From IMG/VR virus record IMGVR_UViG_3300021137_000001, positions 62,001 through 126,000 of that record: 64,000 nucleotides of DNA; one strand, written 5' to 3'. A model generated the notes under the pieces. That model did no database searches. It had not been told where the DNA came from and saw nothing but the letters and a program-made list of their open reading frames with translations. The stretch comes from a virus. Shown in pieces: positions 1 through 64,000 of the stretch; the first letter of the stretch is position 1; each line of letters starts with the position of its first letter. The position numbers were made by a program, and so were the translations under genes.

Positions 1-1904
1 ACGCAATCACATTATCGTCGGGCAGTGTTACTTCGACACATACCGGTACTGAGAATCTTGGTAATTTTATATTCTTTAAAGATACTGTTAGAGTTGATAA
101 TGGAATGACAGTAATTACCAACCGTGGAACATTAAATATCGGTACTAATATGGAAATGCCCGGCGTTCCACAACATTTTCATATTGCCTTTGATGGTAGT
201 AATGGCACAGCCCCAACCAGTGACTTATTCTTAGGAGATGATTGGAATTATACAAAAATACCAGCAGGACGTAATGGAGTTATTATTGGTGCTGGTAACT
301 TAGGTGGCAACGCACAACAATGGAACTTTGGTATCGATGGCAATTTAACATTGCCTAACTCTGCTACCATTTCTGACCTTAAGGGTGGAGCAACAGCATT
401 TAGTTCTATAGGCGGCGTACAAATTAACACAGCAGCAGGTACTTGGCAATTTGGTGGTGATGGCAGTTTAACATTACCGGGTGGTGGTACAATCACTTCT
501 GCTCTTGGCTCGCCACAACAAGGACTTTGGTTAGGATGGAATGGACATAAATTATTACTGAACGATGACGGTCAATTTTGGACGGGCGGGGTTCAGCTAG
601 GCGGTAGTGGACACCCAGGTTATGTTGGGTCATATGGCAACATAACGCTAGATACCAATATTGGTGCTACTCCCGGCGATTCAAAATGGGTCTTTGGAAC
701 AGATGGTTTGCTAACATTCCCAGATGGACAACTAATTGGATCTCTAGAAGGCTCTGCTGGTATCTTTGGTCCAAACGGAACAGATTTTTTAATCAATACT
801 CGCTTTGATAACACAGGTTCTTATCAGGCGTGGACATTTGGCACCAATGGTATATTAACATTACCATTTGGTAGCACTATCAATGATACACCGTTAGCCC
901 CAGGTGCAGGCGGTAATGGCCAGGCTGTTGAGATCAAACCAGGCCGCGTCAGCCATAATAATCAACTATTAAGAATATATCCCACAGCTCCTAATCCAGA
1001 CGGCAATCACCTACACTTAACTTCAGGCGATCTCACAGACACTGATTTGTTCCTAGGCGATGACAATCAGTTTGTACAAATTGCTGTTGACGGTAAAGTT
1101 TGTATTGGTACTTATGGTACTGAAGGACATTTCTGGCAGTTTGGCACAGATGGTACAACTTCATTTCCTAACAATGCTATTACCACATCTAATACACCAT
1201 TAACAATACAAACTAAATTACCTGCTACATATGGTCCGTTTTACACAGCGTATTTTGAAAGTGGCAATGGCAGTGTAAACGGTGTTCATCCGGGAACTTA
1301 TGCTGGATATTTTAGTATTACTACTGTCAATATTAACAACGATGGAACATATTCAGTTAGTGGTTACCCAGCATCTATACAGAACGGAACTAATCCAACT
1401 TATACAATATCGGGTGTAGACTTAGGCGGTACTTCCCCTGCCAACGACTGCCTATTAACTGTTACCACAGTCGATGACATTATTACAAATGTAGTAGTAT
1501 CCGGTACTGCGCTTTTACCTAAATGGACCTTTGGCACAGATGGTTCGTTGACATTACCTGGTGCAATTATTACAACTGCAAACACTTCATCATATACCAG
1601 TACAACGGTTACTGTTGATATTACTGCATTAGTTAATAAATTAGTACCACAAGCAACAACAGGTGCCCCACATTATTATATTCCTCCAGGAACTGATGGA
1701 CAAATTATGTATCTTGTTCCGGCAAATATACATAATGACGGCAGTGAATCAACAACGATAAGTTTTGATAATGCTCGTTGGTCAAGTGGCGCAGGTCCAA
1801 TTTATATTAGTGAAGGCGCAAGGCCAAGTTGGCTTCCATTTGCAGCCGGTTCTGCTGTTGTAACAATCATATTCGCTAATGGTGCATGGAATCTTCCATA
1901 CTAG
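1..1904 (+). CDS. Tail-fibre-like repeat protein, 5' partial
   Basis: The reading frame is open from the left edge of the window, so this is the C-terminal part of a longer protein; the ATG at 105 is only an internal Met. The protein is built from degenerate repeats with a core like W-x-FG-x-DG-x-LTLP, seen at least seven times (for example near 330, 450, 690, 850, 1140 and 1530). Gly, Asn and Thr dominate and there are almost no charged clusters, as in beta-helical phage fibres and adhesins. No chaperone or peptidase domain is recognisable at the end. A role in host attachment on the virion is inferred from composition and repeats; the exact position on the tail is not visible. The desaturase gene begins 6 bases after the stop. 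Confidence 0.7.
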   Translation, partial: AITLSSGSVTSTHTGTENLGNFIFFKDTVRVDNGMTVITNRGTLNIGTNMEMPGVPQHFHIAFDGSNGTAPTSDLFLGDDWNYTKIPAGRNGVIIGAGNLGGNAQQWNFGIDGNLTLPNSATISDLKGGATAFSSIGGVQINTAAGTWQFGGDGSLTLPGGGTITSALGSPQQGLWLGWNGHKLLLNDDGQFWTGGVQLGGSGHPGYVGSYGNITLDTNIGATPGDSKWVFGTDGLLTFPDGQLIGSLEGSAGIFGPNGTDFLINTRFDNTGSYQAWTFGTNGILTLPFGSTINDTPLAPGAGGNGQAVEIKPGRVSHNNQLLRIYPTAPNPDGNHLHLTSGDLTDTDLFLGDDNQFVQIAVDGKVCIGTYGTEGHFWQFGTDGTTSFPNNAITTSNTPLTIQTKLPATYGPFYTAYFESGNGSVNGVHPGTYAGYFSITTVNINNDGTYSVSGYPASIQNGTNPTYTISGVDLGGTSPANDCLLTVTTVDDIITNVVVSGTALLPKWTFGTDGSLTLPGAIITTANTSSYTSTTVTVDITALVNKLVPQATTGAPHYYIPPGTDGQIMYLVPANIHNDGSESTTISFDNARWSSGAGPIYISEGARPSWLPFAAGSAVVTIIFANGAWNLPY

Positions 1905-1910
1905 AACGTG

Positions 1911-2621
1911 ATGCAACTATTTTTATATACCTTAATCGTAACACACATTACAATAGTGTGTGTTACGCTTTATCTACACCGTTGCCAAAGTCATAAAGGT
2001 GTTGAGTTCCATCCGGGGCTCGCACACTTTATGCGTTTTTGGTTGTGGATGACTACTGGTATGACTACTAAACAATGGGTAGCAGTACATCGCAAACATC
2101 ATCAATCGACTGACATTATCGGTGATCCACATAGTCCTCATATCTTTGGTATTATGACTGTTATGTTTACTGGTATGTTACTATATAATAACACTTGTAA
2201 AGATGCAACCTTTGTTATGAAATATGGTAAAGGTACACCCAAGGATTGGATCGAGCGTAAATTATACACAGCATATCCGAGACTTGGTCTATTACTAATG
2301 TTACTAATAGATTTAATATTATTTGGTCCTGTGGGTTTGGCAATATGGATTATACAAATATTATGGATACCTGTTGGTGCAGCTGCATTAATTAATGGAT
2401 TGGGTCATTGGGTCGGGTACCGCAATGGTGAAACTAACGATTACAGTCGTAACATTAGTCCAATTGGAATTATTGTAGCTGGCGAAGAATTACATAACAA
2501 TCATCACTTAAATCCAGCAAGTCCAAAGTTTAGTCGTAAGCCTTGGGAATTTGACATAGGCTGGATGTACATTACAATATTTAGATTTTTAGGTTTAGCA
2601 ACACTTAATCAAATCTCTTGA
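1911..2621 (+). CDS. Membrane fatty-acid (acyl-CoA type) desaturase
   Basis: This is an integral-membrane di-iron desaturase of the acyl-CoA/stearoyl delta-9 type. The three histidine boxes are visible: HRCQSH near residue 24, HRKHH near residue 62 and HNNHH near residue 195. Hydrophobic segments flank the boxes (residues 2-20, about 115-150). At 236 residues it is somewhat shorter than typical bacterial delta-9 desaturases of about 300. A GTG one codon upstream is an alternative start; no strong ribosome-binding site is seen. The product would introduce a double bond into host acyl chains and change membrane fluidity. The next genes are replication genes, so it stands alone as an auxiliary metabolic gene. 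The stop codon overlaps the -35 box of the following promoter. Confidence 0.85.
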   Translation: MQLFLYTLIVTHITIVCVTLYLHRCQSHKGVEFHPGLAHFMRFWLWMTTGMTTKQWVAVHRKHHQSTDIIGDPHSPHIFGIMTVMFTGMLLYNNTCKDATFVMKYGKGTPKDWIERKLYTAYPRLGLLLMLLIDLILFGPVGLAIWIIQILWIPVGAAALINGLGHWVGYRNGETNDYSRNISPIGIIVAGEELHNNHHLNPASPKFSRKPWEFDIGWMYITIFRFLGLATLNQIS

Positions 2622-2646
2622 CTTAACCTGACAATTAGCATATAAT
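2618..2646 (+). promoter_or_regulatory. Sigma70-type promoter of the primase region
   Basis: TTGACT at 2618, a 17-base spacer and TATAAT at 2641. The -10 box sits inside an inverted repeat (AGCATATA at 2637-2644 and TATATGCT at 2651-2658), which could be an operator. Predicted start is about 2653, next to an ATG at 2654. Confidence 0.7.
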
Positions 2647-2653
2647 ATAGTAT

Positions 2654-2710
2654 ATGCTGAATCTTATCTCCAACTATGTAAAAAATTGTTTCAATTGTAA
2701 GTTGACATAA
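2654..2710 (+). pseudogene. Orphaned 5' end of the primase gene (18 codons)
   Basis: An ATG just after the sigma70 promoter starts an 18-codon frame whose first residues (MLNLISNYV) resemble the start of the primase reading frame 720 bases downstream (MINQISDYT). The endonuclease gene 2719-3396 lies exactly between the two. The simplest reading is that the endonuclease gene landed just after the primase start, leaving this stub with the original promoter and giving the primase a new start. This is inference from the pair of similar ends. Confidence 0.5.
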
Positions 2711-2713
2711 ATA
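2706..2713 (+). promoter_or_regulatory. T4-late-type promoter, leaderless geometry
   Basis: CATAAATA followed by five bases and ATG (CTTGT-ATG). With the T4 late -10 element occupying -13 to -6, transcription would start on the A of the endonuclease start codon. Confidence 0.6.
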
Positions 2714-2718
2714 CTTGT

Positions 2719-3396
2719 ATGGAAAAATACATTTATCTTATCACTTCACCATCATTGAAAGTTTACGTAGGTCAGTCAATGATATCAATCGAGAAAAAAA
2801 TTCATTCTTATCGAAAATCGGAAAGGTATGTTAATAAATTAACAGGCCGTAAGATTATTAACGCCATCAGAAAATATGGATGGGATAATATGAAGTTTGA
2901 GATAATTGAGTTGTCGGCTGAATGGACAAAAGCAACACTAAATGAACGAGAAATTTTTTGGATAGCATATTATGATTCAGTAAATATTGGATATAATATG
3001 ACAATTGGCGGAGACGGAGTTGATTCTAAATTAGCTGTACAGTTAGCAACAACACATCATGCAACGATGAGTGCAGAAAAGAAACAACAACGTAGAGATA
3101 ATTGTAGTAAAGGTCAGCTTATTCGATTCGAAAATACTCCAGAGTCTGTGCAAACTAAACAAAGAAAAAGTAATTCTCATAAAGGGATATACCTAATAGA
3201 GGCACCCGATGGCAGAACTTGGGAAACTAATATAGGATTAAAAGAGTTTGCTGAACAATACGGCACAGAATTGGATATTACTTATTGGCAGTTGTTTGGT
3301 GCTTATAGAAAATGTTATAATAATAGAATAGTAACTCGCAATAGAATAGATAATAATAAATGGAAGGTCACGCGAATTGATAAATCAGATATCTGA
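2719..3396 (+). CDS. GIY-YIG homing endonuclease 1 (primase site)
   Basis: Free-standing GIY-YIG nuclease of 225 residues. The N-terminus carries the YIYLI...KVYVGQ core (residues 4-19), then an IRKYGWDNMKFEIIE segment and an EREIFWI helix typical of the catalytic domain; the C-terminal half is the DNA-binding part. It would cut an intron-less allele and spread by copying. There is no ribosome-binding site; the start is set by the late promoter directly upstream. The last 20 bases overlap the primase start, so the element ends inside its target gene. It is unrelated in function to primase and is best read as a selfish insertion. Confidence 0.85.
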   Translation: MEKYIYLITSPSLKVYVGQSMISIEKKIHSYRKSERYVNKLTGRKIINAIRKYGWDNMKFEIIELSAEWTKATLNEREIFWIAYYDSVNIGYNMTIGGDGVDSKLAVQLATTHHATMSAEKKQQRRDNCSKGQLIRFENTPESVQTKQRKSNSHKGIYLIEAPDGRTWETNIGLKEFAEQYGTELDITYWQLFGAYRKCYNNRIVTRNRIDNNKWKVTRIDKSDI

Positions 3397-4372
3397 TTAC
3401 ACTATTGCTCTTTGGAAATCAAGAAAAACTAAAAGTAGTTCTGCTGGATGGATTTCTGGAAATGCGCCTTGTTGCATACACAATGGCGAAAGCGCAGATA
3501 CACGCGGCCGAGGTGGATTGATATACGCCGACAATAAATTAACTTGGCATTGCTTTAACTGTTCCTACAAAGCATCATACATACCGGGTCGCCCATTAAC
3601 ATTTAAGTTTCGTAAACTACTTGGTTGGCTAGGTGCAAGTGATGGTGAAGTTAAGCGTTTAGTAATCGAAGCAATTCGCATTAAAGACTTAGTTGGCCCA
3701 ACAGAACATAAAGAAGAAGTTAAAGAAGAGATTGTAATTAAGGCACGTACATTGCCCGATAACATACAATCATTCACTGAACTAACTACCTTACACCCAG
3801 CCGCAGAATATTGTTACGATAGAAAAATCGACTTAACAAAGTATAACTTTTATGTAACTGAAAGTAAACAACACTCATTATATAAACGTGTAATCATTCC
3901 GTGCTACTGGAAGAACAATGTAATTGGCTATACAGCACGTGCTTTTACCGATGATGTTAAGCCAAAGTATCATAACAACTACGAATCAAATTTTGTGTTT
4001 AACACAGACCAACAGCAACGTGATTGGAAGTTTGTTATTGTATGCGAAGGCCCATTTGACGCAATGGCAATAGATGGTGTTGCAGTATTAGGTAATGACA
4101 TTAGTGAAATACAAGCGGATATTATAGATAGCTTGGGTCGAGAAGTTATTGTTGTTGCTGATACTGATGTTAGTGGTGCTAAAACAATAGATGCGGCAAT
4201 TAAGTATGGCTGGAGTGTAAGTTTCCCGATCTGGCAAGAAGATGCTGACTGTAAAGATATCAGCGCAGCAGTAGTCAAGTACGGCAAACTGTTTGTGCTT
4301 AAAAGCATTATTGATGCTAAAGAAACGAGCAAATTAAAAATAGAATTACTACGAAAAAGAATGTATAATTAA
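3377..4372 (+). CDS. DNA primase, T4 gp61-like
   Basis: Primase of 331 residues for lagging-strand RNA primers. A zinc-ribbon with Cys/His pairs is seen near the N-terminus (PCCIHNG near residue 31, CFNC near residue 61). A TOPRIM domain follows, with the signature CEGPFDAMA near residue 224 and a VVADTDVSG acidic motif near residue 261. It works with the helicase encoded at 5128, as T4 gp61 works with gp41. The start is a TTG inside the end of the endonuclease gene, preceded by GGAAGG about 9 bases upstream; this start was probably supplied by the endonuclease insertion. Length matches the T4-like family. Confidence 0.88.
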   Translation: MINQISDYTIALWKSRKTKSSSAGWISGNAPCCIHNGESADTRGRGGLIYADNKLTWHCFNCSYKASYIPGRPLTFKFRKLLGWLGASDGEVKRLVIEAIRIKDLVGPTEHKEEVKEEIVIKARTLPDNIQSFTELTTLHPAAEYCYDRKIDLTKYNFYVTESKQHSLYKRVIIPCYWKNNVIGYTARAFTDDVKPKYHNNYESNFVFNTDQQQRDWKFVIVCEGPFDAMAIDGVAVLGNDISEIQADIIDSLGREVIVVADTDVSGAKTIDAAIKYGWSVSFPIWQEDADCKDISAAVVKYGKLFVLKSIIDAKETSKLKIELLRKRMYN

Positions 4373-4376
4373 ACAT

Positions 4377-5144
4377 ATGGATAAGTTTACATTTGTTGGA
4401 TGCTCATTTACTGTCGGTGAAGGATTAGAATTTGAAAAAACTGATCCGACTAACTATACTAATATTGTGGTTAAAAAATATTCAGCCGAGGTACTTAATT
4501 TAGCCAAAAAAGGCAATAGTAACTATAATATTTTTATTACGGCATTGAATGAAATATTATTTAATACTCCTAATAAAATATTTATTCAATGGAGTGCGTT
4601 AAATAGGATGTGGCTATATCCAGGACCTGGCACAGAATTAACTGTATCGCATGCTATTAATAATGATTATACATATAGAGACATCGTTTATGCAAAAAAA
4701 GAGTTACAAAAATTTACAGATACATACCATATATTAAATCACGACTATAATAATTTACTAACATTGATTAATTATAGTAGTATATTAACTGAACTTAGTA
4801 AAAATAAAACACAATTAATTTTCATCAATGGATTGGTACCATGGACTAAAGAAATAACAACCTTAGATACATTACAGAATATGTCGAATAATCTAAGCAA
4901 ATATACAAAAGAAATATTAGAATTTGAGTCAAGATCAGATGATGAATTAATTGAATTCTTTACTACATTAAATACCGCAGTAACGGAGTTAAATAAAACA
5001 CTATGGGTTAATATGTTCGAATCAATGATAACTACACGGATTGATGTAGGAAATGATAATGCTCACCCAGGACCAAAAAGTCATGCGCTATATGCAGAGA
5101 TGATAATTAAATATTTAGAAGAGAACAATGGCAAAAGAATATAG
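4377..5144 (+). CDS. SGNH-hydrolase-like protein
   Basis: A 255-residue protein opening with FVGCSFTVGEG, which matches the block I GxS motif of SGNH/GDSL esterases, and ending with DNAHPGPKSH, which matches the block V DxxH motif. The region between is AT-rich in coding and has no other recognised domain. It could remove acetyl or acyl groups from surface sugars, but the substrate cannot be read from sequence. It sits between primase and helicase genes, 4 bases after the first and overlapping the second by 17 bases; these two are adjacent in many T4-like phages, so this gene is an insert in the replication operon. Confidence 0.6.
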   Translation: MDKFTFVGCSFTVGEGLEFEKTDPTNYTNIVVKKYSAEVLNLAKKGNSNYNIFITALNEILFNTPNKIFIQWSALNRMWLYPGPGTELTVSHAINNDYTYRDIVYAKKELQKFTDTYHILNHDYNNLLTLINYSSILTELSKNKTQLIFINGLVPWTKEITTLDTLQNMSNNLSKYTKEILEFESRSDDELIEFFTTLNTAVTELNKTLWVNMFESMITTRIDVGNDNAHPGPKSHALYAEMIIKYLEENNGKRI

Positions 5145-6537
5145 TCCAGACCTACAACGTTTATTTTTAGAAATGATGTTACAAGATCCAGTGAGCTATA
5201 CCAGGGTAACAAACATCTACAACCCCGAAAACTTCGATAGAAGTCTACGTGATGCTGCTAAATTTATTAAACAACACAGCGATGACTACAGAACCCTGCC
5301 GACGATTGATCAAGTACAAGCAGTAACTACGGTCACACTCAAACACGTACCTGACTTAACAGCAGATCACTATAGTTGGTTTATGACAGAGTTTGAGGGC
5401 TTTACTAAACGACAAGAAATTGAACGTGCAATTCTTGCGGCTGCCGACTTACTTGAGAAGGGCGACTACGACCCAGTTGAGAAACTAATTAAAGACGCTG
5501 TACAAATCTCGCTGACTAAGGACTTAGGTACAGATTACTTTGCTGATCCGCATGGTCGAATCGACAAATACTTTAACAGTGGCGGGCAAGTAAGTACTGG
5601 GTGGCCGCAAATGGATAAGATACTTTACGGTGGCTTTAGTCGCGGTGAACTTAACATTTTTGCTGGCGGATCTGGTTCGGGTAAATCATTGGTTATGATG
5701 AACATTGCACTTAGTTGGTTGCAAATGGGACTTAGTGGTGTGTATGTAACACTTGAACTTAGTGAAGAACTATGTAGTCTACGTACAGATGCGATGCTTA
5801 CTGGTATGAGTACTAAGGACATTAGAAAAGATATTAGCACAACTGAACTTAAAGTTAAGATGGTGGGTAAGAAAGCAGGGCAATATCGTGTTAAAGGCTT
5901 TCCGGCACAAAGTACAGTAAATGACATACGTAGTTTTTTAAAGGAATATCAAATTCAGACTGGTAATAAAGTTGACTTTGTTATGGTAGATTACTTAGAC
6001 TTAGTAATGCCAGTGTCAATTAAAGTTAACCCAAATGATCAGTTTATTAAAGACAAATACGTAGCAGAAGAATTGCGTAACTTAGCAAAAGAACTTAATG
6101 TATTACTTGTAACAGCAAGTCAACTTAATCGTAGTGCAGTTGAAGAAATTGAGTTTGATCACAGTCACATTGCAGGTGGTATTAGTAAGATTAATACAGC
6201 AGATAACGTGTTTGGTATCTTTACTAGCAGAGCAATGAAAGAACGCGGTCGCTATCAGTTACAATGTATGAAGTCACGTAGCTCAACTGGTGTAGGACAT
6301 AAAGTAGACTTAGAATACAGTATTGAAACAATGCGTATTACAGATAACGGTGAAGAATCATCGGGTGATGGTAATGGCGCAAGCAGAAATGTAAATAATG
6401 TACTAAACAATATTAAGCCAAACTCAACAGTTAATAAAGACACTGGCGAAATTACAGACCATCCAAAAATTAATGCAACAGTGGACAGTAGCAAGCTAAA
6501 AAGTATGCTTGCTGGCTTGAAAAATTCCGCAAATTAA
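5128..6537 (+). CDS. Replicative DNA helicase, T4 gp41 / DnaB-like
   Basis: Hexameric 5'-3' helicase of 469 residues. An N-terminal helical domain (about residues 1-150) is followed by a RecA-fold domain with Walker A GGSGSGKS near residue 183, Walker B-like VDFVMVDYLDLV near residue 285 and a QLNRSAVEE motif near residue 335. The C-terminal 80 residues are polar and Asn-rich and lie outside the conserved domain. It pairs with the primase at 3377 to form the primosome. The 3' end is overlapped by 42 bases by the minus-strand endonuclease gene. Confidence 0.92.
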   Translation: MAKEYSPDLQRLFLEMMLQDPVSYTRVTNIYNPENFDRSLRDAAKFIKQHSDDYRTLPTIDQVQAVTTVTLKHVPDLTADHYSWFMTEFEGFTKRQEIERAILAAADLLEKGDYDPVEKLIKDAVQISLTKDLGTDYFADPHGRIDKYFNSGGQVSTGWPQMDKILYGGFSRGELNIFAGGSGSGKSLVMMNIALSWLQMGLSGVYVTLELSEELCSLRTDAMLTGMSTKDIRKDISTTELKVKMVGKKAGQYRVKGFPAQSTVNDIRSFLKEYQIQTGNKVDFVMVDYLDLVMPVSIKVNPNDQFIKDKYVAEELRNLAKELNVLLVTASQLNRSAVEEIEFDHSHIAGGISKINTADNVFGIFTSRAMKERGRYQLQCMKSRSSTGVGHKVDLEYSIETMRITDNGEESSGDGNGASRNVNNVLNNIKPNSTVNKDTGEITDHPKINATVDSSKLKSMLAGLKNSAN

Positions 6538-7131
6538 CTTATTTTTCTCGATTAAATTGCGAGCACGTCGGGCTGTTATTTCGATTCTAGCTTCGATACT
6601 AATTGGCCGTCGATTCCTTGCAGCAATTGACATATTTTGTTTTGCTTGGTCAGATTTCGGAATACGCAGTTTTTCTTTAGTTGATTCGCTACGTTTATTA
6701 CCTAATTGTCCAGCAGATATTTTTGCTTTAGTTTCCACTGAATGTAATCGTGACTCGTGTGTTCTTTGTTTTGCTTGAATAGATATTTTACGTTTTGTTT
6801 CTTCTGAACGGTTGGCTCCAAGATGCACTCCTTGTAGTTTTTGTTTAGTTGAATCTAACATGGCACGGCCAGATGCTCCGTCACCACCATCAGTCATATT
6901 ACGCAATATACCAGTGCCGATATCTTTTCTTCCATGATATGCGATTAATTTGCGTTCGAGTAACATAGATTCGCTTTCTGTTAGCTTATGTGCTATAATT
7001 TGTATTAATTGTTTATCTTTGGGGAGCTTGATTCTGCCATGGTCTATATAGGCTCGTCGTCCTTTTCCTTTACCAATGTAATACGGAGTTAAATCTTCTC
7101 TGAGGTATTGATAGACGTAATAAATATACAT
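6496..7131 (-). CDS. GIY-YIG homing endonuclease 2 (minus strand)
   Basis: A 211-residue GIY-YIG nuclease with MNIYY-like start (MYIYYVYQYLR) and [11 protein letters not shown] as second motif half, followed by the KDIGTGILRNMTDGGDG segment. The C-terminal half has tandem NUMOD3-like DNA-binding repeats (SEETKRKIS, SVETKAKIS, SESTKEKLR). It converges on the helicase gene and overlaps its last 42 bases. It is closely similar to endonucleases 3 and 8 in this window, suggesting spread within the genome. No clear late promoter is seen immediately upstream. Confidence 0.85.
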   Translation of the reverse strand: MYIYYVYQYLREDLTPYYIGKGKGRRAYIDHGRIKLPKDKQLIQIIAHKLTESESMLLERKLIAYHGRKDIGTGILRNMTDGGDGASGRAMLDSTKQKLQGVHLGANRSEETKRKISIQAKQRTHESRLHSVETKAKISAGQLGNKRSESTKEKLRIPKSDQAKQNMSIAARNRRPISIEARIEITARRARNLIEKNKLICGIFQASKHTF

Positions 7132-7237
7132 GTTGACATAGTCCTTTATGTTAGGGCAGTTGGATATTGACGTATCGCGAACTGCATAATTTTATTTATC
7201 AATAAATACACTAACAGTGATACATTAAGGACTAATC

Positions 7238-7495
7238 TTGCAAAAGCGTACTCGTGGCATACTTCAGGAACTCGACGAACTCCTTCAGCATAAGGATAAG
7301 GCAAACCTCATTGAGAGCAGAGCCAATAACATCATTAATGGTGCTATCAACCTTATTAATCACATACGTGAAAACTATGATGCAGAACAAGCTGGTGAAT
7401 TAGAACGACGTCTGCTTAATGCAATTAAAGGACAAGACCCTGCAAAATTTGCACGTGGCATACGGAAACTAAAAGATGATTTGGACGATAAATAA
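7238..7495 (+). CDS. Conserved small phage protein, unknown function
   Basis: An 85-residue, highly charged and predicted helical protein starting at TTG, with AGGA 8 bases upstream. It contains no recognisable domain; heptad-like spacing of Leu and Ile suggests a coiled coil (residues 8-60). It lies between two divergently placed endonuclease genes. It resembles short conserved proteins of T4-like cyanophages in general character, but I do not recognise a function. Confidence 0.6.
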   Translation: MQKRTRGILQELDELLQHKDKANLIESRANNIINGAINLINHIRENYDAEQAGELERRLLNAIKGQDPAKFARGIRKLKDDLDDK

Positions 7496-7553
7496 TAGTG
7501 TAGTTCGCGGAATTGACGTTCCCAACTACTCTAACGTCTTGGAGGACATCAGT

Positions 7554-8108
7554 ATGAATATTTATTACGTCTACGCATATCTTAGAAATAAAGACTCTAT
7601 TACTGCAATCGCAGGTACCCCATATTATATCGGCAAAGGAAAACACAATCGAAAATTAGCCAAACATAGTAATGCTCCTGTACCAACAGATCATTATTAT
7701 ATACACATGATAGCAGAAAGATTACGTGAACAAGAAGCGCACTTATTGGAAATTGAATTAATTACAAAATATGGCAGAAAAGATATAGGGACAGGAATAT
7801 TAAATAATAAAACAGCCGGCGGCGAGGGTTCGTCTGGTCGTATTTTGTCGGCAGATACTATAAGAAAAATGAGTAAACCAAAGTCTGAAGAAACTAAGAA
7901 AAAAATGTCAGCTTCACGTACAGGTAGAATATTTAGTGTTGAAACAAAAGCAAAAATGAAGGCTTCTGCGCTAGCAAGACCACCCAAATCAGAAGAGACT
8001 AGAAGAAAATTGTCAGTAGCAGGCACAGGTAAAACACGCTCAAACGAAACTAAAGAAAAAATGAAATTAGCACAACAGCAGAGATGGAATAATAACGATG
8101 AAGATTAA
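7554..8108 (+). CDS. GIY-YIG homing endonuclease 3
   Basis: A 184-residue GIY-YIG nuclease; the start ATG at 7554 has GGAGG 9 bases upstream and gives the same MNIYYVYAYLR opening as its paralogues at 6496 and 23003. The second half of the core is [12 protein letters not shown]. At least four NUMOD3-like repeats (SEETKKKMS, SVETKAKMK, SEETRRKLS, SNETKEKMK) form the C-terminus. The stop codon lies 11 bases inside the following gene, whose ATG is within the last codons of this one. Confidence 0.85.
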   Translation: MNIYYVYAYLRNKDSITAIAGTPYYIGKGKHNRKLAKHSNAPVPTDHYYIHMIAERLREQEAHLLEIELITKYGRKDIGTGILNNKTAGGEGSSGRILSADTIRKMSKPKSEETKKKMSASRTGRIFSVETKAKMKASALARPPKSEETRRKLSVAGTGKTRSNETKEKMKLAQQQRWNNNDED

Positions 8109-8508
8109 TGAAATATTAGCTGAATCGGAACTTGATCAATTACTCGATCAACCCGAAGCAGACGAACCGCAGGAACCCGAAGCAGACGAATTCGGCCAGA
8201 AACCTACGCCAAAACTTGATAAAGCCACTAAATTTGCAAATGCTACCGCTGGCGCTATTGGGTCGGTATCTAAAGCAATAGCAAATGCACCTGGTAAAAG
8301 TTATGGTAGTTCATTTATTCAACCCGCTGCACAGTCGAGTAAAGTGCAATCAACACCAGTGACAGCACCAACAATTCAGCCAGGTGTAGTTGCACCAGAA
8401 AATGCAAAGTATCTTAGAACACTTGCAAATAATAAAGTTGCAACTAATCCAACCGGCACACCCGAAATTGATGCTGTACTTAGATCTGCAGGCATGTTAA
8501 AACCATAA
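8098..8508 (+). CDS. Putative capsid-targeted small protein A
   Basis: A 136-residue protein starting MKINEILAES, followed by an acidic stretch (about residues 11-30) and an Ala/Pro/Thr-rich, low-complexity remainder. The first ten residues are identical to those of the next gene and resemble the capsid-targeting leaders of T4 internal proteins, with a potential LAE cleavage site for a gp21-type prohead protease. No enzymatic motif is seen. Packaging inside the head is inference from the leader. The start overlaps the endonuclease 3 end, suggesting translational coupling. Confidence 0.6.
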   Translation: MKINEILAESELDQLLDQPEADEPQEPEADEFGQKPTPKLDKATKFANATAGAIGSVSKAIANAPGKSYGSSFIQPAAQSSKVQSTPVTAPTIQPGVVAPENAKYLRTLANNKVATNPTGTPEIDAVLRSAGMLKP

Positions 8509-8520
8509 TAGAGAACATAT

Positions 8521-9108
8521 ATGAAAATTAATGAAATATTAGCAGAAAGTACTGTAGACGAAGGCTTTGTTGACTTTGCAAAAAAAGTAGGTGGTGCATT
8601 CTCAGCTGCAAAACAAGGATATCAAACATCACAGGTATCGAGACAGCAAGCAGATCAAACTACTAAAGTTGTTACTACTGCATTACAGAAATGGATTGCA
8701 ATTAATCAAAATATATTGGCATCAGGTCAACAATCTACACCAACACAAGCAGTACAATGGTATACTAACTTTTCTGGTAAAGCACCGACTGCACCGCCAG
8801 CAAACACAACAGATACAGTAATGAAACAATGGCTTGCAAAAGAGATTTCTAATTTTATGGCAATCCGTGCATTAGGACCAGCTGCAACTCCACCGGCACC
8901 AACTCGCACAGGGGGTAAGGTAGCAGGCAAAGTAAGTCAATCAGCAAGTGCTGTCAGACAACGTCAAGCACGTGCTAATAAAACAACAGTAACACCACAA
9001 CCGAAGGTAACACCACAGCCAACAATAGGTGGCCTAGGACCAAATGATCCTAGATATGCGGCATTAGCGGCTGCAACTAAAAATGCGTCAGCAACTCCAA
9101 CAGTTTAG
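8521..9108 (+). CDS. Putative capsid-targeted small protein B
   Basis: A 195-residue protein with the same MKINEILAES opening as the previous gene. The middle part (residues 20-120) is predicted helical with QWYTNFSGKAP as its only distinctive segment, and the tail is rich in Ala, Thr, Pro and Gln. No known domain. It lies 12 bases after protein A, preceded by GAGAACAT, and is likely cotranscribed with it. A structural or internal-head role is inferred only from the shared leader. Confidence 0.55.
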   Translation: MKINEILAESTVDEGFVDFAKKVGGAFSAAKQGYQTSQVSRQQADQTTKVVTTALQKWIAINQNILASGQQSTPTQAVQWYTNFSGKAPTAPPANTTDTVMKQWLAKEISNFMAIRALGPAATPPAPTRTGGKVAGKVSQSASAVRQRQARANKTTVTPQPKVTPQPTIGGLGPNDPRYAALAAATKNASATPTV

Positions 9109-9121
9109 ATATGGATATTAA

Positions 9122-9409
9122 ATGAAGTTATTTGAAATTAAAAAAGAAACACCAAAATGGTTACTTGCAGAATTAGGTATTCCGTTTGGTGATACAGCGC
9201 AACAAGCTGGACAACAAGCTGGACAACCAGCACAGCAAGCTGGCAGTACCGGTGTATTTAATAATCCACAGGCACTTGCAGCATCATTTGAACAATTTAT
9301 GTCTGCTGGTGGATCAGTTCCTTCTGCATTCCGTGGTGTGTTAAAAGATATTTTAAGCACAGCATTAAGTAAAGTAGAAAGCAAACAAGTTAAAGGCCGT
9401 AGAATTTAA
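9122..9409 (+). CDS. Small protein with MKLFEI leader
   Basis: A 95-residue protein starting MKLFEIKKETPKWLLAE, comparable with the leader of the gene at 10148 (MQLHEIQNKSPSWMLVE); the two share the W-x-L-x-E pattern. A short Gln/Ala-rich repeat (QQAGQ units, residues 28-43) follows, then a helical segment. Function unknown; likely part of the late virion gene group. Confidence 0.55.
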   Translation: MKLFEIKKETPKWLLAELGIPFGDTAQQAGQQAGQPAQQAGSTGVFNNPQALAASFEQFMSAGGSVPSAFRGVLKDILSTALSKVESKQVKGRRI

Positions 9410-9441
9410 TCCTCTAAATGTTCTATCTATTGTGCTAATTA

Positions 9442-9449
9442 GATAAATA
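9442..9449 (+). promoter_or_regulatory. T4-late-type promoter
   Basis: GATAAATA 27 bases upstream of the endonuclease 4 start; a ribosome-binding site (AGGAGA) lies between them, so this transcript has a normal leader. Confidence 0.5.
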
Positions 9450-9468
9450 ACTGTATAGGAGATTTTAT

Positions 9469-10173
9469 ATGTACGGTTTCATTTATCTAACAACTTGCAC
9501 TATTAACAATAAAAAATATATAGGATTATGTTCGCATGAATCTATACATAAAGAATTATATTTGGGCAGTGGCAAGATATTAAAAAATGCAGTTAAACGT
9601 TACGGTAAATCTAATTTTACTAGAGTGATATTAGAGGAATGTTCGAGCTGGCAAGAATTATCTGATGCCGAAATTAAATGGATTGCTTACTATAATGCAA
9701 CCACAAATACAGAATTTTACAATATTGACTCAGGCGGGTATGGTGGTGATCCTACTACTATTAAAGAAATTTGGAAAAATAGAACACAAGAACAAAAAGA
9801 TATTATCGGTGACAAAATATCCGCCACTAAGAAACGATTAGGATCAAGTAAAGGTAGTAAAAATTCGATGTACGGTAAACATACGGGTAAATTAGTACAG
9901 GCAGTATGGGATTCGCGCACTAACGAATATAAGAAAGAAATTGGTGCAAAAGTATCAGCTACACGAAAAGAAATGGGATCAGCAAAAGGTGCCAATAATC
10001 CAATGTATGGTAGAAGTGCTATAACTGAAAAAAATCTCAAATGGTATACTAATGGGATAGAAAATAAATACATTACAGAAGGTACACAATCAGATGGTTT
10101 TGTTCGCGGTCGAACTAATTTATCGGGCAACATAGGAAAACGAACAAATGCAACTGCACGAAATACAAAATAA
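9469..10173 (+). CDS. GIY-YIG homing endonuclease 4
   Basis: A 234-residue GIY-YIG nuclease with MYGFIYLTTC...KKYIGLCSH as core and KRYGKSNFTRVILEEC after it. The C-terminal part has two copies of a GSxKGxxNxMYG motif (near residues 125 and 170), a repeat often seen in phage seg/mob-like DNA-binding tails. Start chosen at the ATG with AGGAG 10 bases upstream. It overlaps the next gene by 26 bases, again ending inside the start of its neighbour. Confidence 0.85.
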   Translation: MYGFIYLTTCTINNKKYIGLCSHESIHKELYLGSGKILKNAVKRYGKSNFTRVILEECSSWQELSDAEIKWIAYYNATTNTEFYNIDSGGYGGDPTTIKEIWKNRTQEQKDIIGDKISATKKRLGSSKGSKNSMYGKHTGKLVQAVWDSRTNEYKKEIGAKVSATRKEMGSAKGANNPMYGRSAITEKNLKWYTNGIENKYITEGTQSDGFVRGRTNLSGNIGKRTNATARNTK

Positions 10174-11395
10174 AAGTCCTAGTTGGATGTTAGTCGAATC
10201 AAAGGCATTATCAATGCATATAGAACACTTAGAAGATTTAATCTTTAATAGTGGCTATGTGGGTGCGCAAGCGGCATTAAACTACGTAGAAAGTTTACGT
10301 GCTATGTTAGCAGAAGGCACAGGAACAACTACACAGCTTACAGTTAAGTGGGACGGTGCCCCAGCAATTATCTGCGGGATTGACCCAAGTGATAGTAAAT
10401 TCTTTGTAGGTACTAAATCAGTATTTGCTAAAGGTGAGCCAAAACGTTGTAAAAATGCAGCAGACATTGAAAAATGGTATGCTCCACAACCAGAGCTTGC
10501 AGCAAAATTAACAGCAGCCTTGCATTATCTCCCTAAACTTGGAATTGGAGGAGTTATTCAAGGCGACTTAATGTTTACTCCGGGCGATGTAAGCACAGTA
10601 TCTATTAATGATGAAGATTGTTATGTGTTTACTCCAAACACAATTACGTATGCAGTACCAGTTGATAGCAACTTAGGTAAACGTATTGCAAAAGCTAAAC
10701 TTGGTATTATATTTCACACTAGCTACGAAGGCACTTCATTAGAAACAATGAAAGCAAACTACGGAGTAAACGTGGGTAGCTTGCATCAAACATCAGCAGT
10801 ATGGTTTGATGATGCAACATATAAAGATTACACTGGTATCGCAAGTTTAACACCGAGTGAAGATGCACAAATTAAACAGCAACTATTGTCTACACTAACT
10901 ACAATGGAAAAGATTGGGCAAGCTCGCTTTGACATTATACTAACTAACAAAGAGTTTGCTCGTAACATCAAGCCATTCATCAATCAAATGATTAGACAAG
11001 GCGAGCACGTTGGCGAACCAATGCAGTTCTTACAAAAGTTTATTGATCATACATCTGCTGAACTAATGAAAGATATTGAAACCTTATCGGGTGGTATTAG
11101 TGGACGTGCGGCACAAGGTCGTATTACTAAGATTAAAGAAAAAGAGCAATGGGTTGCTGATAATGCAAACAATTTGTTAGTTATACTTGCAACATACAAA
11201 AAAGTAATCGAACTTAAACACACGTTAATGCGCAAACTACAACAAGTAGAAAGTATCGGTACATTCCAAAAAACAAACGATGGATATAAAGTAACAACTC
11301 CAGAAGGCTTTGTTGCAATTGGGCACGATGGCGGAGCAATTAAGCTAGTTGATAGACTTGAATTTAGTCGTACTAACTTTGCTCGTAGTGCTTAA
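10148..11395 (+). CDS. KxDG-motif nucleotidyltransferase-like virion protein
   Basis: A 415-residue protein. After a leader MQLHEIQNKSPSWMLVE it has VKWDGAPAIICG near residue 65, which matches motif I (K-x-D-G) of the DNA/RNA ligase and capping-enzyme superfamily, followed by FFVGTKSVF (like motif III) and GVIQGDLMF near residue 137 (like motif IIIa). The C-terminal half is helical. T4-like marine phages carry a protein of this general kind; its activity is not established to my knowledge. If the leader is a capsid-targeting sequence, the protein would be injected with the DNA, which is inference. Lys-67 is the predicted adenylation site. Confidence 0.6.
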   Translation: MQLHEIQNKSPSWMLVESKALSMHIEHLEDLIFNSGYVGAQAALNYVESLRAMLAEGTGTTTQLTVKWDGAPAIICGIDPSDSKFFVGTKSVFAKGEPKRCKNAADIEKWYAPQPELAAKLTAALHYLPKLGIGGVIQGDLMFTPGDVSTVSINDEDCYVFTPNTITYAVPVDSNLGKRIAKAKLGIIFHTSYEGTSLETMKANYGVNVGSLHQTSAVWFDDATYKDYTGIASLTPSEDAQIKQQLLSTLTTMEKIGQARFDIILTNKEFARNIKPFINQMIRQGEHVGEPMQFLQKFIDHTSAELMKDIETLSGGISGRAAQGRITKIKEKEQWVADNANNLLVILATYKKVIELKHTLMRKLQQVESIGTFQKTNDGYKVTTPEGFVAIGHDGGAIKLVDRLEFSRTNFARSA

Positions 11396-11431
11396 AAACA
11401 GACACATTACAGTATAGAATTTTGCGCAGAT

Positions 11432-11439
11432 GATAAATA
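11432..11439 (+). promoter_or_regulatory. T4-late-type promoter for 11486 gene
   Basis: GATAAATA, then five bases, then an ATG at 11445 that opens a 14-codon upstream frame. Placed to transcribe the small virion-type gene at 11486. Confidence 0.55.
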
Positions 11440-11444
11440 AATGT

Positions 11445-11489
11445 ATGCGCTTAAACACGCAAACTTTAAATTTAGGAGAAATATTATGA
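11445..11489 (+). CDS. Leaderless 14-codon upstream ORF
   Basis: The ATG at 11445 lies at the predicted +1 of the late promoter. Its frame runs 14 codons and ends in a TGA that overlaps the ATG of the next gene (ATGA). It may couple translation into the next gene or be coincidental; the peptide itself (starting MRLNTQTL) shows no motif. The next gene has its own GGAG site inside this frame. Confidence 0.3.
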   Translation: MRLNTQTLNLGEIL

Positions 11490-11794
11490 CTACACCAGCT
11501 CGCGTTAACGGTGGTGCTTTACCAGTAGTAACAACAGGTCGTTCATTACAAATGTTCACTGTTAGTTTAACAAGCGTTGAAACAGGCTATTCAGCTGTTG
11601 ACAGTGACTTTGAAAAATTAGTACGTGCTATCGAAACAATCGGTACAGTTGAAATCTTGGGTACACCAGCTGCAGGCGCATTCCGTGTTGCTATCTCTGG
11701 TTCACAAGTTACAGCAACATCAGGTACAGGTTCTTTACAAGGTATCTGTAATACAGCAGTTACAACTACTACAGTTGCTGACTTCGTATTTTAA
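11486..11794 (+). CDS. Small virion-type beta protein
   Basis: A 102-residue protein rich in Thr, Val, Ala and Ser with alternating hydrophobic residues, starting MTTPARVNGG. Start chosen at the ATG with GGAG 9 bases upstream rather than the in-frame ATG at 11441. No domain recognised; composition and late promoter suggest a structural protein. A strong terminator follows. Confidence 0.6.
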   Translation: MTTPARVNGGALPVVTTGRSLQMFTVSLTSVETGYSAVDSDFEKLVRAIETIGTVEILGTPAAGAFRVAISGSQVTATSGTGSLQGICNTAVTTTTVADFVF

Positions 11795-11817
11795 TTTAAA
11801 ACATTAAAATGTAAACT

Positions 11818-11848
11818 AAAAAGGCAGTTTTATTACTGCCTTTTTTTA
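11818..11848 (+). terminator. Rho-independent terminator
   Basis: Stem AAAAAGGCAG / CTGCCTTTTT with an 8-base loop and a T tract, directly after the gene ending at 11794. Confidence 0.9.
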
Positions 11849-11852
11849 CGAC

Positions 11853-11860
11853 TATAAATA
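11853..11860 (+). promoter_or_regulatory. T4-late-type promoter, leaderless geometry
   Basis: Perfect TATAAATA, five bases (TTGCT), then the ATG of the next gene at 11866. It follows the terminator directly. Confidence 0.7.
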
Positions 11861-11865
11861 TTGCT

Positions 11866-12288
11866 ATGGAAGCATTATATCAGTATCGAGCATACACCCT
11901 AATAGATATAACCGAAACAAAAGTACTAGCACAATCAGTGGAACAACAGAAGCAACGCAATCAACAACGTAATTGGGAAACAATTAACCAGTTATTAAGT
12001 TTGCGAGCACAGTTAATAGAATTTAACTATCTGACTATGGTTTCTGCTGATGTTGCAGAGTATTCGTTTGGTATTAACTATGTAGGTACACATAACATCT
12101 GGGCATTTGACTTTGCAGTTGAACACGAAGATGTTTATGCACTTAATCACGACAAATTTGGAGTACTTAAAGATGATTTCAAAATTGCCCCAATCATACT
12201 TGGGCTAGACGAAACAGCTCACCCACCATTGCCACTGTTTTACGCTAGTGGCGCAGATAAAAATATCTACTTTAAAACACGTACTTAA
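11866..12288 (+). CDS. Conserved phage protein, unknown function
   Basis: A 140-residue protein with no ribosome-binding site; its ATG coincides with the predicted +1 of a perfect late promoter. The N-terminal third is Gln/Arg-rich and helical (residues 20-50), the rest mixed alpha/beta with NIWAFDFAVEHEDVY near residue 77. No domain recognised. Confidence 0.6.
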   Translation: MEALYQYRAYTLIDITETKVLAQSVEQQKQRNQQRNWETINQLLSLRAQLIEFNYLTMVSADVAEYSFGINYVGTHNIWAFDFAVEHEDVYALNHDKFGVLKDDFKIAPIILGLDETAHPPLPLFYASGADKNIYFKTRT

Positions 12289-12404
12289 CATATTTCGATT
12301 GTAACTAAATATTAGTTAGATGCAACAACAATAATCATGGCACACATTAAGGCATAAACTAGGCTCAACGAATACGCATCGCTAAACTTAATTGGACAGC
12401 GACA

Positions 12405-12668
12405 ATGGCAAAACCTACAGAAATAGAGAAACAAAATCTAGAAGCTCATGTTGAACTGTGTGCCGTAAGGTATGGTAGTTTGGAAAATAAACTGGACAAT
12501 TTAGAACAGAGAATGGATAAACTCGAGTTACATCTTGTTGACATTAAAAATTCACTGGCTGATAGAGTTGCAGGTAGCGATAAGCAAACAATCAGCATAT
12601 TTACAACAATGATGGGTGTTGTACTAGCTGGACTTATTGGTTTTATTACACATGGTATGTTTAAGTAA
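12405..12668 (+). CDS. Small coiled-coil protein with C-terminal membrane anchor
   Basis: An 87-residue protein. Residues 24-52 form a heptad coiled coil (LENKLDNLEQRMDKLE) and residues 65-84 a hydrophobic membrane segment rich in Gly and Val. Similar small tail-anchored proteins are common near virion genes of T4-like phages. A role at the inner membrane, for example in lysis timing or injection, is possible but not shown. The start has no clear ribosome-binding site beyond CAGCGACA. Confidence 0.6.
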   Translation: MAKPTEIEKQNLEAHVELCAVRYGSLENKLDNLEQRMDKLELHLVDIKNSLADRVAGSDKQTISIFTTMMGVVLAGLIGFITHGMFK

Positions 12669-12674
12669 TAAATA
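12667..12674 (+). promoter_or_regulatory. T4-late-type promoter, leaderless geometry
   Basis: AATAAATA followed by CTTGT and ATG at 12680, the same spacing and nearly the same bases as at 2706. Confidence 0.6.
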
Positions 12675-12679
12675 CTTGT

Positions 12680-12889
12680 ATGAAAATTGTTGAACTCACA
12701 AGCAAGTTATTACTTGCGATAACAAACGAAGAAGCTGAATTACTAGAAAAATTCATCGGCGAAGATACTATTGCTAAACGTGATCTTAATGAACGCGAAC
12801 AATTAATTGCTGGTCAGCTTACTGTCAAAGACGTACTATTACGCACAAATGATTCCGGAAAACTCTATTACAAAAAACGTATTAACTGA
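12680..12889 (+). CDS. Small conserved phage protein
   Basis: A 69-residue charged helical protein without a ribosome-binding site, transcribed from the late promoter whose +1 is its start codon. It contains NEREQLIAGQLTVKDVL; no function recognised. The next gene starts 41 bases before its end. Confidence 0.6.
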   Translation: MKIVELTSKLLLAITNEEAELLEKFIGEDTIAKRDLNEREQLIAGQLTVKDVLLRTNDSGKLYYKKRIN

Positions 12890-13340
12890 AATCGACGTTG
12901 AAAAAATACGACGATTTACAGAAGCTGAACTTGCTAAACATAGTAAAGGTCCGCTTCCATTCTGCTATCAGCTGGGCGCAGACACACTAATCGTTGGTAA
13001 GTATAAAATAGTAAAGATAACAGATAAAAGCTGGCGTATAACTAAAGATAACGAACAAGTGTTTGACTTCTTTAATCGCAAAGATGCTATATTTTATTGC
13101 ATTGCGCTACATAAGAACAAGTATGATTTAGCACAAGAAGTACGCATTAATGATAACTTAATTGGCATACTTGAATTTGATGCTATACTGTACAGATACC
13201 GTTATAAGCAAGCACAAGAGAAGAATGATGATTGGAAAATTGCATTATATTCAAACAAATACACTGAAACAATGCTTAGAATTGAAGAGTCAAAGAAACA
13301 ATTAAAGAAGTCTATCGTTTTGATAAATAATATTAACTAA
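12849..13340 (+). CDS. Conserved phage protein, unknown function
   Basis: A 163-residue protein starting at ATG 12849 inside the previous gene. Residues 40-80 look beta-rich (DTLIVGKYKIVKITDKSWRI) and the C-terminus is a charged helix. No catalytic motif. Position suggests a late virion or packaging-associated role; I do not recognise the family. Confidence 0.55.
   Translation: MIPENSITKNVLTEIDVEKIRRFTEAELAKHSKGPLPFCYQLGADTLIVGKYKIVKITDKSWRITKDNEQVFDFFNRKDAIFYCIALHKNKYDLAQEVRINDNLIGILEFDAILYRYRYKQAQEKNDDWKIALYSNKYTETMLRIEESKKQLKKSIVLINNIN
13322..13329 (+). promoter_or_regulatory. T4-late-type promoter
   Basis: GATAAATA inside the last codons of the previous gene, 34 bases before the next start; a leader with AGGAAG is present. 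Confidence 0.45.
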
Positions 13341-13362
13341 TTGAATTCAGGAAGAACTAAAC

Positions 13363-14043
13363 ATGAAACTATCAGAAATGTCATCGACATCTGCAAAAAA
13401 AATTAATAAAGTATTGGAAAGTCGCTTCGGTTTTGCAATTGATTATGATTCATTGTCTATTGCTAAAGCACAACGCTTAGGCGAAACAATTTCATTAAAC
13501 TTAAACAAAATCCGTCATAGTGCAGATTTTCACACTGCGGAAACAAATCCACGTTATATGGAATTGTTAACAGTACAAGAAGGCATTAACACTTGGCTTA
13601 CTGAACAACATCAACAATTAAACGAAGGTGAAGTTGGTAATGCAGAAGTATTATTAGCTGCTAAAGACATGGTTGATAGTGTACAAGATACAATTGAAAA
13701 AGTTGGTAAAATGCAAAATGAACAACTTCCACAGTTGTTAGACAGCATCCGTGATCAAATTGGTTCACAACAAGCTGATGCATTTAAAAATGCTGTAGGT
13801 GCAACATTAGATCAACTAATGCAAAACTTACAATCTGCACGTGAAGGTGTTGACACTGGTGTACGTGTACTAAGCGGTGAACAAGTTGACCAGCCAATGG
13901 AATTAGGCGGCGAGCCAGCTATGGGTGCAGAGCTTCCTCCAGCTCCTGAATCAGATTTTGATACAGAAGAACCAGCTGATGGATTTGCAGCAACTGATGC
14001 TGCTGTCGGCGGAACTGAAACATTAGGTAGAGAATTGCGTTAA
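13363..14043 (+). CDS. Helical acidic virion-type protein
   Basis: A 226-residue protein starting MKLSEMSSTSAKK, with long predicted helices (residues 50-160), and an acidic Pro/Glu/Ala-rich tail. Composition is like phage head-core or scaffold proteins. No enzyme motif. The stop overlaps the start of the next gene (TAATG), so the pair is translationally coupled. Confidence 0.5.
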   Translation: MKLSEMSSTSAKKINKVLESRFGFAIDYDSLSIAKAQRLGETISLNLNKIRHSADFHTAETNPRYMELLTVQEGINTWLTEQHQQLNEGEVGNAEVLLAAKDMVDSVQDTIEKVGKMQNEQLPQLLDSIRDQIGSQQADAFKNAVGATLDQLMQNLQSAREGVDTGVRVLSGEQVDQPMELGGEPAMGAELPPAPESDFDTEEPADGFAATDAAVGGTETLGRELR

Positions 14044-14429
14044 TGCGTTTACGCGAATTTGCAAGTGATGCCGCAACTCCAGAGTCTAACTTAGTTACTG
14101 CTCTGGAATTATTGCGTCACCGTTCACAGGACAAATCAACTCCAGCAACAATTAGTACAAAAAGTCTTATTAATCTAGTATTAAACACAGACAAATCATT
14201 TAGCTATGATGCACTAGTTGATGCTAACGAAAACAATCCAGCAGTAAAAAATCTTATTAAAAGTTTTAATCGAGACCAAGTCATCCTTGCTCCATTAAAT
14301 GATGGCGAAGATTCAACAACTACTAACGTAGGCGATCAACAAGGGCAAGGCCAATTCCAAGCACCAGTCGACGATGTTAGTTCAATGGCAGCACGTGCCG
14401 CTAAATCACGTGGCGCCCCAATAGCATAA
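14043..14429 (+). CDS. Small virion-type protein with MRLREF leader
   Basis: A 128-residue protein opening MRLREFASDAATPES, again like the leaders at 8098, 8521, 9122 and 10148. The tail is Gln/Gly/Ala-rich. No domain recognised. Coupled to the previous gene. Confidence 0.5.
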   Translation: MRLREFASDAATPESNLVTALELLRHRSQDKSTPATISTKSLINLVLNTDKSFSYDALVDANENNPAVKNLIKSFNRDQVILAPLNDGEDSTTTNVGDQQGQGQFQAPVDDVSSMAARAAKSRGAPIA

Positions 14430-14440
14430 TAATCAACGCA

Positions 14441-14469
14441 TTGACATCACCACATAAATAGTGTAGTAT
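14441..14469 (+). promoter_or_regulatory. Sigma70-type promoter upstream of the Fe-S cassette
   Basis: TTGACA at 14441, 17-base spacer, TAGTAT at 14464. It lies before the HNH gene and probably served iscU before the endonuclease gene was inserted (inference). Confidence 0.5.
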
Positions 14470-14516
14470 ATTAGTATACTATTGGAGATTAAACTCGCAG
14501 GCTTGTGCGCCAAGAC

Positions 14517-14524
14517 ACTAAATA
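14517..14524 (+). promoter_or_regulatory. T4-late-type promoter, leaderless geometry
   Basis: ACTAAATA followed by CATGT and the ATG of the HNH gene at 14530. Confidence 0.5.
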
Positions 14525-14529
14525 CATGT

Positions 14530-15117
14530 ATGAAAAACAAATACGGTATTATTAAAGCATGCTTATATTGTAAGAATGAGTTTGAAACTAAACCTCGTTT
14601 TTTAGAATATTGTTCTCAATCCTGTAAGAATCCTAATAACAGAGCAGGACATACGCCATGGAACAAAGGTGCTAAATTTACAGCGGAACAAAAAGCTAAA
14701 CAAAATACAAGTGGGCTTAAAAAAGGGTGGGGTTGGAATAAAGGTATTCCAAACGAAGCACAAAAACAAAAATGGACAGGCGAAGGTAACCCAAATTGGG
14801 ATGGTAAAGTTAATAATCAACGTCCTAAAAATTATGTAGATGATGAGTTTACTGCATATAAAAGAGAATGTAAGAAAGCAACATATCGTTCTTGGTATGC
14901 CATGAAGAAGGAAGGATTAGTGCCTGTATTAGGCAAAAGAAAAACAGATTGGCAAATGGATCATATTATTCCATTCAAACAAGGATTTGAATTAGGAATA
15001 GATCCTGCGATAATTGGTAGTAGAAAGAATTTAAGATTTATATTAGGTGAAGAAAATAGAAGTAAGTGGGATAAGTTTCAATCGGAAGATATAGTTAAAT
15101 CTATAATAGGAGAATAA
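14530..15117 (+). CDS. HNH homing endonuclease 5 (iscU site)
   Basis: A 195-residue endonuclease. The N-terminus has a zinc-finger-like CLYCKNEF...YCSQSC (residues 11-35), the middle has PWNKG and GNPNWDGK motifs typical of phage HNH/NUMOD proteins, and the C-terminus carries WQMDHIIPFKQG...NLRFI, the HNH nuclease core. The start at 14530 is chosen from the late promoter geometry; an upstream in-frame start at 14482 is less likely. It ends one base before the iscU ATG. Its likely target is iscU. Confidence 0.82.
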   Translation: MKNKYGIIKACLYCKNEFETKPRFLEYCSQSCKNPNNRAGHTPWNKGAKFTAEQKAKQNTSGLKKGWGWNKGIPNEAQKQKWTGEGNPNWDGKVNNQRPKNYVDDEFTAYKRECKKATYRSWYAMKKEGLVPVLGKRKTDWQMDHIIPFKQGFELGIDPAIIGSRKNLRFILGEENRSKWDKFQSEDIVKSIIGE

Positions 15118-15118
15118 C

Positions 15119-15510
15119 ATGGCATATTCAGCAGCCGTTTTGGACCATTATGAAAATCCAAGAAATGTGGGATCTTTAGACAAGGAGAATGCGCAAGTTG
15201 GGACCGGAATCGTCGGTGCCCCAGCTTGCGGATGACAGGTGACGTCATGAAGTTACAAATTCAAGTCGAAGACGGTATTATAATTGATGCAAAGTTTAAA
15301 ACTTACGGATGCGGAAGTGCGATTGCTAGTTCGAGCCTCGTCACTGAACTGCTTAAGGGCATGTCGCTTGACCAAGCTCAAGAGATTAAGAATAGCGAGA
15401 TTGCTGAAGAACTTGCGTTACCGCCGGTAAAGATACACTGCAGCGTCCTGGCCGAGGACAGCATCCGTGCTGCAATAGCAGATTACAAAAAGAAAAATAA
15501 TCTAACATAG
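15119..15510 (+). CDS. iscU: Fe-S cluster scaffold IscU, interrupted by 8 extra bases
   Basis: The frame from ATG 15119 (AGGAG 7 bases upstream) reads MAYSAAVLDHYENPRNVG and reaches APACG, then a TGA at 15233. The rest of IscU (DVMKLQIQVEDG, TYGCGSA, KIHCSVLAED) continues in another frame to 15510. All three cluster-binding Cys are encoded (37 in the first part, the other two in the second). Compared with the family sequence ACGDVMK there are exactly 8 extra bases. A hop of peptidyl-tRNA from GGA (15230) to GGT (15238) would restore the family sequence; alternatively the second part restarts at ATG 15247 with AGGTGA in front. It may also be a broken gene. Flanked by two endonuclease genes and followed by iscA. 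Confidence 0.85.
15233..15240 (+). other. 8-base coding gap in iscU (candidate translational hop)
   Basis: TGACAGGT lies between the take-off glycine codon GGA and the next in-frame family codon GAC. The landing codon GGT is its last triplet. The stop codon directly after the take-off codon and Gly-to-Gly matching are the same arrangement as in the T4 gene 60 hop. Confidence 0.4.
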
Positions 15511-15523
15511 AGCAAATAACTTT

Positions 15524-15531
15524 GATAAATA
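15524..15531 (+). promoter_or_regulatory. T4-late-type promoter, leaderless geometry
   Basis: GATAAATA followed by AAGTT and ATG at 15537. Confidence 0.55.
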
Positions 15532-15536
15532 AAGTT

Positions 15537-16295
15537 ATGAATAACCTTTGCCTATGCGGATGCGGTGTAAAATTAAGAAAAGATAATAGAACAGGTTATC
15601 AAAAAGGACACAAACCTTGTCCTATTTGCGGCACACTAGTAAAAGGATCGGGATTAGAATGTTGCTCCAAAGCATGTTCTGCCAAATTACATTGGCAACG
15701 ACATCCTGAAATGAAAGAAACCCGAAGTTGGAATGCCGCAAGAAACGCTGTTCGTGAATTGCACAGAGATAGTTGGCTTAAGAATTTATCTAATGCTTGT
15801 ATAGGAAGAAGTCCTTGGAACAAAGGCACAAAAAGTATGCAAGTGCCTTGGAACAAAGATCTACCCGCAGCACAACAACCTAGATTTAATGTTAAAAGTC
15901 CCGACGGGTGGTATGAAAAATATAAGAAGACTAATCTAAAAAAATACGGAGTAGAAAATCCAGGTATATTAGCCAAATCGTCACCGAGAAGCAAAAAAGA
16001 AAAGTTGTTAGAACAGTATTTGATTGATTATAAAATTAATCAGAGAATAGGGAATAACAAGCCAGACTATGTTAATGAAGATACTAAACATATAATTGAA
16101 GTTTATGGAGATTATTGGCATTGTAACCCGACCACATTTACAGCAGATTTCTACCATTCACAACTTAAAATGACCGCTAAAGAAAAATGGCAAAAAGATT
16201 TAGTTAGAAAGACAGAATTAGAATCCTTGGGATATACAGTTACTATTGTATGGGAAGGTGAATTAAAAGAGTTTATTAAAGGATTACAAAAATGA
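15537..16295 (+). CDS. Vsr-fold homing endonuclease 6 (iscA site)
   Basis: A 252-residue protein. The N-terminus has zinc-knuckle patterns (CLCGCGVKL, CPICG, CCSKAC) and a PWNKG motif; the C-terminus has HIIEVYGDYWHCNP and KWQKDLVRKTELESLGYTV, which match the catalytic region of very-short-patch-repair type (Vsr/EDxHD) nucleases found in phage homing enzymes. No ribosome-binding site; the start lies at the late promoter +1. The stop overlaps the iscA start (ATGA). Confidence 0.75.
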   Translation: MNNLCLCGCGVKLRKDNRTGYQKGHKPCPICGTLVKGSGLECCSKACSAKLHWQRHPEMKETRSWNAARNAVRELHRDSWLKNLSNACIGRSPWNKGTKSMQVPWNKDLPAAQQPRFNVKSPDGWYEKYKKTNLKKYGVENPGILAKSSPRSKKEKLLEQYLIDYKINQRIGNNKPDYVNEDTKHIIEVYGDYWHCNPTTFTADFYHSQLKMTAKEKWQKDLVRKTELESLGYTVTIVWEGELKEFIKGLQK

Positions 16296-16615
16296 TTAGT
16301 TTAACTGAATTAGCCGCAGAGAAGATTAAGAAAAGCATTGATGCACGTGCTACAACAACGCTGGGTATTAAAGTTGGAGTTAAGACTGCTGGATGTAGTG
16401 GTATGAGTTATGTGCTTGAGTTTGTTGAACAACTAACAGCAGACGATATTGAATACAAATGTCACGGAGTTAGCATATTTACAACACCAAAAGACTTAGT
16501 CTACGTAGATGGTTTGCGTATGGACTGGCAACGTCAAGGACTTAACGAAGGCTTTGAGTTTATTAATCCAAATGAAGCAGGTAAATGTGGTTGCGGTGAG
16601 AGTTTTACAGTATGA
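16292..16615 (+). CDS. iscA: A-type Fe-S carrier IscA/HesB
   Basis: A 107-residue A-type carrier. The three conserved cysteines are present: KTAGCSG near residue 35 and KCGCGESF at the C-terminus. It would carry Fe-S clusters from IscU to target proteins. The start overlaps the stop of the Vsr-type gene. No iscS, hscA, hscB or fdx is seen nearby, so it must rely on host cysteine desulfurase; the DnaK at 38251 is not an HscA. Confidence 0.9.
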   Translation: MISLTELAAEKIKKSIDARATTTLGIKVGVKTAGCSGMSYVLEFVEQLTADDIEYKCHGVSIFTTPKDLVYVDGLRMDWQRQGLNEGFEFINPNEAGKCGCGESFTV

Positions 16616-16968
16616 AATTTCCAATAATCGAAATAGTAGATAGATACACTATTGCAATAGTTAAACACAAACAAACAAACGGCGCAAACCAAGAAGAACT
16701 TGATTTTTACATAGAACAAATGCAAGAAGTTAATTTAGATTTACAACATCAATTAATACTCGAATTAATTGCCCATCATGAATATGTTTGGTCATTGGAA
16801 GATGATTTTAAGAAAAATAGAGTCGATGGGTTACCCTTAGAGGAAATCGGCCGCATTGCAATAACAGTACGAGATCAGGGGTATAAACGTACTCATCTTA
16901 AGAATACACTTGCTAAACTATTAAATGATTCTGTTATCGAAATTAAACAAGATCATAGCAGTGAATAG
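16612..16968 (+). CDS. Unknown helical protein downstream of iscA
   Basis: A 118-residue protein starting MKFPIIEIVDRYTIAIVKHK, overlapping iscA by 4 bases. It is helical and rich in Glu, Lys and Ile, with EEIGRIAITVRDQGYKR near residue 80. It resembles in character small phage proteins with a DRxTI...K motif; no function recognised. Operon position suggests a link to Fe-S supply, but that is only positional. Confidence 0.6.
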   Translation: MKFPIIEIVDRYTIAIVKHKQTNGANQEELDFYIEQMQEVNLDLQHQLILELIAHHEYVWSLEDDFKKNRVDGLPLEEIGRIAITVRDQGYKRTHLKNTLAKLLNDSVIEIKQDHSSE

Positions 16969-16969
16969 C

Positions 16970-16998
16970 TTGACCTTTGCTATCTTATAGTATATACT
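16970..16998 (+). promoter_or_regulatory. Sigma70-type promoter, leaderless geometry
   Basis: TTGACC at 16970, 17-base spacer, TATACT at 16993. Six bases then the ATG at 17005, so predicted +1 is the start codon. Confidence 0.65.
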
Positions 16999-17004
16999 AA
17001 TAGT

Positions 17005-17688
17005 ATGCTTATACAAAAATATGATTACACCCCCATTTCACGTCAATCCGTAGATGGAAAACGTCTTTACAGTTTGCCAGATGGCAGTAAAGTTCCTTCA
17101 GTAACAACAATTCTCGACAAGACAAAGTCCGCAGAAAGTAAAGCGGCACTTGATAATTGGCGAAAAGCTGTTGGTGAGAAAAAAGCCCAAGAGATTACTA
17201 CAGAAGCCGCCAACCGCGGAACACGTATGCACAAATGGTTGGAAGACTATGTGCGCAACAATCGTGACATGGGCGAGCCCGGCACTAACCCCTACAGTAT
17301 GCAAAGTCATAAGATGGCGCAGATAATTGTAGAACAGGGTTTAGCAAATGTAGATGAAATATGGGGCATCGAAGTGCCATTATACGTAGAAGGTCTGTAT
17401 GCTGGTACAACTGACGCTTGTGGCGTACACAAGGGCAAACCAGCCATTTTAGACTACAAACAGACCAATAAACCAAAGAAAACGGAGTGGGTTCAGGACT
17501 ATTTCCTCCAGTTATGTGCTTATGGACTAGCACACAACGAAACACACGGAACCGACATTAAACAAGGTGTTATTCTGATGTGCAGTCAGGACTTCCAATA
17601 TCAAACGTGGACAGTCGAAGGCGAAGAATGGGATATGTGGACAGAAAAATGGCTTCAGAGAGTGGAACAGTATTATAATCTTAGCTAA
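17005..17688 (+). CDS. PD-(D/E)XK exonuclease (MGME1/RecB-like)
   Basis: A 227-residue nuclease. It contains SVTTILDKT near residue 33, GTRMHKWLEDY near residue 73, GTTDACG near residue 132 and ILDYKQTNKP near residue 149, the last two forming the D...D-x-K catalytic signature of the PD-(D/E)XK fold. The family includes T4-like phage exonucleases related to mitochondrial MGME1. A role in DNA replication or recombination is likely. It has no ribosome-binding site and its ATG is at the predicted start of transcription. Confidence 0.85.
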   Translation: MLIQKYDYTPISRQSVDGKRLYSLPDGSKVPSVTTILDKTKSAESKAALDNWRKAVGEKKAQEITTEAANRGTRMHKWLEDYVRNNRDMGEPGTNPYSMQSHKMAQIIVEQGLANVDEIWGIEVPLYVEGLYAGTTDACGVHKGKPAILDYKQTNKPKKTEWVQDYFLQLCAYGLAHNETHGTDIKQGVILMCSQDFQYQTWTVEGEEWDMWTEKWLQRVEQYYNLS

Positions 17689-17714
17689 ATATAAAATATA
17701 GACAGGATAATAAT

Positions 17715-18308
17715 ATGGCAGTTGTACAAATCTCCAAAATACAGTTACGTAGAGGACTGCAAGAAAACTTACCGCAATTAGCATCAGCTGAGATGGGCTG
17801 GTCGGTTGATCAATGCAGACTATTCATCGGTAATGGTACATTAGCAGAAGGTGCACCGTCAACTGGTGTAACCGAAGTACTTACTGCACAAAGCATATAT
17901 AATGAATTAGCTGCCATCACAATTTTACAAGGTAATGTTGCTAACCTCGAAGCAAACGTTACTACGTTACAATCTAACGTATCTAGCCTACAAGCAAACG
18001 CTGCAGTTCACTCATTAACATTCCTTGACAACCAACCAACTGCAACAAATACTGCAATAACACTTAACTCACTGACTTCAAATACATACGATTATACAAT
18101 CGTGCGCGGTACAACTTCTAGAGTTGGCACACTTAAAGTTACTGAACTATTAGGCACAGCGGTATTTGAAGATGACTACGTCGAAACAGCAAGTACTGGT
18201 GTGGTGCTGGGCTTTATAAGCAATGTTAATGCTGCAATAATGACATATACAACAACTAGTACTACTTTACCGGCAACATTCACTTATTACATAAAACCAT
18301 TTATTTAA
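17715..18308 (+). CDS. Tail-fibre or baseplate protein with MTD-like N-terminus
   Basis: A 197-residue protein. Residues 6-40 read ISKIQLRRGLQENLPQLAS...GWSVDQCRLFIGN, a segment typical of phage tail-fibre and major-tropism-determinant N-termini. A coiled-coil or trimerising repeat follows (residues 72-95, NVANLEANVTTLQSNVSSL), then a beta-rich C-terminal domain. AGGATAATA precedes the start. A late promoter-like CTAAATAT lies 27 bases upstream. Confidence 0.65.
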   Translation: MAVVQISKIQLRRGLQENLPQLASAEMGWSVDQCRLFIGNGTLAEGAPSTGVTEVLTAQSIYNELAAITILQGNVANLEANVTTLQSNVSSLQANAAVHSLTFLDNQPTATNTAITLNSLTSNTYDYTIVRGTTSRVGTLKVTELLGTAVFEDDYVETASTGVVLGFISNVNAAIMTYTTTSTTLPATFTYYIKPFI

Positions 18309-18320
18309 TGAATACGAGCT

Positions 18321-18349
18321 TGCAAAAGTTCGCAATATCGTGTACACTA
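18321..18349 (+). promoter_or_regulatory. Sigma70-type promoter of nrdA
   Basis: TTGCAA at 18321, 17-base spacer, TACACT at 18344. A 5' leader of about 100 bases with no further gene precedes nrdA. Confidence 0.55.
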
Positions 18350-18458
18350 TGTACTTGAGTGGGATATAAATTTCTACTAGCAGTCAAATAAAAAGTAAAT
18401 ACACAACAACAATCAACAATACAAATTTAGAGCAGTACTAAATTAAGAGGCAATCAAA

Positions 18459-20777
18459 TTGAGTATCATTCAAGTAATAAAACGTAGCGGTAGTCGTGCC
18501 CCACTTGCAGTAGAGAAATGGCAGGCACAGATTGCAAAGGTATGTGCTGGCATTGCAGATGTAAGTCAGTCAATGATTGAAATTAAAGCGCAACCACACT
18601 TTTATGATGGCATTAGCACACGAGAGATTGATGAAATCACTTTACGTGCTATCGTTGACTTAATTGACATCGAACATAATCCAGACATCGGACATACAAA
18701 CTATCAATACGTAGCAGGTAAACAGCGTTTATCGATGTTACGTAAAGACGTCTATGGTGATTACGAAGTTCCTCGCTTATATGAAATTGTTAAAACAAAC
18801 GTAGCAACGGGCTTGTATACAGCAGAGCTACTAGAGTGGTATACTGAAGCAGAATGGGATAAGATGGATGCGTTCATTGACCATACTAAAGACGAAGCAT
18901 ATAGTTACGCGGCGATTGCACAACTAATTGAAAAATATCTTGTACGTAATCGTGCAACACATCAAATTTACGAAACTCCGCAAGTGCGTTATATGGTAGC
19001 GGCCGCAACAGTATTTCACAAAGAAGAGCCAGCAACTGCTCGCTTGAAGTTTATTAAAGAGTATTACATTTGTGCAAGTGACAGCCTTTTCACCCTTGCA
19101 ACACCTGTCCTCGCCGGCCTAGGTACACCAACTAAACAGTTTAGTTCGTGTGTACTAATTAAAGCAGACGATGACTTAGATAGTATTTTTGCTTCTGGTG
19201 AGATGATGGCAAAGTACGCAAGTAAACGTGCTGGTATTGGTCTTGAGATTGGTCGTTTGCGTCCACAGGGCAGTCCGATACGCGGTGGTGAAATTATGCA
19301 CACAGGTATGATTCCATTCTTAAAGAAATGGTTTGGTGATTTGCGTAGTTGTTCACAAGGTGGCATACGTAACGCAAGTGCAACAGTATTCTACCCAATT
19401 TGGCATCACCAGTTTGATGATTTAATTGTACTTAAAAACAATCAAGGCACAGAAGAAACCCGTGTACGTCATATGGACTATGGTGTTGTATTGTCTGCAT
19501 TCTTTTGGAGACGTTTTAAAAATAAAGAAAACATTACATTCTTTGACCCAAATGAAGTACCTGAACTATACGAAGCATTTTACAGCAATACAGAATTATT
19601 TGAAGAACTTTATGTTAAGTATGAAAAACGTAAAGATTTGCGTACTAAAACAATGTCAGCTGAAGAAGTATTTAAAGGTGGCATACTAAAAGAACGTACG
19701 GACACAGGTCGTATCTATCTTGTGTTTATTGATAACGTTATGAAACAAGGACCATTTGATCCAGAATATCATACAATTTATCAGAGTAACTTATGTTGCG
19801 AGATTTTATTACCTACATTACCATTTAAACGCTTGGATGATGCTAGCGGTCGTATTGCACTATGTACACTTGGTAGTATTAATTGGGGATCGTTCCGCAA
19901 CCCAGAAGACATGCGTCGTGCTTGCCGTATCTTACAACGTAGCTTATGCAACATTTTGGATTATCAGGACTTCTTAAGCATACAAAGCAAACTAAGCAAT
20001 GATGAATTACAACCACTTGGCATCGGCATTACTAACTTAGCCTACTGGCATGCTAAACGTTCATTTAAATATGGCGAGAAAGATGCATTAGCAGAAGTTA
20101 AGAGTTGGATGGAACATCAGGCATTTTACTTAACAGAAGCAACAGTTGAACTGGCTAAAGAACGCGGCCCATGTTTAGATTCAGCAAAAACACGTTACGG
20201 TCAAGGACAGTTTCCTTGGGAGAATCGTGCAGATGGTGTTAATGAACTTGCTGACTTTACTCCAGAGCTTGATTGGGAAACGCTACGAGTTAACATGAAA
20301 CAATATGGTGTACGCAATTCAACACTAATGGCAATTGCGCCAGTTGAATCTAGTTCAGTAGTTATTAACAGCACTAACGGTATTGAAATGCCAATGAGTT
20401 TGATTAGTGTTAAAGAAAGTAAAGCTGGGTCATTTACGCAAGTTGTTCCGGAATATCATAAATTGAAAAATAAATATCAATTAATGTGGGAACAGAAAGA
20501 TTGCGATGCGTACTTAAAAACTGCAGCAGTACTTGCGGCTTATGTGGATCAGAGCATAAGTACTAATACATTCTATTCGCCGGCACACTTTCCAGACAGA
20601 AAAGTGCCATCGACATTAATTGCTAAGAATCTAATGCAGGCACATATTTGGGGTCTAAAGACCTTCTATTATAGCCTCGTGAATAAACAAGGTAGTAAGA
20701 TGACAGCAGAAGTGGCCCCGGAAATGGCACCAATAGATTATGATGACGAGGATGATTGTGCCGGATGTAAGCTCTAG
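18459..20777 (+). CDS. nrdA: Class I ribonucleoside-diphosphate reductase, alpha subunit
   Basis: A 772-residue large subunit that reduces ribonucleotides to deoxyribonucleotides with NrdB and glutaredoxin. An ATP-cone lies at residues 1-95 (VIKRSGSRAPLAVEKWQ). Catalytic core features seen are TPVLAGLGTPTKQFSSC (first active-site Cys), NLCCEILLP (the radical-site Cys region) and the final CAGC pair that exchanges with glutaredoxin. The start is TTG with AAGAGG 9 bases upstream. Length is normal. It forms an operon with nrdB and the glutaredoxin gene, interrupted by an endonuclease gene one base after its stop. Confidence 0.95.
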   Translation: MSIIQVIKRSGSRAPLAVEKWQAQIAKVCAGIADVSQSMIEIKAQPHFYDGISTREIDEITLRAIVDLIDIEHNPDIGHTNYQYVAGKQRLSMLRKDVYGDYEVPRLYEIVKTNVATGLYTAELLEWYTEAEWDKMDAFIDHTKDEAYSYAAIAQLIEKYLVRNRATHQIYETPQVRYMVAAATVFHKEEPATARLKFIKEYYICASDSLFTLATPVLAGLGTPTKQFSSCVLIKADDDLDSIFASGEMMAKYASKRAGIGLEIGRLRPQGSPIRGGEIMHTGMIPFLKKWFGDLRSCSQGGIRNASATVFYPIWHHQFDDLIVLKNNQGTEETRVRHMDYGVVLSAFFWRRFKNKENITFFDPNEVPELYEAFYSNTELFEELYVKYEKRKDLRTKTMSAEEVFKGGILKERTDTGRIYLVFIDNVMKQGPFDPEYHTIYQSNLCCEILLPTLPFKRLDDASGRIALCTLGSINWGSFRNPEDMRRACRILQRSLCNILDYQDFLSIQSKLSNDELQPLGIGITNLAYWHAKRSFKYGEKDALAEVKSWMEHQAFYLTEATVELAKERGPCLDSAKTRYGQGQFPWENRADGVNELADFTPELDWETLRVNMKQYGVRNSTLMAIAPVESSSVVINSTNGIEMPMSLISVKESKAGSFTQVVPEYHKLKNKYQLMWEQKDCDAYLKTAAVLAAYVDQSISTNTFYSPAHFPDRKVPSTLIAKNLMQAHIWGLKTFYYSLVNKQGSKMTAEVAPEMAPIDYDDEDDCAGCKL

Positions 20778-20778
20778 T

Positions 20779-21387
20779 ATGAATAATATTCCTGCATATG
20801 TGTACTATATCAAACATATCCCGACAGGTAAATTCTATTATGGATCGAGATATAAACACATAATGAAAAATATTATTCCTGAGAAAGATTTATGGGTTAC
20901 TTATTTTAGTTCATCAAATGAAGTTGCTAAATTAATTAAAGATACGAGTAAAGAATCATTTGAATTTACAATAATTTATACTAATGAAGATACAGATAAA
21001 TGTTTTGAATATGAGCAATCTTTAATTAAGGAGTATATCAGTGATCCGCTATGTATTAATAAACGATATTTTGATTCTGTAAAAGGAGCAAAGGTATTTT
21101 CTATATTTGGTAAAACTTTATCTTCAAAAGGAAAACCAAAAAGTGAAGAAACAAAACAAAATATGTGTAAACCAAAAAGTGAAATGCACAAACAAAATAT
21201 CAGTAAGGCACAAAAGTTAAATGGCGGAAATGGCCCATCAAAACATAAAGAAGAATCGAAAATTAAAAACGGTAATACACACCGATTATTAAAACGAGAA
21301 AAAGTCACTTGCCCGCATTGTTGTAAAACAGGCGGAGCAATAGCAATGCCGCGTTGGCATTTTAATAACTGTAAGGAAAAACAATGA
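20779..21387 (+). CDS. GIY-YIG-like homing endonuclease 7 (nrdB site)
   Basis: A 202-residue divergent GIY-YIG nuclease: YVYYIKHIPTGKFYYGSRYK forms the core, with NMCKPKSEMHKQNISKA as DNA-binding repeat and a C-terminal CPHCCKTGG...MPRWHFNNCK zinc-finger-like end. Start chosen at ATG 20779, one base after the nrdA stop. The stop overlaps the nrdB start (ATGA). Insertion between nrd genes is a well-known habit of phage homing endonucleases. Confidence 0.8.
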   Translation: MNNIPAYVYYIKHIPTGKFYYGSRYKHIMKNIIPEKDLWVTYFSSSNEVAKLIKDTSKESFEFTIIYTNEDTDKCFEYEQSLIKEYISDPLCINKRYFDSVKGAKVFSIFGKTLSSKGKPKSEETKQNMCKPKSEMHKQNISKAQKLNGGNGPSKHKEESKIKNGNTHRLLKREKVTCPHCCKTGGAIAMPRWHFNNCKEKQ

Positions 21388-22484
21388 GTAAAGCACAGTA
21401 TGATTTAAGTAAGCCCACTAATTATTTAACACGATCGATGTTTCTAGACCCAGCTGGACCAGTAACGGTACAGAGATTTGAGGAAGTTAAATATCAGAAA
21501 ATTGCTAATTATGAGCAACAACAACGAGGATTTTTTTGGATACCTGAAGAGATTAGTCTGAGTAAAGATAGTAATGATTTTAAAGATGCCAGTGATGCTG
21601 TTAAACATATATTCACAAGTAACTTATTACGTCAAACAGCATTAGATAGCTTACAAGGCCGCGCACCAAATCAGGTGTTCGGCCCAGTTGTAAGTCTACC
21701 AGAGCTAGAGGCGTTAGTTTCGATCTGGTCGATGTTCGAAACTAACATTCATAGTAAGAGTTACAGTCACATCATTCGTAACATTTATAACGTGCCAAAA
21801 GATGTGTTTAATACAATTCATGACACAGCAGAGATTGTAGGAATGGCAAGTACAATCGGCGACTACTATGATAAGTTACACGTAATTAACTGTCAAGCTG
21901 AACTTGGCATCAAAGTTAGTGAAACAGATCACATTAAAGCAATTTGGTTAGCACTACACGCAAGTTATGGATTAGAGGCATTTCGCTTTATGGTTAGCTT
22001 TGCTACATCACTTGCTATGGTTGAGAACAAAATCTTTATGGGCAATGGCAACATTATTCAATTGATTTTACAAGATGAGTTATTACACAAAGAATGGACA
22101 GCTTTCTTAATCAATCAAGTAGTTAAAGAAGACCCACGCTTTGCCGCAATTAAAGCAGAGTGCGAAGCTGAAGTATATCAGATGTACTTAGACGTTATAC
22201 GCGAAGAGAAAGAGTGGGCTGATTATTTGTTCAAAATGGGTCCGGTTATTGGTCTAAACGCCAATATATTGAAGGATTTTGTTGATTATACAGCCGTAGA
22301 TGCACTAAAACAAATTGGTATACGTTACACTAGCCCTGCACCTAAATCAACACCGATTCCGTGGTTTAATAAACATACAGATACAAGTAAGAAACAAACA
22401 GCATTACAAGAGTCGGAAAGCACCAACTATGTATTAGGTATTATGTCTGATGAAATGAACTACAACGAATTACCAACATTATAA
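21384..22484 (+). CDS. nrdB: Class I ribonucleoside-diphosphate reductase, beta subunit
   Basis: A 366-residue radical-generating subunit. Di-iron ligand motifs are visible: E in SLPELEALVSIWS and FETNIHSKSYSHI, then ELLHKEWTAF as the second pair. The C-terminal SDEMNYNELPTL is the tail that binds NrdA. It starts within the last bases of the endonuclease gene and is followed by a glutaredoxin gene after 14 bases with a good AGGGG site between. Confidence 0.95.
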   Translation: MSKAQYDLSKPTNYLTRSMFLDPAGPVTVQRFEEVKYQKIANYEQQQRGFFWIPEEISLSKDSNDFKDASDAVKHIFTSNLLRQTALDSLQGRAPNQVFGPVVSLPELEALVSIWSMFETNIHSKSYSHIIRNIYNVPKDVFNTIHDTAEIVGMASTIGDYYDKLHVINCQAELGIKVSETDHIKAIWLALHASYGLEAFRFMVSFATSLAMVENKIFMGNGNIIQLILQDELLHKEWTAFLINQVVKEDPRFAAIKAECEAEVYQMYLDVIREEKEWADYLFKMGPVIGLNANILKDFVDYTAVDALKQIGIRYTSPAPKSTPIPWFNKHTDTSKKQTALQESESTNYVLGIMSDEMNYNELPTL

Positions 22485-22498
22485 TAAAAGGGGAAACG

Positions 22499-22762
22499 AT
22501 GTTAACTGTGTATTCAAAAGATTCATGCCCGTTCTGTGAGCAAGCAAAGAATCTACTAACAATAAAAAAAATAGCATTTGAAGTAATTAAGATTGATGAA
22601 AATGTAGAAGCACGTGAATTTATTATGAGTGAAGGGCATCGCACAGTACCGCAGATTTATCGAGATGGTAAACTGTTTGTGGCAGGTGGCTTTCAAGGCT
22701 TAAAAAAATTAACTAATGAACAATTAACAGAAATGACTGGAGAAACAATTGCTAGTAACTAA
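22499..22762 (+). CDS. Glutaredoxin
   Basis: An 87-residue glutaredoxin with the active site CPFC at residues 11-14, a TVPQIY cis-proline motif near residue 54 and GG near residue 64. It would reduce the C-terminal Cys pair of NrdA. Preceded by AGGGG; its end overlaps the next gene by 14 bases. Confidence 0.92.
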   Translation: MLTVYSKDSCPFCEQAKNLLTIKKIAFEVIKIDENVEAREFIMSEGHRTVPQIYRDGKLFVAGGFQGLKKLTNEQLTEMTGETIASN

Positions 22763-23042
22763 CCGATACGACAAGGATACATTGGTATCATTTAAGCTAG
22801 TAAACGGCGATGAAGTTATTGCTAAAATTGTAGACGAAACTGCCGCTGAATTTGTAGTATCTAAACCAATGATTGTAGTACCAAGTCAACAAGGTATTGG
22901 CTTGATGCAAAGTCTATTTACATCTGAGTTAAATAAGAGTATACACCTGGATAAGCGTCATGTAATGTTGCATGCGCAAACAAGTAGCGAGTTAGTAAAT
23001 CATTATCTTGAAACTACCTCGGGGTTTACTATAGCAAGATAA
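22749..23042 (+). CDS. Sm-like small beta protein, unknown function
   Basis: A 97-residue protein starting at TTG inside the glutaredoxin gene. [28 protein letters not shown] near residue 12 looks like an Sm/LSm-type beta-barrel start (NG-x-E-V-x-G pattern), as found in short T4-like phage proteins. A role in RNA or protein binding is possible. The 3' end is overlapped by the minus-strand endonuclease gene by 40 bases. Confidence 0.55.
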
Positions 23043-23659
23043 TTTTTACAATTATCGCCGTGCCAACGAGAAAAACCCGGTTTACTAACAATTTTCTCAC
23101 AATGTTGACATAATACCTTAATATTATTTGGATTATTTTTACGGAAGGCATGACTATTATTCTTTTCCATAGTGGCCTTCCTTTTAGCTTTAACTAATTC
23201 CGAGTTTGGAGTAGTACCATTTTGGTCCATAGTTTCTTTTCGTTTTTGTTGTACTTCTGGTGAACCCATTGTGGTTCCATTTGCAATCATAGTCGTACGA
23301 CGTTTTTCCTCTATATATCTGCTGCCGGGCATGGTGCCGTTAGTTCGTTTAGTTTGTAATTGCAGTTGTATGGATGCGTAACTTCGTTTAGTACCAGATG
23401 GTCCTTCTCCACCATCTGTTCTATTGAGTAATATGCCTGTGTTAATATCTTTCCGTCCCCACCACCGGATTAATCGTCTTTCTAACGCAAACGCACCAAC
23501 TTCGGTTAAATTTGATTCTAATATTATAATTTTGGATTTATCTTTGGGTACCGAAAGACCTTTATGTTTTGCCCAAGCACGATTTTCCTTGCCTTTGCCG
23601 ATATAATACGGAGTTAAGTCAGAATTTCTTATGTATGCATAAATGTAATAAATATTCAT
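23003..23659 (-). CDS. GIY-YIG homing endonuclease 8 (minus strand)
   Basis: A 218-residue GIY-YIG nuclease opening [27 protein letters not shown], closely similar to endonucleases 2 and 3. The C-terminal half has unusual tandem repeats of about 17 residues with an RxxTMxxNGTT pattern (four units) instead of standard NUMOD3 units, and ends with a CxxC...HxxxC zinc-finger-like motif. It converges on the previous gene and overlaps it by 40 bases, just as endonuclease 2 overlaps the helicase gene. Confidence 0.85.
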
Positions 23660-23758
23660 AGTATGTTATCTTTGTATAAGTATTTACCTAATATCAAAAC
23701 ATACAGACAATAACAGGCATGATATTAGATTTATTAAAATTATTCTTTAGGATTTAGA

Positions 23759-25228
23759 ATGGCAGAACATGATATATCGCTGGTAACAGCCAAGTCAAGC
23801 AATACAGTAATTGAGAGTATGAAGGTTGCATTGGCCACGGCTTCTGCAGCAATTACTCCTGCCACATTAACTGCAATGGTTGGTATTAAAGAAGGTTCTG
23901 CTTTGGCACTTCCAAAAAGTGTAACTGATGCCATGACAATTCTAAACACACACAAAGGATATGCGAATGCAAATGTTGCCGGATGGATTGCTGGTATATC
24001 GGGCCCTACAGGCACGGCTAATGCTGCATTGGCAAATCTAACAACATTACAAGGTCAGATGGGATTTACCGGAAGTCCTGGCTCCGATAATCATGCGGCA
24101 TTTGGCGCTATCTTAAATCAAGCACAAGGTCATATCGGTGATTCGATTGAAATAAACAATGCAACTACATTTATGTCAAGCACATCATTTGAAGAAATGG
24201 GTGCTGGCATTACTAATATGAGTTCAATGGCAACACAAGGATTAGATGGTGCACTGGGCAGTTTAACAAATGCAGCAAGCGCATTTGAAGCCGCTGGTCC
24301 GGTATTTGATCTCAATAAGATATCAAGTCTTGGTTCTACTACTGGATTTGTTGATAAATTAAACAGCGTAAAATTAGGAAATGCAAGTGGTGTTAATGCC
24401 GCAATTGCAGCCGCTGGGCTCGATATGACTAATCCAGAACATGCGCCTGCAATTAGTAAAATTGTCGGGTCAATTAAAGATCCTGCAATTATAGCAACTA
24501 TTCAAGATCAATTAAAAATTAGCCCAGGCGGAGCAATTGGCAATCTAAATGACTTTACTAACCTTAGTAAGTTGGCACCAGCTGGTTCGGCTTTAGCAGC
24601 ATTACCAACAACAGGTATGCCGGATTTATCTGCAATGGCAAGCAAGTTTGGTGATATGGGTGCAAAATTTGCAAACCCAGCTGCTGCGGCAGGATTATTA
24701 AACGGAATACAAATACCAAGCGTACCAAACTTAAATTCATTTGCTCCTACATTGTCGGGATTAACATCTAGTTTATCTTCTAGTATAGCAAACATGACTG
24801 GCAAAGCATCTGGATTGTCTGCACTTAATGGTGCAAATGGTTTACCGAATATAACCGACTTCACACATGCAGTTAGCGGCGGCCCAGAATTATCTGCATT
24901 GGCTAATGTAGGCAATATTGGAATTACAGCAGATCATATTACTGCGCTTACTGATTCGATTACTAAGTCACAAGGGTTAATGGCAACAGCAGGAATTGAT
25001 ATCACGTCTCCGTTGCCATTGCCGAGTTTAGGAAGTGCAATGAGTTTTGCGACAAGTTTACATAAGTTTGGAGCAGATACATCTGGGTCAGGTATTTCTG
25101 ATGTACTTGGTGGAATGGCTAATCCTGGATCTGCATTTGGTGATTCAATCAAAGCAAGTTTGGCAGAAGGAAAAAATAAGGCACTAATGGCGGCACACGG
25201 CATTTCTCCACTAAAATTCGGTAGTTAG
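23759..25228 (+). CDS. Long Ala/Gly/Ser-rich phage protein, unknown function
   Basis: A 489-residue protein with very high Ala, Gly, Ser, Asn and Met content and few charged residues. Hydrophobic helices of amphipathic type recur about every 30-40 residues (for example VNAAIAAAGLDM, AAAAGLLNGIQI), but no clean membrane segment. No domain is recognised. Size and composition suit a virion or tape-measure-like/injected protein, but it is short for a tape measure. AGGATTTAGA precedes the start. The next gene follows after 2 bases. Confidence 0.5.
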   Translation: MAEHDISLVTAKSSNTVIESMKVALATASAAITPATLTAMVGIKEGSALALPKSVTDAMTILNTHKGYANANVAGWIAGISGPTGTANAALANLTTLQGQMGFTGSPGSDNHAAFGAILNQAQGHIGDSIEINNATTFMSSTSFEEMGAGITNMSSMATQGLDGALGSLTNAASAFEAAGPVFDLNKISSLGSTTGFVDKLNSVKLGNASGVNAAIAAAGLDMTNPEHAPAISKIVGSIKDPAIIATIQDQLKISPGGAIGNLNDFTNLSKLAPAGSALAALPTTGMPDLSAMASKFGDMGAKFANPAAAAGLLNGIQIPSVPNLNSFAPTLSGLTSSLSSSIANMTGKASGLSALNGANGLPNITDFTHAVSGGPELSALANVGNIGITADHITALTDSITKSQGLMATAGIDITSPLPLPSLGSAMSFATSLHKFGADTSGSGISDVLGGMANPGSAFGDSIKASLAEGKNKALMAAHGISPLKFGS

Positions 25229-25230
25229 CA

Positions 25231-25887
25231 ATGATACTCGATCCCATTGCTGAATATATAATTATTTCAAAATGGGTAACGGCATTGATTGGCAAAAAAA
25301 TTACTCCTCACAATTTCGTTAAACGATTAGGTAAACATCTTAATAAACGACACAGCGTTAAAGTTAAATGCTTTAAAGATAACGATAGTAAACTTAACAA
25401 GGGCGACTTTACTTTCGGCGGCGAATACGACCCAAATTTAGACGAAGACGAAAGAAAACAATTCAAAGTTTATTTCTTAATTAATCATCCTAAAAAATCT
25501 ACCTGGTATGTTACTGAAGAAATGGTAAACAATATCATACTTGACTTAGTTGAAACACTAGTACACGAATACAGACATCAACATCAATACAGAAGCCGAC
25601 AGTTTATGTTAAACAGAGGTTATGTTAGTAAGCATAGAGATGTCGAAACGAAAAACAATCAAGAATATTTAGGTATGCCCGATGAAATAGATGCGTATGC
25701 GGCAAACATTGCGGCACGACTCTATATAAATAAAAGTGTTGTCCACCCAGATAACAGTGCAGACCTTGCATCATATTACACAGCATTTGGAGCGAATCAC
25801 CCAGTAACACGACTACTATTAAAGAAGATTGTACTACATATAAATTATCTAGAGAACAATAATAATGACAATGCAAATAGAAAGTAG
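25231..25887 (+). CDS. Zincin-like putative metalloprotease
   Basis: A 218-residue protein. LVHEYRHQHQYR near residue 111 has the H-E-x-x-H pattern of zinc-dependent peptidases, and GMPDEIDAYAANIAA about 40 residues later supplies an acidic helix like the third ligand region. T4-like marine phages encode similar proteins of unproven role. It could process virion or host proteins. It overlaps the next gene by 23 bases. Confidence 0.6.
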   Translation: MILDPIAEYIIISKWVTALIGKKITPHNFVKRLGKHLNKRHSVKVKCFKDNDSKLNKGDFTFGGEYDPNLDEDERKQFKVYFLINHPKKSTWYVTEEMVNNIILDLVETLVHEYRHQHQYRSRQFMLNRGYVSKHRDVETKNNQEYLGMPDEIDAYAANIAARLYINKSVVHPDNSADLASYYTAFGANHPVTRLLLKKIVLHINYLENNNNDNANRK

Positions 25888-26056
25888 TGCAGAAAATATT
25901 AAGTGTGATGATTATGTATTTGCTATTGACGCAAATGGAGTAGCACGATTTGTTATGCTACCCGAAGAGTGCAACGAAGTACACCCTAAGATTAAACAGA
26001 TATTTGACTTACTTGGCATAGATACTGCAATGCTTGTGAGTCATCGCTTGCAATAA
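25865..26056 (+). CDS. Small acidic phage protein, unknown
   Basis: A 63-residue acidic protein starting within the previous gene. No motif recognised. Its stop abuts the convergent end of the minus-strand operon at 26057. Confidence 0.5.
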   Translation: MTMQIESSAENIKCDDYVFAIDANGVARFVMLPEECNEVHPKIKQIFDLLGIDTAMLVSHRLQ

Positions 26057-26332
26057 TTAAATTATCGCTTGTTCTCTAAAATCTGATTGAATATAATCGC
26101 TGTACTTTAGCAGAAACATTGTGTACAACATATCATCCCAAAAGTCCAAGCGCATAGTGTATTGCTTTGTCCATTCGGTTTCTTTCTCATCTTTATGTTG
26201 CCGTAGAGTAAAACCCAATTGTTCTCTTAATCGCCAGCTAATCATAACAGTAGTCCGACCATAGTCTTCGATGATTTGAGATTTTAGTTTGTCCCACTGC
26301 CGATTTGATAATGTAATTGTCTTTGCCATCAT
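26057..26332 (-). CDS. Small protein of the LLRW family (i)
   Basis: Last gene of the minus-strand operon, 91 residues. MMAKTITLSNRQWDKLKSQ gives a helical start, and the MLYTMFLLKYSDY segment near residue 75 corresponds to the C-terminal motif of its neighbours, here followed by 14 more residues, so it ends differently. Its ATG overlaps the TGA of the gene before it, and the Shine-Dalgarno (AGGTGGG) is formed by that gene's Arg-Trp-Ala codons. Confidence 0.6.
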   Translation of the reverse strand: MMAKTITLSNRQWDKLKSQIIEDYGRTTVMISWRLREQLGFTLRQHKDEKETEWTKQYTMRLDFWDDMLYTMFLLKYSDYIQSDFREQAII

Positions 26333-26568
26333 GCCCACCTCATTAAAAACATAGTATACGCTTGTTCATCTGGAAATACAATGTACTCCCATCGACCCCA
26401 TCCGGGATTACGTATTACATCACTTACTTTATAATCTTTCTGCCAGAATTCAATCATTTCAGTGAAATGGTAAGCATGACCAATCTCACCACTGTGACTG
26501 GCCACTAATGCCTTGTGCGCATGATCAAACGCTTTTCCCATGTCTTTGATACTAGCAATATAGGTCAT
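26329..26568 (-). CDS. Small protein of the LLRW family (ii)
   Basis: A 79-residue protein starting MTYIASIKDMGKAF, whose ATG overlaps the preceding stop (ATGA). It ends DEQAYTMFLMRWA, the family C-terminal motif: acidic residues, an aromatic, M-F-L-[ML]-R-W-A. The last codons AGG TGG GCA TGA contain the ribosome-binding site and the stop/start overlap for the next gene. Function unknown. Confidence 0.65.
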   Translation of the reverse strand: MTYIASIKDMGKAFDHAHKALVASHSGEIGHAYHFTEMIEFWQKDYKVSDVIRNPGWGRWEYIVFPDEQAYTMFLMRWA

Positions 26569-26801
26569 TCGATATACCATTCGATAAGTTTTAATACTTC
26601 TGTGCGATTTGTGCTGTTCCATAGTCGCATTGCATTGCTGTAACTAATATCACCACCTGACTCCATTATGTCAATAATATGCAGAAATGTATTACTAAAT
26701 GCTTGTCCAATTCGATAGTGCGGATTAGCAATAACTTGAAATAAGTATTGCTTCTCAAACTCCTCAAATTCTTCCATTGTTATGCTACTTTGTGAAGACA
26801 T
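26565..26801 (-). CDS. Small protein after the methyltransferase
   Basis: A 78-residue acidic protein. The ATG at 26801 lies in the last 17 bases of the methyltransferase gene and has GGGAGG 6 bases upstream. It starts MSSQSSITMEEFEEF and ends EVLKLIEWYIE, which loosely recalls the family ending (aromatic and Trp, no LLRWA). Its stop overlaps the next start. Unknown function. Confidence 0.6.
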   Translation of the reverse strand: MSSQSSITMEEFEEFEKQYLFQVIANPHYRIGQAFSNTFLHIIDIMESGGDISYSNAMRLWNSTNRTEVLKLIEWYIE

Positions 26802-27903
26802 AAACACCCTCCCACTTCTCACGCCCTGCAACTTTTTCATTACCAACGCCGGGTCTAGTGTTTAGCATCATCTTAATTGTACCTTGATGTTTAAAGCCTA
26901 AGCTCTCAGCAGTAGCAATCCATCGTTCGCATACAGCATACTCTTTATTACCATATGATTTATAGTCTGCAATGTTAGTTGCAAACACACCATCACTGTT
27001 TAAACCTTTGTGTATGTTTCGCATAGTGGGCGCAACATAACCCTCGAACCATTCATCTAACGTAGTGTACCTAACCATACATTGTGTTGGCTCGTCGCTG
27101 TACTTCTCTAAGTTAAAGTATGGCGGACTACTAAATGCTAAGTCAACATCTGTTGGTTCGTATTCTTCACTTACTGATTGTGTAATCAGACCCTTGTTAC
27201 CCACAGCCTGTTCTATTAGCTCACTTAGGTATGTTAGATGCTGAACTGTTTCTGTGTTAGGGTCGATACATTGGTAGTTGTAACGCATATTGCTAGTCGT
27301 TATACCTAACATGCGTCCACCATAGCCCGCACTGTAGTCATAGACATTGCCCCATAGCACAGGACATAAGTGTTCTACTATAGCACGTGCATTAAGCGAC
27401 TTAAAGTTCTGTACATTCTCACCTGTTACTAACTCTAATGCTCTGCGTAATGCAGTTGGGCTGACTAAATTGTTACCTTCCCTGTATTCAAAGCATAAAT
27501 TGATTGCACGTTTTAATTTAGCATCACTTAGGAAGCGATCTTTTAAACTGTTACTGCCACGTCCTTTTGGTTCAGCAGTCATCATGTTTGGGAACAAAAA
27601 TCTATTAATACCTTGTCCTTGATTGTTACCTAAGTTGATAACATTATTCTTAACACTATTGGTTACAGTCTCAGACAAATCTTTAATAGCAGAGATCAAC
27701 CCAGCTTCTGTGTAATAAACAATCGGAGTAATGTTTATACTGCGATAGATGTCAAACACTTGCTGTATTGTGTCAACTGGATCTTTAACCCATTGTTCTT
27801 TAGTAAACGTGTCTAGTTTATCCTGTACTGATTCGTAGCAGGTAAACTGCGGTTGAGTTGCGTACTGCGCCACACCCCATATATTATGTAAATCTGTTAT
27901 CAT
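26785..27903 (-). CDS. DNA methyltransferase (SPPY type)
   Basis: A 372-residue amino-methyltransferase. VYDYSAGYGGRMLG near residue 187 is the AdoMet-binding motif I and LAFSSPPYFNLEKY near residue 255 is the catalytic motif IV (S-P-P-Y) of N4-cytosine/N6-adenine DNA methyltransferases. The N-terminal 110 residues and the ALRRALELV segment are probably target-recognition or accessory. No restriction endonuclease partner is nearby, so it may protect phage DNA or regulate expression. Start ATG overlaps the preceding stop (ATGA). Confidence 0.85.
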   Translation of the reverse strand: MITDLHNIWGVAQYATQPQFTCYESVQDKLDTFTKEQWVKDPVDTIQQVFDIYRSINITPIVYYTEAGLISAIKDLSETVTNSVKNNVINLGNNQGQGINRFLFPNMMTAEPKGRGSNSLKDRFLSDAKLKRAINLCFEYREGNNLVSPTALRRALELVTGENVQNFKSLNARAIVEHLCPVLWGNVYDYSAGYGGRMLGITTSNMRYNYQCIDPNTETVQHLTYLSELIEQAVGNKGLITQSVSEEYEPTDVDLAFSSPPYFNLEKYSDEPTQCMVRYTTLDEWFEGYVAPTMRNIHKGLNSDGVFATNIADYKSYGNKEYAVCERWIATAESLGFKHQGTIKMMLNTRPGVGNEKVAGREKWEGVYVFTK

Positions 27904-28157
27904 TCGCTAAACCTTAATAAAAATAGCATACGGTCTTTTTCTTCTTTAAAATAATACTTGCGGTCACTTGCTATCCATTTAGCATCGTCATACCACCAAC
28001 CGCCCGGTCCGAATGTTTGTGTAAGCCACGCATGATAATGATCAAACGTTGCCTTTGCTTCATAATGCGGCATAGTTGGTATAGTAACATAATCAGCAGG
28101 TTTTGCCCAATGATATTCCATTGTTTTATCATCATACCAAGTTGTTCCAGTTTCCAT
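27900..28157 (-). CDS. Small protein of the LLRW family (iii)
   Basis: An 85-residue Trp- and Tyr-rich protein starting METGTTWYDDKT, with start overlapping the preceding stop (TAATG). It ends EEKDRMLFLLRFSE, the family motif with RFSE in place of RWA. A GPGGWWYDDAKW segment lies in the middle. Function unknown. Confidence 0.65.
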   Translation of the reverse strand: METGTTWYDDKTMEYHWAKPADYVTIPTMPHYEAKATFDHYHAWLTQTFGPGGWWYDDAKWIASDRKYYFKEEKDRMLFLLRFSE

Positions 28158-28405
28158 TATGCCCACCTCAATAATATCATCAGATACTTCTGTTCATCTA
28201 TTACTGTATGCCTATTATAAAATCCATTAACATCTAAGTGTATAGCCATCCCGTATGTATTGCGCATATAAAGTATAAAGTCCTTTGATAGTGCAAATCC
28301 ATTGGGTAGATTATTTTCCCTATTATAAATTCCTTTTATCCTGATAAGCCTAACCGCCATTTCACGGGTGAACCCACTTTTGCTTAATTTAGCCGTAGTT
28401 GCCAC
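28157..28405 (-). CDS. Small protein of the LLRW family (iv)
   Basis: An 82-residue basic protein. I place the start at a GTG overlapping the preceding TAG (TAGTG), matching the stop/start overlaps of the neighbours; an in-frame GTG 9 bases earlier is the alternative. It ends IDEQKYLMILLRWA. The AGG TGG GCA codons again provide the ribosome-binding site for the next gene. Confidence 0.62.
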   Translation of the reverse strand: MATTAKLSKSGFTREMAVRLIRIKGIYNRENNLPNGFALSKDFILYMRNTYGMAIHLDVNGFYNRHTVIDEQKYLMILLRWA

Positions 28406-28608
28406 TATGCCCACTTCAATAAAAACATAGTAGCATCTTCTTCTGTGTCAAACGTAACAACGTAATCAACTAAGCCCATGTTATCTCCCACTTGTCCACG
28501 ATATACTTTATAAAACTGTTCGGAAGTAATGTTGTTGAGATAATTTCTATATTCTAACACACTTGCGGCTTTATGCACTGCACGATATGGGACAGTTATA
28601 GTAATCAT
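28405..28608 (-). CDS. Small protein of the LLRW family (v)
   Basis: A 67-residue protein starting MITITVPYRAVHK, ATG overlapping the preceding TGA. It ends TEEDATMFLLKWA, the clearest copy of the family motif: two acidic residues, D-A, then M-F-L-L-K-W-A. Function unknown. Confidence 0.65.
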   Translation of the reverse strand: MITITVPYRAVHKAASVLEYRNYLNNITSEQFYKVYRGQVGDNMGLVDYVVTFDTEEDATMFLLKWA

Positions 28609-28847
28609 TTCACCCACCGTAAAGTAAACATTAAAGCATGCTGTGGGTCGCGAAAGTTAGCTAAGGTGCAATCCCATCCCCAATTAAAATACCACTCACG
28701 CAAGTCACTTGGCAACTTAAATGTTTCGACACACCACTTGTATTCTGGCAGTTTCGTTAAGTCGCCGTCGACTAGATAGTTGTTACTGTTAATTAGTTTA
28801 ACACGTGTGTACTGTGGTATTCCTAATATATCTGGAGTCATAACCAT
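28605..28847 (-). CDS. Small protein of the LLRW family (vi)
   Basis: An 80-residue protein starting MVMTPDILGIPQY directly after the preceding TAA. It ends DPQHALMFTLRWVK. Codons CGG TGG GTG AAA at the end serve as ribosome-binding site for the next ATG. Function unknown. Confidence 0.65.
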   Translation of the reverse strand: MVMTPDILGIPQYTRVKLINSNNYLVDGDLTKLPEYKWCVETFKLPSDLREWYFNWGWDCTLANFRDPQHALMFTLRWVK

Positions 28848-29087
28848 TTAACTGTGCTTGAGCAAGAAATAGGTCATGTATTCACGTGCTTCTTGCTCAC
28901 GTCTACCATCCCAATGCCACATATCATATGACATACGCTTGACACCTTTGCGCCCATCTAATTCTTCATTACAAGCGTCCAGTGCCGCGTCCCAACCGAT
29001 AAATTCTCGATACGTTGCATGCGCAACACCCAAGTCGTGTATGCGCATAACCCAGTGATTGTTTTCTTGCTCTAAAGTAATATTCAT
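28848..29087 (-). CDS. First gene of the minus-strand small-protein operon
   Basis: A 79-residue protein. The ATG at 29087 (MNITLEQENN) is exactly at the predicted +1 of the minus-strand sigma70 promoter, so it would be translated from a leaderless mRNA; an in-frame ATG 15 bases upstream lies before +1. It ends REYMTYFLLKHS, a variant of the family ending. Middle part is charged and Trp-rich. Function unknown. Confidence 0.6.
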   Translation of the reverse strand: MNITLEQENNHWVMRIHDLGVAHATYREFIGWDAALDACNEELDGRKGVKRMSYDMWHWDGRREQEAREYMTYFLLKHS

Positions 29088-29093
29088 ACATAC

Positions 29094-29122
29094 ATTATAC
29101 ATTCTATAGAGCTAAAAGTCAA
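29094..29122 (-). promoter_or_regulatory. Sigma70-type promoter of the minus-strand operon
   Basis: On the minus strand: TTGACT at 29122-29117, 17-base spacer, TATAAT at 29099-29094, predicted +1 at 29087. Its -35 box is one arm of a 9-base inverted repeat shared with the divergent promoter. Confidence 0.75.
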
Positions 29123-29144
29123 GTGGAAATACAGGTTGACTTTT
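29114..29144. promoter_or_regulatory. Symmetric core between divergent early promoters
   Basis: AAAAGTCAA and TTGACTTTT form a perfect 9-base inverted repeat containing both -35 boxes, 13 bases apart. One regulator could act on both promoters at this symmetric site (inference). Confidence 0.55.
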
Positions 29145-29164
29145 CGGTTAAATGACTGTATAAT
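29136..29164 (+). promoter_or_regulatory. Sigma70-type early promoter
   Basis: TTGACT at 29136, 17-base spacer, TATAAT at 29159. The region after it (ACATACACTAA and a GGAGAATAAA or GGAAGAATAAA site) is nearly repeated at 29621. Confidence 0.75.
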
Positions 29165-29195
29165 GTTTACATACACTAAAGCAACGGAGAATAAA

Positions 29196-29381
29196 ATGAA
29201 CAAACAACAACTAATTGAAAAACAAGTTACTGAAATGGTATGTAAGGCATTATTTGATTTGGAAAGTAAATTGGTTACTAAGTTTGACATTGAAAGTTTA
29301 GACGCTTACATTGATGGCGAAAAGTACAACAAGGTAATTGATAAAATGATTAAAATGTATATAACAGCGGCGGTGCAATAA
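29196..29381 (+). CDS. Small early protein 1
   Basis: A 61-residue charged helical protein starting MNKQQLIEKQV with GGAGA 8 bases upstream. No motif recognised. The stop overlaps the next start (TAATG). Immediate neighbour of a strong host-type promoter, so probably an early host-takeover gene (inference). Confidence 0.6.
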   Translation: MNKQQLIEKQVTEMVCKALFDLESKLVTKFDIESLDAYIDGEKYNKVIDKMIKMYITAAVQ

Positions 29382-29596
29382 TGAACATTGAAGAAATGAT
29401 TATTGCAAATAATATTAATCAAGCAATGGATAACGACATTGAGGAAATGATTGATGAGCTGGCAACAATAACAAGCATTGGTGTTTGTAATACAATTGAT
29501 TGGTTGCAAGGTTTTAATTTTACTGATAACGAATTAGAAATGCTTGCTCACGCAGTTATGGTTATGCAACGTGAACGAGATATAGCTAACAAATAG
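29381..29596 (+). CDS. Small early protein 2
   Basis: A 71-residue acidic helical protein starting MNIEEMIIANN, coupled to the gene before it. No function recognised. Confidence 0.6.
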   Translation: MNIEEMIIANNINQAMDNDIEEMIDELATITSIGVCNTIDWLQGFNFTDNELEMLAHAVMVMQRERDIANK

Positions 29597-29597
29597 G

Positions 29598-29626
29598 TTG
29601 ACAAATGCAGTTTAAGACTGTATAAT
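29598..29626 (+). promoter_or_regulatory. Sigma70-type early promoter
   Basis: Perfect TTGACA at 29598, 17-base spacer, perfect TATAAT at 29621. The -10 region and leader copy those of the promoter at 29136. Confidence 0.85.
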
Positions 29627-29659
29627 GTTACACATACACTAACAACAAGGAAGAATAAA

Positions 29660-29833
29660 ATGGCAGGCAAAGCAACTTCAGTTTACTTAACAGTTAGCTA
29701 TACAGGAACACATAAAACTGCCCTGCACAAAATGTTTTTCAATGCAACTGAAATGAATAAATTCACTGCAACAGATGAATTTAAAGAGAAGTATATGACA
29801 CCTGAATTTTATTTAACTAAAGAAGTTTACTAG
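29660..29833 (+). CDS. Small early protein 3
   Basis: A 57-residue protein starting MAGKATSVYLTVSYTG, with GGAAGAATAAA in front of the ATG. It is beta-rich at the start and ends in a helix (TDEFKEKYMTPEF). No family recognised. Cotranscribed with the next two genes. Confidence 0.6.
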   Translation: MAGKATSVYLTVSYTGTHKTALHKMFFNATEMNKFTATDEFKEKYMTPEFYLTKEVY

Positions 29834-29844
29834 GAGATAGCGTA

Positions 29845-30045
29845 ATGGTATCACAAAAATTTAAGTTATGGTATTTAGATGAAGACAAGAAAAAGCAATA
29901 TCTTGTACCAACTGCAATTAAATATGTACCCGGTGAAGATGTAACTAAGGCGTGTGTATTCGAAGGTGAAGTAGAAAAGATTCGGTGGTTGCTAGAAAAG
30001 AATCACAGTTATGTTAATCTTAGCGTAGATTTGATTGGAGCATAA
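29845..30045 (+). CDS. Small early protein 4
   Basis: A 66-residue protein starting MVSQKFKLWYLDEDKKK, with GGAGATAGCGTA upstream. Two Trp-containing beta segments; no motif recognised. Confidence 0.55.
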   Translation: MVSQKFKLWYLDEDKKKQYLVPTAIKYVPGEDVTKACVFEGEVEKIRWLLEKNHSYVNLSVDLIGA

Positions 30046-30046
30046 A

Positions 30047-30256
30047 ATGGTTAATACACTTTATTCGCAACAACAGGCATTTGCTAAACGTAAGTTTGAC
30101 CCAACCAAGAAAGCAGACTTAGCAGTTTACAAAACGTTTATTACAACTGGCTCTTGGGGAGAAACACCCTGTCCATTTGAAGCAGAATGGCCATACTTAA
30201 CAATCCCTGGTATGTTGGCACATAAGATTTCAGAGTATGCAGTGCGTAATATTTAA
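30047..30256 (+). CDS. Small early protein 5
   Basis: A 69-residue basic protein starting MVNTLYSQQQAFAKRKF, directly after the previous stop (TAAA-ATG). Ends AHKISEYAVRNI. No motif recognised. A terminator follows 20 bases later. Confidence 0.55.
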   Translation: MVNTLYSQQQAFAKRKFDPTKKADLAVYKTFITTGSWGETPCPFEAEWPYLTIPGMLAHKISEYAVRNI

Positions 30257-30278
30257 TTAGATTTCTTTCACACTAACA

Positions 30279-30304
30279 AAAGGCTCTACGGGGCCTTTCA
30301 TTTT
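30279..30304 (+). terminator. Rho-independent terminator
   Basis: Stem AAAGGC / GCCTTT with an 8-base loop and TTTT shortly after, closing the early block. Confidence 0.75.
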
Positions 30305-30307
30305 GAC

Positions 30308-30315
30308 TATAAATA
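30308..30315 (+). promoter_or_regulatory. T4-late-type promoter
   Basis: Perfect TATAAATA directly after the terminator, 18 bases before the next start; leader contains TTAGGAAA. Confidence 0.7.
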
Positions 30316-30333
30316 TTGTATTAGGAAACAACA

Positions 30334-30609
30334 ATGGCATCATACTCACTAACTGCTACAAACATAAGTCAACAAAGCCCTGTACTTAAAAAGGGAGTGG
30401 TGATATTATATTCAGCAGTATCGGTTTACTTTATAGTTGGTGAAAATCCAGTAGTTGACCCAACCAAGTGCGCATTGTTACGTGCAGGTGAGAGTAGAGA
30501 AATGCGCTTTCCTGTTAAGTGTAGTAAGATTGCAGTGCAAGCAGTTGGCGCACACGGAGCAGTTACTATAACTGAACAAAGTGGCGGAGTAAAAGCTAGC
30601 TGTATATAG
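30334..30609 (+). CDS. Small late beta protein
   Basis: A 91-residue protein with beta-strand character (SVYFIVGENPV, KIAVQAVGAHGAVTI). No signal peptide. Late promoter and composition suggest a virion protein; similar small beta proteins occur in head decoration or fibre roles, but I cannot assign one. Confidence 0.55.
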   Translation: MASYSLTATNISQQSPVLKKGVVILYSAVSVYFIVGENPVVDPTKCALLRAGESREMRFPVKCSKIAVQAVGAHGAVTITEQSGGVKASCI

Positions 30610-30642
30610 TATTATACGCTAAATATTACAAAGAGAACAATT

Positions 30643-31095
30643 ATGTCAGCAAACGGAATTTCAACATTAGCATCAAAACAGCTTAAACAAGAAGGCAAAC
30701 TTGCTATTGCAGAAGCTAAACGTCAAGCCACAACTGTAACTACAAGTGGAACAGGCAAAATTATTGCAGTTACTACATCGCCTGTAGTTAATGCAAATGT
30801 TTCTTTTGCTACTGCATTCTTAACTCAAGCAACTGTTGGTGCATTACTACAAACAACTGGTGCTGTTACTATTGGAACGATATCATCAATTCAATCCGAC
30901 ACACAGCTAACATTAACGGCAAATGCCGCAAGTAATCAAAGCACAATTGCATATAACTTCAATGCAGTTAACAATGGATACAGAACATTAAACACAGCAA
31001 ACATTGATATACTACCAACCAAATATTTTGGTAATGCTATAGTGGATAATATAATCGATGGTAATGTACTAATAACTGGGCGTCCGTGGCAATAA
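30643..31095 (+). CDS. Small virion-type protein
   Basis: A 150-residue protein. A helical start (GISTLASKQLKQEGKLAIAEAKRQ) resembles short conserved proteins of T4-like marine phages, and the rest is Thr/Val/Ala-rich beta repeat (TTVTTSGTGKIIAVTTS), ending with NVLITGRPWQ. Likely structural. AGAGAACAATT precedes the start. Confidence 0.55.
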   Translation: MSANGISTLASKQLKQEGKLAIAEAKRQATTVTTSGTGKIIAVTTSPVVNANVSFATAFLTQATVGALLQTTGAVTIGTISSIQSDTQLTLTANAASNQSTIAYNFNAVNNGYRTLNTANIDILPTKYFGNAIVDNIIDGNVLITGRPWQ

Positions 31096-31107
31096 TTGCC
31101 AAAACAG

Positions 31108-31136
31108 TTGACGGCGGTTGCATTTGCTGTTACGCT
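31108..31136 (+). promoter_or_regulatory. Weak sigma70-type promoter
   Basis: TTGACG at 31108, 17-base spacer, TACGCT at 31131, 24 bases before the truncated membrane-protein gene. Confidence 0.45.
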
Positions 31137-31160
31137 GTATATTAACATAGAAACTAACTT

Positions 31161-31475
31161 ATGATATTTGGATTATTAATTCTCGCTGTTGCATTGTTTA
31201 TATCAGCGGTAGCAGCCTTTTACTCGATTGCAGGGCTTTCTGCAATATTTGCCGCGGCAGTAACGCCTATTATCATTATGGGCTTGGCATTAGAGATTGG
31301 TAAAATTGCTGCAACTGTTTGGTTGCACAAATATTGGCATCGTGTTGCTGTACAATTCAAACTATACCTTGTACCTGCTATATTAGTCTTAATGCTAATA
31401 ACATCAATGGGTATATTTGGATTCTTATCAAAAGCACACATGGACCAATCTGTGCCGGCCGGTACTTGGGCATAG
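31161..31475 (+). CDS. Truncated paralogue of the 36238 membrane protein
   Basis: A 104-residue membrane protein with three hydrophobic segments (residues 2-20, 27-48, 67-90). Residues 45-88 are almost identical in pattern to the same region of the protein at 36238 (KIAATVWLHKYWHR and QFKLYLVPAI in both). The match ends near residue 95, where this copy finishes with an unrelated tail (VPAGTWA), while the other continues for 430 residues. It is therefore a duplicated or decapitated copy; whether it is functional is open. Confidence 0.65.
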   Translation: MIFGLLILAVALFISAVAAFYSIAGLSAIFAAAVTPIIIMGLALEIGKIAATVWLHKYWHRVAVQFKLYLVPAILVLMLITSMGIFGFLSKAHMDQSVPAGTWA

Positions 31476-31497
31476 CAAGTTTACCTAACCAAAACTG

Positions 31498-31526
31498 TTG
31501 ACAAGTATAAACTACCAGCGTATAAT
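31498..31526 (+). promoter_or_regulatory. Sigma70-type promoter overlapped by an inverted repeat
   Basis: TTGACA at 31498, 17-base spacer, TATAAT at 31521. TACCAGCG (31513-31520) and CGCTGGTA (31535-31542) flank the -10 box and +1 and are followed by five T; this could be an operator or, for transcripts from upstream, a terminator. Confidence 0.6.
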
Positions 31527-31674
31527 TAATTTATCGCTGGTATTTTTATGAGATAAATAAAAATGCAACGCCACTTATGATAGTGACGTCGGATTTAAAT
31601 TGACGCTTGGAATATTGATTCCTTTACTAATGTTAAAATATTAGAACGCCGACCGTAGGTATCTCCTAAAGAGT

Positions 31675-31702
31675 ACTAGCAGAAAGAATGCTAGTATTTT
31701 CT
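31675..31702 (+). terminator. Terminator-like hairpin upstream of the porin gene
   Basis: ACTAGCA / TGCTAGT with a 7-base loop, followed by ATTTTCTT. May end a short RNA from 31533 or act as an attenuator. Confidence 0.55.
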
Positions 31703-31828
31703 TATCCAAAGTATTAGCATTCCTTTATTAATTCATTTATAATATACAGGACTATCAATTATAATAATTTTATTATTTGAGATTAACCACGAAATGAATA
31801 CAATTATTAATTTAAAGGAGAAGTAAAT

Positions 31829-33010
31829 ATGAAGAGAAATATTTTAAAAGCATTAGTGGCCGCAACTTTAGTATTATCGACTATGAATGCAATGGCAGAT
31901 AGTAATGCTGATTTAATTAATGCATTAGTAAATAAAGGAGTTTTGACTCCAGAAGAAGCAACACCCCTAACTAAAGAGCACATGAAGGAAACAAGCGATC
32001 TTAAAAAATCAATTACTGGTAGTATCGATGATCTTCCGATTAAATTCTATGGTACTATCAGAACATTTTTAGATCATGATTCTGCCAATGTGCCAACACA
32101 TCAACCAGATGCTAAAGTAAGCAATTGGATTAGTAAATTTGGTATTAGCTTCAAAGAGCCGATTACTGCAATTGGTGAAGGCTGGGTAGTTAACGGACAA
32201 TATGAAACTAGCTTCCAAAGTGATAATCCTAAATCAGCGGGAACATATATTGGTGATGTACAAAGTACCATTGGTATTGCTTCTAATTCCGTAGATAGTG
32301 CTGCTGAATATAAACTTGACATTGGCCGTAAACCAAATCTTGTTTGGTTGAATATTAGAGAGTTTGGTATTTTCAATGATGATCCTGCATCACCAATGGG
32401 AGAAATCCATGCTCGCCAAGGTATTTACATGAGTAACGGTATATATGCTCAATATAAACCTCAGTTTGTTCAAGGACTAACATTAAGCACAGATTATAGT
32501 CTAAGCGAAAAAGTCGGTACAAGTAATAAATATGCCGCGTCGGCAAGATATGAATGGGACAGATATATTATTTCTGGAATAAGATTTGATGATCATGCTG
32601 GTAACGAATCTAATTTAATTACTGGTGCAGTTAAAATACCCGAACTTAACTCTCGTGTTACTGCTATTTTCAGTGATGACAAACAATCTGGCGCTCCATT
32701 TGCAACAACCGGTTTAGTTACTAAAGGCTATAGTGCGCAATGGGCGTGGAATGCTATGACTAACGATACAGTATTAGTTGGGTATGGTCATAGAGATGAC
32801 GGTGTGAATGCATATACATTAGGCAACGATTACAAATTGAGTAAACGTGCAACAATACAACTACACTATCAACACGTAGAGTCTGATCGCCCAATAGTAT
32901 TCACTACAATGAATGATATTGGTCCATTGTTTGGTACTAACGGCGGCGCCGCAGCAGCAACGGGCACACGTAGAGATCAACTTGCTCTTGGATTAAAATT
33001 CGTATTTTAA
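31829..33010 (+). CDS. Outer-membrane porin
   Basis: A 393-residue Gram-negative porin. Signal peptide at residues 1-23 (cleavage after MNAMA). A short helical region (NADLINALVNKGVLTPEEA) seen in many proteobacterial porins precedes the beta-barrel, which ends LALGLKFVF with the C-terminal Phe required for Bam-mediated insertion. GGAGAAG precedes the start. It could replace host porins, altering nutrient uptake or blocking superinfection. It heads a cassette with the next three genes, spaced by 1-5 bases, and looks host-derived. Confidence 0.85.
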   Translation: MKRNILKALVAATLVLSTMNAMADSNADLINALVNKGVLTPEEATPLTKEHMKETSDLKKSITGSIDDLPIKFYGTIRTFLDHDSANVPTHQPDAKVSNWISKFGISFKEPITAIGEGWVVNGQYETSFQSDNPKSAGTYIGDVQSTIGIASNSVDSAAEYKLDIGRKPNLVWLNIREFGIFNDDPASPMGEIHARQGIYMSNGIYAQYKPQFVQGLTLSTDYSLSEKVGTSNKYAASARYEWDRYIISGIRFDDHAGNESNLITGAVKIPELNSRVTAIFSDDKQSGAPFATTGLVTKGYSAQWAWNAMTNDTVLVGYGHRDDGVNAYTLGNDYKLSKRATIQLHYQHVESDRPIVFTTMNDIGPLFGTNGGAAAATGTRRDQLALGLKFVF

Positions 33011-33011
33011 T

Positions 33012-33737
33012 ATGTCTAGGCCACTAATATTTGTAGGTAGTCGGAATGATTTCCCTAATTTAGCATTAATAGCTGAACTTAGGGGAATTGAAGTCCTTGG
33101 AATATTAGATCATCACTATTATGGGAACACTGACACAATGTCGAACATTCCTGTAATAGGAGATGAACGCTGGCTATTGGATGTTAGTAATACACAAGCC
33201 CAAAAATGGTTGAAAACTTGCGATTTCTTTCCAGCTAATTGGTACGATGGTTCACAACCATTTAACAAGATTGATATGCTGAAACTAAGACTCGATAGAA
33301 TTAGTATACTCGAACAGTCGGGTGCAAATATTATCAATCTTATTCATCCTAATGCTAGTGTAGATGGTCTAAACAGCAAATACGCTATTAATTTTAAACT
33401 TGGCCGAGGAATTTTAATCGATGATATGTGTTGGATATCCATCAACAATACACAAATTGGTGATTACAGTCAAATTGCTATTGGGGTTGGTATCGGCCAT
33501 AATGCTATCATCGGTAAAAATGTAGCAGTGGCGCCGTGGGTCACCTTGCCGAGATGCAATATAGGCGATAATACAGTAATTGGAATGCATGCCAAAATTG
33601 ATGTCATTGCCGCTTATCGCCCTGGGACACTAACAATCGGTAGTGGTTCTACTGTATGGGCAAATGCATTAATTAGTAAAGATGTTCCAGACAATTCGAT
33701 ATATACTGACAAAGGCCGTATCTTTAAGAAAAGGTAA
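33012..33737 (+). CDS. NeuD-family sugar O-acyltransferase
   Basis: A 241-residue protein. The N-terminus (LIFVGSRNDFPNLALIAE) is a nucleotide-binding-like domain of the NeuD/PglD family, and residues 145-225 form left-handed beta-helix hexapeptide repeats (IGDYSQIAIGVG, IGKNVAVAPW, IGDNTVIGM). Members transfer acetyl or other acyl groups to sugar amines or hydroxyls of surface glycans. The following ligase and thioesterase may supply the acyl donor. Starts 1 base after the porin stop. Confidence 0.75.
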   Translation: MSRPLIFVGSRNDFPNLALIAELRGIEVLGILDHHYYGNTDTMSNIPVIGDERWLLDVSNTQAQKWLKTCDFFPANWYDGSQPFNKIDMLKLRLDRISILEQSGANIINLIHPNASVDGLNSKYAINFKLGRGILIDDMCWISINNTQIGDYSQIAIGVGIGHNAIIGKNVAVAPWVTLPRCNIGDNTVIGMHAKIDVIAAYRPGTLTIGSGSTVWANALISKDVPDNSIYTDKGRIFKKR

Positions 33738-33742
33738 TAATA

Positions 33743-35191
33743 ATGAATAATTTTTCTAAATTTCTTTCAAATAACTTTTTGGGTTATGAAAACAAAACAG
33801 CAATAGTAACAGATTCTGAAACCATCTCGTATATTGAGTTAAATCAACATAGCAGACAATTTGCTTCTACACTTAACGATTTAAATGTAGTTGCAGGCGA
33901 CCGAGTTATTATTATGCTCGAAGATTGCATCGAGTGGGTAGTTGCTTGGTTGGCAATCAATCAATTAGGTGCTGTACCAGTACATATAAGTAATAGATTA
34001 TCGACAGAACAACTACCCAATATATTAAAATCTAGTCAGGCAAAAGTAGTTATCTGTGATATTAATATAAAAACATTATCTGAGGTATTTGCAAATCAAC
34101 TCTGTTTAGGTAAAAGCGATATAATGAAAGACAATCAAACGCATAATGAATATTATGATTTTGCCGATGATGAAATTTGTTTCTGGGTACTAACGTCTGG
34201 CACAGGTGGTGCACAAAAAGTCATTGCACATAGACACGCCTCTATAAAACTTACTATAGATAAGATATCAAAGGCATATAAAATAGATAGCACCAGCATA
34301 TTATATTCAATACCTAAATTAAGTTTTATGTTTGGATTCTTTGATATGATGGCCGCACTAGCACAAAATGCCATTGAACATATATCTAATCAAATACCAA
34401 ATCCGGTAGCCATCCGCACAAGAGTGCGTGAATGCACAGCTACTCATTTATTCAGTGTACCTAGTATTTTAGCTATGATAGCAAGATCAACAAATGACCC
34501 ATCTGATGATTTGGCCTCTATTAAGATGTTATTGTGTGGTGGCGAATCGTTGCCGATTGCTGTCGCTACTGATTTTAAATCAAAATTCGGAGTTGATATA
34601 TTAGATGGACACGGCATGTCGGAGGTGCAACATATGGTTATATCGCAAACTCCTGATGATATAATGATGGGTACTATCGGTCGCCCTCTCGAAGGAGTTA
34701 AAATAGAAATCCGCAGACCTGAAGGTACACTATGCGACGTAGGCGAAGTGGGTGAATTATATATTAATGACCCAAGTATTGCATTATGTTATATCAATGA
34801 CTGGGGATTAACTAAAGATACTTTTGTTGGGCGTTGGCTAAAAACTAATGATCTTGCTTATATCAGATCAGATGGTTATTATGTTTTTAGCGCACGTTCC
34901 GGGGACATAGTAAAAATTAACGGTGAAAAAGTATCTTTAGTCGAAGTTGAGAATGTATTGCTAAAACATACTCAAGTCGAAGATTGTGTTATGCTTAAAT
35001 CATCTGATAAAGAAGGATTTACAAAATTAACAGCTCAAATTGTTCCAAAAAAAGATACTGATATATCTGCCGGAGCAATAAGAAAATATCTTAGAGAGAA
35101 TTTAGAATCATATAAAATTCCTAAGTATATTGAGTTTGTTTCTTCTATTAATAAAACAGTTACCGCTAAGAAGATACGGGTAAAAGTATAA
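33743..35191 (+). CDS. AMP-dependent acyl-CoA synthetase/ligase
   Basis: A 482-residue adenylate-forming enzyme. The P-loop WVLTSGTGGAQKVIAH lies near residue 147, GHGMSEVQ near residue 290, a KTNDLAYI..DGYYVFSARSGDIVKINGEKVSLVEVE hinge near residue 370 and the C-terminal catalytic Lys in TAKKIRV. Closest in layout to benzoate-CoA ligase or 4-chlorobenzoate-CoA ligase types, so the substrate is probably a carboxylic acid or fatty acid. AAGAAAAGG precedes the start. It shares an operon with a hotdog thioesterase. Confidence 0.85.
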   Translation: MNNFSKFLSNNFLGYENKTAIVTDSETISYIELNQHSRQFASTLNDLNVVAGDRVIIMLEDCIEWVVAWLAINQLGAVPVHISNRLSTEQLPNILKSSQAKVVICDINIKTLSEVFANQLCLGKSDIMKDNQTHNEYYDFADDEICFWVLTSGTGGAQKVIAHRHASIKLTIDKISKAYKIDSTSILYSIPKLSFMFGFFDMMAALAQNAIEHISNQIPNPVAIRTRVRECTATHLFSVPSILAMIARSTNDPSDDLASIKMLLCGGESLPIAVATDFKSKFGVDILDGHGMSEVQHMVISQTPDDIMMGTIGRPLEGVKIEIRRPEGTLCDVGEVGELYINDPSIALCYINDWGLTKDTFVGRWLKTNDLAYIRSDGYYVFSARSGDIVKINGEKVSLVEVENVLLKHTQVEDCVMLKSSDKEGFTKLTAQIVPKKDTDISAGAIRKYLRENLESYKIPKYIEFVSSINKTVTAKKIRVKV

Positions 35192-35613
35192 TGAATATTA
35201 ATTGGAGCACAGATCATACCAAAGACAAATTGCCTTTTTCTTATGAAATAGTAGAAGTTATTGATAGCAAAAAGGTTAATATTAAAATTCATTTAACCGA
35301 CAAATGTATTAATCATTTTGGTATTCTACACGGTGGTATGCATGCGTTGATTATAGATGAAATTGGTATGACTACATTCCAAAAGATATTATATCCAAAT
35401 GACAATTATCTAACATCTAAACTGACAGTTGACTATATTAAACCGTCGAGAAATTTAGAATTATTGGGTGAGGTCGAACTGACAGAACTGACAGATACAG
35501 TGGGCAAAATAACAGTAACTCTAACAAGTACAAATGGAACCATTAGGAGTAAGGGTACTTTGGAATTTCAAGTTAGACAAAAATTTAAAATGGTTGACAA
35601 CGATAAACTATAG
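35191..35613 (+). CDS. PaaI-type hotdog thioesterase
   Basis: A 140-residue hotdog-fold protein. HFGILHGGMHALIIDEIGM near residue 46 is the family signature (H-G-G-x6-D/E), followed by SKLTVDYIKPSRN, the second family motif. It would hydrolyse acyl-CoA or act as a non-catalytic acyl carrier enzyme. Its start overlaps the ligase stop (TAATG). It closes the 31.8-35.6 kb cassette. Confidence 0.85.
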   Translation: MNINWSTDHTKDKLPFSYEIVEVIDSKKVNIKIHLTDKCINHFGILHGGMHALIIDEIGMTTFQKILYPNDNYLTSKLTVDYIKPSRNLELLGEVELTELTDTVGKITVTLTSTNGTIRSKGTLEFQVRQKFKMVDNDKL

Positions 35614-35622
35614 TGTTATGCT
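35594..35622 (+). promoter_or_regulatory. Sigma70-type promoter at the cassette end
   Basis: TTGACA at 35594 inside the thioesterase gene, 17-base spacer, TATGCT at 35617. Possibly the original promoter of the membrane-protein gene at 36238 before endonuclease insertion. Confidence 0.5.
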
Positions 35623-35634
35623 TGTAGTTAACTC

Positions 35635-35642
35635 GATAAATA
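35635..35642 (+). promoter_or_regulatory. T4-late-type promoter
   Basis: GATAAATA seven bases before the start of endonuclease 9. Confidence 0.5.
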
Positions 35643-35649
35643 CTTAACT

Positions 35650-36241
35650 ATGAAGAAAGCATGGCTATACATAACAACTAATCTGATCAACGGTAAAAAA
35701 TATATCGGACAGACTACAAGCACACGATCTAACTATGTTGGATCGGGCAATGCTATTATGGCCGCTATTAAAAAATATGGCAGAGAAAACTTTGTTCGTA
35801 CAAACATATTTGAGGGTGAATGGGAATTAGTGGATTTGCTTGAATATGAGTTCATTGAAAAATACGATGCGGTTAATTCGTTATTGTATTACAATCAAAA
35901 ACCTGGTGGACACACAGGCACACAGCGACATATCTAGAAAGATAATGAGTGAGAAAGCGACTGGTAGAAAAGCATCGGAAGAGTCAAAGCAACAACGCTC
36001 AACAAGAATGAAAGGTACAGGTAATCATTTTTTCAATAAAGCACATACAGAAGATAGTATTAACAAGATTAAAGAAAAACGAGCACAACAAGTAATCACC
36101 GAAGAATCTAATAAAAAACGATCAGAAAAAATTAAAAGTTTACCTAAATTTCAATGTACTAATTGTGGCGGATGGTATTTCAACAGAAATCTTATTCAAT
36201 ATCATAATGAAAAATGTAAAAAAGCAAGGATAATTCAATGA
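35650..36241 (+). pseudogene. GIY-YIG homing endonuclease 9, frameshifted
   Basis: The first part (35650-35937) encodes a normal GIY-YIG core (AWLYITTNLINGKKYIGQTTS, IKKYGRENFVRTNIFEGEWEL) and stops after GGHTGTQRHI. The second part, in the next frame from about 35920 to 36241, encodes NUMOD-like DNA-binding repeats (ASEESKQQRSTRMKG, EESNKKRSEKIK) and a CTNCGGWYF...HNEKC zinc-finger end. The break lies around 35915-35935. The 3' end still overlaps the start of the next gene (ATGA). Either a decayed copy or a sequence error. Confidence 0.75.
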
Positions 36242-37842
36242 TATTTGCTATAATAATTTTATTAACCGCACTTCTGTTATCAAGTGTGGCTGCAGTTTAT
36301 TCTGTTACAGGATTAATTGCTATATTCCCGGGATCAGTATGGGCCATTATTATTATGGGTGGCACACTCGAAGTTTCAAAAATTGCCGCAACTGTTTGGT
36401 TGCACAAATATTGGCATAGAGCCACGATACAGTTCAAACTTTATCTAGTACCAGCTATTGTAGTATTAATGATTATAACTTCGATGGGTATTTTTGGATA
36501 TTTGTCGGCTTCTCATGTATCACAATCGGCATCAGTTACTGATATCACAGCACAAGTACAAATATTTGACGAAAAAATAACAACTGAACGTGCTAACATC
36601 GATGCAAACAAAAAAGCATTAACTCAAATGGATGCGCAAGTAGATCAATTACTTGGTCGTACAACTGATGACAAAGGTGCAACTAAAGCCGCACAATTAC
36701 GTAAGAGTCAATCAAAAGAACGCAAGGCATTACAAGATGATATTGCTAGATCACAAAAGAACATTGTAGCTATACAAGCAGAACGTACTCCGATTGCATC
36801 ACAAGCACGTAAGGCAACTGCCGATGTTGGACCAGTTTTATACATAGCGGCACTTATCTACGGCGACAATCCAGATGCTAACTTACTTGAACGTGCTGTA
36901 CGTTGGGTAATTATATTGCTAGTGTTTGTATTTGACCCACTTGCTATTGTATTAATACTTGCCGCAGACCAAACGTTTATATGGATAAAAGAAGATAAGC
37001 AAAAGAAGAAAGATGACGAGCCTGCATACGAAGCAGATGATAGTCCGTTAACTGATGAACAGATAGAAACTATTAAAGAAGCATCTGGAGTCGAACAAGA
37101 CCAAACTATGGGCCAAACATTGTTTGATACAGAAGAAGAGTTTTTCGCTCGCGGCAGAGAAATAGCAAAAGAATTAGACACACAATCATATATGGATAAG
37201 CCGTGGACGTGGATGAAAAATTCAGAAGGTCCAATTGGATTAGTTCCACAACAAGAAGAAATAACTACTGCCGACATCTCACCAGACGAACTATATGATT
37301 ATATAGACGAAGGACGTAAAGAAGATCCAGAAACAGATAGTGCTAAACAAGACTTAGATAATGCTATTGGTTTAATTGCAGAAATGCAGACTAAATTAGA
37401 TACATTGCAAGCAGAACATGATGCAAAACACGCAGAGCTCGAGCAGATTAAATCTGTTGATCCAGTTATGCTTAAAGATCATTTAGGCAATCCAATAACA
37501 TTATACTATCCACCAGCCCAACAGGTTACTGCACCAGATTTATCTATTAATGCTGAATTAACTGGTAATAGTGTTAATGCAGGGTTTGGTATAGCGTTTC
37601 CAAAAACTCCAGTTAAAGGTGATTTATACTTAAGAGTTGATTACTTACCGAGCAAACTATACAAGTGGAATGACATTAAATGGATTGATGTAGATAAAGC
37701 TACCGATATATATTCGTATGATAAAGAATACATTAAACACCTAGTAACTAAATTAGCATCGGGCGAATATGATCCCGAAGAGCTTACACTATCGGAACAA
37801 GAACAAATTCAAAAGTATGTAGATGACAGCAAACAAACTTAA
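36238..37842 (+). CDS. Phage membrane protein with coiled-coil cytoplasmic domain
   Basis: A 534-residue protein. Three N-terminal membrane segments (residues 2-22, 28-48, 68-92) are followed by a long coiled coil (residues 100-200, with EKITTERANIDANKK and KSQSKERKALQDDIARSQK), another membrane segment near residues 220-245, and a polar acidic C-terminal region with a second coiled coil (residues 375-410). T4-like marine and freshwater phages encode comparable large membrane proteins of unknown role. It may reorganise the host inner membrane. It starts inside the endonuclease 9 end. Confidence 0.65.
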   Translation: MIFAIIILLTALLLSSVAAVYSVTGLIAIFPGSVWAIIIMGGTLEVSKIAATVWLHKYWHRATIQFKLYLVPAIVVLMIITSMGIFGYLSASHVSQSASVTDITAQVQIFDEKITTERANIDANKKALTQMDAQVDQLLGRTTDDKGATKAAQLRKSQSKERKALQDDIARSQKNIVAIQAERTPIASQARKATADVGPVLYIAALIYGDNPDANLLERAVRWVIILLVFVFDPLAIVLILAADQTFIWIKEDKQKKKDDEPAYEADDSPLTDEQIETIKEASGVEQDQTMGQTLFDTEEEFFARGREIAKELDTQSYMDKPWTWMKNSEGPIGLVPQQEEITTADISPDELYDYIDEGRKEDPETDSAKQDLDNAIGLIAEMQTKLDTLQAEHDAKHAELEQIKSVDPVMLKDHLGNPITLYYPPAQQVTAPDLSINAELTGNSVNAGFGIAFPKTPVKGDLYLRVDYLPSKLYKWNDIKWIDVDKATDIYSYDKEYIKHLVTKLASGEYDPEELTLSEQEQIQKYVDDSKQT

Positions 37843-37864
37843 TTTAACCACTCGTAATAACACT

Positions 37865-37872
37865 TATAAATA
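37865..37872 (+). promoter_or_regulatory. T4-late-type promoter of bS21
   Basis: TATAAATA 24 bases before the bS21 start, with AAGGAAG between. Confidence 0.55.
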
Positions 37873-37895
37873 CTCAACAAGGAAGATTGTAATCA

Positions 37896-38132
37896 ATGGC
37901 AAATCATGAATCAATGGTAAAAGGCACTACAGTTTACGTTAAGAACGATAACGTAGAACAAGCAATGCGTAAGTTTAAAAAGAACATACAGGACAGTGGT
38001 CTAATCTTAGATCTACGTGCTCGTGAATCTTACGAAAAGCCAACACTTAAACGCAAACGTAAAGCGGCAGCGGCAAAACAACGTTGGAAAAAGAAATTAT
38101 CTAGCCAAATGCTTCCAGCAAAACTTTATTAA
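37896..38132 (+). CDS. rpsU: 30S ribosomal protein bS21
   Basis: A 78-residue bS21 homologue. Residues 13-40 (VYVKNDNVEQAMRKFKKNIQDSGLILDLRARESYEKP as a whole) follow the family pattern, and the C-terminus is the basic KRKRKAAAAKQRWKKK tail. bS21 is the last 30S protein to assemble and sits near the anti-Shine-Dalgarno region; a phage copy could shift host ribosomes towards viral mRNAs. Relevant here because many genes seem leaderless. Starts after a good ribosome-binding site. Confidence 0.92.
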   Translation: MANHESMVKGTTVYVKNDNVEQAMRKFKKNIQDSGLILDLRARESYEKPTLKRKRKAAAAKQRWKKKLSSQMLPAKLY

Positions 38133-38139
38133 GAATTAG

Positions 38140-38158
38140 TTGTCAAAATACTTGACAA
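38140..38158. promoter_or_regulatory. Inverted repeat over the dnaK -35 box
   Basis: TTGTCAA and TTGACAA separated by 5 bases; the second arm contains the -35 hexamer. Candidate operator. Confidence 0.45.
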
Positions 38159-38180
38159 ATAATGTAATACCCTGTAGTAT
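38152..38180 (+). promoter_or_regulatory. Sigma70-type promoter of dnaK
   Basis: TTGACA at 38152, 17-base spacer, TAGTAT at 38175. Predicted +1 at 38187, the first base of a hairpin. Confidence 0.6.
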
Positions 38181-38186
38181 ATAATA

Positions 38187-38225
38187 AATAGTAACGTAGA
38201 TGCCTGATTAGGGTCTACGGCTATT
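38187..38225 (+). promoter_or_regulatory. 5'-terminal hairpin of the dnaK mRNA
   Basis: AATAG...CGTAGA pairs with TCTACG...CTATT around a 13-base loop, starting at the predicted +1. It could protect the 5' end. Further down, CTTTTTAAAAGGAG can pair the ribosome-binding site weakly, which would suit temperature control (inference). Confidence 0.5.
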
Positions 38226-38250
38226 ACTTGCTTTTTAAAAGGAGAAATAT

Positions 38251-40167
38251 ATGAGCAAAAATATCGTTCTAGGAATCGACCTCGGAACTACAAATAGTTG
38301 CGTCGCAATTTATGAAAATAACAAACCCCGTATAATTGAAAATAATGAAGGCGCACGTACTACACCATCAATCGTTGCTTATGGCGATGAGATTATTGTT
38401 GGCGCAAGTGCTAAACGTCAGTCAGTTACCAATCCAAAGAACACAATTTACGCAAGCAAACGACTTATTGGTCGCAAGTTTGACGAAGAAGCAGTACAAA
38501 AAGACATTGGCTTAATGCCATACAGTATCGTTAAGAACGTTAACGGTGATGCATGGGTAGAAGTTAACGGAGAGAAATTAGCACCTCCACAAATCTCAGC
38601 AGAAGTATTGCGCAAAATGAAATCAACCGCAGAAGACTATTTGGGTTATGCAGTAACGCAAGCAGTTATTACAGTACCAGCTTACTTCAATGATGCACAA
38701 CGTCAAGCAACTAAAGATGCAGGTCGTATTGCAGGCTTAGAAGTATTGCGTATTATTAACGAACCAACTGCAGCGGCATTAGCATTTGGTTGTGATAAAG
38801 GTGATAAAAAAGATCGCAAGATTGCTGTATATGACTTAGGTGGTGGTACATTTGACATTAGTATTATTGAAATTAGTGATGTAGATGGAGAGAAACAGTT
38901 TGAAGTACTTTCAACTAATGGCGATACATTCTTAGGTGGTGAAGACTTTGACCAACGTGTAATGGAATACTTAATCAGCGAGTTTAAGAAAGACTCTGGT
39001 ATTGATATTACTAAAGATATACTTGCACTACAACGCTTAAAAGAAGCCGCAGAGAAAGCAAAGATTGAGTTATCAAGCTCAACGCAAACAGAAGTAAATC
39101 TTCCATACATTACTGCTGACGCAACTGGTCCTAAGCATTTAGTTGTAAAACTTACCCGTGCTAAGTTCGAGAGTTTAGTTGAAGAACTAATTAAACGTTC
39201 AATTGATCCATGTAAGATTGCAGTTAAAGATTCTGGCATTAAAGTTAGCGACATTGATGATGTTATTCTTGTTGGCGGGCAAACACGTATGCCTAAAGTA
39301 CAAGAAGCTGTTGAAGCATTCTTTGGCAAAGCACCACGCAAAGACGTTAACCCAGATGAAGCAGTTGCAGTGGGTGCGGCAATTCAGGGTGCAGTGCTAG
39401 GTGGTGACAAAACAGACGTATTATTGCTTGATGTAACACCATTATCACTGGGAATTGAAACAATGGGTGGTATTATGACTAAGTTAATTAAGAAAAATAC
39501 AACTATCCCAACTAAAGCAAGCCAAACATTCTCTACAGCAGAGGATAATCAACCAGCTGTTACTGTTATGGTAGCACAAGGTGAGCGTGAATTTGTTAAA
39601 GACAACAAAGTACTTGGGCAGTTTAATTTAGAAGGTATCGCTCCAGCAATGCGCGGTGCTCCACAAATTGAAATTACACTAGACATTGATGCTAATGGTA
39701 TCTTAAAAGTAAGTGCTAAAGATAAAGCAACTGGCAAAGAAAACAAGATTACTATTAAAGCAAACAGTGGACTTACTGAAGCTGAAATTGAAGCAATGGT
39801 ACATGATGCAGAAGTTAATGCAGAAGCAGATACTAAGGCACGTGTAGTAGTCGAAGCAAAGAACGCGGCAGAAGCGCAAATCAATACAGTTAACAAAAAT
39901 CTTAAAGAACACGGCGATAAAATTACTGCTGAACAAAAGATTGAAATCGAAACTGCTATTACTGCGGCAGAAGCAACGTACACATCAGATGATGCAGAAG
40001 CAATTACTGCGGCAGTTGGTAAGGTATTTGAAGTTGCTAAACCATTGTTTGAAATTACTCAAGCACAAGAGTCGGCAACAGTTGAGCCAGGTGCGCAAAC
40101 AGAAACAGCGGCACAAGAAGGTGTTGTTGATGCAGAGTTTACGGAAGTTGATAAGGAGGCGAAATAA
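38251..40167 (+). CDS. dnaK: Hsp70 chaperone DnaK
   Basis: A full-length, 638-residue Hsp70. ATPase-domain signatures are [16 protein letters not shown] (residue 6), [15 protein letters not shown] (near 190) and [17 protein letters not shown] (near 337). The substrate domain follows the [15 protein letters not shown] linker, and the helical lid ends in an acidic Glu/Ala/Thr tail ending [11 protein letters not shown]. It would fold viral proteins; no DnaJ or GrpE is in the window, so host cochaperones are needed. The bacterial-type tail and full domain set suggest capture from a proteobacterial host. AGGAGA precedes the start; the stop overlaps the hsp20 start (TAATG). Confidence 0.95.
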
Positions 40168-40598
40168 TGCCAACAGTAGTGACCCCACCTGACATACGTA
40201 GATTTGCAGTAGGCTTTGAGAGTATTTTTATTAACTTAAATCGTACTGCTGGTACATTAAATGCAACTAACTATCCACCATACAATATTGTACGTTATAG
40301 TGAAACTGCATATACTGTTGAAATTGCAGTGGCTGGCTTTGCAGAAGATGAGCTCGATGTTGAAGTAATTAATCATGAGCTTGTTGTACACGGTGCAAGC
40401 AAGATAGTTGATGATCCAAATGTTGAATATATACATCGTGGCATTGCAACACGTAACTTTGTTCGTAGTTTTGCACTAGCAGAGAACGTTGAAGTAAAAG
40501 GTGCAGTTGTAAAGAATGGAATACTAACAGTAATGTTAGAGCATATCATTCCCGAAACTGCCAAGCCAAGAAAGGTTGCAATTTCCTTTCAACCGTAG
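40167..40598 (+). CDS. Small heat-shock protein Hsp20 (IbpA-like)
   Basis: A 143-residue alpha-crystallin-type holdase. The core runs from YNIVRYSETAYTVEIAVAGFAEDELDVE (residue 40) to GILTVMLEHIIPE, and the family A-x-x-x-G-V/I-L motif is seen as VVKNGILTVML. It binds unfolded proteins for DnaK. Known in T4-like cyanophages and pelagiphages. Translationally coupled to dnaK. Confidence 0.92.
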   Translation: MPTVVTPPDIRRFAVGFESIFINLNRTAGTLNATNYPPYNIVRYSETAYTVEIAVAGFAEDELDVEVINHELVVHGASKIVDDPNVEYIHRGIATRNFVRSFALAENVEVKGAVVKNGILTVMLEHIIPETAKPRKVAISFQP

Positions 40599-40604
40599 TA
40601 TAAT
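40576..40604 (+). promoter_or_regulatory. Sigma70-type promoter of clpS
   Basis: TTGCAA at 40576, 17-base spacer, TATAAT at 40599, inside the end of hsp20. Predicted +1 at about 40611. Confidence 0.65.
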
Positions 40605-40611
40605 AGTATTA

Positions 40612-40633
40612 AGGGTAGCAGAAATGCTACCCT
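40612..40633 (+). promoter_or_regulatory. 5'-terminal hairpin of the clpS mRNA
   Basis: AGGGTAGCA / TGCTACCCT, nine perfect pairs with a GAAA tetraloop, starting at the predicted +1. No T tract follows, so it is a leader hairpin and not a terminator. Confidence 0.65.
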
Positions 40634-40659
40634 CCCATAACATAATAAAGAGAAAACAC

Positions 40660-40968
40660 ATGGCAAAAGCAATTGCAAAAGTTAAAACAACTCCAAACTT
40701 GGCTATTAAAGAGCCGAGTATGTACAAAGTCATTTACATTAATGATGATGTTACAACAATGGAATTTGTAATCGAAAGTTTGCTTGTGGTATTTGATATG
40801 GCGCATGATACAGCCACTGATATTACTATTACAATTCATAATGAAGGTAGTGCTGTTGTTGCGCTGTTACCGTATGAGATGGCAGAACAGAAAGGCGTCG
40901 AAGCAACACAACTTGCACGTGCATCTGGCTTCCCACTTGTAGTGAAATTAGAGGCTGACACAAAATGA
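40660..40968 (+). CDS. clpS: ClpS-type protease adaptor
   Basis: A 102-residue ClpS homologue. MYKVIYINDDVTTMEFVIE near residue 21 contains the N-degron pocket residues, and the VVALLPYEMAEQKGVEATQLARASGFPL segment is the second half of the domain. It directs N-end-rule substrates to host ClpAP; a phage version could redirect host proteolysis. Start chosen at ATG 40660 with AAGAGAA in front. Forms a folding/proteolysis block with dnaK and hsp20. Confidence 0.88.
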   Translation: MAKAIAKVKTTPNLAIKEPSMYKVIYINDDVTTMEFVIESLLVVFDMAHDTATDITITIHNEGSAVVALLPYEMAEQKGVEATQLARASGFPLVVKLEADTK

Positions 40969-41003
40969 TTAAGTCAGTTTAATAGGTTAAATTGACAGTA
41001 TGT

Positions 41004-41011
41004 GATAAATA
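41004..41011 (+). promoter_or_regulatory. T4-late-type promoter
   Basis: GATAAATA 21 bases before the endonuclease 10 start; AAGGG lies between. Confidence 0.5.
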
Positions 41012-41031
41012 TCTATACAAGGGATATTTAT

Positions 41032-41721
41032 ATGTATACAGGATATATTTACATTACTACTAATTTAATTAACAGCCGAGCATATATTGGTAAAAAAAAT
41101 AAATCGACTTTAGATTATTCTTATTATGGATCTGGTACTGTTTTAAAGACAGCAATTAAAAAATATGGTAAAGAAAATTTTAATATCAAAGTATTATATT
41201 GGGCGCAATCAGTAGAAGAACTTGATCTTAAAGAAATCGAATTAATAGAATTATATAGTAAAACTGTTAATTTGTATAATATTGCTAAAGGTGGCACAGG
41301 TGGCGATACGCTAACTAATCACCCAGATCTAAAACAGATACGAGATAAGCAAATTATCGGACTAACGAATTGGCATCATAATATGTCCGAGGATGAAAGA
41401 TCCGAGCACGGAAAAAAAATAAGCAATGCAAAAAAGAATAAATCTAATGGGCACACTGGATTAACTCATAATGCTGCCACAAAAGAAAAAATGTCGCAAG
41501 CATCAAAAGATTATACTAAAACACCAGAATGGAAACTTGCTCATGCTGTTGCCGCTGCAAAACGAAAAAATGTTCCGTTGACAGCAAAATATAAATCTGT
41601 TATAATAGATAATATAGAATACGAATCAGTTGGGCATGCAATGATCGCATTAAATATAAAACATCGAGCAACATTTTATAAATTGATTAAACAACAAAAA
41701 CTACAGGTTGTATACAAATGA
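41032..41721 (+). CDS. GIY-YIG homing endonuclease 10
   Basis: A 229-residue GIY-YIG nuclease with MYTGYIYITTNLINSRAYIGKK as core and IKKYGKENFNIKVLYWA next; a C-terminal segment with IDNIEYESVGHAMIAL resembles NUMOD-type helix-turn-helix DNA-binding ends. The ATG at 41032 has AAGGG 8 bases upstream. Its stop overlaps the start of the cytidylyltransferase gene (ATGA). A four-codon frame starting ATGATT at 40965, overlapping the clpS stop, may be a remnant of the original start of that gene. Confidence 0.82.
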   Translation: MYTGYIYITTNLINSRAYIGKKNKSTLDYSYYGSGTVLKTAIKKYGKENFNIKVLYWAQSVEELDLKEIELIELYSKTVNLYNIAKGGTGGDTLTNHPDLKQIRDKQIIGLTNWHHNMSEDERSEHGKKISNAKKNKSNGHTGLTHNAATKEKMSQASKDYTKTPEWKLAHAVAAAKRKNVPLTAKYKSVIIDNIEYESVGHAMIALNIKHRATFYKLIKQQKLQVVYK

Positions 41722-42176
41722 TTTTTAATAAAATTAAAGAATTAAAAGGGCTAGGACTTAAAATTGGCATAACCTTCTCGTCTTTCGATTTATTGCATGC
41801 GGGTCATATTGCTATGTTAAGCGAAGCAAAGAATCATTGCGATTACTTAATTGCCGGCTTACAAAATAATGCATCGTGGGATAGACCAGAGAAGAACGCA
41901 CCAATACAAAGTATTGTTGAACGACAAATACAACTTGCCGCAACACGTTATGTTGACGAAGTTGTAGTTTACAATACAGAAAGCGACCTCGAAGACATCT
42001 TACTAGCATTACCAATTGATGTACGTGTATTAGGTATTGAATACAGAGATAAAGAATTTACTGGACGCGATATTTGTATTGCTCGCGACATTGAATTAGT
42101 GTATAATAAACGTGATCACTCATTTAGTTCGAGCAGTTTACGTAAACGTATTGCAGAAGCGGAGAGTAAAAAATGA
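41718..42176 (+). CDS. Cytidylyltransferase-like nucleotidyltransferase
   Basis: A 152-residue enzyme of the TagD/RfaE type. FDLLHAGHIAML near residue 24 is the HxGH nucleotide-binding motif, and SFSSSSLRKRI at the end is the conserved S-S/T-x-x-x-R motif. It joins CTP or ATP to a sugar- or glycerol-phosphate, probably for surface glycan. Length matches the family. Starts inside the endonuclease 10 stop. Confidence 0.82.
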   Translation: MIFNKIKELKGLGLKIGITFSSFDLLHAGHIAMLSEAKNHCDYLIAGLQNNASWDRPEKNAPIQSIVERQIQLAATRYVDEVVVYNTESDLEDILLALPIDVRVLGIEYRDKEFTGRDICIARDIELVYNKRDHSFSSSSLRKRIAEAESKK

Positions 42177-42328
42177 TTTATTTTATAATGTGGGCTATAT
42201 TTGTTGCATTGTTTATATTGTTTATGATGGGCGCATCAAAGATTAATGGCGGCTGTTCAGGTTGCACTTGTGGCAAAGTACAAAAAGAACAATGTGAAGA
42301 AAAGAGTGAAGAAAAGAGTAAAGAATGA
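42173..42328 (+). CDS. Tiny Cys-rich single-pass membrane protein
   Basis: A 51-residue protein: one membrane helix (residues 2-20) followed by GGCSGCTCG and a Glu/Lys-rich tail. The layout is like FeoB-associated Cys-rich membrane proteins and the NqrM-type assembly proteins, suggesting a metal-binding knuckle, but no partner is nearby. Start overlaps the previous stop (ATGA) and its stop overlaps the next start. Confidence 0.6.
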   Translation: MIYFIMWAIFVALFILFMMGASKINGGCSGCTCGKVQKEQCEEKSEEKSKE

Positions 42329-42516
42329 AGATAAGTGGAAATCTAATTGAAATAATTTCAGTTATATTACTAGTAGCGGCACTACTGTTTATGTATATCG
42401 ATCGTGATGAAACGAACACGGGGGTTGTGTATGACTGTAGACTTGCTGAGATTAGTGTAGATTATCCGCTAGCAGTTAAAGAACAATGTAGAAAACTATT
42501 GGAAGGTAAGAAATAA
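42325..42516 (+). CDS. Small membrane protein
   Basis: A 63-residue protein with one membrane segment (residues 8-25) and a soluble C-terminus having two Cys (VVYDCRLAEIS, KEQCRKLLEG). It matches the look of small spanin-like or periplasm-facing phage proteins, but no lipobox is seen. Overlaps both neighbours by 4 bases or less. Confidence 0.55.
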   Translation: MKISGNLIEIISVILLVAALLFMYIDRDETNTGVVYDCRLAEISVDYPLAVKEQCRKLLEGKK

Positions 42517-43055
42517 TGTCAGAAATTATGATGGATATCGAAACACTTAGCACACGTCCGGACGCTGTTATTTTAACAGTAGGCGCATGTAAGTTTGACC
42601 CGTACACACAAACAGAAACAACTGGTGACTTCTATCTTAGAATTAACGTAGATGAACAAGCACAACTTGGCAGACATATTGACGAAAACACAGTTGCATG
42701 GTGGGGTCAACAAGCCGCTGATGTACGTGATGAAGCACTAAGTGATAGTAACAGAGTAAGTCTCGAAGAGTTTACAGCACAGCTAAACAAGTTTATGGTA
42801 GGTGCAGGTAATATTTGGTGTCAAGGCCCGGTGTTTGATATTGTAATTCTTGAGAATTTATATCGTCAACTCGGCAAACCAGCACCGTGGTCATATTGGC
42901 AAGTACGTGATAGCAGAACACTATTTGGTACACACGGCGACCCACGCGAAAAAGGCAAAGCAGGTCTGCACAATGCGTTAGAAGATTGTAAATCACAGGC
43001 AGGTGCAGTACAGACAGTATACAAGAACTTAAATGTACAAAAACAATCACGATGA
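42516..43055 (+). CDS. DexA-like 3'-5' exonuclease (DEDDh)
   Basis: A 179-residue exonuclease. MDIETLSTRPDAVILTVGA near residue 6 holds the first D-x-E, and GLHNALEDCKSQA near residue 152 the final H-x4-D, so the DEDDh active site is complete. The family includes T4 DexA and Rv2179c-like exoribonucleases. It may process RNA or help degrade DNA ends. The start overlaps the previous stop. Confidence 0.85.
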   Translation: MSEIMMDIETLSTRPDAVILTVGACKFDPYTQTETTGDFYLRINVDEQAQLGRHIDENTVAWWGQQAADVRDEALSDSNRVSLEEFTAQLNKFMVGAGNIWCQGPVFDIVILENLYRQLGKPAPWSYWQVRDSRTLFGTHGDPREKGKAGLHNALEDCKSQAGAVQTVYKNLNVQKQSR

Positions 43056-43321
43056 ATGAATTAAATCGCGAAGCACTAGTTATATTACAAGAAGAATGTG
43101 CTGAAGTTATTCAAGCGACAAGTAAATGCTTTCGCTTTGGTTTAGACAATGCGCATAAGTCAGGTGCAACACAGCGAGCTAACTTAGAAATGGAAATTGG
43201 CGATATGTTGGCACTTGTTGATATTTTAGTTAATCAAGGTGTAGTTAATACTGCTAATATAAACACAGCTAAAGCAAACAAGATTGAAAAATTAAAGATA
43301 TGGTCATATTTATACGACTAA
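43052..43321 (+). CDS. MazG-like nucleotide pyrophosphohydrolase
   Basis: An 89-residue single-domain MazG-superfamily protein. The ligand motif E-E-C-A-E (residue 12) and E-I-G-D (residue 49) give the E-x-x-E...E-x-x-D pattern that binds Mg. It could remove non-canonical NTPs or alter (p)ppGpp, as suggested for phage MazG, though that role is debated. Overlaps the exonuclease stop. Confidence 0.8.
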   Translation: MNELNREALVILQEECAEVIQATSKCFRFGLDNAHKSGATQRANLEMEIGDMLALVDILVNQGVVNTANINTAKANKIEKLKIWSYLYD

Positions 43322-43330
43322 AGGACAGTT

Positions 43331-43654
43331 ATGGAAATTATATTCGGACGTGAGAACGCAACTAAATTACGTGAGAAGTACACAGTATTAGATTTAGAAA
43401 CAGTTGAGAAAGATGGCGCAAGTATAGAAGTTTTTTGTTTGATTCCAGCTGATAAAATTAGTTTAGGCGACTTGCCTACGTTAGAACAATATACTAATCT
43501 ACATGCGGAATTTCTTGAAGGATATAAGAATAAGCATTATGATTACTGTCGCCAATGTATTACTTACTTAATGGGTAAGTTTTCTGGTGAAGTCGATACA
43601 TTTTATGAAGAAATACTACGCAGAATAAATGATATAGATCCACAAGAAGTTTAA
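43331..43654 (+). CDS. Conserved phage protein, unknown
   Basis: A 107-residue protein: VLDLETVEKDGASIEVFCLIPADKI near residue 18, then a helical C-terminus with CRQCITYLMGKFSGEVDTFYEEIL. Cyanophage-like small protein in character; no function recognised. GGACAG precedes the start. Confidence 0.6.
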   Translation: MEIIFGRENATKLREKYTVLDLETVEKDGASIEVFCLIPADKISLGDLPTLEQYTNLHAEFLEGYKNKHYDYCRQCITYLMGKFSGEVDTFYEEILRRINDIDPQEV

Positions 43655-43688
43655 TTCAGAGCAAACTACTCAGTTAATTTTCACAGGC

Positions 43689-43722
43689 AACTTAGTAAAT
43701 AATATTACTAGGAGCCTAGCCA
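43689..43722 (+). promoter_or_regulatory. Leader of the curli cassette
   Basis: A late-promoter-like AGTAAATA lies 19 bases before the GTG start. CTAGGAGCCTAG is a perfect palindrome that contains the AGGAG ribosome-binding site, so a small hairpin could hide it. Confidence 0.4.
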
Positions 43723-44181
43723 GTGAAAAAAACAATAATAATATTCACACTGCTTGTGGCAATACCCGCACAAGCCGCACCACTACCCGACTTTCAGTTC
43801 AAAAGTCCAAGTTTCAACGGCAACGGGTATGGCACCTACGTTCTAACTATACAGAACGAAGAATATACACGTGCGCAGGCAATACAACAGGCATTAGAAG
43901 CGGCTAAACAAGCGGCAGCCACTGCGGCCAGCAATACTCCACTTAATCAATTCTTAACTAACTTAGAATCACGTGTTCTGGCACAGGTAAGTCAAAACCT
44001 AGCTACAGCTATGTTTGCGGGTGGATCTAGTACCAGCGGCACCTTTAACTTCCAAGGCAATACTATATTCTGGCAAAACAATGGCAGTAATATTAGCCTA
44101 CAGGTCACAGACAACTTAGGTAATGTTACTACTATTAATGTTCCATTGGGTTCATTTAATCTAACGGGATCGACACCATAA
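43723..44181 (+). CDS. csgF: Curli assembly factor CsgF
   Basis: A 152-residue CsgF homologue. Signal peptide residues 1-18 (cleavage after PAQAA), mature start PLPDFQFKSPSFNGNGYG, which matches the CsgF segment that inserts into the CsgG pore (F-x-F-x-N/S-P-x-F-x-G/N). The C-terminal FNFQGNTIFWQNNGSNISLQVTDN..G..TTINVP matches the rest of the family. GTG start, AGGAG upstream. Overlaps csgG. Confidence 0.9.
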   Translation: MKKTIIIFTLLVAIPAQAAPLPDFQFKSPSFNGNGYGTYVLTIQNEEYTRAQAIQQALEAAKQAAATAASNTPLNQFLTNLESRVLAQVSQNLATAMFAGGSSTSGTFNFQGNTIFWQNNGSNISLQVTDNLGNVTTINVPLGSFNLTGSTP

Positions 44182-44996
44182 TGAAACAACTATTGGTATT
44201 ATTATCATTATTGGCATTAACTGGCTGTGCCACTGTTCAGAAAGCTGGGTATGAGCACGAACCTGAATTGGCAAAAAACAAGATGGTAAAAGAGTTTGAT
44301 GCTATTCCAGCACCAGCAGGTCCAAAGATCACTGTAGCAGTCTACAGTTTCCAAGACAAAACAGGGCAACGTAAAAACTCACCTAACATAGCCAGCTTTA
44401 GCACTGCGGTTACACAAGGCGCCGAGCCGTTCTTAATCTCAGCACTACAAGAAGTAGGACATGGACAGTGGTTTGATGTTGTAGAACGTGTAAACGTAGA
44501 CAACTTGATTAAAGAACGCACTATTATTAAACAGATGCGTGACGCTTATGAAGGCACAGCGGCCAAACCATTGGTACCATTACAGTTTGCTGGTATCATT
44601 ATGGAAGGCGGTATTGTAGGCTACGATAGCAGCACAGAATCAGGCGGAATTGCTTATAAATGGTTGGGTATTGGACCACAAACACAGTATAGTAAGGACA
44701 TTGTAACAGTTAGTCTACGAGCAGTGAGTGTTAGCACAGGTAAGGTATTAACCACAGTAACAGTTACTAAGACAGTATATAGCACAGCAGACAGCGTGGC
44801 GGTACTTAAGTTCTTTAGAGGAGGCACATCAGCGTTTGAATTTGAAAGCGGCCTAACTATAAATGAACCCGGTACATTGGCAGTTAAAGCCACTGTTGAA
44901 GCGGCTGTGGTAGAGTTGATCCGTCAAGGTCAACAAAAAGGAATTTGGGACTACAAAGTCTCAGATAATAAGAGTCCGGAACAAACGGACCATTAA
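44181..44996 (+). CDS. csgG: Curli secretion pore CsgG
   Basis: A 271-residue outer-membrane lipoprotein. The lipobox LALTGC (Cys at residue 16) follows a signal helix. TVAVYSFQDKTGQRK near residue 50 and FDVVERVNVDNLIKER near residue 100 are family motifs; YDSSTESGGIAYKWLGIG near 155 and KTVYSTADSVAVLKFF near 195 correspond to the transmembrane hairpins. Nine copies make a pore for unfolded curlin. With CsgF it provides an export route in the host outer membrane. No csgE is seen. Confidence 0.93.
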   Translation: MKQLLVLLSLLALTGCATVQKAGYEHEPELAKNKMVKEFDAIPAPAGPKITVAVYSFQDKTGQRKNSPNIASFSTAVTQGAEPFLISALQEVGHGQWFDVVERVNVDNLIKERTIIKQMRDAYEGTAAKPLVPLQFAGIIMEGGIVGYDSSTESGGIAYKWLGIGPQTQYSKDIVTVSLRAVSVSTGKVLTTVTVTKTVYSTADSVAVLKFFRGGTSAFEFESGLTINEPGTLAVKATVEAAVVELIRQGQQKGIWDYKVSDNKSPEQTDH

Positions 44997-45023
44997 GACC
45001 GTAAAGGTCAAGGAGTAAGACAA

Positions 45024-45863
45024 ATGAAAAAGTTAATAGGACTTTGGAGTTTAGCGTTAATGATGGTAGCTAACGTGGCCATTGCGGCGGACAATAGTAT
45101 CTATATTGACCAAAGCGGCAACACATCTAGTATTTCAGTTACACAAGATGGCGCAGGCAACGTAGTGCGTGGTATACAGGGCACAGGTAGTGATAATACT
45201 ACTCCAGCAACAATTTATGGTAACAGCAACACCGTTACAGTTCAACAGATTGGTACTGGTGATACATTGAGCTTTGGTATACAAACAACTGTAGGCACTG
45301 GCGTTGGTACACTAACTAATGGTGATACTTATCTATACACTGTAAATGGTAATAATGCCACAGCGGTTATTGATAGTAATAACAAAGGTACTGGAACAAG
45401 TGTCAGCAACTACTTAAGCGTAACACAAACTGGCAACAGTGCTAACTTAAATGCTAACATTTTAGGCAGTAATAACAGTATCACAGCCTCTACCGCAGGT
45501 GGTGATAGTAATAGTCTTGTAACAACTGTTAATGGTAACAGCAACTCACAAAATATTACTGTGTCGGGTGGTGGTAGCAATAGCATTACAGTTAACCAAG
45601 GCGTAGGTGGAAGTGCTTTATCAGGTGGTGCTACAGCAACAACTAACAACAACGGTGTAGTTACTCTATCAGTAACTGGCGCAAGCAACACAGTTGGTAT
45701 TAGTCAAACCAGTGCTGGCTTTGCGGACACTACTGTGGTCAGTCTAACTGGTAGCAGCAACGTAGCAAGTATCACACAAAATGCTGTCGCAGGTAACACA
45801 ACTGTAAACTTAACCAGTGTGGGATCAAGTAACCATTTTACAATTAACTCTAACGCACATTAA
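45024..45863 (+). CDS. Exported curlin-repeat protein 1 (CsgA/B-like)
   Basis: A 279-residue protein. Signal peptide to residue 21 (AIAA). Mature part is curlin-type repeats of about 20-25 residues with the pattern N-x3-V/I-x-Q-x-G (for example SIYIDQSGNTSSISVTQDGAGN near residue 24 and NYLSVTQTGNSANLN near 134). Asn, Ser, Thr and Gly make most of the sequence. Such proteins form amyloid fibres once exported by CsgG. AAGGAG precedes the start. A short GACC/GGTC hairpin lies in the leader. Confidence 0.85.
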   Translation: MKKLIGLWSLALMMVANVAIAADNSIYIDQSGNTSSISVTQDGAGNVVRGIQGTGSDNTTPATIYGNSNTVTVQQIGTGDTLSFGIQTTVGTGVGTLTNGDTYLYTVNGNNATAVIDSNNKGTGTSVSNYLSVTQTGNSANLNANILGSNNSITASTAGGDSNSLVTTVNGNSNSQNITVSGGGSNSITVNQGVGGSALSGGATATTNNNGVVTLSVTGASNTVGISQTSAGFADTTVVSLTGSSNVASITQNAVAGNTTVNLTSVGSSNHFTINSNAH

Positions 45864-45871
45864 GAGAGCTT

Positions 45872-47002
45872 GTGAAGATATGTCAATTAATACTAACCAT
45901 ACTGTTAGGGATTATGTCCTTGAACAGTATGGCTTCAATCGGTACGGTAACTGAACAAACTGCCGTTCCCGGCAACATCACACGATCAACTAAGACAGTA
46001 CCTGCGTCCAAGGGCACAGGGGTTGAAATGAACGACGCGGTTAATACCACTAAAGGTAAGGTGGGTATTACATTCCAAGATGACACACGTGTCGAGGTCA
46101 ATGAAAATAGCAAATTAGTCATCGATGACTTTGTCTACGACCCTAAACAAGGCACAGGCAAGTTGGCCATGAAGTTTGCTTCAGGCACAGTTCGTTACGC
46201 ATCGGGTGCTATAGCACACAGTAACCCTAATGCCGTGGCCTTAAACACCCCTAGCGCGACCATAGCAGTGCGCGGCACTGACTTTAGTGCTACAGTCGAC
46301 GAAGCTGGCGCAAGTACCATTATCCTACTGCCAAGTTGCCCTAAGAATTGGGTAGATATAGATCGCGACTGTAAAACAGGCGCAATTGAAGTCATGAATG
46401 AAGCAGGCAGTGTCCTACTTAATAAACCATTCCAGGGCACTAAAGTAGAATCGCGCAACATACCTCCAATGAAACCTGCTATATTAAACCTAAGTCTAGA
46501 TACTATTAATAATCTATTGATTGTTGATGTGCCTAGACAAATTGACCGAAGCAAAATAGAACAACAGCAGGCGCAGGCCAAAGAAGCAGGCAACATGCTG
46601 GATCAAAACTTCTTAAAACAAAACTTTTTAGAAAATGAATTTGACAAAGAAGGCCCAGTCTGGGATAACCCATTGGCACAACCACTACTACAACAATATT
46701 TCCTAGAGAATATTTTTAACATTCTAGCAGATCAATTACAACAAGAAACAGCGGCACTGTTACAGAATGTTCTAGCACCGCAGAATCAATTATTACCTGA
46801 CTATAAAAAATCCACAGGTGTAACAGTTCAACAAGATCCTACCATGGTTGAGCTATGTCGTCCAGATGGCGGCAGTAACATAGAATGTGTTAAGACACCG
46901 CATGATCAAAACTCAACGGTGTATATGACACAGGACAGTGTTACTATTAAGAATCGTATTAACACAGGTGGTAATACTATTATTACCCTAAAACAAAACT
47001 AA
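45872..47002 (+). CDS. FecR-domain exported protein
   Basis: A 376-residue protein with a signal peptide (residues 1-22). Residues 30-180 are a FecR domain: KTVPASKGTGVEMNDAVNTTKGKVGITFQDDTRVEV and LNTPSATIAVRGTDFSA are typical. The rest has a coiled coil (residues 225-245) and Asn/Gln-rich helices (NFLKQNFLENEF). In the curli setting it may anchor or nucleate fibres in the periplasm or on the surface. GTG start 9 bases after the previous stop; stop overlaps the next start (TAATG). Confidence 0.8.
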   Translation: MKICQLILTILLGIMSLNSMASIGTVTEQTAVPGNITRSTKTVPASKGTGVEMNDAVNTTKGKVGITFQDDTRVEVNENSKLVIDDFVYDPKQGTGKLAMKFASGTVRYASGAIAHSNPNAVALNTPSATIAVRGTDFSATVDEAGASTIILLPSCPKNWVDIDRDCKTGAIEVMNEAGSVLLNKPFQGTKVESRNIPPMKPAILNLSLDTINNLLIVDVPRQIDRSKIEQQQAQAKEAGNMLDQNFLKQNFLENEFDKEGPVWDNPLAQPLLQQYFLENIFNILADQLQQETAALLQNVLAPQNQLLPDYKKSTGVTVQQDPTMVELCRPDGGSNIECVKTPHDQNSTVYMTQDSVTIKNRINTGGNTIITLKQN

Positions 47003-48438
47003 TGCGTAAATTTCTATTACTACTATTATTAGTCTGTAACGCGGCCTGGGCTGATATAACTCAGGAACACTTTAGTTTCGCACAGGTATTTGACGTTCAA
47101 TGGTATATCAGTGGCAGTACCTTAAATGCCAGTGGATTTAATTACTTGTATGCCAGCGTGGATGCCAGTGGTAATCAAAATGCTGCACGCTTAACATCTG
47201 GACAAACATCTGCCTATGCTGGGGCTGGTGACTACTTGGCCTTTTTTCACAGCTCAAACTATCCTGGAACCTACGGACTTGGTGTTTACAGTAGCAGTGG
47301 CACATTGGTGCGAGTGTTAGACTACACTGGTTCATTTGTGGCTCTAGCCAATGGTGCTATATTTTATAATGGTAATAATTCGTGGGGCACCTTGTTTACC
47401 ACAGCACAGGGCTATAACTATGGGCAAGGTGGATCCTGGACTATTACACAAAGTTATCCTAGCACATCCTATATGACCAGCTATACTCCGCCTAATACTA
47501 CTCCCTTGGCGGCAGGACAATCAGCACCTCCCGCTGTTACTGTAACCAGCAGAGTAAACTCAACAATTACCACAACAGCCACGAGTGGAGCAACTGTCTA
47601 CACATATAGTCAACCTATAACCACTACCTACTACAGTGACGGCTCACAGACAGTGGCCAACAACGGATCAGCAACATTAATCAGCACCACTGTCACTGGC
47701 ACCAGTGGCGGCATTACCACAGGGCAACAGGCTGACGTAACTGTATTCAACAATAACGTAATTAACGGCTCTAGCGTCTACATTCAACAAAGTGGCAACA
47801 ATGATAATATCAATATACAGCAGATTGGTACGCACAATCAAATTGGTGGTATTGGCTCACAGTTTGCTCAGATACAAAACGGCAATAATAACATTATTAT
47901 TAAGCAGGGTAATGGCAATGCTGGACAAAATGAAATCGACTTGAGTGTAGCGGGCGGTAGCAATACATTGACCATCACACAGGCCAATGACACTGCGGGT
48001 ATAAGTGCTGGCAGTAACTATCAACTGATAAATGTAAATGGAGTAGGCAATAACATAACCACCACACAGACCAACGATGGTGGGTTAGTTGGACACTTTG
48101 CTGAAATAAATGTCACTGGCAGCAGTGATACTGTTGGTCTAACACAGGCCAACAATGGACAAAAACAAGCATTTGTCACAGTAGTTGGCAATAACAACTC
48201 AGTTACAGCAAGTCAATCTGGTCTAGGACAGCACTATCTAAGCATTGGTGAGTCAGGCAATGGTAATAGTGCTACTGTTACACAAACAGGATCAACAGCC
48301 AATTCAGCAACTATAACGCTGATCAACGCTGGTTCACCAGCAAGTGTAAACTTAACACAGACTGGCGGACAAAGTTATAGTATAACCCAATCATGCGTGA
48401 CCAACTGCGGAACAGTAACAGTCAGACAGGGTAATTAA
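47002..48438 (+). CDS. Large exported curlin-repeat protein 2
   Basis: A 478-residue protein. Signal peptide residues 1-16 (AAWA). Residues 17-240 form a non-repeat domain rich in Ser, Tyr and Gly (FYNGNNSWGTLFTTAQGYNYG). From residue 245 curlin repeats follow (SVYIQQSGNNDNINIQQIGTHN and more, about nine). It ends with a two-Cys motif, SCVTNCGTVTVRQGN. The N-terminal domain may bind a surface or act as adhesin, with the repeat part joining the curli fibre. Translationally coupled to the FecR-domain gene. Confidence 0.8.
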   Translation: MRKFLLLLLLVCNAAWADITQEHFSFAQVFDVQWYISGSTLNASGFNYLYASVDASGNQNAARLTSGQTSAYAGAGDYLAFFHSSNYPGTYGLGVYSSSGTLVRVLDYTGSFVALANGAIFYNGNNSWGTLFTTAQGYNYGQGGSWTITQSYPSTSYMTSYTPPNTTPLAAGQSAPPAVTVTSRVNSTITTTATSGATVYTYSQPITTTYYSDGSQTVANNGSATLISTTVTGTSGGITTGQQADVTVFNNNVINGSSVYIQQSGNNDNINIQQIGTHNQIGGIGSQFAQIQNGNNNIIIKQGNGNAGQNEIDLSVAGGSNTLTITQANDTAGISAGSNYQLINVNGVGNNITTTQTNDGGLVGHFAEINVTGSSDTVGLTQANNGQKQAFVTVVGNNNSVTASQSGLGQHYLSIGESGNGNSATVTQTGSTANSATITLINAGSPASVNLTQTGGQSYSITQSCVTNCGTVTVRQGN

Positions 48439-48481
48439 TCATATTGTAATCTAAATTGTAATCTGTTATTGATCAATATGT

Positions 48482-48489
48482 TATAAATA
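48482..48489 (+). promoter_or_regulatory. T4-late-type promoter
   Basis: Perfect TATAAATA, 21 bases before the next start, with AAGGAGG between. Confidence 0.65.
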
Positions 48490-48510
48490 TCTTACAAGGA
48501 GGACAACGTG

Positions 48511-48669
48511 ATGAAACAACGTAAATTAATTACCAAGTTATATCAGGCTTGTCTCGACCACGATACACAAACAATTAACGAACTACGTAAAAAAGAGTTT
48601 AAGAAAATTGTGAAACATAAGGCCGAAGGTAAGCCATTTGATAGCAAGTGGTCTGTAGTTAAGTTTTAA
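48511..48669 (+). CDS. Small basic phage protein
   Basis: A 52-residue basic protein starting [18 protein letters not shown] and containing [20 protein letters not shown], a pattern I associate with short conserved proteins of T4-like marine phages. A very good AAGGAGG lies 10 bases upstream (ATG; the GTG just before is an alternative). Function unknown. Closed by a strong terminator. Confidence 0.6.
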
Positions 48670-48680
48670 CTACGTCAATA

Positions 48681-48708
48681 AAAAGCCCCAATTAAGGGGC
48701 TTTTTGTT
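48681..48708 (+). terminator. Rho-independent terminator
   Basis: AAAAGCCCC / GGGGCTTTT with a 6-base loop and a T tract. Separates the curli cassette from the curlin relic. Confidence 0.92.
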
Positions 48709-48725
48709 ATGCGTATGTATCTGTT

Positions 48726-49166
48726 GTGATTGGCAATGTAGTTACAAGTGATAGCAATGCAGTTACTATAACACAACAAGGTACTGGTATTAAAACTGCT
48801 GGTGTTGAGATACAATCAGGCATCAACAATGGAGTAACTATCAATCAGGATGGTAGTGGTAATCACGTTTCTAATATACAGAACTTAAATGGTAGTGCTA
48901 ATAATATTACTGTTGGGCAAACAGGAGATGGTAATCATACATTTAATTTACTAGGCGGCATTGGTACTACTAACAGTGGTAACACAGTAACAGCAATACA
49001 AAGTGGCGGAACTGGTGCAGATAAAAACTTTACACTTAACATGAACGGAACGGGTGGTGCTAATGTAAATATTCAGCAGACTAATCCTACTCAAGCAAAC
49101 ACAGGTAATATGTCTATTACTTGTAACACTGGTAGTTGCGGTACATATAATTATACCAGACAATAA
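48726..49166 (+). pseudogene. Curlin-repeat relic without signal peptide
   Basis: A 146-residue frame of curlin repeats (NAVTITQQGTG, NGVTINQDGSGN, NNITVGQTGDGN) ending with CNTGSCGTYNYTRQ, like the two-Cys end of the protein at 47002. There is no signal peptide and no good start (GTG at 48726 without a ribosome-binding site, 18 bases after a terminator). It is probably the 3' end of a third curlin gene cut off by insertion of the small gene and terminator before it. Confidence 0.6.
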
Positions 49167-49169
49167 ATA
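49162..49169 (+). promoter_or_regulatory. T4-late-type promoter, leaderless geometry
   Basis: AATAAATA, then CATTT and ATG at 49175. It overlaps the end of the curlin relic. Confidence 0.55.
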
Positions 49170-49174
49170 CATTT

Positions 49175-49270
49175 ATGTACACATGGCGCGAATATTTTAT
49201 TTTTACTGAAATTGTATTATTTTTCTTTCTGGTATTTGCCACGCCGTGGATAGAAAGGATAATACTGTGA
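49175..49270 (+). CDS. Mini membrane protein (31 residues)
   Basis: Starts MYTWREYFIF; residues 8-24 are one membrane segment (FIFTEIVLFFFLVFATPW). The ATG is at the predicted +1 of a late promoter. Its TGA overlaps the next GTG. It could be a small late membrane effector; no family recognised. Confidence 0.5.
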   Translation: MYTWREYFIFTEIVLFFFLVFATPWIERIIL

Positions 49271-49344
49271 GTTGGTATAAACATACTCCACATCCAAAGA
49301 ACCCTCCAGAACCACCCAGTCCATCCACCCCAAGCGTTAATTAA
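49267..49344 (+). CDS. Mini Pro-rich protein (25 residues)
   Basis: Starts with GTG in the TGA of the mini membrane protein (GTGA), reading MSWYKHTPHPKNPPEPP and ending in a Pro/Ser tail. A WYKHTPHPK start of this sort is something I associate with T4-like marine phages, without certainty. Coupled translation is likely. Confidence 0.45.
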   Translation: MSWYKHTPHPKNPPEPPSPSTPSVN

Positions 49345-49406
49345 CTTTCTGTAATATTACTGTAACATGAATATGCTTAAATAATAGTATAGCCGGGGGA
49401 TTAGTA

Positions 49407-50207
49407 GTGAATACAACAGTCACAAAATATAAAACGATCTGCATATCCGATTGTCATCTTGGCACTAAAGATGCGCAAGCAGACATACTCAACAACTTTC
49501 TTAAACATCATACTTGCGAAGACTTATTTTTAGTGGGTGATATTATTGATGGCTGGAAGATACAGCAAAACAAATGGCGTTGGAAACAAAGTCACACTAA
49601 CGTAATACGTAGACTACTTGGCTTTGCTAAACATGGAGTACGAGTTACATTTGTTACGGGCAATCACGATGAGTTTATTCGCCCATTTGTTGCGCATGGA
49701 TTAACATTTGACGGCATTTATGTATGCAATCAAGCAGAATACAGAAGTATAGATGGCAAATTGTTTTTAATAACACACGGTGATATGTTTGATGGTATTA
49801 CACGACTTGCTCCGTGGTTAAACTTCCTCGGCGACAAGGCATACGATGCTGTACTGTGGATTAATACACGCTTTAATTACCTCAGACATAGAATGGGATT
49901 TGGTTACTGGAGTCTTAGTAAGTACCTTAAACATAAAGTGAAGAAAGCGATTGATTTCGTGTTCAAATTTGAAGAAACCATTACCGATTACTGTGCAAAA
50001 CGTGGATTTGATGGCGTTATTTGCGGACATATACATACACCAGAGATTAAAACAATGCCGAATGGTATTATATACATGAATGACGGCGACTGGGTAGAAA
50101 CATGCAGTGCGCTAGTTGAACACTATGATGGACGATGGGAAATAATTTATTGGACAAAGGCAAGCGACAATGTGGATACTACTCCTGTTAGCCGTAAACG
50201 TAAGTGA
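49407..50207 (+). CDS. LpxH-like UDP-2,3-diacylglucosamine pyrophosphatase family phosphoesterase
   Basis: A 266-residue metallophosphoesterase. Metal ligands are seen in order: SDCHLG (residue 14), GDIIDGW (47), GNHDE (90), HGDMFD (125) and GHIHTPE (209). The family includes LpxH of lipid A synthesis, and this gene pair (phosphoesterase plus family 4 glycosyltransferase) is a common bacterial arrangement. GTG start with GGGGGA upstream. A small reading frame begins in its last 38 bases. Confidence 0.82.
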   Translation: MNTTVTKYKTICISDCHLGTKDAQADILNNFLKHHTCEDLFLVGDIIDGWKIQQNKWRWKQSHTNVIRRLLGFAKHGVRVTFVTGNHDEFIRPFVAHGLTFDGIYVCNQAEYRSIDGKLFLITHGDMFDGITRLAPWLNFLGDKAYDAVLWINTRFNYLRHRMGFGYWSLSKYLKHKVKKAIDFVFKFEETITDYCAKRGFDGVICGHIHTPEIKTMPNGIIYMNDGDWVETCSALVEHYDGRWEIIYWTKASDNVDTTPVSRKRK

Positions 50208-50343
50208 CCCAACAGATATACCGGGTCGAGCAACAATACAATTTCGTTCACAGCAAGAATGTGAACAAGCAAGAGCAACAGTAACAAGCTGGTTAAAATT
50301 TGAGTCTTTTAAGGTAACAACACAATGTCAAAAATCCTCATAG
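50170..50343 (+). CDS. Overlapping small secreted-type protein
   Basis: A 57-residue frame overlapping the end of the phosphoesterase gene by 38 bases and the start of the glycosyltransferase gene by 19. It reads MWILLLLAVNVSDPTDIPG, a signal-like hydrophobic start, then QFRSQQECEQARATV and ends TTQCQKSS. The two Cys and the F-x-S-x3-C-x3-A pattern are typical of small exported phage proteins. It fills the otherwise empty gap between the two genes. No strong ribosome-binding site is seen. Confidence 0.5.
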   Translation: MWILLLLAVNVSDPTDIPGRATIQFRSQQECEQARATVTSWLKFESFKVTTQCQKSS

Positions 50344-51323
50344 TAACAGATAACTTACGGAGTCAGATTAATGGAGTCAACACAACCTACAAAAATATCG
50401 AACCGTATGCTTATCGTGATGGGTATAGTGTTGTTTATATTGATCCCGGGCAGTTCTCTTATATTGATAGCCCTGGTTATCCTGAAGTCAAACTTTCCTG
50501 GGCTTGGTCAATTGGCGAAAAGATTGAGAAGATACAGCCGGATTATATTCATATACAAACGGAAGGCCCACTTGGACTAGCGGCACGTTTATATTGTAAT
50601 CGACACAATTTAAAATACAATACAAGTTATCATACCAAGTTCCCAGAGTTCTTAAAGAAAATATATCACATACCAGAGTTTTTAACTTACGCATACGTGC
50701 GTTGGTTTCATAAAGATTCTTATAAAATACTAACAACAACACAAACAATGGTTAACGAACTTAAAGCACATGAATTCGTTGCTCCAATTACTTCGTGGAC
50801 ACGTGGAGTTGATAGAGATAACTTAAAGCCATCTATTGTACATGAAGAATATACAATTAAACCAACAGTACTTTACGCAGGACGAGTAAGCAAAGAGAAA
50901 GGACTTGAAGATTTATGCAAGTTACAAGCACACTATAATATTGAGATTGTAGGTGATGGTCCATTTAGAGAATATTTGTATCACACATACAAAGACGTTA
51001 AGTTTTTAGGGTATCAGTCTGGTGAAGAACTAGCCAACAGTTATACACGTGCCGATGTGTTTGCCTTTCCAAGTAGAACAGATACGTTTGGCATTGTTAT
51101 TATTGAAGCGTTAAGTTGCGGTACTCCGGTTGCGGGTTATCCGGTACCAGGACCAATCGATATACTTGAGCAAGGTGTCAATGGTTATATGAATAATGAT
51201 TTAATGGTGGCGATAGAATTATGCTTGCCACTAGATAGAGCAATAGTACAAAAATCAAGTTTAACTTGGACTTGGTTAAACTGTTGGAATGTGTTTAGAA
51301 ACAACTTGATTAAAACTAAATAG
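50325..51323 (+). CDS. Glycosyltransferase family 4
   Basis: A 332-residue GT-B enzyme. KYNTSYHTKFPEF near residue 98 and the C-terminal donor site LYAGRVSKEKGLEDL (near 184) and SRTDTFGIVIIEALSCGTPVAGYPVPGP (near 250) are typical of family 4 enzymes such as alpha-mannosyl and sulfoquinovosyl transferases. Together with the phosphoesterase it would modify a lipid or LPS. AAGGTAACAACACA precedes the start. Confidence 0.85.
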   Translation: MSKILIVTDNLRSQINGVNTTYKNIEPYAYRDGYSVVYIDPGQFSYIDSPGYPEVKLSWAWSIGEKIEKIQPDYIHIQTEGPLGLAARLYCNRHNLKYNTSYHTKFPEFLKKIYHIPEFLTYAYVRWFHKDSYKILTTTQTMVNELKAHEFVAPITSWTRGVDRDNLKPSIVHEEYTIKPTVLYAGRVSKEKGLEDLCKLQAHYNIEIVGDGPFREYLYHTYKDVKFLGYQSGEELANSYTRADVFAFPSRTDTFGIVIIEALSCGTPVAGYPVPGPIDILEQGVNGYMNNDLMVAIELCLPLDRAIVQKSSLTWTWLNCWNVFRNNLIKTK

Positions 51324-51334
51324 TAGTATATAAT
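51306..51334 (+). promoter_or_regulatory. Sigma70-type promoter of the dehydrogenase gene
   Basis: TTGATT at 51306, 17-base spacer, TATAAT at 51329. It precedes the stub at 51357, the original start of the gene at 52143. Confidence 0.6.
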
Positions 51335-51356
51335 GATATTATAGAAAAGGGTGTGT

Positions 51357-51380
51357 ATGAAGATTGGAATTATCGGATAA
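51357..51380 (+). pseudogene. Orphaned start of the UDP-sugar dehydrogenase gene
   Basis: ATG with AAGGG upstream reads MKIGIIG and stops. The gene at 52143 begins MAIIGIIGFGYVGG. The shared bases ATTGGAATTATCGG-like (GGAATTATCGG in both) show where endonuclease 11 entered the gene. The stop is created by the joined late promoter sequence (GGATAA). Confidence 0.65.
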
Positions 51381-51387
51381 ATACTTT

Positions 51388-52143
51388 ATGCATAATTCTT
51401 CTCAACCTTATACCTATCTTATTGGATGGAGCAAATATAAAAAATATTATTACGGAGTTAGGTACGCTAAAAATTGTTTACCAACTGATTTATGGATTAA
51501 ATATTTCACCTCATCATTGATTGTTGCATCGACCCGAGTAGAACTCGGCGAGCCGGATATTATACAAGTTCGAAAAATATTTGTAACTAAAGAACAAGCA
51601 AGAAACTGGGAAACAAAGGTATTGAAACGAATGAAGGTAGTTGTTAGCGAAATGTTTCTTAATAAGAATGATAGACCTGCGCCACCAATAAGTAATCGAC
51701 CTATGTCAGAATATAATAAGAAAAAATTATTAGAAGCTAAATTAGGCAAACCTAGATCTGAAGTAACTAAACAAAAAATTAAAGAAGCAAGAGTTAACCA
51801 AGATATGAATTGCCGACTGGGGCATATTGTATCAGTAGAAACAAGACAAAAAATTCGTGATGCAAATTTAGGTAAAACAATGTCAGCTGACACAAAAGAC
51901 AAAATTTCAGCAGGCAACAAAGGAAAACATTTTGATAAACGATCAGTAGAAACAAGACAAAAAATTCGTGATGCAAATTTAGGTAAAACAATGTCAGCTG
52001 ACACAAAAGACAAAATTTCAGCAGGCAACAAAGGGAAACCAAAACCAATCACACAATGCCCGCATTGTTTAAAATTTGGTGGAGTTTCACAAATGCAACA
52101 GTGGCATTTTAATAAATGTAAACTTTTTAAGAAGGAAGTATAA
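51388..52143 (+). CDS. GIY-YIG-like homing endonuclease 11 (dehydrogenase site)
   Basis: A 251-residue divergent GIY-YIG nuclease: YTYLIGWSKYKKYYYGVRYAK is the core. Five NUMOD3-like repeats follow, two of which belong to a perfect 93-base direct repeat. The C-terminus is a CPHCLKFGG...QQWHFNKC zinc-finger-like motif like that of endonucleases 7 and 8. The start ATG 51388 follows ATAAATA by 4 bases; an alternative upstream frame start at 51364 overlaps the stub. The stop overlaps the next ATG (TAATG). Confidence 0.8.
   Translation: MHNSSQPYTYLIGWSKYKKYYYGVRYAKNCLPTDLWIKYFTSSLIVASTRVELGEPDIIQVRKIFVTKEQARNWETKVLKRMKVVVSEMFLNKNDRPAPPISNRPMSEYNKKKLLEAKLGKPRSEVTKQKIKEARVNQDMNCRLGHIVSVETRQKIRDANLGKTMSADTKDKISAGNKGKHFDKRSVETRQKIRDANLGKTMSADTKDKISAGNKGKPKPITQCPHCLKFGGVSQMQQWHFNKCKLFKKEV
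51831..51923 (+). repeat. 93-base direct repeat, copy 1
   Basis: Identical to 51942-52034 with an offset of 111 bases. Encodes a NUMOD3-like pair (SVETRQKIRDANLGK, SADTKDKISAG). A recent tandem duplication. Confidence 0.85.
51942..52034 (+). repeat. 93-base direct repeat, copy 2
   Basis: Second perfect copy of 51831-51923, in frame, adding one DNA-binding unit pair to the endonuclease. Confidence 0.85.
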
Positions 52144-52934
52144 TGGCAATTATCGGAATTATCGGGTTTGGGTATGTCGGTGGCGCAGTAGCAAGTAGCT
52201 ATGCTGAAGAGAAATTATTAATCAACGACCCTATTGTTCATCCAGCATCGTCAGTTAGTTACGCAACAATGATGAAAAAATGTCGTGCAATATTTGTATG
52301 TGTGCCAACTCCGGAATCAGAGGATGGCACTTGTAATATAAGCATTATGACATCAGTATTAAATGGATTAAAAGGTTACGATGGTTTAGTAATCTGCAAA
52401 TGTACTGCTCCTCCCGATATATATAAACAATTAGAACACGACTTAGATCTTAAACTTGTACATGTTCCAGAGTTTTTAACGCAAGCACGTGCAAATGATG
52501 ATTATATCAACCCACATAAAATAGTAGTTGGCTGTAAGAAAAAATTACGCGAAGAAGTTGCTGATGTGATAATGGCAAGTGCTGTTAACTTTGACAGAGA
52601 TAATATCGAATACTGTGATATTGCTACTGCAAGTTTCTTTAAGTACTTCGCTAACAATATGCTGGCTATCAAAGTTGTATTGAACAACGAGTTTTCTGTA
52701 TTAGCAGGTGCGATGGGTGTTAAGTGGGAAGATATTGCTAGCATAGCATCAACCGATTCGAGACTCGGTGACACACATTGGTCAGTACCGGGCCCAGACG
52801 GACAAGTTGGCTTTGGTGGTGCTTGCTTTCCAAAAGATACAGAAGCATTTGCAAAACTTGCGAAGCCACATAATGTAAAATTATCTGTGCTTAATGCCGC
52901 AATACTGGCTAATAAACTAATGCGTGACGAATAA
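52143..52934 (+). CDS. UDP-glucose/GDP-mannose dehydrogenase-like protein, short form
   Basis: A 263-residue protein. GIIGFGYVGGAVA near residue 6 is the NAD-binding motif, VPTPES near 57 and FFKYFANNMLAIKVVLNNE near 168 are family motifs, and FGGACFPKDTEAF near 222 contains the catalytic Cys. The C-terminal UDP-binding domain (about 130 residues) is missing, so it is a short form. It could make a sugar acid for surface glycans or lack activity. Its present start was supplied by or repaired after the endonuclease insertion. Confidence 0.8.
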   Translation: MAIIGIIGFGYVGGAVASSYAEEKLLINDPIVHPASSVSYATMMKKCRAIFVCVPTPESEDGTCNISIMTSVLNGLKGYDGLVICKCTAPPDIYKQLEHDLDLKLVHVPEFLTQARANDDYINPHKIVVGCKKKLREEVADVIMASAVNFDRDNIEYCDIATASFFKYFANNMLAIKVVLNNEFSVLAGAMGVKWEDIASIASTDSRLGDTHWSVPGPDGQVGFGGACFPKDTEAFAKLAKPHNVKLSVLNAAILANKLMRDE

Positions 52935-52962
52935 TAAATATAAGATAATTAAGAGAAACTCG

Positions 52963-54018
52963 ATGAACAAGATATTATTCGTACTCAAACGTAAAGACAA
53001 CTTTAACGCAGTTGTTGACTCGCACGTCGGGGTGTCGACTGGACTTTATAACTCTGCAAGTTTTATGAACAACATGCTTAACGATAGCGGAGTTGAAAGC
53101 AAGATGGTTGTTGTTCCAGATAACAACGCCATCGATAGAGAAGTAACAGCATATCGCCCAACACATGTAATCATCGAAGCACTTTGGGTAGTGCCAGAAA
53201 AGTTTATTATTCTAAGCAAACTCCACCCGACAGTAACATGGATTATTAGACTACATAGTGAAATGCCATTCTTAGCAGGTGAAGGTATGGCAATGGATTG
53301 GATTGGCGAATACGCAAGTTTTAAAAATATTGTTATTGCCGCCAACGCACCACGTATGTTAAGTGAAGTACGTTTCTTCTTGCAATGTAAGAATGGTTGG
53401 ACAGACGAGAAAACAAACAGCAAAGTAATTTATTTTCCTAATTATTATCCAACAGAGTTTGTACAAAAACCTTATATGGCCGCCGACAAAGAATTTATTG
53501 ACATTGGCTGCTTTGGTGCAGTCCGTCCGTTAAAGAATCATATGCTACAAGCATTTGCTTCACTTAAATTTGCAAATAAGATAGGTAAGAAATTACGCTT
53601 TCATATTAACTCTGGCAGATTAGAAATGAAAGGCGAACCAGTGTTAAACAACTTACGTGGACTGTTTCAACACTTAGCAGAAAAAGGTCATGTAGTTATC
53701 AGTCATGGTTGGACACATAGAGATGACTTCTTATTGCTATGTGCGCAGATGGATATTGGTATGCAAGTTAGTTTCTCTGAAACATTTAACATAGTTGGAG
53801 CTGACTTTATTAGTCAAGGTGTTCCGCTATTGGGAAGTAGTGAGATTCCGTGGTCGAGTAATACATTTAATAGTGACCCAACAAGTAGTGATGATATATT
53901 TCAGAAGTTAATGCTAACACATAACAATCCTGAGAAGAATATTATGCAACATCAGGGATTATTAACTAAGTATGTAAGTGAAACACAAGGTATATGGCAA
54001 GACTATTTTAAAGGGTAA
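52963..54018 (+). CDS. Phage GT-B-like glycosyltransferase
   Basis: A 351-residue protein. The N-terminus MNKILFVLKRKDNF and VSTGLYNSASFMNNML resemble GT-B enzymes of T4-like phages; IDIGCFGAVRPLKNHMLQA near residue 180 and the C-terminal MQVSFSETFNIVGADFISQGVPLLGS near 265 are the donor-site motifs (E-x7-E/D region). Probably transfers a sugar to a surface or virion component. Start at ATG 52963 chosen over an in-frame upstream ATG because AAGAGAAAC lies in front. Confidence 0.75.
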   Translation: MNKILFVLKRKDNFNAVVDSHVGVSTGLYNSASFMNNMLNDSGVESKMVVVPDNNAIDREVTAYRPTHVIIEALWVVPEKFIILSKLHPTVTWIIRLHSEMPFLAGEGMAMDWIGEYASFKNIVIAANAPRMLSEVRFFLQCKNGWTDEKTNSKVIYFPNYYPTEFVQKPYMAADKEFIDIGCFGAVRPLKNHMLQAFASLKFANKIGKKLRFHINSGRLEMKGEPVLNNLRGLFQHLAEKGHVVISHGWTHRDDFLLLCAQMDIGMQVSFSETFNIVGADFISQGVPLLGSSEIPWSSNTFNSDPTSSDDIFQKLMLTHNNPEKNIMQHQGLLTKYVSETQGIWQDYFKG

Positions 54019-54022
54019 CAAA

Positions 54023-54241
54023 ATGAGCGTACATCACAAGAAACATCATGTAAAGATACACAAATGGATACACGGGATATTAGAAGTAGTACATCACAAT
54101 TTTGAATCATTGGAAGAAGCATTAGGATTTGCTGATGAACATTCTGCTAACAAAGAACATTCCGGACATCAAGTTAAAGTGTACAACGAAGATAACGAAT
54201 TAGTACATACTACTAACTGCTATCACGATACTTACGCATAA
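54023..54241 (+). CDS. Small His-rich phage protein
   Basis: A 72-residue protein with eleven or more His, opening MSVHHKKHHVKIHKW and containing HNFESLEEALGFADEH. Beta-alpha layout; could bind metal. Short phage proteins with this F-x-S-x-E-E-A pattern are common; function unknown. Starts 4 bases after the previous stop. Confidence 0.6.
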   Translation: MSVHHKKHHVKIHKWIHGILEVVHHNFESLEEALGFADEHSANKEHSGHQVKVYNEDNELVHTTNCYHDTYA

Positions 54242-54356
54242 ATTAGATGTCTTTAATGGTTTTACGTATGTTAAATGGTGGTTTTCGGTGCTACTATAGT
54301 TATAAGTACTAGTAACAACACAACGTTGTTTTAGACTTTTATCTAGGAGAATTATT

Positions 54357-54428
54357 ATGTGGACTACACCAGCAGTTACTGAAATGAGATTTGGTATGGA
54401 AATTTGTATGTATGTGATGAACAAATAA
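54357..54428 (+). CDS. pqqA: PQQ precursor peptide PqqA
   Basis: A 23-codon gene with a strong AGGAG 7 bases before the ATG and a strong terminator 18 bases after the stop. The peptide starts MWTTPAVTEMRFG and ends MYVMNK. Length, the MW-x-x-P start, the R-x-G core, and Glu-15 and Tyr-19 (E-x3-Y) agree with bacterial PqqA, in which exactly those two side chains are joined by PqqE to build pyrroloquinoline quinone. No pqqBCDE is in the window, so host enzymes would process it. PQQ is the cofactor of methanol dehydrogenase, which suggests a methylotrophic host. Confidence 0.8.
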   Translation: MWTTPAVTEMRFGMEICMYVMNK

Positions 54429-54446
54429 TTATTGTTCTAAGTATAG

Positions 54447-54470
54447 AAAAGACACTCCGGTGTCTTTTTT
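54447..54470 (+). terminator. Rho-independent terminator after pqqA
   Basis: AAAAGACAC / GTGTCTTTT with a TCCG loop and a T tract. Confidence 0.9.
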
Positions 54471-54486
54471 AATGGCTAAATAATCA

Positions 54487-54515
54487 TTGACAGTAGAACA
54501 ATTTAGTGTTATAAT
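54487..54515 (+). promoter_or_regulatory. Sigma70-type promoter of the omega-like gene
   Basis: TTGACA at 54487, 17-base spacer, TATAAT at 54510. Perfect consensus. Confidence 0.85.
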
Positions 54516-54546
54516 AGTACTTTAAATAATAACTTAGGTACATATT

Positions 54547-54810
54547 ATGTCAAAAATAGCTTCAGTTGAGCAATACAATATCGATAACTGCGACGCAGTA
54601 TTTGATGGTAATCGATTCCAATTAATTTTAGCCGCAGGCGTTCGAGCGCATGAGATTGCAACAGCTCGTGTGACTGCATCACGTAATGCTGGCGCGACCG
54701 GAGTTCAAGTAAGGCATGATAATCTTGCTGTAGTTGCGGCACTACTTGAAGTTGACACTGGCAAGTTTGGTAAAGAGTATTTAAACAAAGTAGGCAAGAC
54801 AGGTAAGTAA
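54547..54810 (+). CDS. RNA polymerase omega subunit-like protein
   Basis: An 87-residue protein. GNRFQLILAAGVRAHEIA near residue 21 matches the first conserved helix of RpoZ (N-R-F-x-L-x-L-x-A-x-x-R-A-x-x-I/L) and NLAVVAALLEVDTGK near residue 60 matches the second (K-x-x-V-x-A-L-x-E-I). Omega helps hold the beta' subunit and affects promoter choice; a phage version could reshape host polymerase. A perfect sigma70 promoter implies early expression. Family assignment rests on two short motifs. Confidence 0.6.
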   Translation: MSKIASVEQYNIDNCDAVFDGNRFQLILAAGVRAHEIATARVTASRNAGATGVQVRHDNLAVVAALLEVDTGKFGKEYLNKVGKTGK

Positions 54811-54829
54811 CAATTTTATCCGGTTAAGG

Positions 54830-54837
54830 CATAAATA
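54830..54837 (+). promoter_or_regulatory. T4-late-type promoter
   Basis: CATAAATA 23 bases before the HNH gene, with TAGGGG between. Confidence 0.5.
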
Positions 54838-54860
54838 CTCTACTAGGGGTGCTTTAACCA

Positions 54861-55280
54861 ATGACTAAAAAAGATAAGATTTATAAATGTTTAAATTGTG
54901 ATGCTATAATTCCGTTTAAAGGATATACATATACACACAAATACTGTAATAATAAATGTCAAAGTGAGTTAAGAGCAAAAGATGCGCTCGATAAACACAA
55001 AGTGGCATTTTTTGAAGGAAGTTGTAAAAGTAGGCCGAGAATTAGGCAGATACTTGCAGAAATTCGCGGATATAAATGTGAATGCTGTGGATTGTCGGAG
55101 TGGCAAGGTAATTCGATTGTGTTGCAAGTGGATCATATTAATGGTGATCCATATAATGACAATCCGGATAACTTGAGACTTATTTGTCCTAATTGTCATA
55201 GCCAAACCGATACATTTGCTGGAGCCAATAGAGGTAACGGTAGATGGAGTAAAGAAGGACTTGCAAGGTATTACAAGTAA
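54861..55280 (+). CDS. HNH homing endonuclease 12 (tRNA site)
   Basis: A 139-residue HNH nuclease. A zinc finger YKCLNCDAIIPF...KYCNNKCQ (residues 7-35) precedes a YKCECCG...LQVDHINGDPYNDNPDNLRLICPNCHSQ core (residues 72-115), a full HNH motif with two Cys pairs. It ends 13 bases before tRNA-Met. Probably targets the tRNA region. Confidence 0.85.
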   Translation: MTKKDKIYKCLNCDAIIPFKGYTYTHKYCNNKCQSELRAKDALDKHKVAFFEGSCKSRPRIRQILAEIRGYKCECCGLSEWQGNSIVLQVDHINGDPYNDNPDNLRLICPNCHSQTDTFAGANRGNGRWSKEGLARYYK

Positions 55281-55293
55281 TTTAATTTTAATT

Positions 55294-55369
55294 GGGTCGA
55301 TAACTCACTCGGCGAGAGTACTGTGCTCATAACGCAGAAGGCAGGGATCATAACCCTGGCGACCCACCA
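55294..55369 (+). tRNA. tRNA with CAT anticodon (Met or Ile2)
   Basis: Acceptor GGGTCGA, anticodon arm CTGTG-CTCATAA-CGCAG, encoded CCA. The last acceptor pair (A7-G66) is mismatched and the T loop ATCATAA lacks the usual TTC, so the molecule is unusual. CAT could read AUG or, if lysidinylated, AUA. Confidence 0.75.
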
Positions 55370-55374
55370 ACAAA

Positions 55375-55452
55375 GCGTCCGTAGCTCATCTGGACTAGAG
55401 CATGGGATTTCTACTCCCAGGGTAGCTGGTTCGAATCCAGCCGGGCGCACCA
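55375..55452 (+). tRNA. tRNA-Arg (TCT)
   Basis: Acceptor GCGTCCG / CGGGCGC, anticodon arm TGGGA-TTTCTAC-TCCCA, T loop TTCGAAT, encoded CCA. Reads AGA, a codon frequent in AT-rich genes. Confidence 0.9.
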
Positions 55453-55473
55453 CTTTTTATATAAGGAAACACA

Positions 55474-55665
55474 ATGAGAACAAAGTCAGAATTTGATATT
55501 GCAATGGAAGAATTTTTAGCCAACGGTGGCGAAGTAAAACAAATAGCACGTGGCGTACAAAGTGAAACAGCAACAACAAACTTCTGGGGCGCACCAAAGA
55601 AAAAAGCCGCAGTAGAAGCAGTAAATGAGTTAGGCGCAACAGGTATTGACGTAATAGAAGAATAA
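55474..55665 (+). CDS. Small phage protein, unknown
   Basis: A 63-residue protein starting MRTKSEFDIAMEEFLANGGEVKQI, with AAGGAAAC upstream. Helical N-terminus and the short NFWGAPKKK motif; looks like a small DNA- or protein-binding helix pair. No family recognised. Confidence 0.55.
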   Translation: MRTKSEFDIAMEEFLANGGEVKQIARGVQSETATTNFWGAPKKKAAVEAVNELGATGIDVIEE

Positions 55666-55687
55666 TAATATCAGTTCAAAAATAAAA

Positions 55688-55695
55688 TATAAATA
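55688..55695 (+). promoter_or_regulatory. T4-late-type promoter
   Basis: Perfect TATAAATA, 28 bases before the TTG start of the next gene; GGAGGT lies between. Confidence 0.6.
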
Positions 55696-55722
55696 TATTA
55701 GTAATAATGGAGGTAACTCGAC

Positions 55723-56370
55723 TTGCACAATCCTGTAGAAAAACCAACTTGGTTATATAAACCTATCGATGATATCCCTGAATTGAATAAAATTCAAAAG
55801 GAATGTTTTCGAATCTATTCGGCTGTAAAGAAAGATATATGCAAAGATGTTGGCTGGGCCATTGCTGGAATAGAATTAGATATAATGAAAAAACTTGCAC
55901 CAAATTATATTAATTTTTTAAAAAAATTAGGGTTATACGAGATTTATGCCGGTACAGCATTTTCTGCTAGTATAGGGATACAAAAATATCCTTGTCCTGT
56001 ACACGTTGATTGTAAAGACTGGCGCCAATTACCATTTTCACTTAATATACCAGTTGTTGGATGTGAGGATAGTTATACTGTTTTTTATGATGTTGATGAA
56101 TCATCCGATCCTGCAAACGCATTACCAGATACATGGGATAATAATTATATGAAAATGAATAAAATTGAAGGAGTGGTCGGATATTCCGAAAAAACAGCAA
56201 AAGAAATTGGCAGAATGCCTGCTACCCAACCTGCATTTGTAAACATTGGTATTCCTCACCGCCCTGTGACAAATCATACTAATCTAAGATTAGTTATGTT
56301 ATCGAGATTTACACCTGACATATTTGATTATGTAAATAATGACATATTTAAAACTAAATTATCAGAATAA
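55723..56370 (+). CDS. Fe(II)/2-oxoglutarate-dioxygenase-like protein
   Basis: A 215-residue protein starting at TTG with GGAGGT 9 bases upstream. YPCPVHVDCKDWRQLPFSLNIPV near residue 87 gives an H-x-D pair, and NIGIPHRPVTNHTNLRLVML near residue 183 gives the distal His and the Arg, the ligand set of double-stranded-beta-helix Fe(II)/2OG enzymes. Marine T4-like phages carry many such enzymes of unknown substrate. The fold call rests on these motifs only. Confidence 0.5.
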   Translation: MHNPVEKPTWLYKPIDDIPELNKIQKECFRIYSAVKKDICKDVGWAIAGIELDIMKKLAPNYINFLKKLGLYEIYAGTAFSASIGIQKYPCPVHVDCKDWRQLPFSLNIPVVGCEDSYTVFYDVDESSDPANALPDTWDNNYMKMNKIEGVVGYSEKTAKEIGRMPATQPAFVNIGIPHRPVTNHTNLRLVMLSRFTPDIFDYVNNDIFKTKLSE

Positions 56371-56411
56371 TACCAGTTCAAAAATAAATGATAAATAATT
56401 AGATAAAGTGC

Positions 56412-56440
56412 TTGACAAGAGTATAAATAGAATATATAAT
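56412..56440 (+). promoter_or_regulatory. Sigma70-type promoter upstream of the tRNA region
   Basis: TTGACA at 56412, 17-base spacer, TATAAT at 56435; the spacer also contains TATAAATA. Confidence 0.7.
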
Positions 56441-56474
56441 AGTTGTATAAGTTAATAAGGAAGTGAGAAAACAA

Positions 56475-56600
56475 ATGTTCAAATCGTTACATCAGTTTAA
56501 GATATCAACACTCGTGCAGTTATGCGGCGTGTCTTCTTATTGGTCAGCGATTGAGATGAATACGAGTGATCGCGCACCGAATAGAAAGGGTTTAAGTTAA
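56475..56600 (+). CDS. Possible 41-residue leader peptide
   Basis: A frame starting MFKSLHQFKISTLVQL after AAGGAAGTGAG, ending before a terminator. Basic, with one Cys. No relative recognised; the promoter, ribosome-binding site and terminator around it make expression plausible. Confidence 0.4.
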   Translation: MFKSLHQFKISTLVQLCGVSSYWSAIEMNTSDRAPNRKGLS

Positions 56601-56629
56601 CGTTTATTATTATATATGAATTTTTACTT

Positions 56630-56661
56630 AAACCTTAGAATTAAAAACTCTAAGGTTTTTT
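56630..56661 (+). terminator. Rho-independent terminator
   Basis: AAACCTTAGA / TCTAAGGTTT with a 9-base loop and a T tract. Confidence 0.9.
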
Positions 56662-56900
56662 GCTTTTAGCAGTAAGTGTTTTGGAAACGAGGTCCATAAC
56701 TAAACACTATAAAGATTGTAAGTTGAACGGGCGGAACTAGGGATGAAGCACCTTGTGTGGTGTGAAAAATCTAGCATAATAAAGTACATTAATCGGCAAC
56801 TAGGTCCCACGCAATGTGGATTATGTCAGAGGCGAGTAATTAGTGTGCTTTATTATACGCATTCACATGAGTGCGGTACACAATTTGTAGTGCATTTTGT
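56662..56900 (+). ncRNA. Gene-free stretch with structured RNA candidate
   Basis: No reading frame. AGTGTTT/AAACACT (56670-56703) is a short hairpin. An 18-pair stem joins 56776-56793 with 56839-56856 (two G-U pairs), enclosing CCAC/GTGG. CGCATTCA/TGAGTGCG forms another hairpin at 56858-56875. The large stem has relatives at 57796 and 58812. Likely part of the tRNA precursor; no known RNA family is recognised. Confidence 0.45.
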
Positions 56901-56975
56901 CAGGGTATAGCTCAGCCTGGCCAGAGTCCTCGGTTTGGAACCGAGTTGTCGTAAGTTCGAATCTTACTACCCTGA
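56901..56975 (+). tRNA. tRNA-Pro (TGG)
   Basis: Acceptor CAGGGTA / TACCCTG, anticodon arm CTCGG-TTTGGAA-CCGAG, T loop TTCGAAT, no encoded CCA. The acceptor stem continues outwards by 10 further perfect base pairs (TGCATTTTGT / ACAAAATGCA), so the discriminator A is paired. Confidence 0.85.
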
Positions 56976-56999
56976 CAAAATGCATTACTTAAAAAGAGG

Positions 57000-57028
57000 T
57001 TAACACATACGGTAATTGGTAGTATAAT
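57000..57028 (+). promoter_or_regulatory. Sigma70-type promoter of the tRNA-Glu unit
   Basis: TTAACA at 57000, 17-base spacer, TATAAT at 57023. A boxA-like site follows. Confidence 0.65.
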
Positions 57029-57050
57029 AGCTACTTGAAGTTAAGTAATA

Positions 57051-57062
57051 CGCTCTTTAACA
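57051..57062 (+). promoter_or_regulatory. boxA-like antitermination site
   Basis: CGCTCTTTAACA, identical to the boxA core of bacterial rRNA operon leaders that binds NusB-S10. It lies between the promoter at 57000 and tRNA-Glu, where an antitermination signal for a long tRNA transcript would be expected. Confidence 0.6.
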
Positions 57063-57080
57063 GTTTGGAAGTTTTACAAT

Positions 57081-57153
57081 ATCGCATTCATCTAGTGGCC
57101 TAAGATACTGCCCTTTCACGGCAGGTACACGGATTCGAATTCCGTATGCGATA
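57081..57153 (+). tRNA. tRNA-Glu (TTC)
   Basis: Acceptor ATCGCAT / ATGCGAT, anticodon arm CTGCC-CTTTCAC-GGCAG, T loop TTCGAAT, no encoded CCA. A1-T72 instead of the usual G1-C72 is unusual for tRNA-Glu. Confidence 0.82.
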
Positions 57154-57169
57154 CACATAGTAAATTTTG

Positions 57170-57177
57170 TATAAATA
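57170..57177 (+). promoter_or_regulatory. T4-late-type promoter, leaderless geometry
   Basis: Perfect TATAAATA, then CAAGT and ATG at 57183. Confidence 0.65.
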
Positions 57178-57182
57178 CAAGT

Positions 57183-57794
57183 ATGACATATTACTACTTG
57201 TATCAAATCACTAATTTAGTGAATGCAAAAATTTACGTTGGAGTACATAAAACGAAATCATTAGATGACGGATATATGGGCTCTGGAAAAATTATTCAAT
57301 GTGCAATTAAAAAACACGGAATTGATAATTTTAAAAAAGACATACTTGAGACTTTTGACACATCAGAAGCTATGTATGCACGTGAGAAAGAAATAGTAAC
57401 AGATCAGTTTCTGTTACGCGAAGATACCTATAACTTACGTAGAGGCGGAACTGGCGGATTTGATTATATAAACAAGCAACCATGGGTGCATACTACAAAC
57501 AGGATAATAGGAGATATAAAGAAAAGTAAAACATTAAAAGGTAGACGCCCTTCTGAAAATACGTTAATAGCAGTAAGGTTAATGCATCAAGACGGAAGAG
57601 TAAAGTATGATACGTTTACTGGTAAACAGCATACCATCGAAACTAAACAAAAAATGTCAATTGCGAAAAAAGGAAAAGGATGCAATCAGCATAACAGTCA
57701 ATTCGGTACTATATGGATAACGGATGGTATAAGTAACAAAAAAATAAAGAAAGATGTTACTATTCCAGAAGGATGGAATAGAGGTAGAAGTTAA
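57183..57794 (+). CDS. GIY-YIG homing endonuclease 13 (tRNA site)
   Basis: A 203-residue GIY-YIG nuclease with YYYLYQITNLVNAKIYVGVHKTK as core, IKKHGIDNFKKDILE next and a TIETKQKMSIAKKGKGC NUMOD3-like unit before the C-terminus. No ribosome-binding site; start at the late promoter +1. It sits between tRNA-Glu and the hairpin before tRNA-Gln. Confidence 0.85.
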   Translation: MTYYYLYQITNLVNAKIYVGVHKTKSLDDGYMGSGKIIQCAIKKHGIDNFKKDILETFDTSEAMYAREKEIVTDQFLLREDTYNLRRGGTGGFDYINKQPWVHTTNRIIGDIKKSKTLKGRRPSENTLIAVRLMHQDGRVKYDTFTGKQHTIETKQKMSIAKKGKGCNQHNSQFGTIWITDGISNKKIKKDVTIPEGWNRGRS

Positions 57795-57795
57795 G

Positions 57796-57907
57796 ACCAT
57801 ATTAAAACATATTTGACCAAGTCGGTGTTCCTTGATGCTAGGATTAGAGCGGACAGCAGTCCGCGAGATGTAGTTGCGATATTACAGCAAGTGTGTTTTA
57901 ATATAGT
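57796..57907 (+). ncRNA. Long hairpin before tRNA-Gln
   Basis: 57796-57815 pairs with 57888-57907 over 20 positions with one mismatch and two G-U pairs. Inside, GCGGAC-AGCA-GTCCGC is a perfect hairpin. The outer arms resemble those of the hairpins at 56776 and 58812. Confidence 0.5.
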
Positions 57908-57915
57908 AAGTCTAT

Positions 57916-57989
57916 TGGCTCATGGTGTAGTGGTAGCACAACAGGTTTTGATCCTGTTAGTTGTAGTTCGATTCTACATGGGCCTGCCA
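57916..57989 (+). tRNA. tRNA-Gln (TTG)
   Basis: Acceptor TGGCTCA / TGGGCCT (open first pair, as in many tRNA-Gln), anticodon arm ACAGG-TTTTGAT-CCTGT, T loop TTCGATT, G73 and encoded CCA. Confidence 0.88.
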
Positions 57990-58031
57990 AGTTTTAATGG
58001 AGTGGAAATACCATACTATCAGTCCGTTATG

Positions 58032-58039
58032 TATAAATA
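58032..58039 (+). promoter_or_regulatory. T4-late-type promoter
   Basis: Perfect TATAAATA, 19 bases before the nuclease start, with TAGGAGA between. Confidence 0.65.
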
Positions 58040-58058
58040 CATATATAGGAGAACTGAT

Positions 58059-58457
58059 ATGTTTAAGAACAGTAAGAAACAAGGTGACGCTGGATTAGGG
58101 CAAGCAATAGCATATTTTACAATGAAAGGATATGATGTTGCGTTGCCACTAACAGATAGCGCAGACTGGGATATGATTGTTGAGATAGATGGTGAACTTA
58201 AAAGAGTCCAAGTTAAAACATCTAAACAACTATCTAAAACGGGTATAATGATGTTTAATGCTAATGTAAATGGCGGCAACATGTCATTTAATAAAAAACC
58301 TAAACTTATACCAGAACAACAATGGGATTTATTGTTCTTACATCACTTAGTGACAAATAAGCAAGCATTGATTCCTAAAGAAGCACTAACTACAAAAGGT
58401 CAAGTGAACTTAGGTAGTAGTCAATGTAAGTATAAAGATTTTATGATTAATGGATGA
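58059..58457 (+). CDS. PD-(D/E)XK nuclease related to intron endonucleases
   Basis: A 132-residue nuclease. GLGQAIAYFTMKGYDVALPLTDSADWDMIVEIDGELKRVQVKTSKQ near residue 13 as a whole matches the small PD-(D/E)XK endonuclease family that includes the group I intron enzyme I-Ssp6803I; the D-x-x-V...V-Q-V-K catalytic part is clear. AGGAG precedes the start at 58059. Its stop codon is made by bases 4-6 of tRNA-Tyr, so it ends in its presumed target, like the homing genes elsewhere. Confidence 0.75.
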   Translation: MFKNSKKQGDAGLGQAIAYFTMKGYDVALPLTDSADWDMIVEIDGELKRVQVKTSKQLSKTGIMMFNANVNGGNMSFNKKPKLIPEQQWDLLFLHHLVTNKQALIPKEALTTKGQVNLGSSQCKYKDFMING

Positions 58458-58537
58458 GCGGCGCAGTTGGAGAGGCGCGGGAGACTGTAAATCTCTTTTC
58501 CCTGAATGAGTAGGTTCGAATCTTACCTCATCCACCA
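58452..58537 (+). tRNA. tRNA-Tyr (GTA)
   Basis: Acceptor GGATGAG / CTCATCC, anticodon loop CTGTAAA, long variable arm, T loop TTCGAAT, encoded CCA. The first six bases are the last codons of the nuclease gene. Confidence 0.9.
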
Positions 58538-58684
58538 ATTTAGTTGTGTCGTCGGTTCGAAGCCAACCTGTAATCAAGCGAAATAGCAGTTACAGTAGTT
58601 TACTTGGTAAAACAACAACAATTTTTGTAGTAAATTTAATAGGAGCAACACATGAAGCGAGTTAAACTTTAGTGTCGTCTTTAA
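58538..58684 (+). other. Spacer with tRNA-like fragment, hairpin and mini-ORF
   Basis: GTCGG-TTCGAAG-CCAAC (58551-58567) looks like an isolated T arm, maybe a tRNA relic. CTGTAA/TTACAG is a hairpin at 58569-58596. AGGAG then ATG at 58652 opens a six-codon frame (MKRVKL). No full tRNA is present. Confidence 0.35.
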
Positions 58685-58743
58685 TCCCATTGTACTGTAT
58701 TAAAGGTAACGGCACGTTAAATCTTTAATACAGTACAATGGGA
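58685..58743 (+). ncRNA. Perfect 21-pair hairpin reaching into tRNA-Lys
   Basis: 58685-58705 and 58723-58743 are perfect inverted copies around a 17-base loop. The 3' arm includes the first four bases of tRNA-Lys (58740-58743), so the hairpin and the tRNA acceptor stem exclude each other. Confidence 0.7.
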
Positions 58744-58815
58744 GTATGGTGAAATTGGTTATCACATGGGACTTTTAATCCTTCGTTCAGAGTTCAAGTC
58801 TCTGTGCTCCTACCA
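58740..58815 (+). tRNA. tRNA-Lys (TTT)
   Basis: Acceptor GGGAGTA / TGCTCCT, anticodon loop CTTTTAA, T loop TTCAAGT, encoded CCA. The anticodon stem outermost pair is T-T. Both ends of the tRNA are also part of flanking hairpins. Confidence 0.85.
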
Positions 58816-58923
58816 TAAGAAAGTACATTGCTAACGCCTCTGAGAAGGGTTCCGGTAGTCCTGTATCAATTAATAGCTAAGTCAGCAGATGGGTTCGCTG
58901 AATGTAGTGTACTTCCTTATGGT
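58812..58923 (+). ncRNA. Long hairpin between tRNA-Lys and tRNA-His
   Basis: 58812-58831 pairs with the region ending at 58923 over about 20 positions with one mismatch and G-U pairs. The 5' arm begins with the ACCA end of tRNA-Lys. Inside are CAGC/GCTG and other short stems. Arms are related to those at 56776 (both contain AAAGTACATT). Confidence 0.5.
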
Positions 58924-58929
58924 TTCAAT

Positions 58930-59004
58930 GTTGTTTATAGTGTAGCGATAACACCCCATCCTGTGAAGATGGTATCACGAGTTTGAACCTCGTTAGACAA
59001 CCCA
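58930..59004 (+). tRNA. tRNA-His (GTG)
   Basis: The encoded G at -1 (58930) faces C73, the histidine identity pair. Acceptor TTGTTTA / TAGACAA, anticodon arm CCATC-CTGTGAA-GATGG, encoded CCA. Confidence 0.9.
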
Positions 59005-59061
59005 ACTTTTAATATGGCTTCCGTCCGTAGAATACTGCTTGCAGTCGGCCCGGAAGTTCTT

Positions 59062-59137
59062 TGGCCGATTCGTATAATGATCATTACACGGGATTGTCTA
59101 TCCTGCTATGAGAGTTTGATTCTCTCATCGGTCGCCA
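59062..59137 (+). tRNA. tRNA-Asp (GTC)
   Basis: Acceptor GGCCGAT / ATCGGTC, anticodon loop TTGTCTA, T loop TTTGATT, G73 and encoded CCA. A hairpin CTTCCG/CGGAAG with inner ACTGC-TT-GCAGT lies just upstream. Confidence 0.88.
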
Positions 59138-59360
59138 AGTTTTAAAATAATAGTTGACAGTGTGTATTAGAACTGTTACACTATGTAGATAGTAACAAAT
59201 AAGTATTTGGAAGAAAGTCGCAACTTAATGTATTCGTGGGAAGGAGAGTGCGACATCCCGTCCGAAAGAGTAGGTGATGCTACGGTGTAACTCCGTCATT
59301 TGAATTACTGTATGATTCTGCACATACTTAACAGGCATGTATTTGCCGCAGAACTTATAT
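59138..59360 (+). other. Gene-free spacer with promoter and hairpins
   Basis: Contains a sigma70-type promoter at 59154, GTCGCA/TGCGAC (59217-59254) enclosing a polypurine AAGGAGAG, ACGG/CCGT, and TTCTGC/GCAGAA just before tRNA-fMet. No reading frame of note. Confidence 0.45.
59154..59182 (+). promoter_or_regulatory. Sigma70-type promoter inside the tRNA cluster
   Basis: TTGACA at 59154, 17-base spacer, TACACT at 59177; serves tRNA-fMet, Thr and Gly. Confidence 0.65.
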
Positions 59361-59435
59361 CGCGGAGTGGGGAAGTGGCAACCCGGAAGGCTCATAACCT
59401 TTAGATCGGCAGTTCGAATCTGTCCTCCGCAACCA
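59361..59435 (+). tRNA. Initiator-like tRNA-fMet (CAT)
   Basis: C1 faces A72, the unpaired first position that marks bacterial initiator tRNA. Acceptor CGCGGAG / CTCCGCA, anticodon loop CTCATAA, A73 and encoded CCA. The anticodon stem has only two of the three G-C pairs expected in an initiator. Confidence 0.82.
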
Positions 59436-59440
59436 GTAAT

Positions 59441-59515
59441 GCCGCCTTAGCTCATTTGGTAGAGCAACGCACTTGTAATGCGTAGGCGCCCAGTTCGAAC
59501 CCGGGAGGCGGACCA
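59441..59515 (+). tRNA. tRNA-Thr (TGT)
   Basis: Anticodon arm CGCA-CTTGTAA-TGCG, D arm and T loop TTCGAAC normal, encoded CCA. The 3' acceptor strand lacks the base that should pair with G1 (GGCGG-ACCA), and one T-stem pair is A-C. Confidence 0.8.
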
Positions 59516-59523
59516 ATTTTAAT

Positions 59524-59597
59524 GCGGCTATGATGTAATGGTAACCTAAAACTTTGCCAAAGTTTAATCGCGAGTTCGATTCTCGCTAGCCGCTCCA
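59524..59597 (+). tRNA. tRNA-Gly (GCC)
   Basis: Acceptor GCGGCTA / TAGCCGC, anticodon arm AAACT-TTGCCAA-AGTTT, T loop TTCGATT, T73 and encoded CCA. Confidence 0.92.
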
Positions 59598-59605
59598 AAT
59601 TTTGC

Positions 59606-59634
59606 TTGACAAAATGTCAAAACGAATGTATAAT
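59606..59634 (+). promoter_or_regulatory. Sigma70-type early promoter
   Basis: Perfect TTGACA at 59606, 17-base spacer, perfect TATAAT at 59629. The -35 box is half of an inverted repeat (TTGACA-AAA-TGTCAA), comparable to the dnaK promoter. Confidence 0.85.
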
Positions 59635-59661
59635 ACACTTAATTAAAAAAAGGAGGCTGAC

Positions 59662-60054
59662 ATGTACTACGATGAAGTAAAGTTTGAAGAATTAAAAGGT
59701 AAGGTATTAGTTAGTGCAACAGTCTCTGACTATAAAGATGAAATGAAGTTTGTAACAACAGACGGCGAAATATATACTTTGTATCACGCACAAGATTGTT
59801 GTGAATCAGTGGAAATTGAATCTATCGTTGGTGACTTAGCTGATTTAGTTGGCGAAGAAATCTTAATGGCAGAAGAAGCACAAAACTTATTTGACTTGAT
59901 TAAATCTGCAGGAGTCGAAGAAGAAGATGAATACGGTTCACACACTTGGACATTTTACAAACTAGCAACTCGCAAAGGGTACGTTGACATCAGATGGTAT
60001 GGTTCGAGCAACGGGTACTATTCAGAGGAAGTTTCTTTTAAAAGAGAGAAATAA
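59662..60054 (+). CDS. Conserved phage protein (DUF7448-like)
   Basis: A 130-residue acidic protein. FEELKGKVLVSATVSDYKDEMKFVTTDGEIYTLYHAQDCCESV and GSHTWTFYKLATRKGYVDIRWYGSSNGYYSEEV as a pattern match a small domain found in many phages and some bacteria (I recall the label DUF7448, not checked). Early promoter and GGAGG site precede it. Function unknown. Confidence 0.65.
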   Translation: MYYDEVKFEELKGKVLVSATVSDYKDEMKFVTTDGEIYTLYHAQDCCESVEIESIVGDLADLVGEEILMAEEAQNLFDLIKSAGVEEEDEYGSHTWTFYKLATRKGYVDIRWYGSSNGYYSEEVSFKREK

Positions 60055-60055
60055 T

Positions 60056-60217
60056 ATGACTTCTAAAAAACCACAGTGGGTTAAAGATAAAGAAGCACTG
60101 CAAACTGCGCCCCCAGAGACAATTATTATAATTGGCAAAATGGGCGCAGATGGTGTTATTAACGGTCGGCTACCGAGCGGTGAAATCTATCATCGCAATA
60201 AAAGGCAACATAGATAA
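60056..60217 (+). CDS. Small early protein
   Basis: A 53-residue basic protein starting MTSKKPQWVKDKEAL, 1 base after the previous stop, containing TIIIIGKMGADGVINGR. Stop overlaps the next ATG (TAATG). Unknown function. Confidence 0.5.
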   Translation: MTSKKPQWVKDKEALQTAPPETIIIIGKMGADGVINGRLPSGEIYHRNKRQHR

Positions 60218-60588
60218 TGGACTTTACAATTGACCCAGAGTACTTAACAAGTGTAACTATTCGCGATGAGTGGAACACGTATACACGTAATGGTCGTGTA
60301 CCTACAGCAGAAGAACTTATTTTAATTATTCAAGGCAAGGGTGAGTGCTCGACTACTAGTTCAGCCGACCACCCAGAGTTTGCTAAGTTACGTGAGGAAC
60401 TAGGTTTGCTACGTTATATTCATATACAGCGTAGTTGGTGGAATGGCGATAGTGTATTAAAACCATTCACACTTAACGGAAGAAAGTTTAAGGTAGGAGC
60501 ACAGTTTAGCAGTGGTAGTGCAATGGGTACACACCTTATTGTACGTGCTAAACACCCAGAATATTATAAGGATGAATATGATGATTAA
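60217..60588 (+). CDS. Conserved phage protein, unknown
   Basis: A 123-residue protein with IRDEWNTYTRNGRVPTAEEL near residue 15 and IHIQRSWWNGDSVLKPFTLNGRKFKVG near 69. Mixed alpha/beta; no enzyme motif. Overlaps the next gene by about 11 bases. Confidence 0.55.
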   Translation: MDFTIDPEYLTSVTIRDEWNTYTRNGRVPTAEELILIIQGKGECSTTSSADHPEFAKLREELGLLRYIHIQRSWWNGDSVLKPFTLNGRKFKVGAQFSSGSAMGTHLIVRAKHPEYYKDEYDD

Positions 60589-61066
60589 ACCATGGATTGA
60601 AAACGTTAGTATGAAAGACGTACAAGTAGGCGAGCACTTTGATGCTGGCACTAACTCTATGCTTATTCAAATCGTTGACCCTATTACTCTTTTTCCAACA
60701 CCAAAGTTTGCATTTAAAGAAGTGCATCAGTTTAAGTTTTTAGATGCAGAAGATACTGACGTTGCAGAGTACGGCGAAGAGCCATTGATTAGCGATCAGC
60801 AAGCAGAAGCAATTTTACAGTTGCTACAACGTGCGCTAGCCGACAATATGAACATTGTTGTACATTGTCACGCTGGTTTATGTCGTAGTGGTGCAGTAGT
60901 AGAAATTGGTGTTATGATGGGCTTTAGAGATACTGAAAAGTTTCGCAGTCCTAACCTACGTGTTAAACACAAACTAATGAAATTGCTTGGGCTAACACAT
61001 AACCCAGATGAGCAACACAACTGGCGTGATGATTATAGACATCACTTAACTAAAAGCAATATGTAA
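60578..61066 (+). CDS. Protein-tyrosine-phosphatase-like protein
   Basis: A 162-residue protein. IVVHCHAGLCRSGAVVEIG near residue 95 is the H-C-x5-R-S/T-G active site of cysteine-dependent phosphatases. The rest resembles dual-specificity phosphatases of phages. It could dephosphorylate host proteins or RNA 5' ends. Start placed at ATG 60578 (AAGG 6 bases upstream); ATG 60572 and 60581 are alternatives. Confidence 0.8.
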   Translation: MMIKPWIENVSMKDVQVGEHFDAGTNSMLIQIVDPITLFPTPKFAFKEVHQFKFLDAEDTDVAEYGEEPLISDQQAEAILQLLQRALADNMNIVVHCHAGLCRSGAVVEIGVMMGFRDTEKFRSPNLRVKHKLMKLLGLTHNPDEQHNWRDDYRHHLTKSNM

Positions 61067-61077
61067 AGGAGTAGTAC

Positions 61078-61272
61078 ATGATTAAGTTATCCCCAACGGG
61101 TAAGATATCCAAAAATGCTAACAAAGAACTTTGTCTTAACACCGAGTTCAAAGTTAGCATTGATGTACGTAATGTAACGTACGATAACATTGATGAAAAG
61201 ATTGCTGAGCTTATTGCAGAGGCACACAAAGTCAAACAAGTACTCGAACAAAACATAGTAACATCAAATTAA
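61078..61272 (+). CDS. Small early protein, unknown
   Basis: A 64-residue protein starting MIKLSPTGKISKNANK, beta then helix (EKIAELIAEAHKVKQVL). AAGGAG precedes the start. No family recognised. Ends 8 bases before tRNA-Phe. Confidence 0.55.
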   Translation: MIKLSPTGKISKNANKELCLNTEFKVSIDVRNVTYDNIDEKIAELIAEAHKVKQVLEQNIVTSN

Positions 61273-61280
61273 AAGAATAC

Positions 61281-61356
61281 GCAACCTTAGCTCATCTGGT
61301 AGAGCACCTGCTTGAAGCGCAGGGTGTGTTTGGTTCAAGTCCAAGAGGTTGCACCA
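61281..61356 (+). tRNA. tRNA-Phe (GAA)
   Basis: Acceptor GCAACCT / AGGTTGC, anticodon arm CCTGC-TTGAAGC-GCAGG, T loop TTCAAGT, encoded CCA. Separate from the main cluster. Confidence 0.92.
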
Positions 61357-61383
61357 AACAGTAAATACATAAAAGGGCAGTAT

Positions 61384-61878
61384 ATGAAAAAACTGAATTT
61401 CGATGAAGTAAGTGAATTTATCAATGCACAAAGTGATGAAACTAAAATCTACATTGGCGGTGATAGCACACGCTTTCGTAAGAATGGTGTATGGCATGCA
61501 GAATACACTATGGCAATTGTAGTACACATTGATGGCAAACATGGTTGTAAAATCTTTGGCGAAAGCTCAACTGAAATTGATTACGACCAAAAACGTAATC
61601 GCCCAAGTATGCGTCTAATGAATGAAGTGTACAAAATTAGTGAACTATACTTAAAACTACACGAAGTATTAGAAGGGCGTGATGTTGCTGTACACTTAGA
61701 TATTAACCCAAACGAAGCACACGGTTCAAGCTGTGTTGTGTCACAAGCAATAGGCTACATTCGTGGTACTTGCAACGTTATCCCAATGGTTAAACCTCAT
61801 GCGTGGGCTGCATCGTATTGTGCGGACCGCTTGAAGGAAGTTATGGCAATGCAGGAAAATCAACGCAAAATAGCCTAA
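61384..61878 (+). CDS. YkuK-like RNase H-fold protein
   Basis: A 164-residue protein. KIYIGGDSTRFRKNG near residue 20 and VHLDINPNEAHGSS near residue 104 match the YkuK (DUF458) family, predicted to have an RNase H fold with D-x-S/T and D-x-N catalytic residues. Substrate unknown. Start chosen at ATG 61384 after AAAGGG; a late-type GTAAATA lies in the leader. Confidence 0.75.
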   Translation: MKKLNFDEVSEFINAQSDETKIYIGGDSTRFRKNGVWHAEYTMAIVVHIDGKHGCKIFGESSTEIDYDQKRNRPSMRLMNEVYKISELYLKLHEVLEGRDVAVHLDINPNEAHGSSCVVSQAIGYIRGTCNVIPMVKPHAWAASYCADRLKEVMAMQENQRKIA

Positions 61879-61906
61879 AGTGCTGTGTTATTTGTTGATA
61901 AAGTTC

Positions 61907-61936
61907 TTGACTTTGCACCACTGATTATGCTATAAT
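61907..61936 (+). promoter_or_regulatory. Sigma70-type promoter
   Basis: TTGACT at 61907, 18-base spacer, TATAAT at 61931. Confidence 0.7.
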
Positions 61937-61993
61937 ACATTTTTATATAGTTGTTATTAAACATTTTATTTCTCTTAAAGGATACTTTTATTT

Positions 61994-62896
61994 ATGCTTA
62001 GACTCTGTATTGCATCAGATATACATTTGGAGTTTGGTAGCATTGAATTAACCAATACCTCTAATGCTGACGTGCTAATCTTAGCTGGCGATATATGTGT
62101 TGCTCGTGACATTGAATTAGCTGGCAAGAATATGTACAGCAATCGTAAACGTGCTGATCGTTATATTGAATTCTTTCAGCAGGTAAGTCGTGCGTTCCCT
62201 AAAGTTATTTACGTAGTGGGCAATCACGAGCACTATGATGGTGATGTTAAGTACACAAACGGCATTCTTAAACGTGCATTAGCAGAGTTTGAAAACATTC
62301 ATATACTTGAAAAAGAAACATTGGAACTTGGTGACGTTACATTTATCGGTGCTACTATGTGGACTGATATGAATGGGGGCGATCCACTTACACTAGCGGG
62401 CATTAAAAATGCAATGAATGACTTTAGGTGCATTGATAACAGCAACAACATGGTTCAACGTAAAGTCCCATTATACGATGAAGGTGGTGAATTTAATAGT
62501 GTACGTAATGTTATTGGGTTTAAGTTTAAAGAAGAAGCAAGCAAGTTTACACCAACTGATGCTATGGATGATCACAAGCAGGCAATAGATTATATCAATC
62601 ATGTTGTTACTAATGATACAACTAAGAAATATGTAGTTGTGGGACATCACGCACCAAGTATGCAAAGCTGTGCTGATAGATTTCGTGGCGACAGGATTAT
62701 GAACGGCGGGTTCTATACAGAGCTCGGTGACTTTATGGCATACCGCCCTCAGATTGCCTGCTGGATTCACGGTCACACTCACGATCCATACGATTATGTC
62801 ATTGGGGAAACACGTGTTGTATGTAATCCACGTGGTTATATTGGATACGAAGCACAAGCAGTTGATTTTGAGTTAAAATACATAGATGTTGCATAA
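61994..62896 (+). CDS. Calcineurin-like metallophosphoesterase
   Basis: A 300-residue metallophosphoesterase: SDIHLEFG (residue 8), GDIC (31), GNHEHYD (76), GHHAPS (219) and GHTHDPYD (255) provide the metal ligands. Similar phage proteins are known; possible substrates are cyclic nucleotides, mRNA ends or nucleotides. The start has AAAGGATAC 11 bases upstream. Confidence 0.85.
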   Translation: MLRLCIASDIHLEFGSIELTNTSNADVLILAGDICVARDIELAGKNMYSNRKRADRYIEFFQQVSRAFPKVIYVVGNHEHYDGDVKYTNGILKRALAEFENIHILEKETLELGDVTFIGATMWTDMNGGDPLTLAGIKNAMNDFRCIDNSNNMVQRKVPLYDEGGEFNSVRNVIGFKFKEEASKFTPTDAMDDHKQAIDYINHVVTNDTTKKYVVVGHHAPSMQSCADRFRGDRIMNGGFYTELGDFMAYRPQIACWIHGHTHDPYDYVIGETRVVCNPRGYIGYEAQAVDFELKYIDVA

Positions 62897-62940
62897 AAAC
62901 AACACTTTTATTATTTTTATATCAAAAAACAACAAAAAGA

Positions 62941-62969
62941 TTGACAGGGTTGATAAATACATATACACT
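62941..62969 (+). promoter_or_regulatory. Sigma70-type promoter with embedded late motif
   Basis: TTGACA at 62941, 17-base spacer, TACACT at 62964. The spacer contains GATAAATA, so both early and late polymerase forms may use this site. Confidence 0.65.
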
Positions 62970-63003
62970 ATACACTATACAAATACTATAACTTATAGTG
63001 TAT
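62970..63003 (+). promoter_or_regulatory. 5' leader hairpin
   Basis: ATACACTATA and TATAGTGTAT pair perfectly around a 14-base loop close to the predicted +1 (about 62976). Confidence 0.55.
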
Positions 63004-63030
63004 CAATTATTAATTAAGGAACTAAATCAA

Positions 63031-63624
63031 ATGAGTAAAATTTTATTAGCATTAGTATTAGCAGCATCAGTATTAACAGCATCAGTGGCACAAGCTGATG
63101 AATCAACATCGGTATCAGGTACATTTGATGTTAAAGACAAACAACATTCACCATTAAATCATGAAGTATTTGGCTTAAACGTCGGACACAACTTCGGTAA
63201 CACATGGTCAGTTGAAGGTCGTATGGAAGATGAACGTGTTGTAGGTAACGGCGGGTCACACGAAGGCCTTGTTCAACTTAAAGTAAACAAAGACATTGGT
63301 ACTTGGTATGGTTTCACTCCATATGCAGGTGTTGCAATTGGTGAGAAATCTAAATCAACAACTAACTTTGCTTACTATGTAGCAGAAGTTGGCGCAAAAT
63401 ATGTAGTAACTCCAAGTTTAACATTAAATGTACAAGAACGTTTACGTACACCATTTAATGAAAACTTTGATAGTCATACTGGTTATAACTACAAAACATG
63501 GGAAACACAAATTGGTGCAAAATACGCAATTAACAAAAACAACATTGTTGGGGTTAAGTATGCAGTTGAGCGCGGTGATTCAACATACAATACAACTGGT
63601 GGGAGCTATACATACAAGTTCTAA
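63031..63624 (+). CDS. Small outer-membrane beta-barrel protein
   Basis: A 197-residue protein. Signal peptide residues 1-20 (cleavage after AQA), then amphipathic beta strands (WSVEGRMEDERVV, YYVAEVGAKYVVTPSLTLNVQERL) ending SYTYKF with a C-terminal Phe. Eight-strand barrel likely. Start chosen at ATG 63031 with AAGGAAC upstream. Expressed from its own promoter; might alter surface adsorption. Confidence 0.8.
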   Translation: MSKILLALVLAASVLTASVAQADESTSVSGTFDVKDKQHSPLNHEVFGLNVGHNFGNTWSVEGRMEDERVVGNGGSHEGLVQLKVNKDIGTWYGFTPYAGVAIGEKSKSTTNFAYYVAEVGAKYVVTPSLTLNVQERLRTPFNENFDSHTGYNYKTWETQIGAKYAINKNNIVGVKYAVERGDSTYNTTGGSYTYKF

Positions 63625-63635
63625 TTTGAACTAAT

Positions 63636-63660
63636 AAAAAGGCACTTTGGTGCCTTTTTT
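63636..63660 (+). terminator. Rho-independent terminator
   Basis: AAAAAGGCAC / GTGCCTTTTT with a TTTG loop and a T tract. Confidence 0.92.
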
Positions 63661-63661
63661 G

Positions 63662-63690
63662 TTGACTTTATTTTCTGTGTGCTATATACT
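63662..63690 (+). promoter_or_regulatory. Sigma70-type promoter, leaderless geometry
   Basis: TTGACT at 63662, 17-base spacer, TATACT at 63685; six bases then ATG at 63697. Confidence 0.65.
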
Positions 63691-63696
63691 AGTACT

Positions 63697-64000
63697 ATGA
63701 TTAAAAAATTTGTACTCTCACCGTGGACAGCGTTACTCACGTTAGTCCTTATTATCGCTGTTAAAAATGCAGACTTTACATTTGTCGAAAGCGTAAAACT
63801 ACGTTACTTTGATACATTAATTACACACGAACCCGTACAAAACTCTGGTGTACATACAGTAAACATTGATGAAGCAACACTAAACAAATATGGGCAATGG
63901 CCATTTAGTCGAGACATATATGCAAAACTAATTGAAGATACATTTGCACATGGTGCAGGATTGGTTGTGTTTAATGTTATGATGCCAGAGAAAGATCGCT
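63697..64000 (+). CDS. CHASE2-domain sensor protein, 3' partial
   Basis: The frame starts at ATG 63697 and runs off the window after about 101 codons. A membrane segment (residues 8-24) is followed by a periplasmic part with ESVKLRYFDTLITHEP, VHTVNIDEATLNKYGQWPFSRDIYAKLI and GLVVFNVMMPEKDR, which match CHASE2 sensor domains (R-x-x-D...D-x-x-S/T-L...G-x-W-P-W/F-x-R). CHASE2 normally precedes adenylate/guanylate cyclase, kinase or phosphatase domains; the output part lies beyond the window. Confidence 0.78.
   Translation, partial: MIKKFVLSPWTALLTLVLIIAVKNADFTFVESVKLRYFDTLITHEPVQNSGVHTVNIDEATLNKYGQWPFSRDIYAKLIEDTFAHGAGLVVFNVMMPEKDR

Follow-up and report, generated by a model that had tools for sequence, protein, structure and literature searches.

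Genes and junctions of the operon

The window (the whole stretch of 64,000 nucleotides that was analysed) carries on its minus strand, from 26057 to 29102, a methyltransferase gene and eight small open reading frames (Table 1). Their head-to-tail order and stop/start overlaps, as originally described, are confirmed in the open reading frames and in the sequence. The first start of the operon is most likely 29087 rather than 29102. It is preceded by a putative promoter whose -10 element ends 6 nt ahead of the ATG at 29087, so that the P1 transcript may be leaderless. Promoters ahead of array-first genes are not a general feature (33 of 372 versus 7.6% in the control), and no terminator-like stem was found in 25700-29700. 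The methyltransferase, which has the sequence SSPPYF, matches the profiles of PADLOC MTase_II (8.5e-7) and PHROG 498 (1.5e-5), and 80 of its relatives served as the basis for the collection of loci. P7 matches phrog_6714 at 4e-8.

The genes P1 to P5 are joined, in order, by a TAA abutting an ATG, by AAATGA, by GCATAGTGG and by GCATAATGG. Past P5, the overlaps are GAATGA (methyltransferase), 17 nt (methyltransferase into P7), GAATGA (P8) and GCATGATGG (P9). The energies of pairing with the anti-Shine-Dalgarno (anti-SD) sequence are 0.1 kcal/mol for P2 and -2.8 kcal/mol (weak) for P8; those of the other starts are in Table 1. The SD of the methyltransferase is displaced in the 5' direction, and the tail of P5 has one extra residue ahead of its stop codon. 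According to the original prediction, the protein tail doubles as the SD site of the next gene. This holds at five of the eight junctions and fails at P2, at P7, whose SD lies within the methyltransferase gene and outside the tail motif, and at P8, whose site is weak. The further proposal that one sequence combines a protein motif with an SD site and a stop/start coupler is supported, without any expression data.

Table 1. Genes and putative signals of the operon, in the order of the minus strand (dG, pairing with the anti-SD sequence in kcal/mol)
Feature	Position	Strand	Remarks
Sigma-70-like promoter TTGACT-17-TATAAT	29094..29122	-	11/12 consensus matches; consensus match only
P1, small protein, tail YFLLKHS	28848..29087	-	start 29087 preferred to 29102
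P2, tail MFTLRWVK	28605..28847	-	in largest subfamily (WCVETFKLPSDLREWY...); AlphaFold model pLDDT 82
CGGTGGGTG, R-W-V codons, SD-like site for P3	28611..28619	-	dG -5.6
P3, tail MFLLKWA	28405..28608	-	
GAAGTGG, L-K-W codons, SD for P4	28411..28417	-	dG -4.8; GTG start in GCATAGTG
P4, tail MILLRWA	28157..28405	-	
GAGGTGG, L-R-W codons, SD for P5	28163..28169	-	dG -8.3; TAATG overlap
P5, tail LFLLRFSE	27900..28157	-	independent profile, E 1.2e-5
TAAGG, L-R codons (RF variant), SD for methyltransferase	27912..27916	-	dG -3.9
DNA methyltransferase, 372 aa	26785..27903	-	SPPY motif; embedded in array
GGGAGGGTG, ordinary intragenic SD for P7	26805..26813	-	dG -10.7; within methyltransferase gene
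P7, small protein without motif, end KLIEWYIE	26565..26801	-	PHROG 6714, unknown function
P8, tail MFLMRWA	26329..26568	-	
GAGGTGG, M-R-W codons, SD for P9	26335..26341	-	dG -6.9; GCATGATGG
P9, motif MFLLKYSDY internal	26057..26332	-	last gene of operon

A superfamily with a common tail

The tail [DE]-x-x-[AY]-x-x-[FI]-x-[LM]-[RK]-[WFYH] is found in seven of the eight small proteins of the window, so that the C-terminal pattern announced for most of them stands for all except P7. In P9 the motif sits 13-14 residues ahead of the protein end; members of its subfamily, mostly located in last-gene position, retain the motif internally. The likeness of the tails is not due to chance, since a profile built without P5 finds P5 at E=1.2e-5 and since tail positions that were not selected for are conserved: the pattern scan of IMG/VR imposed no residues other than E/D, A, F, L, R, W and A/S, and its 98 diverse tails have F at -15 in 87 cases and D at -10 in 71.

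The superfamily collected from IMG/VR contigs comprises 926 distinct members, and about 30 body clusters have the tail in common. The bodies had been said to differ, which is true of their sequences but not of their kind, as a body Trp (mostly W[CLMAIV]) occurs in 96% of the 926 and they have the predicted fold in common. For one member of 73 residues, AlphaFold predicts a compact beta-alpha-beta-beta-alpha domain (pLDDT 92.5) with a final helix at residues 62-72. Judging from this model, the tail motif would be the last helix of the domain, the packing of this helix being inferred. Comparison of the fold with the PDB gave a best E of 0.97 with Foldseek, and VIA a best Z of 5.4, to KH/PII-like arrangements. 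Foldseek gave a probability of 1.0 to uncharacterised proteins of 55-92 aa from uncultured Caudovirales phages in BFVD (e.g. A0A6J7WGT2 and A0A6J5LHB1). These unannotated proteins, whose sequences are unchecked, probably belong to the superfamily.

The family libraries recovered almost nothing: no match in Pfam at E<=0.01 (36 members), none in NCBIfam (44 members), none in PADLOC for the small proteins of the window, and only isolated weak matches in PHROGs (36 and 46 members), with the exception of the motif-less P7. The operon has no blastn match in cultured phages, and tblastn of seven members or tails against these phages at E 10 gave none or weak unrelated matches, a negative that cannot exclude distant relatives with such short proteins. 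The strict motif pattern has no match across 84,980 bacterial and archaeal genomes, and hence gives no pointer to a cellular family. A sequence search of solved structures returned nothing credible, and no description of the motif or of the superfamily was found in the literature (open PMC papers only). The superfamily and the cassette layout proposed below appear to be new, SDs within upstream genes being already known. This is a large unannotated superfamily of uncultured large phages that is invisible to those family libraries and cultured-phage records that were searched.

Selection on residues and on codons

A stop/start overlap or abutment is found in 705 of 883 members. Comparing homologues that have a coupled follower with those that lack one amounts to a clean natural experiment, in which selection on protein and on RNA can be separated for the same codons. 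Whether the conserved ends reflect one or the other had been left open in the original prediction, which proposed to look at members not followed by a gene. Uncoupled members mostly keep the motif with its aromatic end (W in 80 of 102, R/K in 91 of 102), which identifies it as a protein motif, and they lose the SD codons, the Arg being encoded by CGT, CGC or CGA in place of AGG. In a strict uncoupled set (n=31), the motif is weaker, with W in 15 of 31, so the preference for Trp may be partly driven by RNA. The strict filter, which demands no start codon nearby, is biased because NNA-TGG itself makes an ATG, and it was retained purely as a conservative check.

On a purely RNA reading, the repeated need for an SD and an ATGA would force LRW[AS] on unrelated proteins, by convergence as in S-PM2. 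Forced ends of this kind do occur in that phage, and the frequency of Trp is higher among coupled members than in the strict uncoupled set. However, an SD fits into a variety of frames and residues, and junctions outside the family, on the same contigs, end variously; the conserved F, D/E, A, F and L fall outside any SD; the body Trp and the predicted fold are common to members; and uncoupled members retain RW with CGN codons. This reading is mostly refuted and scarcely credible.

The codons give the other half of the picture. Among the Arg codons of these genomes, only one is rarer than AGG, which makes up 5.8% of them. AGG is nevertheless used in 444 of the 558 motifs of coupled genes (80%; 131 of 145 in a separate count), versus only 17 of 62 (27%) in uncoupled genes (p 2e-16). 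Matched homologous pairs from all families, which replaced a phylogenetic pair test in one subfamily, have a discordant split of 23:1 (p 3e-6); the tree of that subfamily had only two well-supported independent switches, consistent in direction and too few for significance. In coupled RW genes, the anti-SD energy is -6.6, versus -1.6 in synonymous shuffles, and uncoupled genes have no such difference. Furthermore, the third base of the preceding Leu codon depends on the distance from AGG to the start, with G:A ratios of 290:18 at 8, 51:35 at 11 and 3:11 at 14. This change from G to A matches the register shift from GAGGTG to TAAGG, which preserves the SD spacing.

These data bear on a purely protein reading, according to which the tail serves as a structural helix or as a tag that binds a partner, and the AGGTGG codons merely result from codon usage or shared descent. 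The motif does reach 15 residues upstream, beyond any action of an SD, uncoupled members do keep it, and the Tyr and His variants are overlapped yet do not pair with the anti-SD (mean dG close to -0.8 and -0.7). But a rare codon that dominates in coupled members only, the matched pairs and a Leu codon that follows the distance to the start all contradict it. The contrast between coupled and uncoupled codons largely refutes this reading, which is thus very improbable. Residue retention and codon contrast answer the question with "both": selection at the two levels is supported, the residues being kept mainly for the protein and the codons for the RNA.

Probable arrays of self-coupling cassettes

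The largest array packs about 46 genes with the motif into 14.5 kb of one strand, and a single contig of 154 kb gives 38 profile hits. In 84 pairs (28 non-overlapping), the sequences are alike up to the ATGA (identity about 0.92) and differ directly past it (about 0.3); the reverse pattern is found in 36 pairs (17 non-overlapping), and 42 upstream genes occur with two or more different downstream partners. As a pattern, this shows that related phages exchange entire genes, with breakpoints precisely at the stop/start overlap, recombination at the box itself being inferred.

The operon of the window is likely, with the inferred steps included, to be a short array of self-coupling cassettes, for which the following scheme can be proposed. 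Each small gene would encode a beta-alpha-beta-beta-alpha domain with the last helix [DE]..A..F.L[RK][WFY][AS], as judged from sequence and predicted structure. The codons at the helix end are chosen so that L-R-W is written (G)AGGTGG, or (T)AAGG if the tail is one residue longer. The SD thereby stands at a set distance from the stop-overlapping ATG, as the statistics show. Given this fixed position, terminating ribosomes would restart on the next gene, which is inferred, and such restarts would couple expression along the array, for which no expression data exist. As every gene has the same 3' coupler, any member could follow any other; a coupler carried in each gene, combined with whole-gene swaps at the overlap, would make each gene a self-coupling cassette. 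The outcome would be a variable repertoire of small paralogous proteins in large uncultured phages. This suggests a simple route by which phages could hold a growing and shuffled small-protein repertoire that is evenly expressed.

The cassette idea would be superfluous if this were an ordinary operon of duplicated genes, in which the dual use is real but the same in kind as at any ATGA pair. Intragenic SDs and coupling are indeed general. Gene pairs a few bases apart have their SD in the upstream coding 3' end (Palleja et al. 2009, PMC2784483), and in H. volcanii and E. coli, coupling by termination-reinitiation at ATGA/TGATG overlaps was demonstrated in 13 of 14 pairs (Huber et al. 2019, PMC6728339). 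The former, a genome-wide statistic without any protein motif, resembles the array by the SD in the upstream end. The latter shares with it the stop/start overlaps and the SD motifs within the upstream gene, but these lie in unrelated gene ends, whereas here one conserved protein motif recurs in hundreds of paralogues and coupling is inferred. At non-family ATGA junctions of the same contigs, the SDs in upstream genes are also selected at the codon level (-3.8 observed versus -2.3), so that this part is ordinary. The codon effect at family junctions is however about 2.8 times as large (-4.3 versus -1.6 kcal/mol), a box of 12-14 nt is common to hundreds of unalike genes, arrays reach the size given above and swaps are centred on the box. 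An ordinary operon thus remains possible, although doubtful.

Swaps in operons with 4-nt overlaps must break at the ATGA regardless, so the breakpoints are not by themselves proof of recombination at the box. It can only be suggested tentatively that phages exchange genes at the box (L/M)-R-W = (G)AGGTGG-nn-ATGA and that this defines a new type of gene-cassette array, where small paralogues are added, deleted and shuffled by recombination, with fold, ribosome site and overlap left intact and no need for a recombinase or an intergenic site. As to the use of the small proteins, early host interaction or counter-defence is the likeliest guess, based on the size and turnover of the arrays and on the absence of the proteins from core families. 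If they do act on hosts, the arrays would offer many new functions in host takeover or counter-defence.

Comparison with other phage gene arrays

The closest layout is that of the S-PM2 ORFanage, a single block of small orphan ORFs that overlap in tandem, carried by a large T4-like phage; the block is costly in culture, and its gene order is poorly conserved on metagenomic fragments (Puxty et al. 2015, PMC4503421). Three superfamily profiles have no match in S-PM2 1-50000 (best E 0.2), and the ORFanage was rejected as a homologous case on this ground. Its -ND/-DD ends follow from ATGACTGA overlaps alone, and no long tail motif was seen.

Intergenic promoter stem-loops located at gene borders are tied to gene shuffling in T4-like phages. 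Since the genes of the window overlap, they leave no intergenic space for a stem-loop of this type. Such T4-type mobile regulatory cassettes are discussed in the paper on S-PM2 (PMC4503421); whereas their element is an intergenic promoter stem-loop, that of the array lies within the coding sequence and would work at the level of translation.

Organization of the operon and its surroundings

The 329,321-base IMG/VR virus record, of which the window covers bases 62001–126000, can be attributed to a large tailed phage, as a DnaB-like helicase and NrdA/NrdB are encoded in the window. On the minus strand, at 26057–29087, eight small ORFs and one methyltransferase gene (P1 to P5, the methyltransferase, then P7 to P9) lie head to tail with stop/start overlaps. 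The original observation, that most of these small proteins share a C-terminal tail whose codons can act as the Shine-Dalgarno site (SD) of the next gene, is confirmed. The tail is present in seven of the eight, and in P9, the last gene, MFLLKYSDY is located 13–14 residues from the protein end. According to anti-SD pairing energies, the motif-embedded SD is found at five of the eight junctions, namely those preceding P3, P4, P5, the methyltransferase and P9, whereas P2 has no SD, P8 has a weak one and P7 has an ordinary SD within the methyltransferase gene. Judged from its sequence, P7 is an unrelated passenger within the array. Just a couple more superfamily members were seen in the rest of the 329-kb genome.

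Features of the array with particular properties
Feature	Coordinates	Strand	Remarks
P7	26565–26801	minus	motif absent; phrog_6714 profile match (E 4e-8); start inside methyltransferase gene
Methyltransferase	26785–27903	minus	embedded in array

Full-length relatives of the methyltransferase (34–35% identity), annotated as hypothetical, occur in Bacteroides phages DAC16 to DAC23 and SJC03. Two divergent sigma-70-like promoters (each TTGACT-17-TATAAT) lie back to back at 29094–29164, preceding the array on one side and plus-strand genes on the other. Only 6 nt separate the minus-strand promoter from the ATG at 29087, suggesting that the first gene is leaderless; similar cases were seen at two comparison loci (L238, 1007; L182, 3701).

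A superfamily defined by its C-terminal tail

In 80 related viral contigs gathered via the methyltransferase, a profile built on the C-terminal 27 residues detected about 150 distinct tails, spread over about 30 clusters of unalike bodies. The bodies thus differ as proposed, except that a body Trp is present in 96% of the 926 distinct members found over all loci (median 77 aa) and W[CLMAIV] in 82%. A scan of IMG/VR with a degenerate DNA pattern, fixing D/E, A, F, L, R, W and A/S but leaving the Arg codon open, matched at least 120 stretches. In 98 mutually diverse tails among the matches listed, positions that had not been fixed are also conserved (counted from the protein end, F at -15 in 87/98 and D at -10 in 71/98). 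To judge from these tails, the motif is a real and widespread protein feature. The highest copy number was found in a 154-kb contig (L299, 38 profile hits), an extreme array in which about 46 motif genes occupy 14.5 kb of one strand within 118000–136000, with overlaps at nearly all of them.

Profile searches of members revealed no family in Pfam or NCBIfam and only isolated weak matches in PHROGs; PADLOC gave no match to the small window proteins, and tblastn against 50,697 cultured-phage records gave no relative. An AlphaFold model from 44 aligned members (73 residues, mean pLDDT 92.5) comprises a strand (8–13), a helix (14–28), two strands (42–46 and 54–59) and a helix (62–72), and that of P2 (pLDDT 82) has the same element order. 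As a helix closes the fold in both models, the motif is predicted to be the last helix of the members; A, F and W at -9, -6 and -2 would, by inference, lie on one face of it. PDB comparisons provided no clear match (best Foldseek E 0.97, best VIA Z 5.4), and the dozens of BFVD hits, many with a probability of 1.0, are uncharacterised proteins from uncultured Caudovirales phages.

Selection for protein and for RNA

The motif Arg is encoded by AGG in 444/558 coupled members (overlapped by the start of the next gene) vs 17/62 uncoupled ones (883 members, Fisher p 2e-16); in the contigs collected first, AGG makes up 5.8% of the Arg codons of long genes. This supports the proposal that one stretch is at once protein motif, SD and stop/start coupler. 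When each uncoupled Arg member was paired with its nearest coupled homologue, chosen by body sequence alone, AGG occurred in the coupled partner only in 23 pairs and in the uncoupled one only in 1 (p 3e-6). Coupled RW genes have a mean anti-SD energy of -6.6 vs -1.6 in synonymous shuffles, whereas uncoupled genes do not differ from their shuffles. Uncoupled status was judged from ORF length near the stop, and the tree of one subfamily contains only two well-supported independent switches.

In the NLPRGR...FLLRW[AGSC] subfamily, the L-R-W codons are TTG/ATG/TTA AGG/AGA TGG when an overlapping follower is present; without follower, LLRW is kept and Arg is often CGT, CGC, CGA or CGG. Retention of the motif without a following gene, the original check for selection on the protein, is seen here and is weaker in a strict uncoupled set (n=31), which has W in only 15 members and Tyr in 12, so RNA selection may help to choose Trp too. 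AGG is less favoured in this set (5/13, p 0.002). Of the two reasons envisaged for conserved ends, protein or RNA, both are supported as acting on the tail, by the unselected F and D positions and the matched pairs, respectively.

The Leu codon follows the position of AGG. If AGG begins 8 nt upstream of the following start codon, G outnumbers A at the third position of the Leu codon by 290 to 18, giving GAGGTG; at 11 nt, the G:A ratio is 51 to 35; at 14 nt, it is 3 to 11, giving TAAGG. Aligned to TAAGGAGGTG, the GAGGTG and TAAGG registers would pair with the anti-SD in an identical way, at about 5 nt from the start codon. Within the window, such a shift is exemplified by P5 with its RFSE tail.

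One side branch of the NLPRGR members (L049 around 4043, L145–L147, L157, L158) has a short next gene whose product starts like a lipoprotein, with hydrophobic residues. Its start codon seems to lie within the codons for Arg-Trp (NNATGG), so that the R codon must end in A and R often becomes K, Q or T. A Tyr-ending subfamily (FKLKYA, AAA codons; L039–L050 group, e.g. L042 2550–2810) has the ATGA overlap without SD; reinitiation alone may therefore suffice.

Exchange at junctions

Among related phages, one upstream gene has differing followers in 42/592 groups, and one downstream gene, the methyltransferase included, is preceded by differing members in 35/597. The mean of 84 pairs (28 non-overlapping) shows an identity of about 0.92 as far as ATGA and of about 0.3 immediately past it; in the mirror set (36 pairs, 17 non-overlapping), it rises from about 0.25–0.57 to 0.94 at the start codon. 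As viable swaps must break at the 4-nt overlaps, these data demonstrate modular exchange but not its mechanism. Exchange at junctions, the shared tail, its predicted helix and a choice of codons that fits the start of the next gene are established. By inference, the array genes would be translationally coupled one to the next, and recombination might be helped by the 12–14 nt box that the genes share at their junctions. As a guess, the member proteins could form a variable repertoire acting in host interaction or counter-defence.

Relation to known arrangements

A baseline is given by 126 ATGA junctions in these contigs that join longer genes from outside the family. There too, the upstream gene contains the SD and is under codon selection, with an effect of -1.6 kcal/mol vs -4.3 at family junctions. 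Such placement, already published (PMC2784483, PMC6728339), is therefore ordinary. The special feature is that a single conserved protein motif supplies the SD across hundreds of paralogues; the principle is known, but the superfamily and its layout of self-coupling cassettes, each gene carrying its own 3' coupler, appear undescribed. The nearest layout in a cultured phage is the S-PM2 ORFanage (PMC4503421), which is not homologous to the superfamily, three profiles having given a best E of 0.2 against S-PM2 1–50000. Many ORFanage proteins (L311, 5786–14538) have -ND or -DD as their C-terminus, owing to an xATGACTGA overlap of adjacent ORFs, these shared ends arising from the overlap alone.

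Follow-up and report, generated by a model that had tools for sequence, protein, structure and literature searches.

A genuine pqqA gene in a T4-like jumbo phage and its probable role in host PQQ synthesis during infection

Cyanophage psbA is a phage auxiliary metabolic gene, derived from the host and provided for a rapidly consumed component of host energy metabolism. The product of the gene described here, pqqA, differs in being neither an enzyme nor a subunit of a complex, but the peptide substrate of a cofactor pathway. In that pathway, the Glu and Tyr residues of a Glu-X-X-X-Tyr motif in PqqA become PQQ, replacement of this Glu by Asp or of the Tyr by Phe abolishes PQQ, and the PqqA level exceeds that of PqqC and PqqE approximately 20-fold (PMC2294125). 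Such an excess, together with the essential Glu and Tyr, fits a substrate that is consumed one-for-one. Published hosts possess 3 to 12 pqqA genes with one pqqBCDE set (PMC4109929), and the ten host genomes that we compared contained 1 to 12 copies apiece; the presence of multiple pqqA copies per pqqBCDE set implies that the hosts already make use of pqqA dosage. Phage PqqA is itself already known, because a single sentence of an earlier paper ascribes it to VP_266, a virus population of Lake Baikal (PMC7678222, Microbiome 2020), and viral pqqA also appears in a reservoir list (PMC13188868). VP_266 is a Methylophilaceae-assigned, T4-like phage contig for which the same role in methanol oxidation was proposed; compared by its published description, it differs from the phage studied here in also encoding methanol dehydrogenase, for which our phage has no match.

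The window, i.e. the whole 64,000-nucleotide stretch that was analyzed, represents positions 62,001 to 126,000 of the IMG/VR record IMGVR_UViG_3300021137_000001 (G000; 329,321 bases). The record is a T4-like jumbo phage, with a Gp23 major capsid protein (278.7 bits) and a terminase (59.7 bits) encoded outside of the window and a DnaB-like helicase and NrdA encoded within it; the best matches of the helicase are jumbo phages such as PA5oct. These four genes and the synteny with sibling phages described below place pqqA in phage DNA rather than in host DNA. The phage also encodes a full-length DnaK (HSP70, 830 bits; window 38251-40167), relatives of which occur in 80 or more viral contigs, and 13 tRNA genes are clustered at window positions 55294-61356, starting right after the pqqA region.

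The reading frame at window positions 54357-54428 on the plus strand encodes MWTTPAVTEMRFGMEICMYVMNK, followed by a stop codon (Table 1). A preliminary description, made from the letters alone, had recognized this product as PqqA by its length of 23 residues, its MW-x-x-P start and the spacing of Glu-15 and Tyr-19, all of which are present, and had named a profile search as the means of checking the identification. The peptide scored well above the curated cut-offs of both Pfam PF08042 (34.3 versus 21.1 bits, E = 2.3e-8) and the NCBIfam equivalog TIGR02107 (38.7 versus 20 bits, E = 6e-10), and was the single PqqA match in the whole 329-kb record (E = 8e-8 at genome scale). As befits PqqA, it is a free-standing short peptide of approximately 23 amino acids with a start, a stop and a ribosome-binding site, and E15 and Y19 provide the Glu-X-X-X-Tyr motif. 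The ribosome-binding site and terminator that had been assigned to the gene are likewise in place. A consensus terminator scanner did not include the terminator hairpin in its output, probably because the stem runs into the T tract, and the leader matched no known RNA family in Rfam. Identical pqqA DNA was found in two more contigs of the same virus (L278 and L279), which come from separate metagenome assemblies and therefore exclude an assembly error. The sequence evidence thus confirms that this is a genuine phage-borne pqqA rather than a chance open reading frame.

Table 1. Positions of pqqA, its signals and its neighbors in the window, and of pqqA genes in published methylophage genomes
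Feature	Position	Strand	Basis
Calcineurin-like phosphoesterase, syntenic upstream marker	49407..50207	+	74-76% in siblings
UDP-glucose/GDP-mannose dehydrogenase-like gene, upstream neighbor	52143..52934	+	Pfam; synteny
56-nt leader with predicted hairpin	54301..54356	+	identical in sibling contigs L370, L372
Ribosome-binding site AGGAG, 7 nt 5′ of ATG	54345..54349	+	read in sequence
pqqA, 23-aa PQQ precursor peptide MWTTPAVTEMRFGMEICMYVMNK	54357..54428	+	PF08042, TIGR02107, same-virus contigs
Cross-link core Glu-15 to Tyr-19 (E-I-C-M-Y)	54399..54413	+	sequence; PMC2294125 for motif chemistry
Intrinsic-terminator hairpin: 12-bp stem, UCCG loop, T run	54444..54471	+	predicted fold
RNA polymerase omega-like gene (Rpb6/RpoZ)	54547..54810	+	Pfam Rpb6 23.3 bits, below cut-off 26
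Unannotated pqqA in published methylophage genomes	L002 4004-4075; L004 2501; L005 2501; L006 621; L007 1018; L008 2495		

A scan of IMG/VR with a degenerate DNA pattern detected pqqA in at least 120 contigs. In a second scan, residues 15 and 19 were left free; Glu-15 and Tyr-19, whose loss in relatives would have spoken against the original identification, were nevertheless both kept in all 119 of the peptides analyzed, and the length was exactly 23 residues in every one. Over codons 14-23, pN/pS was 0.10 in frame versus 1.4 and 3.4 in the shifted frames, and this comparison of sequences shows that phage pqqA is under purifying selection. The 154 loci analyzed, some of which repeat a contig, fall into 32 flanking-gene groups, indicating that pqqA resides in many unrelated contexts. 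An RBS-like motif precedes 144 of 151 viral copies and a terminator follows 57 of these 151, versus 21 of 712 ordinary ORF ends.

The preliminary description had further suggested looking for the gene in related phages, and four sibling viral contigs (95-219 kb; DnaK 86% identical) were found to contain exactly one pqqA apiece. In each, pqqA occupies the same syntenic stretch, 3′ of the phosphoesterase gene and, in one sibling, of the UDP-sugar dehydrogenase gene as well; in sibling L368/L389/L390 the dehydrogenase-like gene is 76-81% identical and lies directly upstream of pqqA. The leader is 100% the same as that of one sibling type (L370, L372), yet the pqqA codons differ from it at 19 of 72 bases. 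A hairpin followed by a T run is found after each sibling pqqA, with a different sequence in every copy. Some more distant phage relatives have no pqqA on the fragments examined. In siblings L368, L369 and L370, a gene for an AhpC peroxiredoxin is located just 3′ of pqqA and a Porin_O_P gene beside it, and in two of them (L368/L369) a c-type cytochrome gene lies beyond AhpC. This set is possibly a module that aids electron flow or counters oxidative stress in methanol oxidation. Such a module of cytochrome c and AhpC beside pqqA was not upheld for the genome studied here, from which both genes are absent as judged by tblastn, and the sibling AhpC gave no pointer to the identity of the host. 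The gene that follows pqqA in the window is the omega-like gene, which has a sigma-70-like promoter of its own, with a perfect TTGACA-17-TATAAT sequence at 54487-54515, and relatives with 71-73% identity in six other viral contigs (L280-L285); omega-like loci with 72% identity have no pqqA directly upstream. The omega-like subunit could serve to modify the host RNA polymerase.

Queries with the PqqB, C, D and E proteins of a host operon gave no tblastn match either in the whole 329-kb genome or in 1.2 Mb surrounding viral pqqA genes, while in the positive control 18-22 host loci responded to each query. The initial statement that no PQQ synthesis enzymes are encoded therefore holds for the full 329-kb record, in which no PqqD was found; the phage does not possess a complete PQQ pathway with pqqB, pqqC, pqqD and pqqE in addition to pqqA. 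The phage has nine radical-SAM matches, among them several with SPASM/twitch character. As candidates for PqqE they were dismissed, since they are of the B12 type or the twitch type (NF033640) and not one of them matches PqqE. Twitch/SPASM radical-SAM genes (NF033640) occur at least five in a row at about 265000-273000 of the record (G000:C1; L271, L274-L276), and more radical-SAM and B12-type genes are present at other sites of the phage genome. No methanol dehydrogenase was found in the 329-kb phage, the one match to PF13360 (PQQ-enzyme repeat) being rejected because it belongs to a tail-like protein with an Mtd_N tail-tropism domain.

Among cultured phages, pqqA is associated with methylotroph hosts. 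A tblastn search of 50,697 phage records yielded ten matches, nine of which are Methylophilales phage records and one an uncultured spring-water podovirus. The gene is present in six Methylophilales phage types (P19250A, MEP301, MEP401, MEP402, Venkman and Melnitz) and in all complete cultured methylophage genomes examined, a sample in which HIM624-A is represented by a partial structural region only and outside which MEP431-434 and EXVC038S fall. Queries of the Pseudomonas and Methylobacterium types, which were approximate sequences, added just two records, labeled Acinetobacter phage; these 'Acinetobacter phage MD-2021a' matches were not counted, being probably bacterial contigs misfiled as phage sequences, because records of the same name carry a DnaK gene. 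Other phage-labeled records that resemble bacterial contigs and match pqqA or DnaK are CAKLQF020000010.1, CAKLQH020000055.1 and some records named 'Listeria phage LM' or 'Escherichia phage ECO95'. Melnitz has a relative among the SAR11 phages, HTVC008M (PMC9004378), which is present among the 50,697 records and gave no PqqA match by tblastn.

As in the phage studied here, pqqA of the six cultured types is solitary, with no PQQ enzyme gene nearby, and the peptides are 54-83% identical to that of the window. These phages differ in being of unrelated types, with genomes of 35-142 kb, and none is close kin of this jumbo phage; for P19250A, pqqA is nearly the sole DNA shared with other methylophages. 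Sense-strand pqqA was annotated at none of the loci inspected, where antisense hypotheticals alone were annotated, and in Melnitz-1 and MW202481 an antisense hypothetical ORF had been called in place of pqqA. A gene below the usual length cut-offs is hidden from standard gene callers. The papers describing MEP301 and MEP401/402 do not mention PQQ, and in that on Melnitz it figures solely as an ingredient of the culture medium, at 1 nM for the OM43 strain H5P1 (PMC9004378). The breadth of pqqA across cultured methylophages thus appears to have no earlier report in the literature searched.

The phage gene also resembles pqqA of Methylophilaceae hosts, which likewise encodes 23 amino acids with W2, P5, R11, G13, E15 and Y19 and an EMRFG + MYVMNK signature, and which occurs as separate, dispersed genes, each with its own RBS and terminator. 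Among the matches listed from a search of 84,980 prokaryote species, the signature EMRFGxExxxMYVMNK belonged to Methylophilaceae or to less precisely labeled proteobacterial bins. Based on this peptide type and on the hosts of the other phages with pqqA, the host of this phage would be a member of the Methylophilaceae; the methylotroph setting, a guess in the preliminary description, is thus supported by both the peptide and the Methylophilales phage matches. The closest of the host copies compared differs from the window gene at 12 of 72 bases. Where hosts have GFEVTMY, the window peptide has GMEICMY, as opposed to the GFE(V/I)T(M/L)Y shared by every other copy examined, viral or host, the changes being F14M, V16I and T17C. 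Met-14 and Cys-17 are restricted to this phage population among those copies, and when Met-14 within the core was scanned for specifically, the matches all came from this virus population.

We consider it probable that phage pqqA supplies the consumed component of host PQQ synthesis, sustaining methanol dehydrogenase during infection. Phage PqqA would be bound by host PqqD, after which host PqqE would join Glu-15 to Tyr-19 and the joined product would be excised and finished to PQQ by host proteases, PqqB and PqqC. The resulting PQQ would serve as cofactor for the XoxF/MxaF methanol dehydrogenases. Each PQQ made would use up one PqqA, the only component so consumed, whereas the enzymes persist. 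A gene of 72 bases would thus be the least costly means of holding or increasing the PQQ level, and with it the energy gained from methanol, once host gene expression has been shut down. From the sequences we infer expression, conversion to PQQ and a benefit to the phage, and methanol oxidation might even be raised during infection. The three core changes, of which M14 and C17 occur in no other copy examined, count against this explanation, as do the more distant relatives with no pqqA on the fragments examined and the 72%-identical omega-like loci with none directly upstream.

The same changes (M14, I16 and C17) lie beside the cross-linked residues and would be in keeping with a decoy, a phage peptide that occupies PqqD/PqqE but is poorly converted, so that PQQ falls and methanol oxidation, or some host process that depends on PQQ, is blocked. 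We regard such a decoy as quite unlikely, because loss of Glu-15 or Tyr-19 would be expected of it, whereas the two residues that react, like the core around them, are invariant across phages and for the most part identical to those of host PqqA. Conversion of the peptide into a modified product other than PQQ, e.g. through Cys-17 with the help of a radical-SAM protein encoded by the phage itself, seems highly improbable: Cys-17 is exclusive to this lineage and several of the nine radical-SAM matches are of the SPASM/twitch type, but no radical-SAM gene lies near pqqA, these genes belong mostly to the generic family NF033640, and the relatives keep a normal PqqA core.

It is also very unlikely that the gene is a decaying passenger, a host pqqA acquired by chance and unused. 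Evolution has been somewhat faster in the window copy than in the rest, with a pN/pS of 0.27 versus 0.16 for all pairs, but this copy has kept intact its frame and length as well as its RBS, leader and terminator, pqqA has been retained in the four sibling contigs, and pN/pS is approximately 0.1 across phages. A role of the DNA itself, e.g. as a site of recombination or attachment that matches the many dispersed pqqA copies of the hosts, has hardly any likelihood given that exact matches to the host loci compared extend to 19 bp at most and that the variation is synonymous and protein-conserving. Supply of the consumed precursor to the host pathway remains the preferred reading.

Our studies lead us to favor, somewhat tentatively, the broader view that nearly all Methylophilaceae phages, of unrelated morphotypes (35 to >320 kb), carry pqqA, a gene that they have acquired repeatedly and that has so far been overlooked, and that it is lacking in phages of non-methylotrophs, even where their hosts use PQQ. 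If so, the supply of PqqA would be a general chokepoint of methylophage infection, and this 23-amino-acid gene would serve as a host marker for uncultured viruses and unassigned viral contigs. It offers a simple, testable case in which a phage provides the single consumed substrate of a cofactor pathway rather than an enzyme. The Methylophilaceae are major methanol oxidizers of lakes and coastal seas, and C1 oxidation may be kept up or increased by infection if all of their phages bring PqqA.
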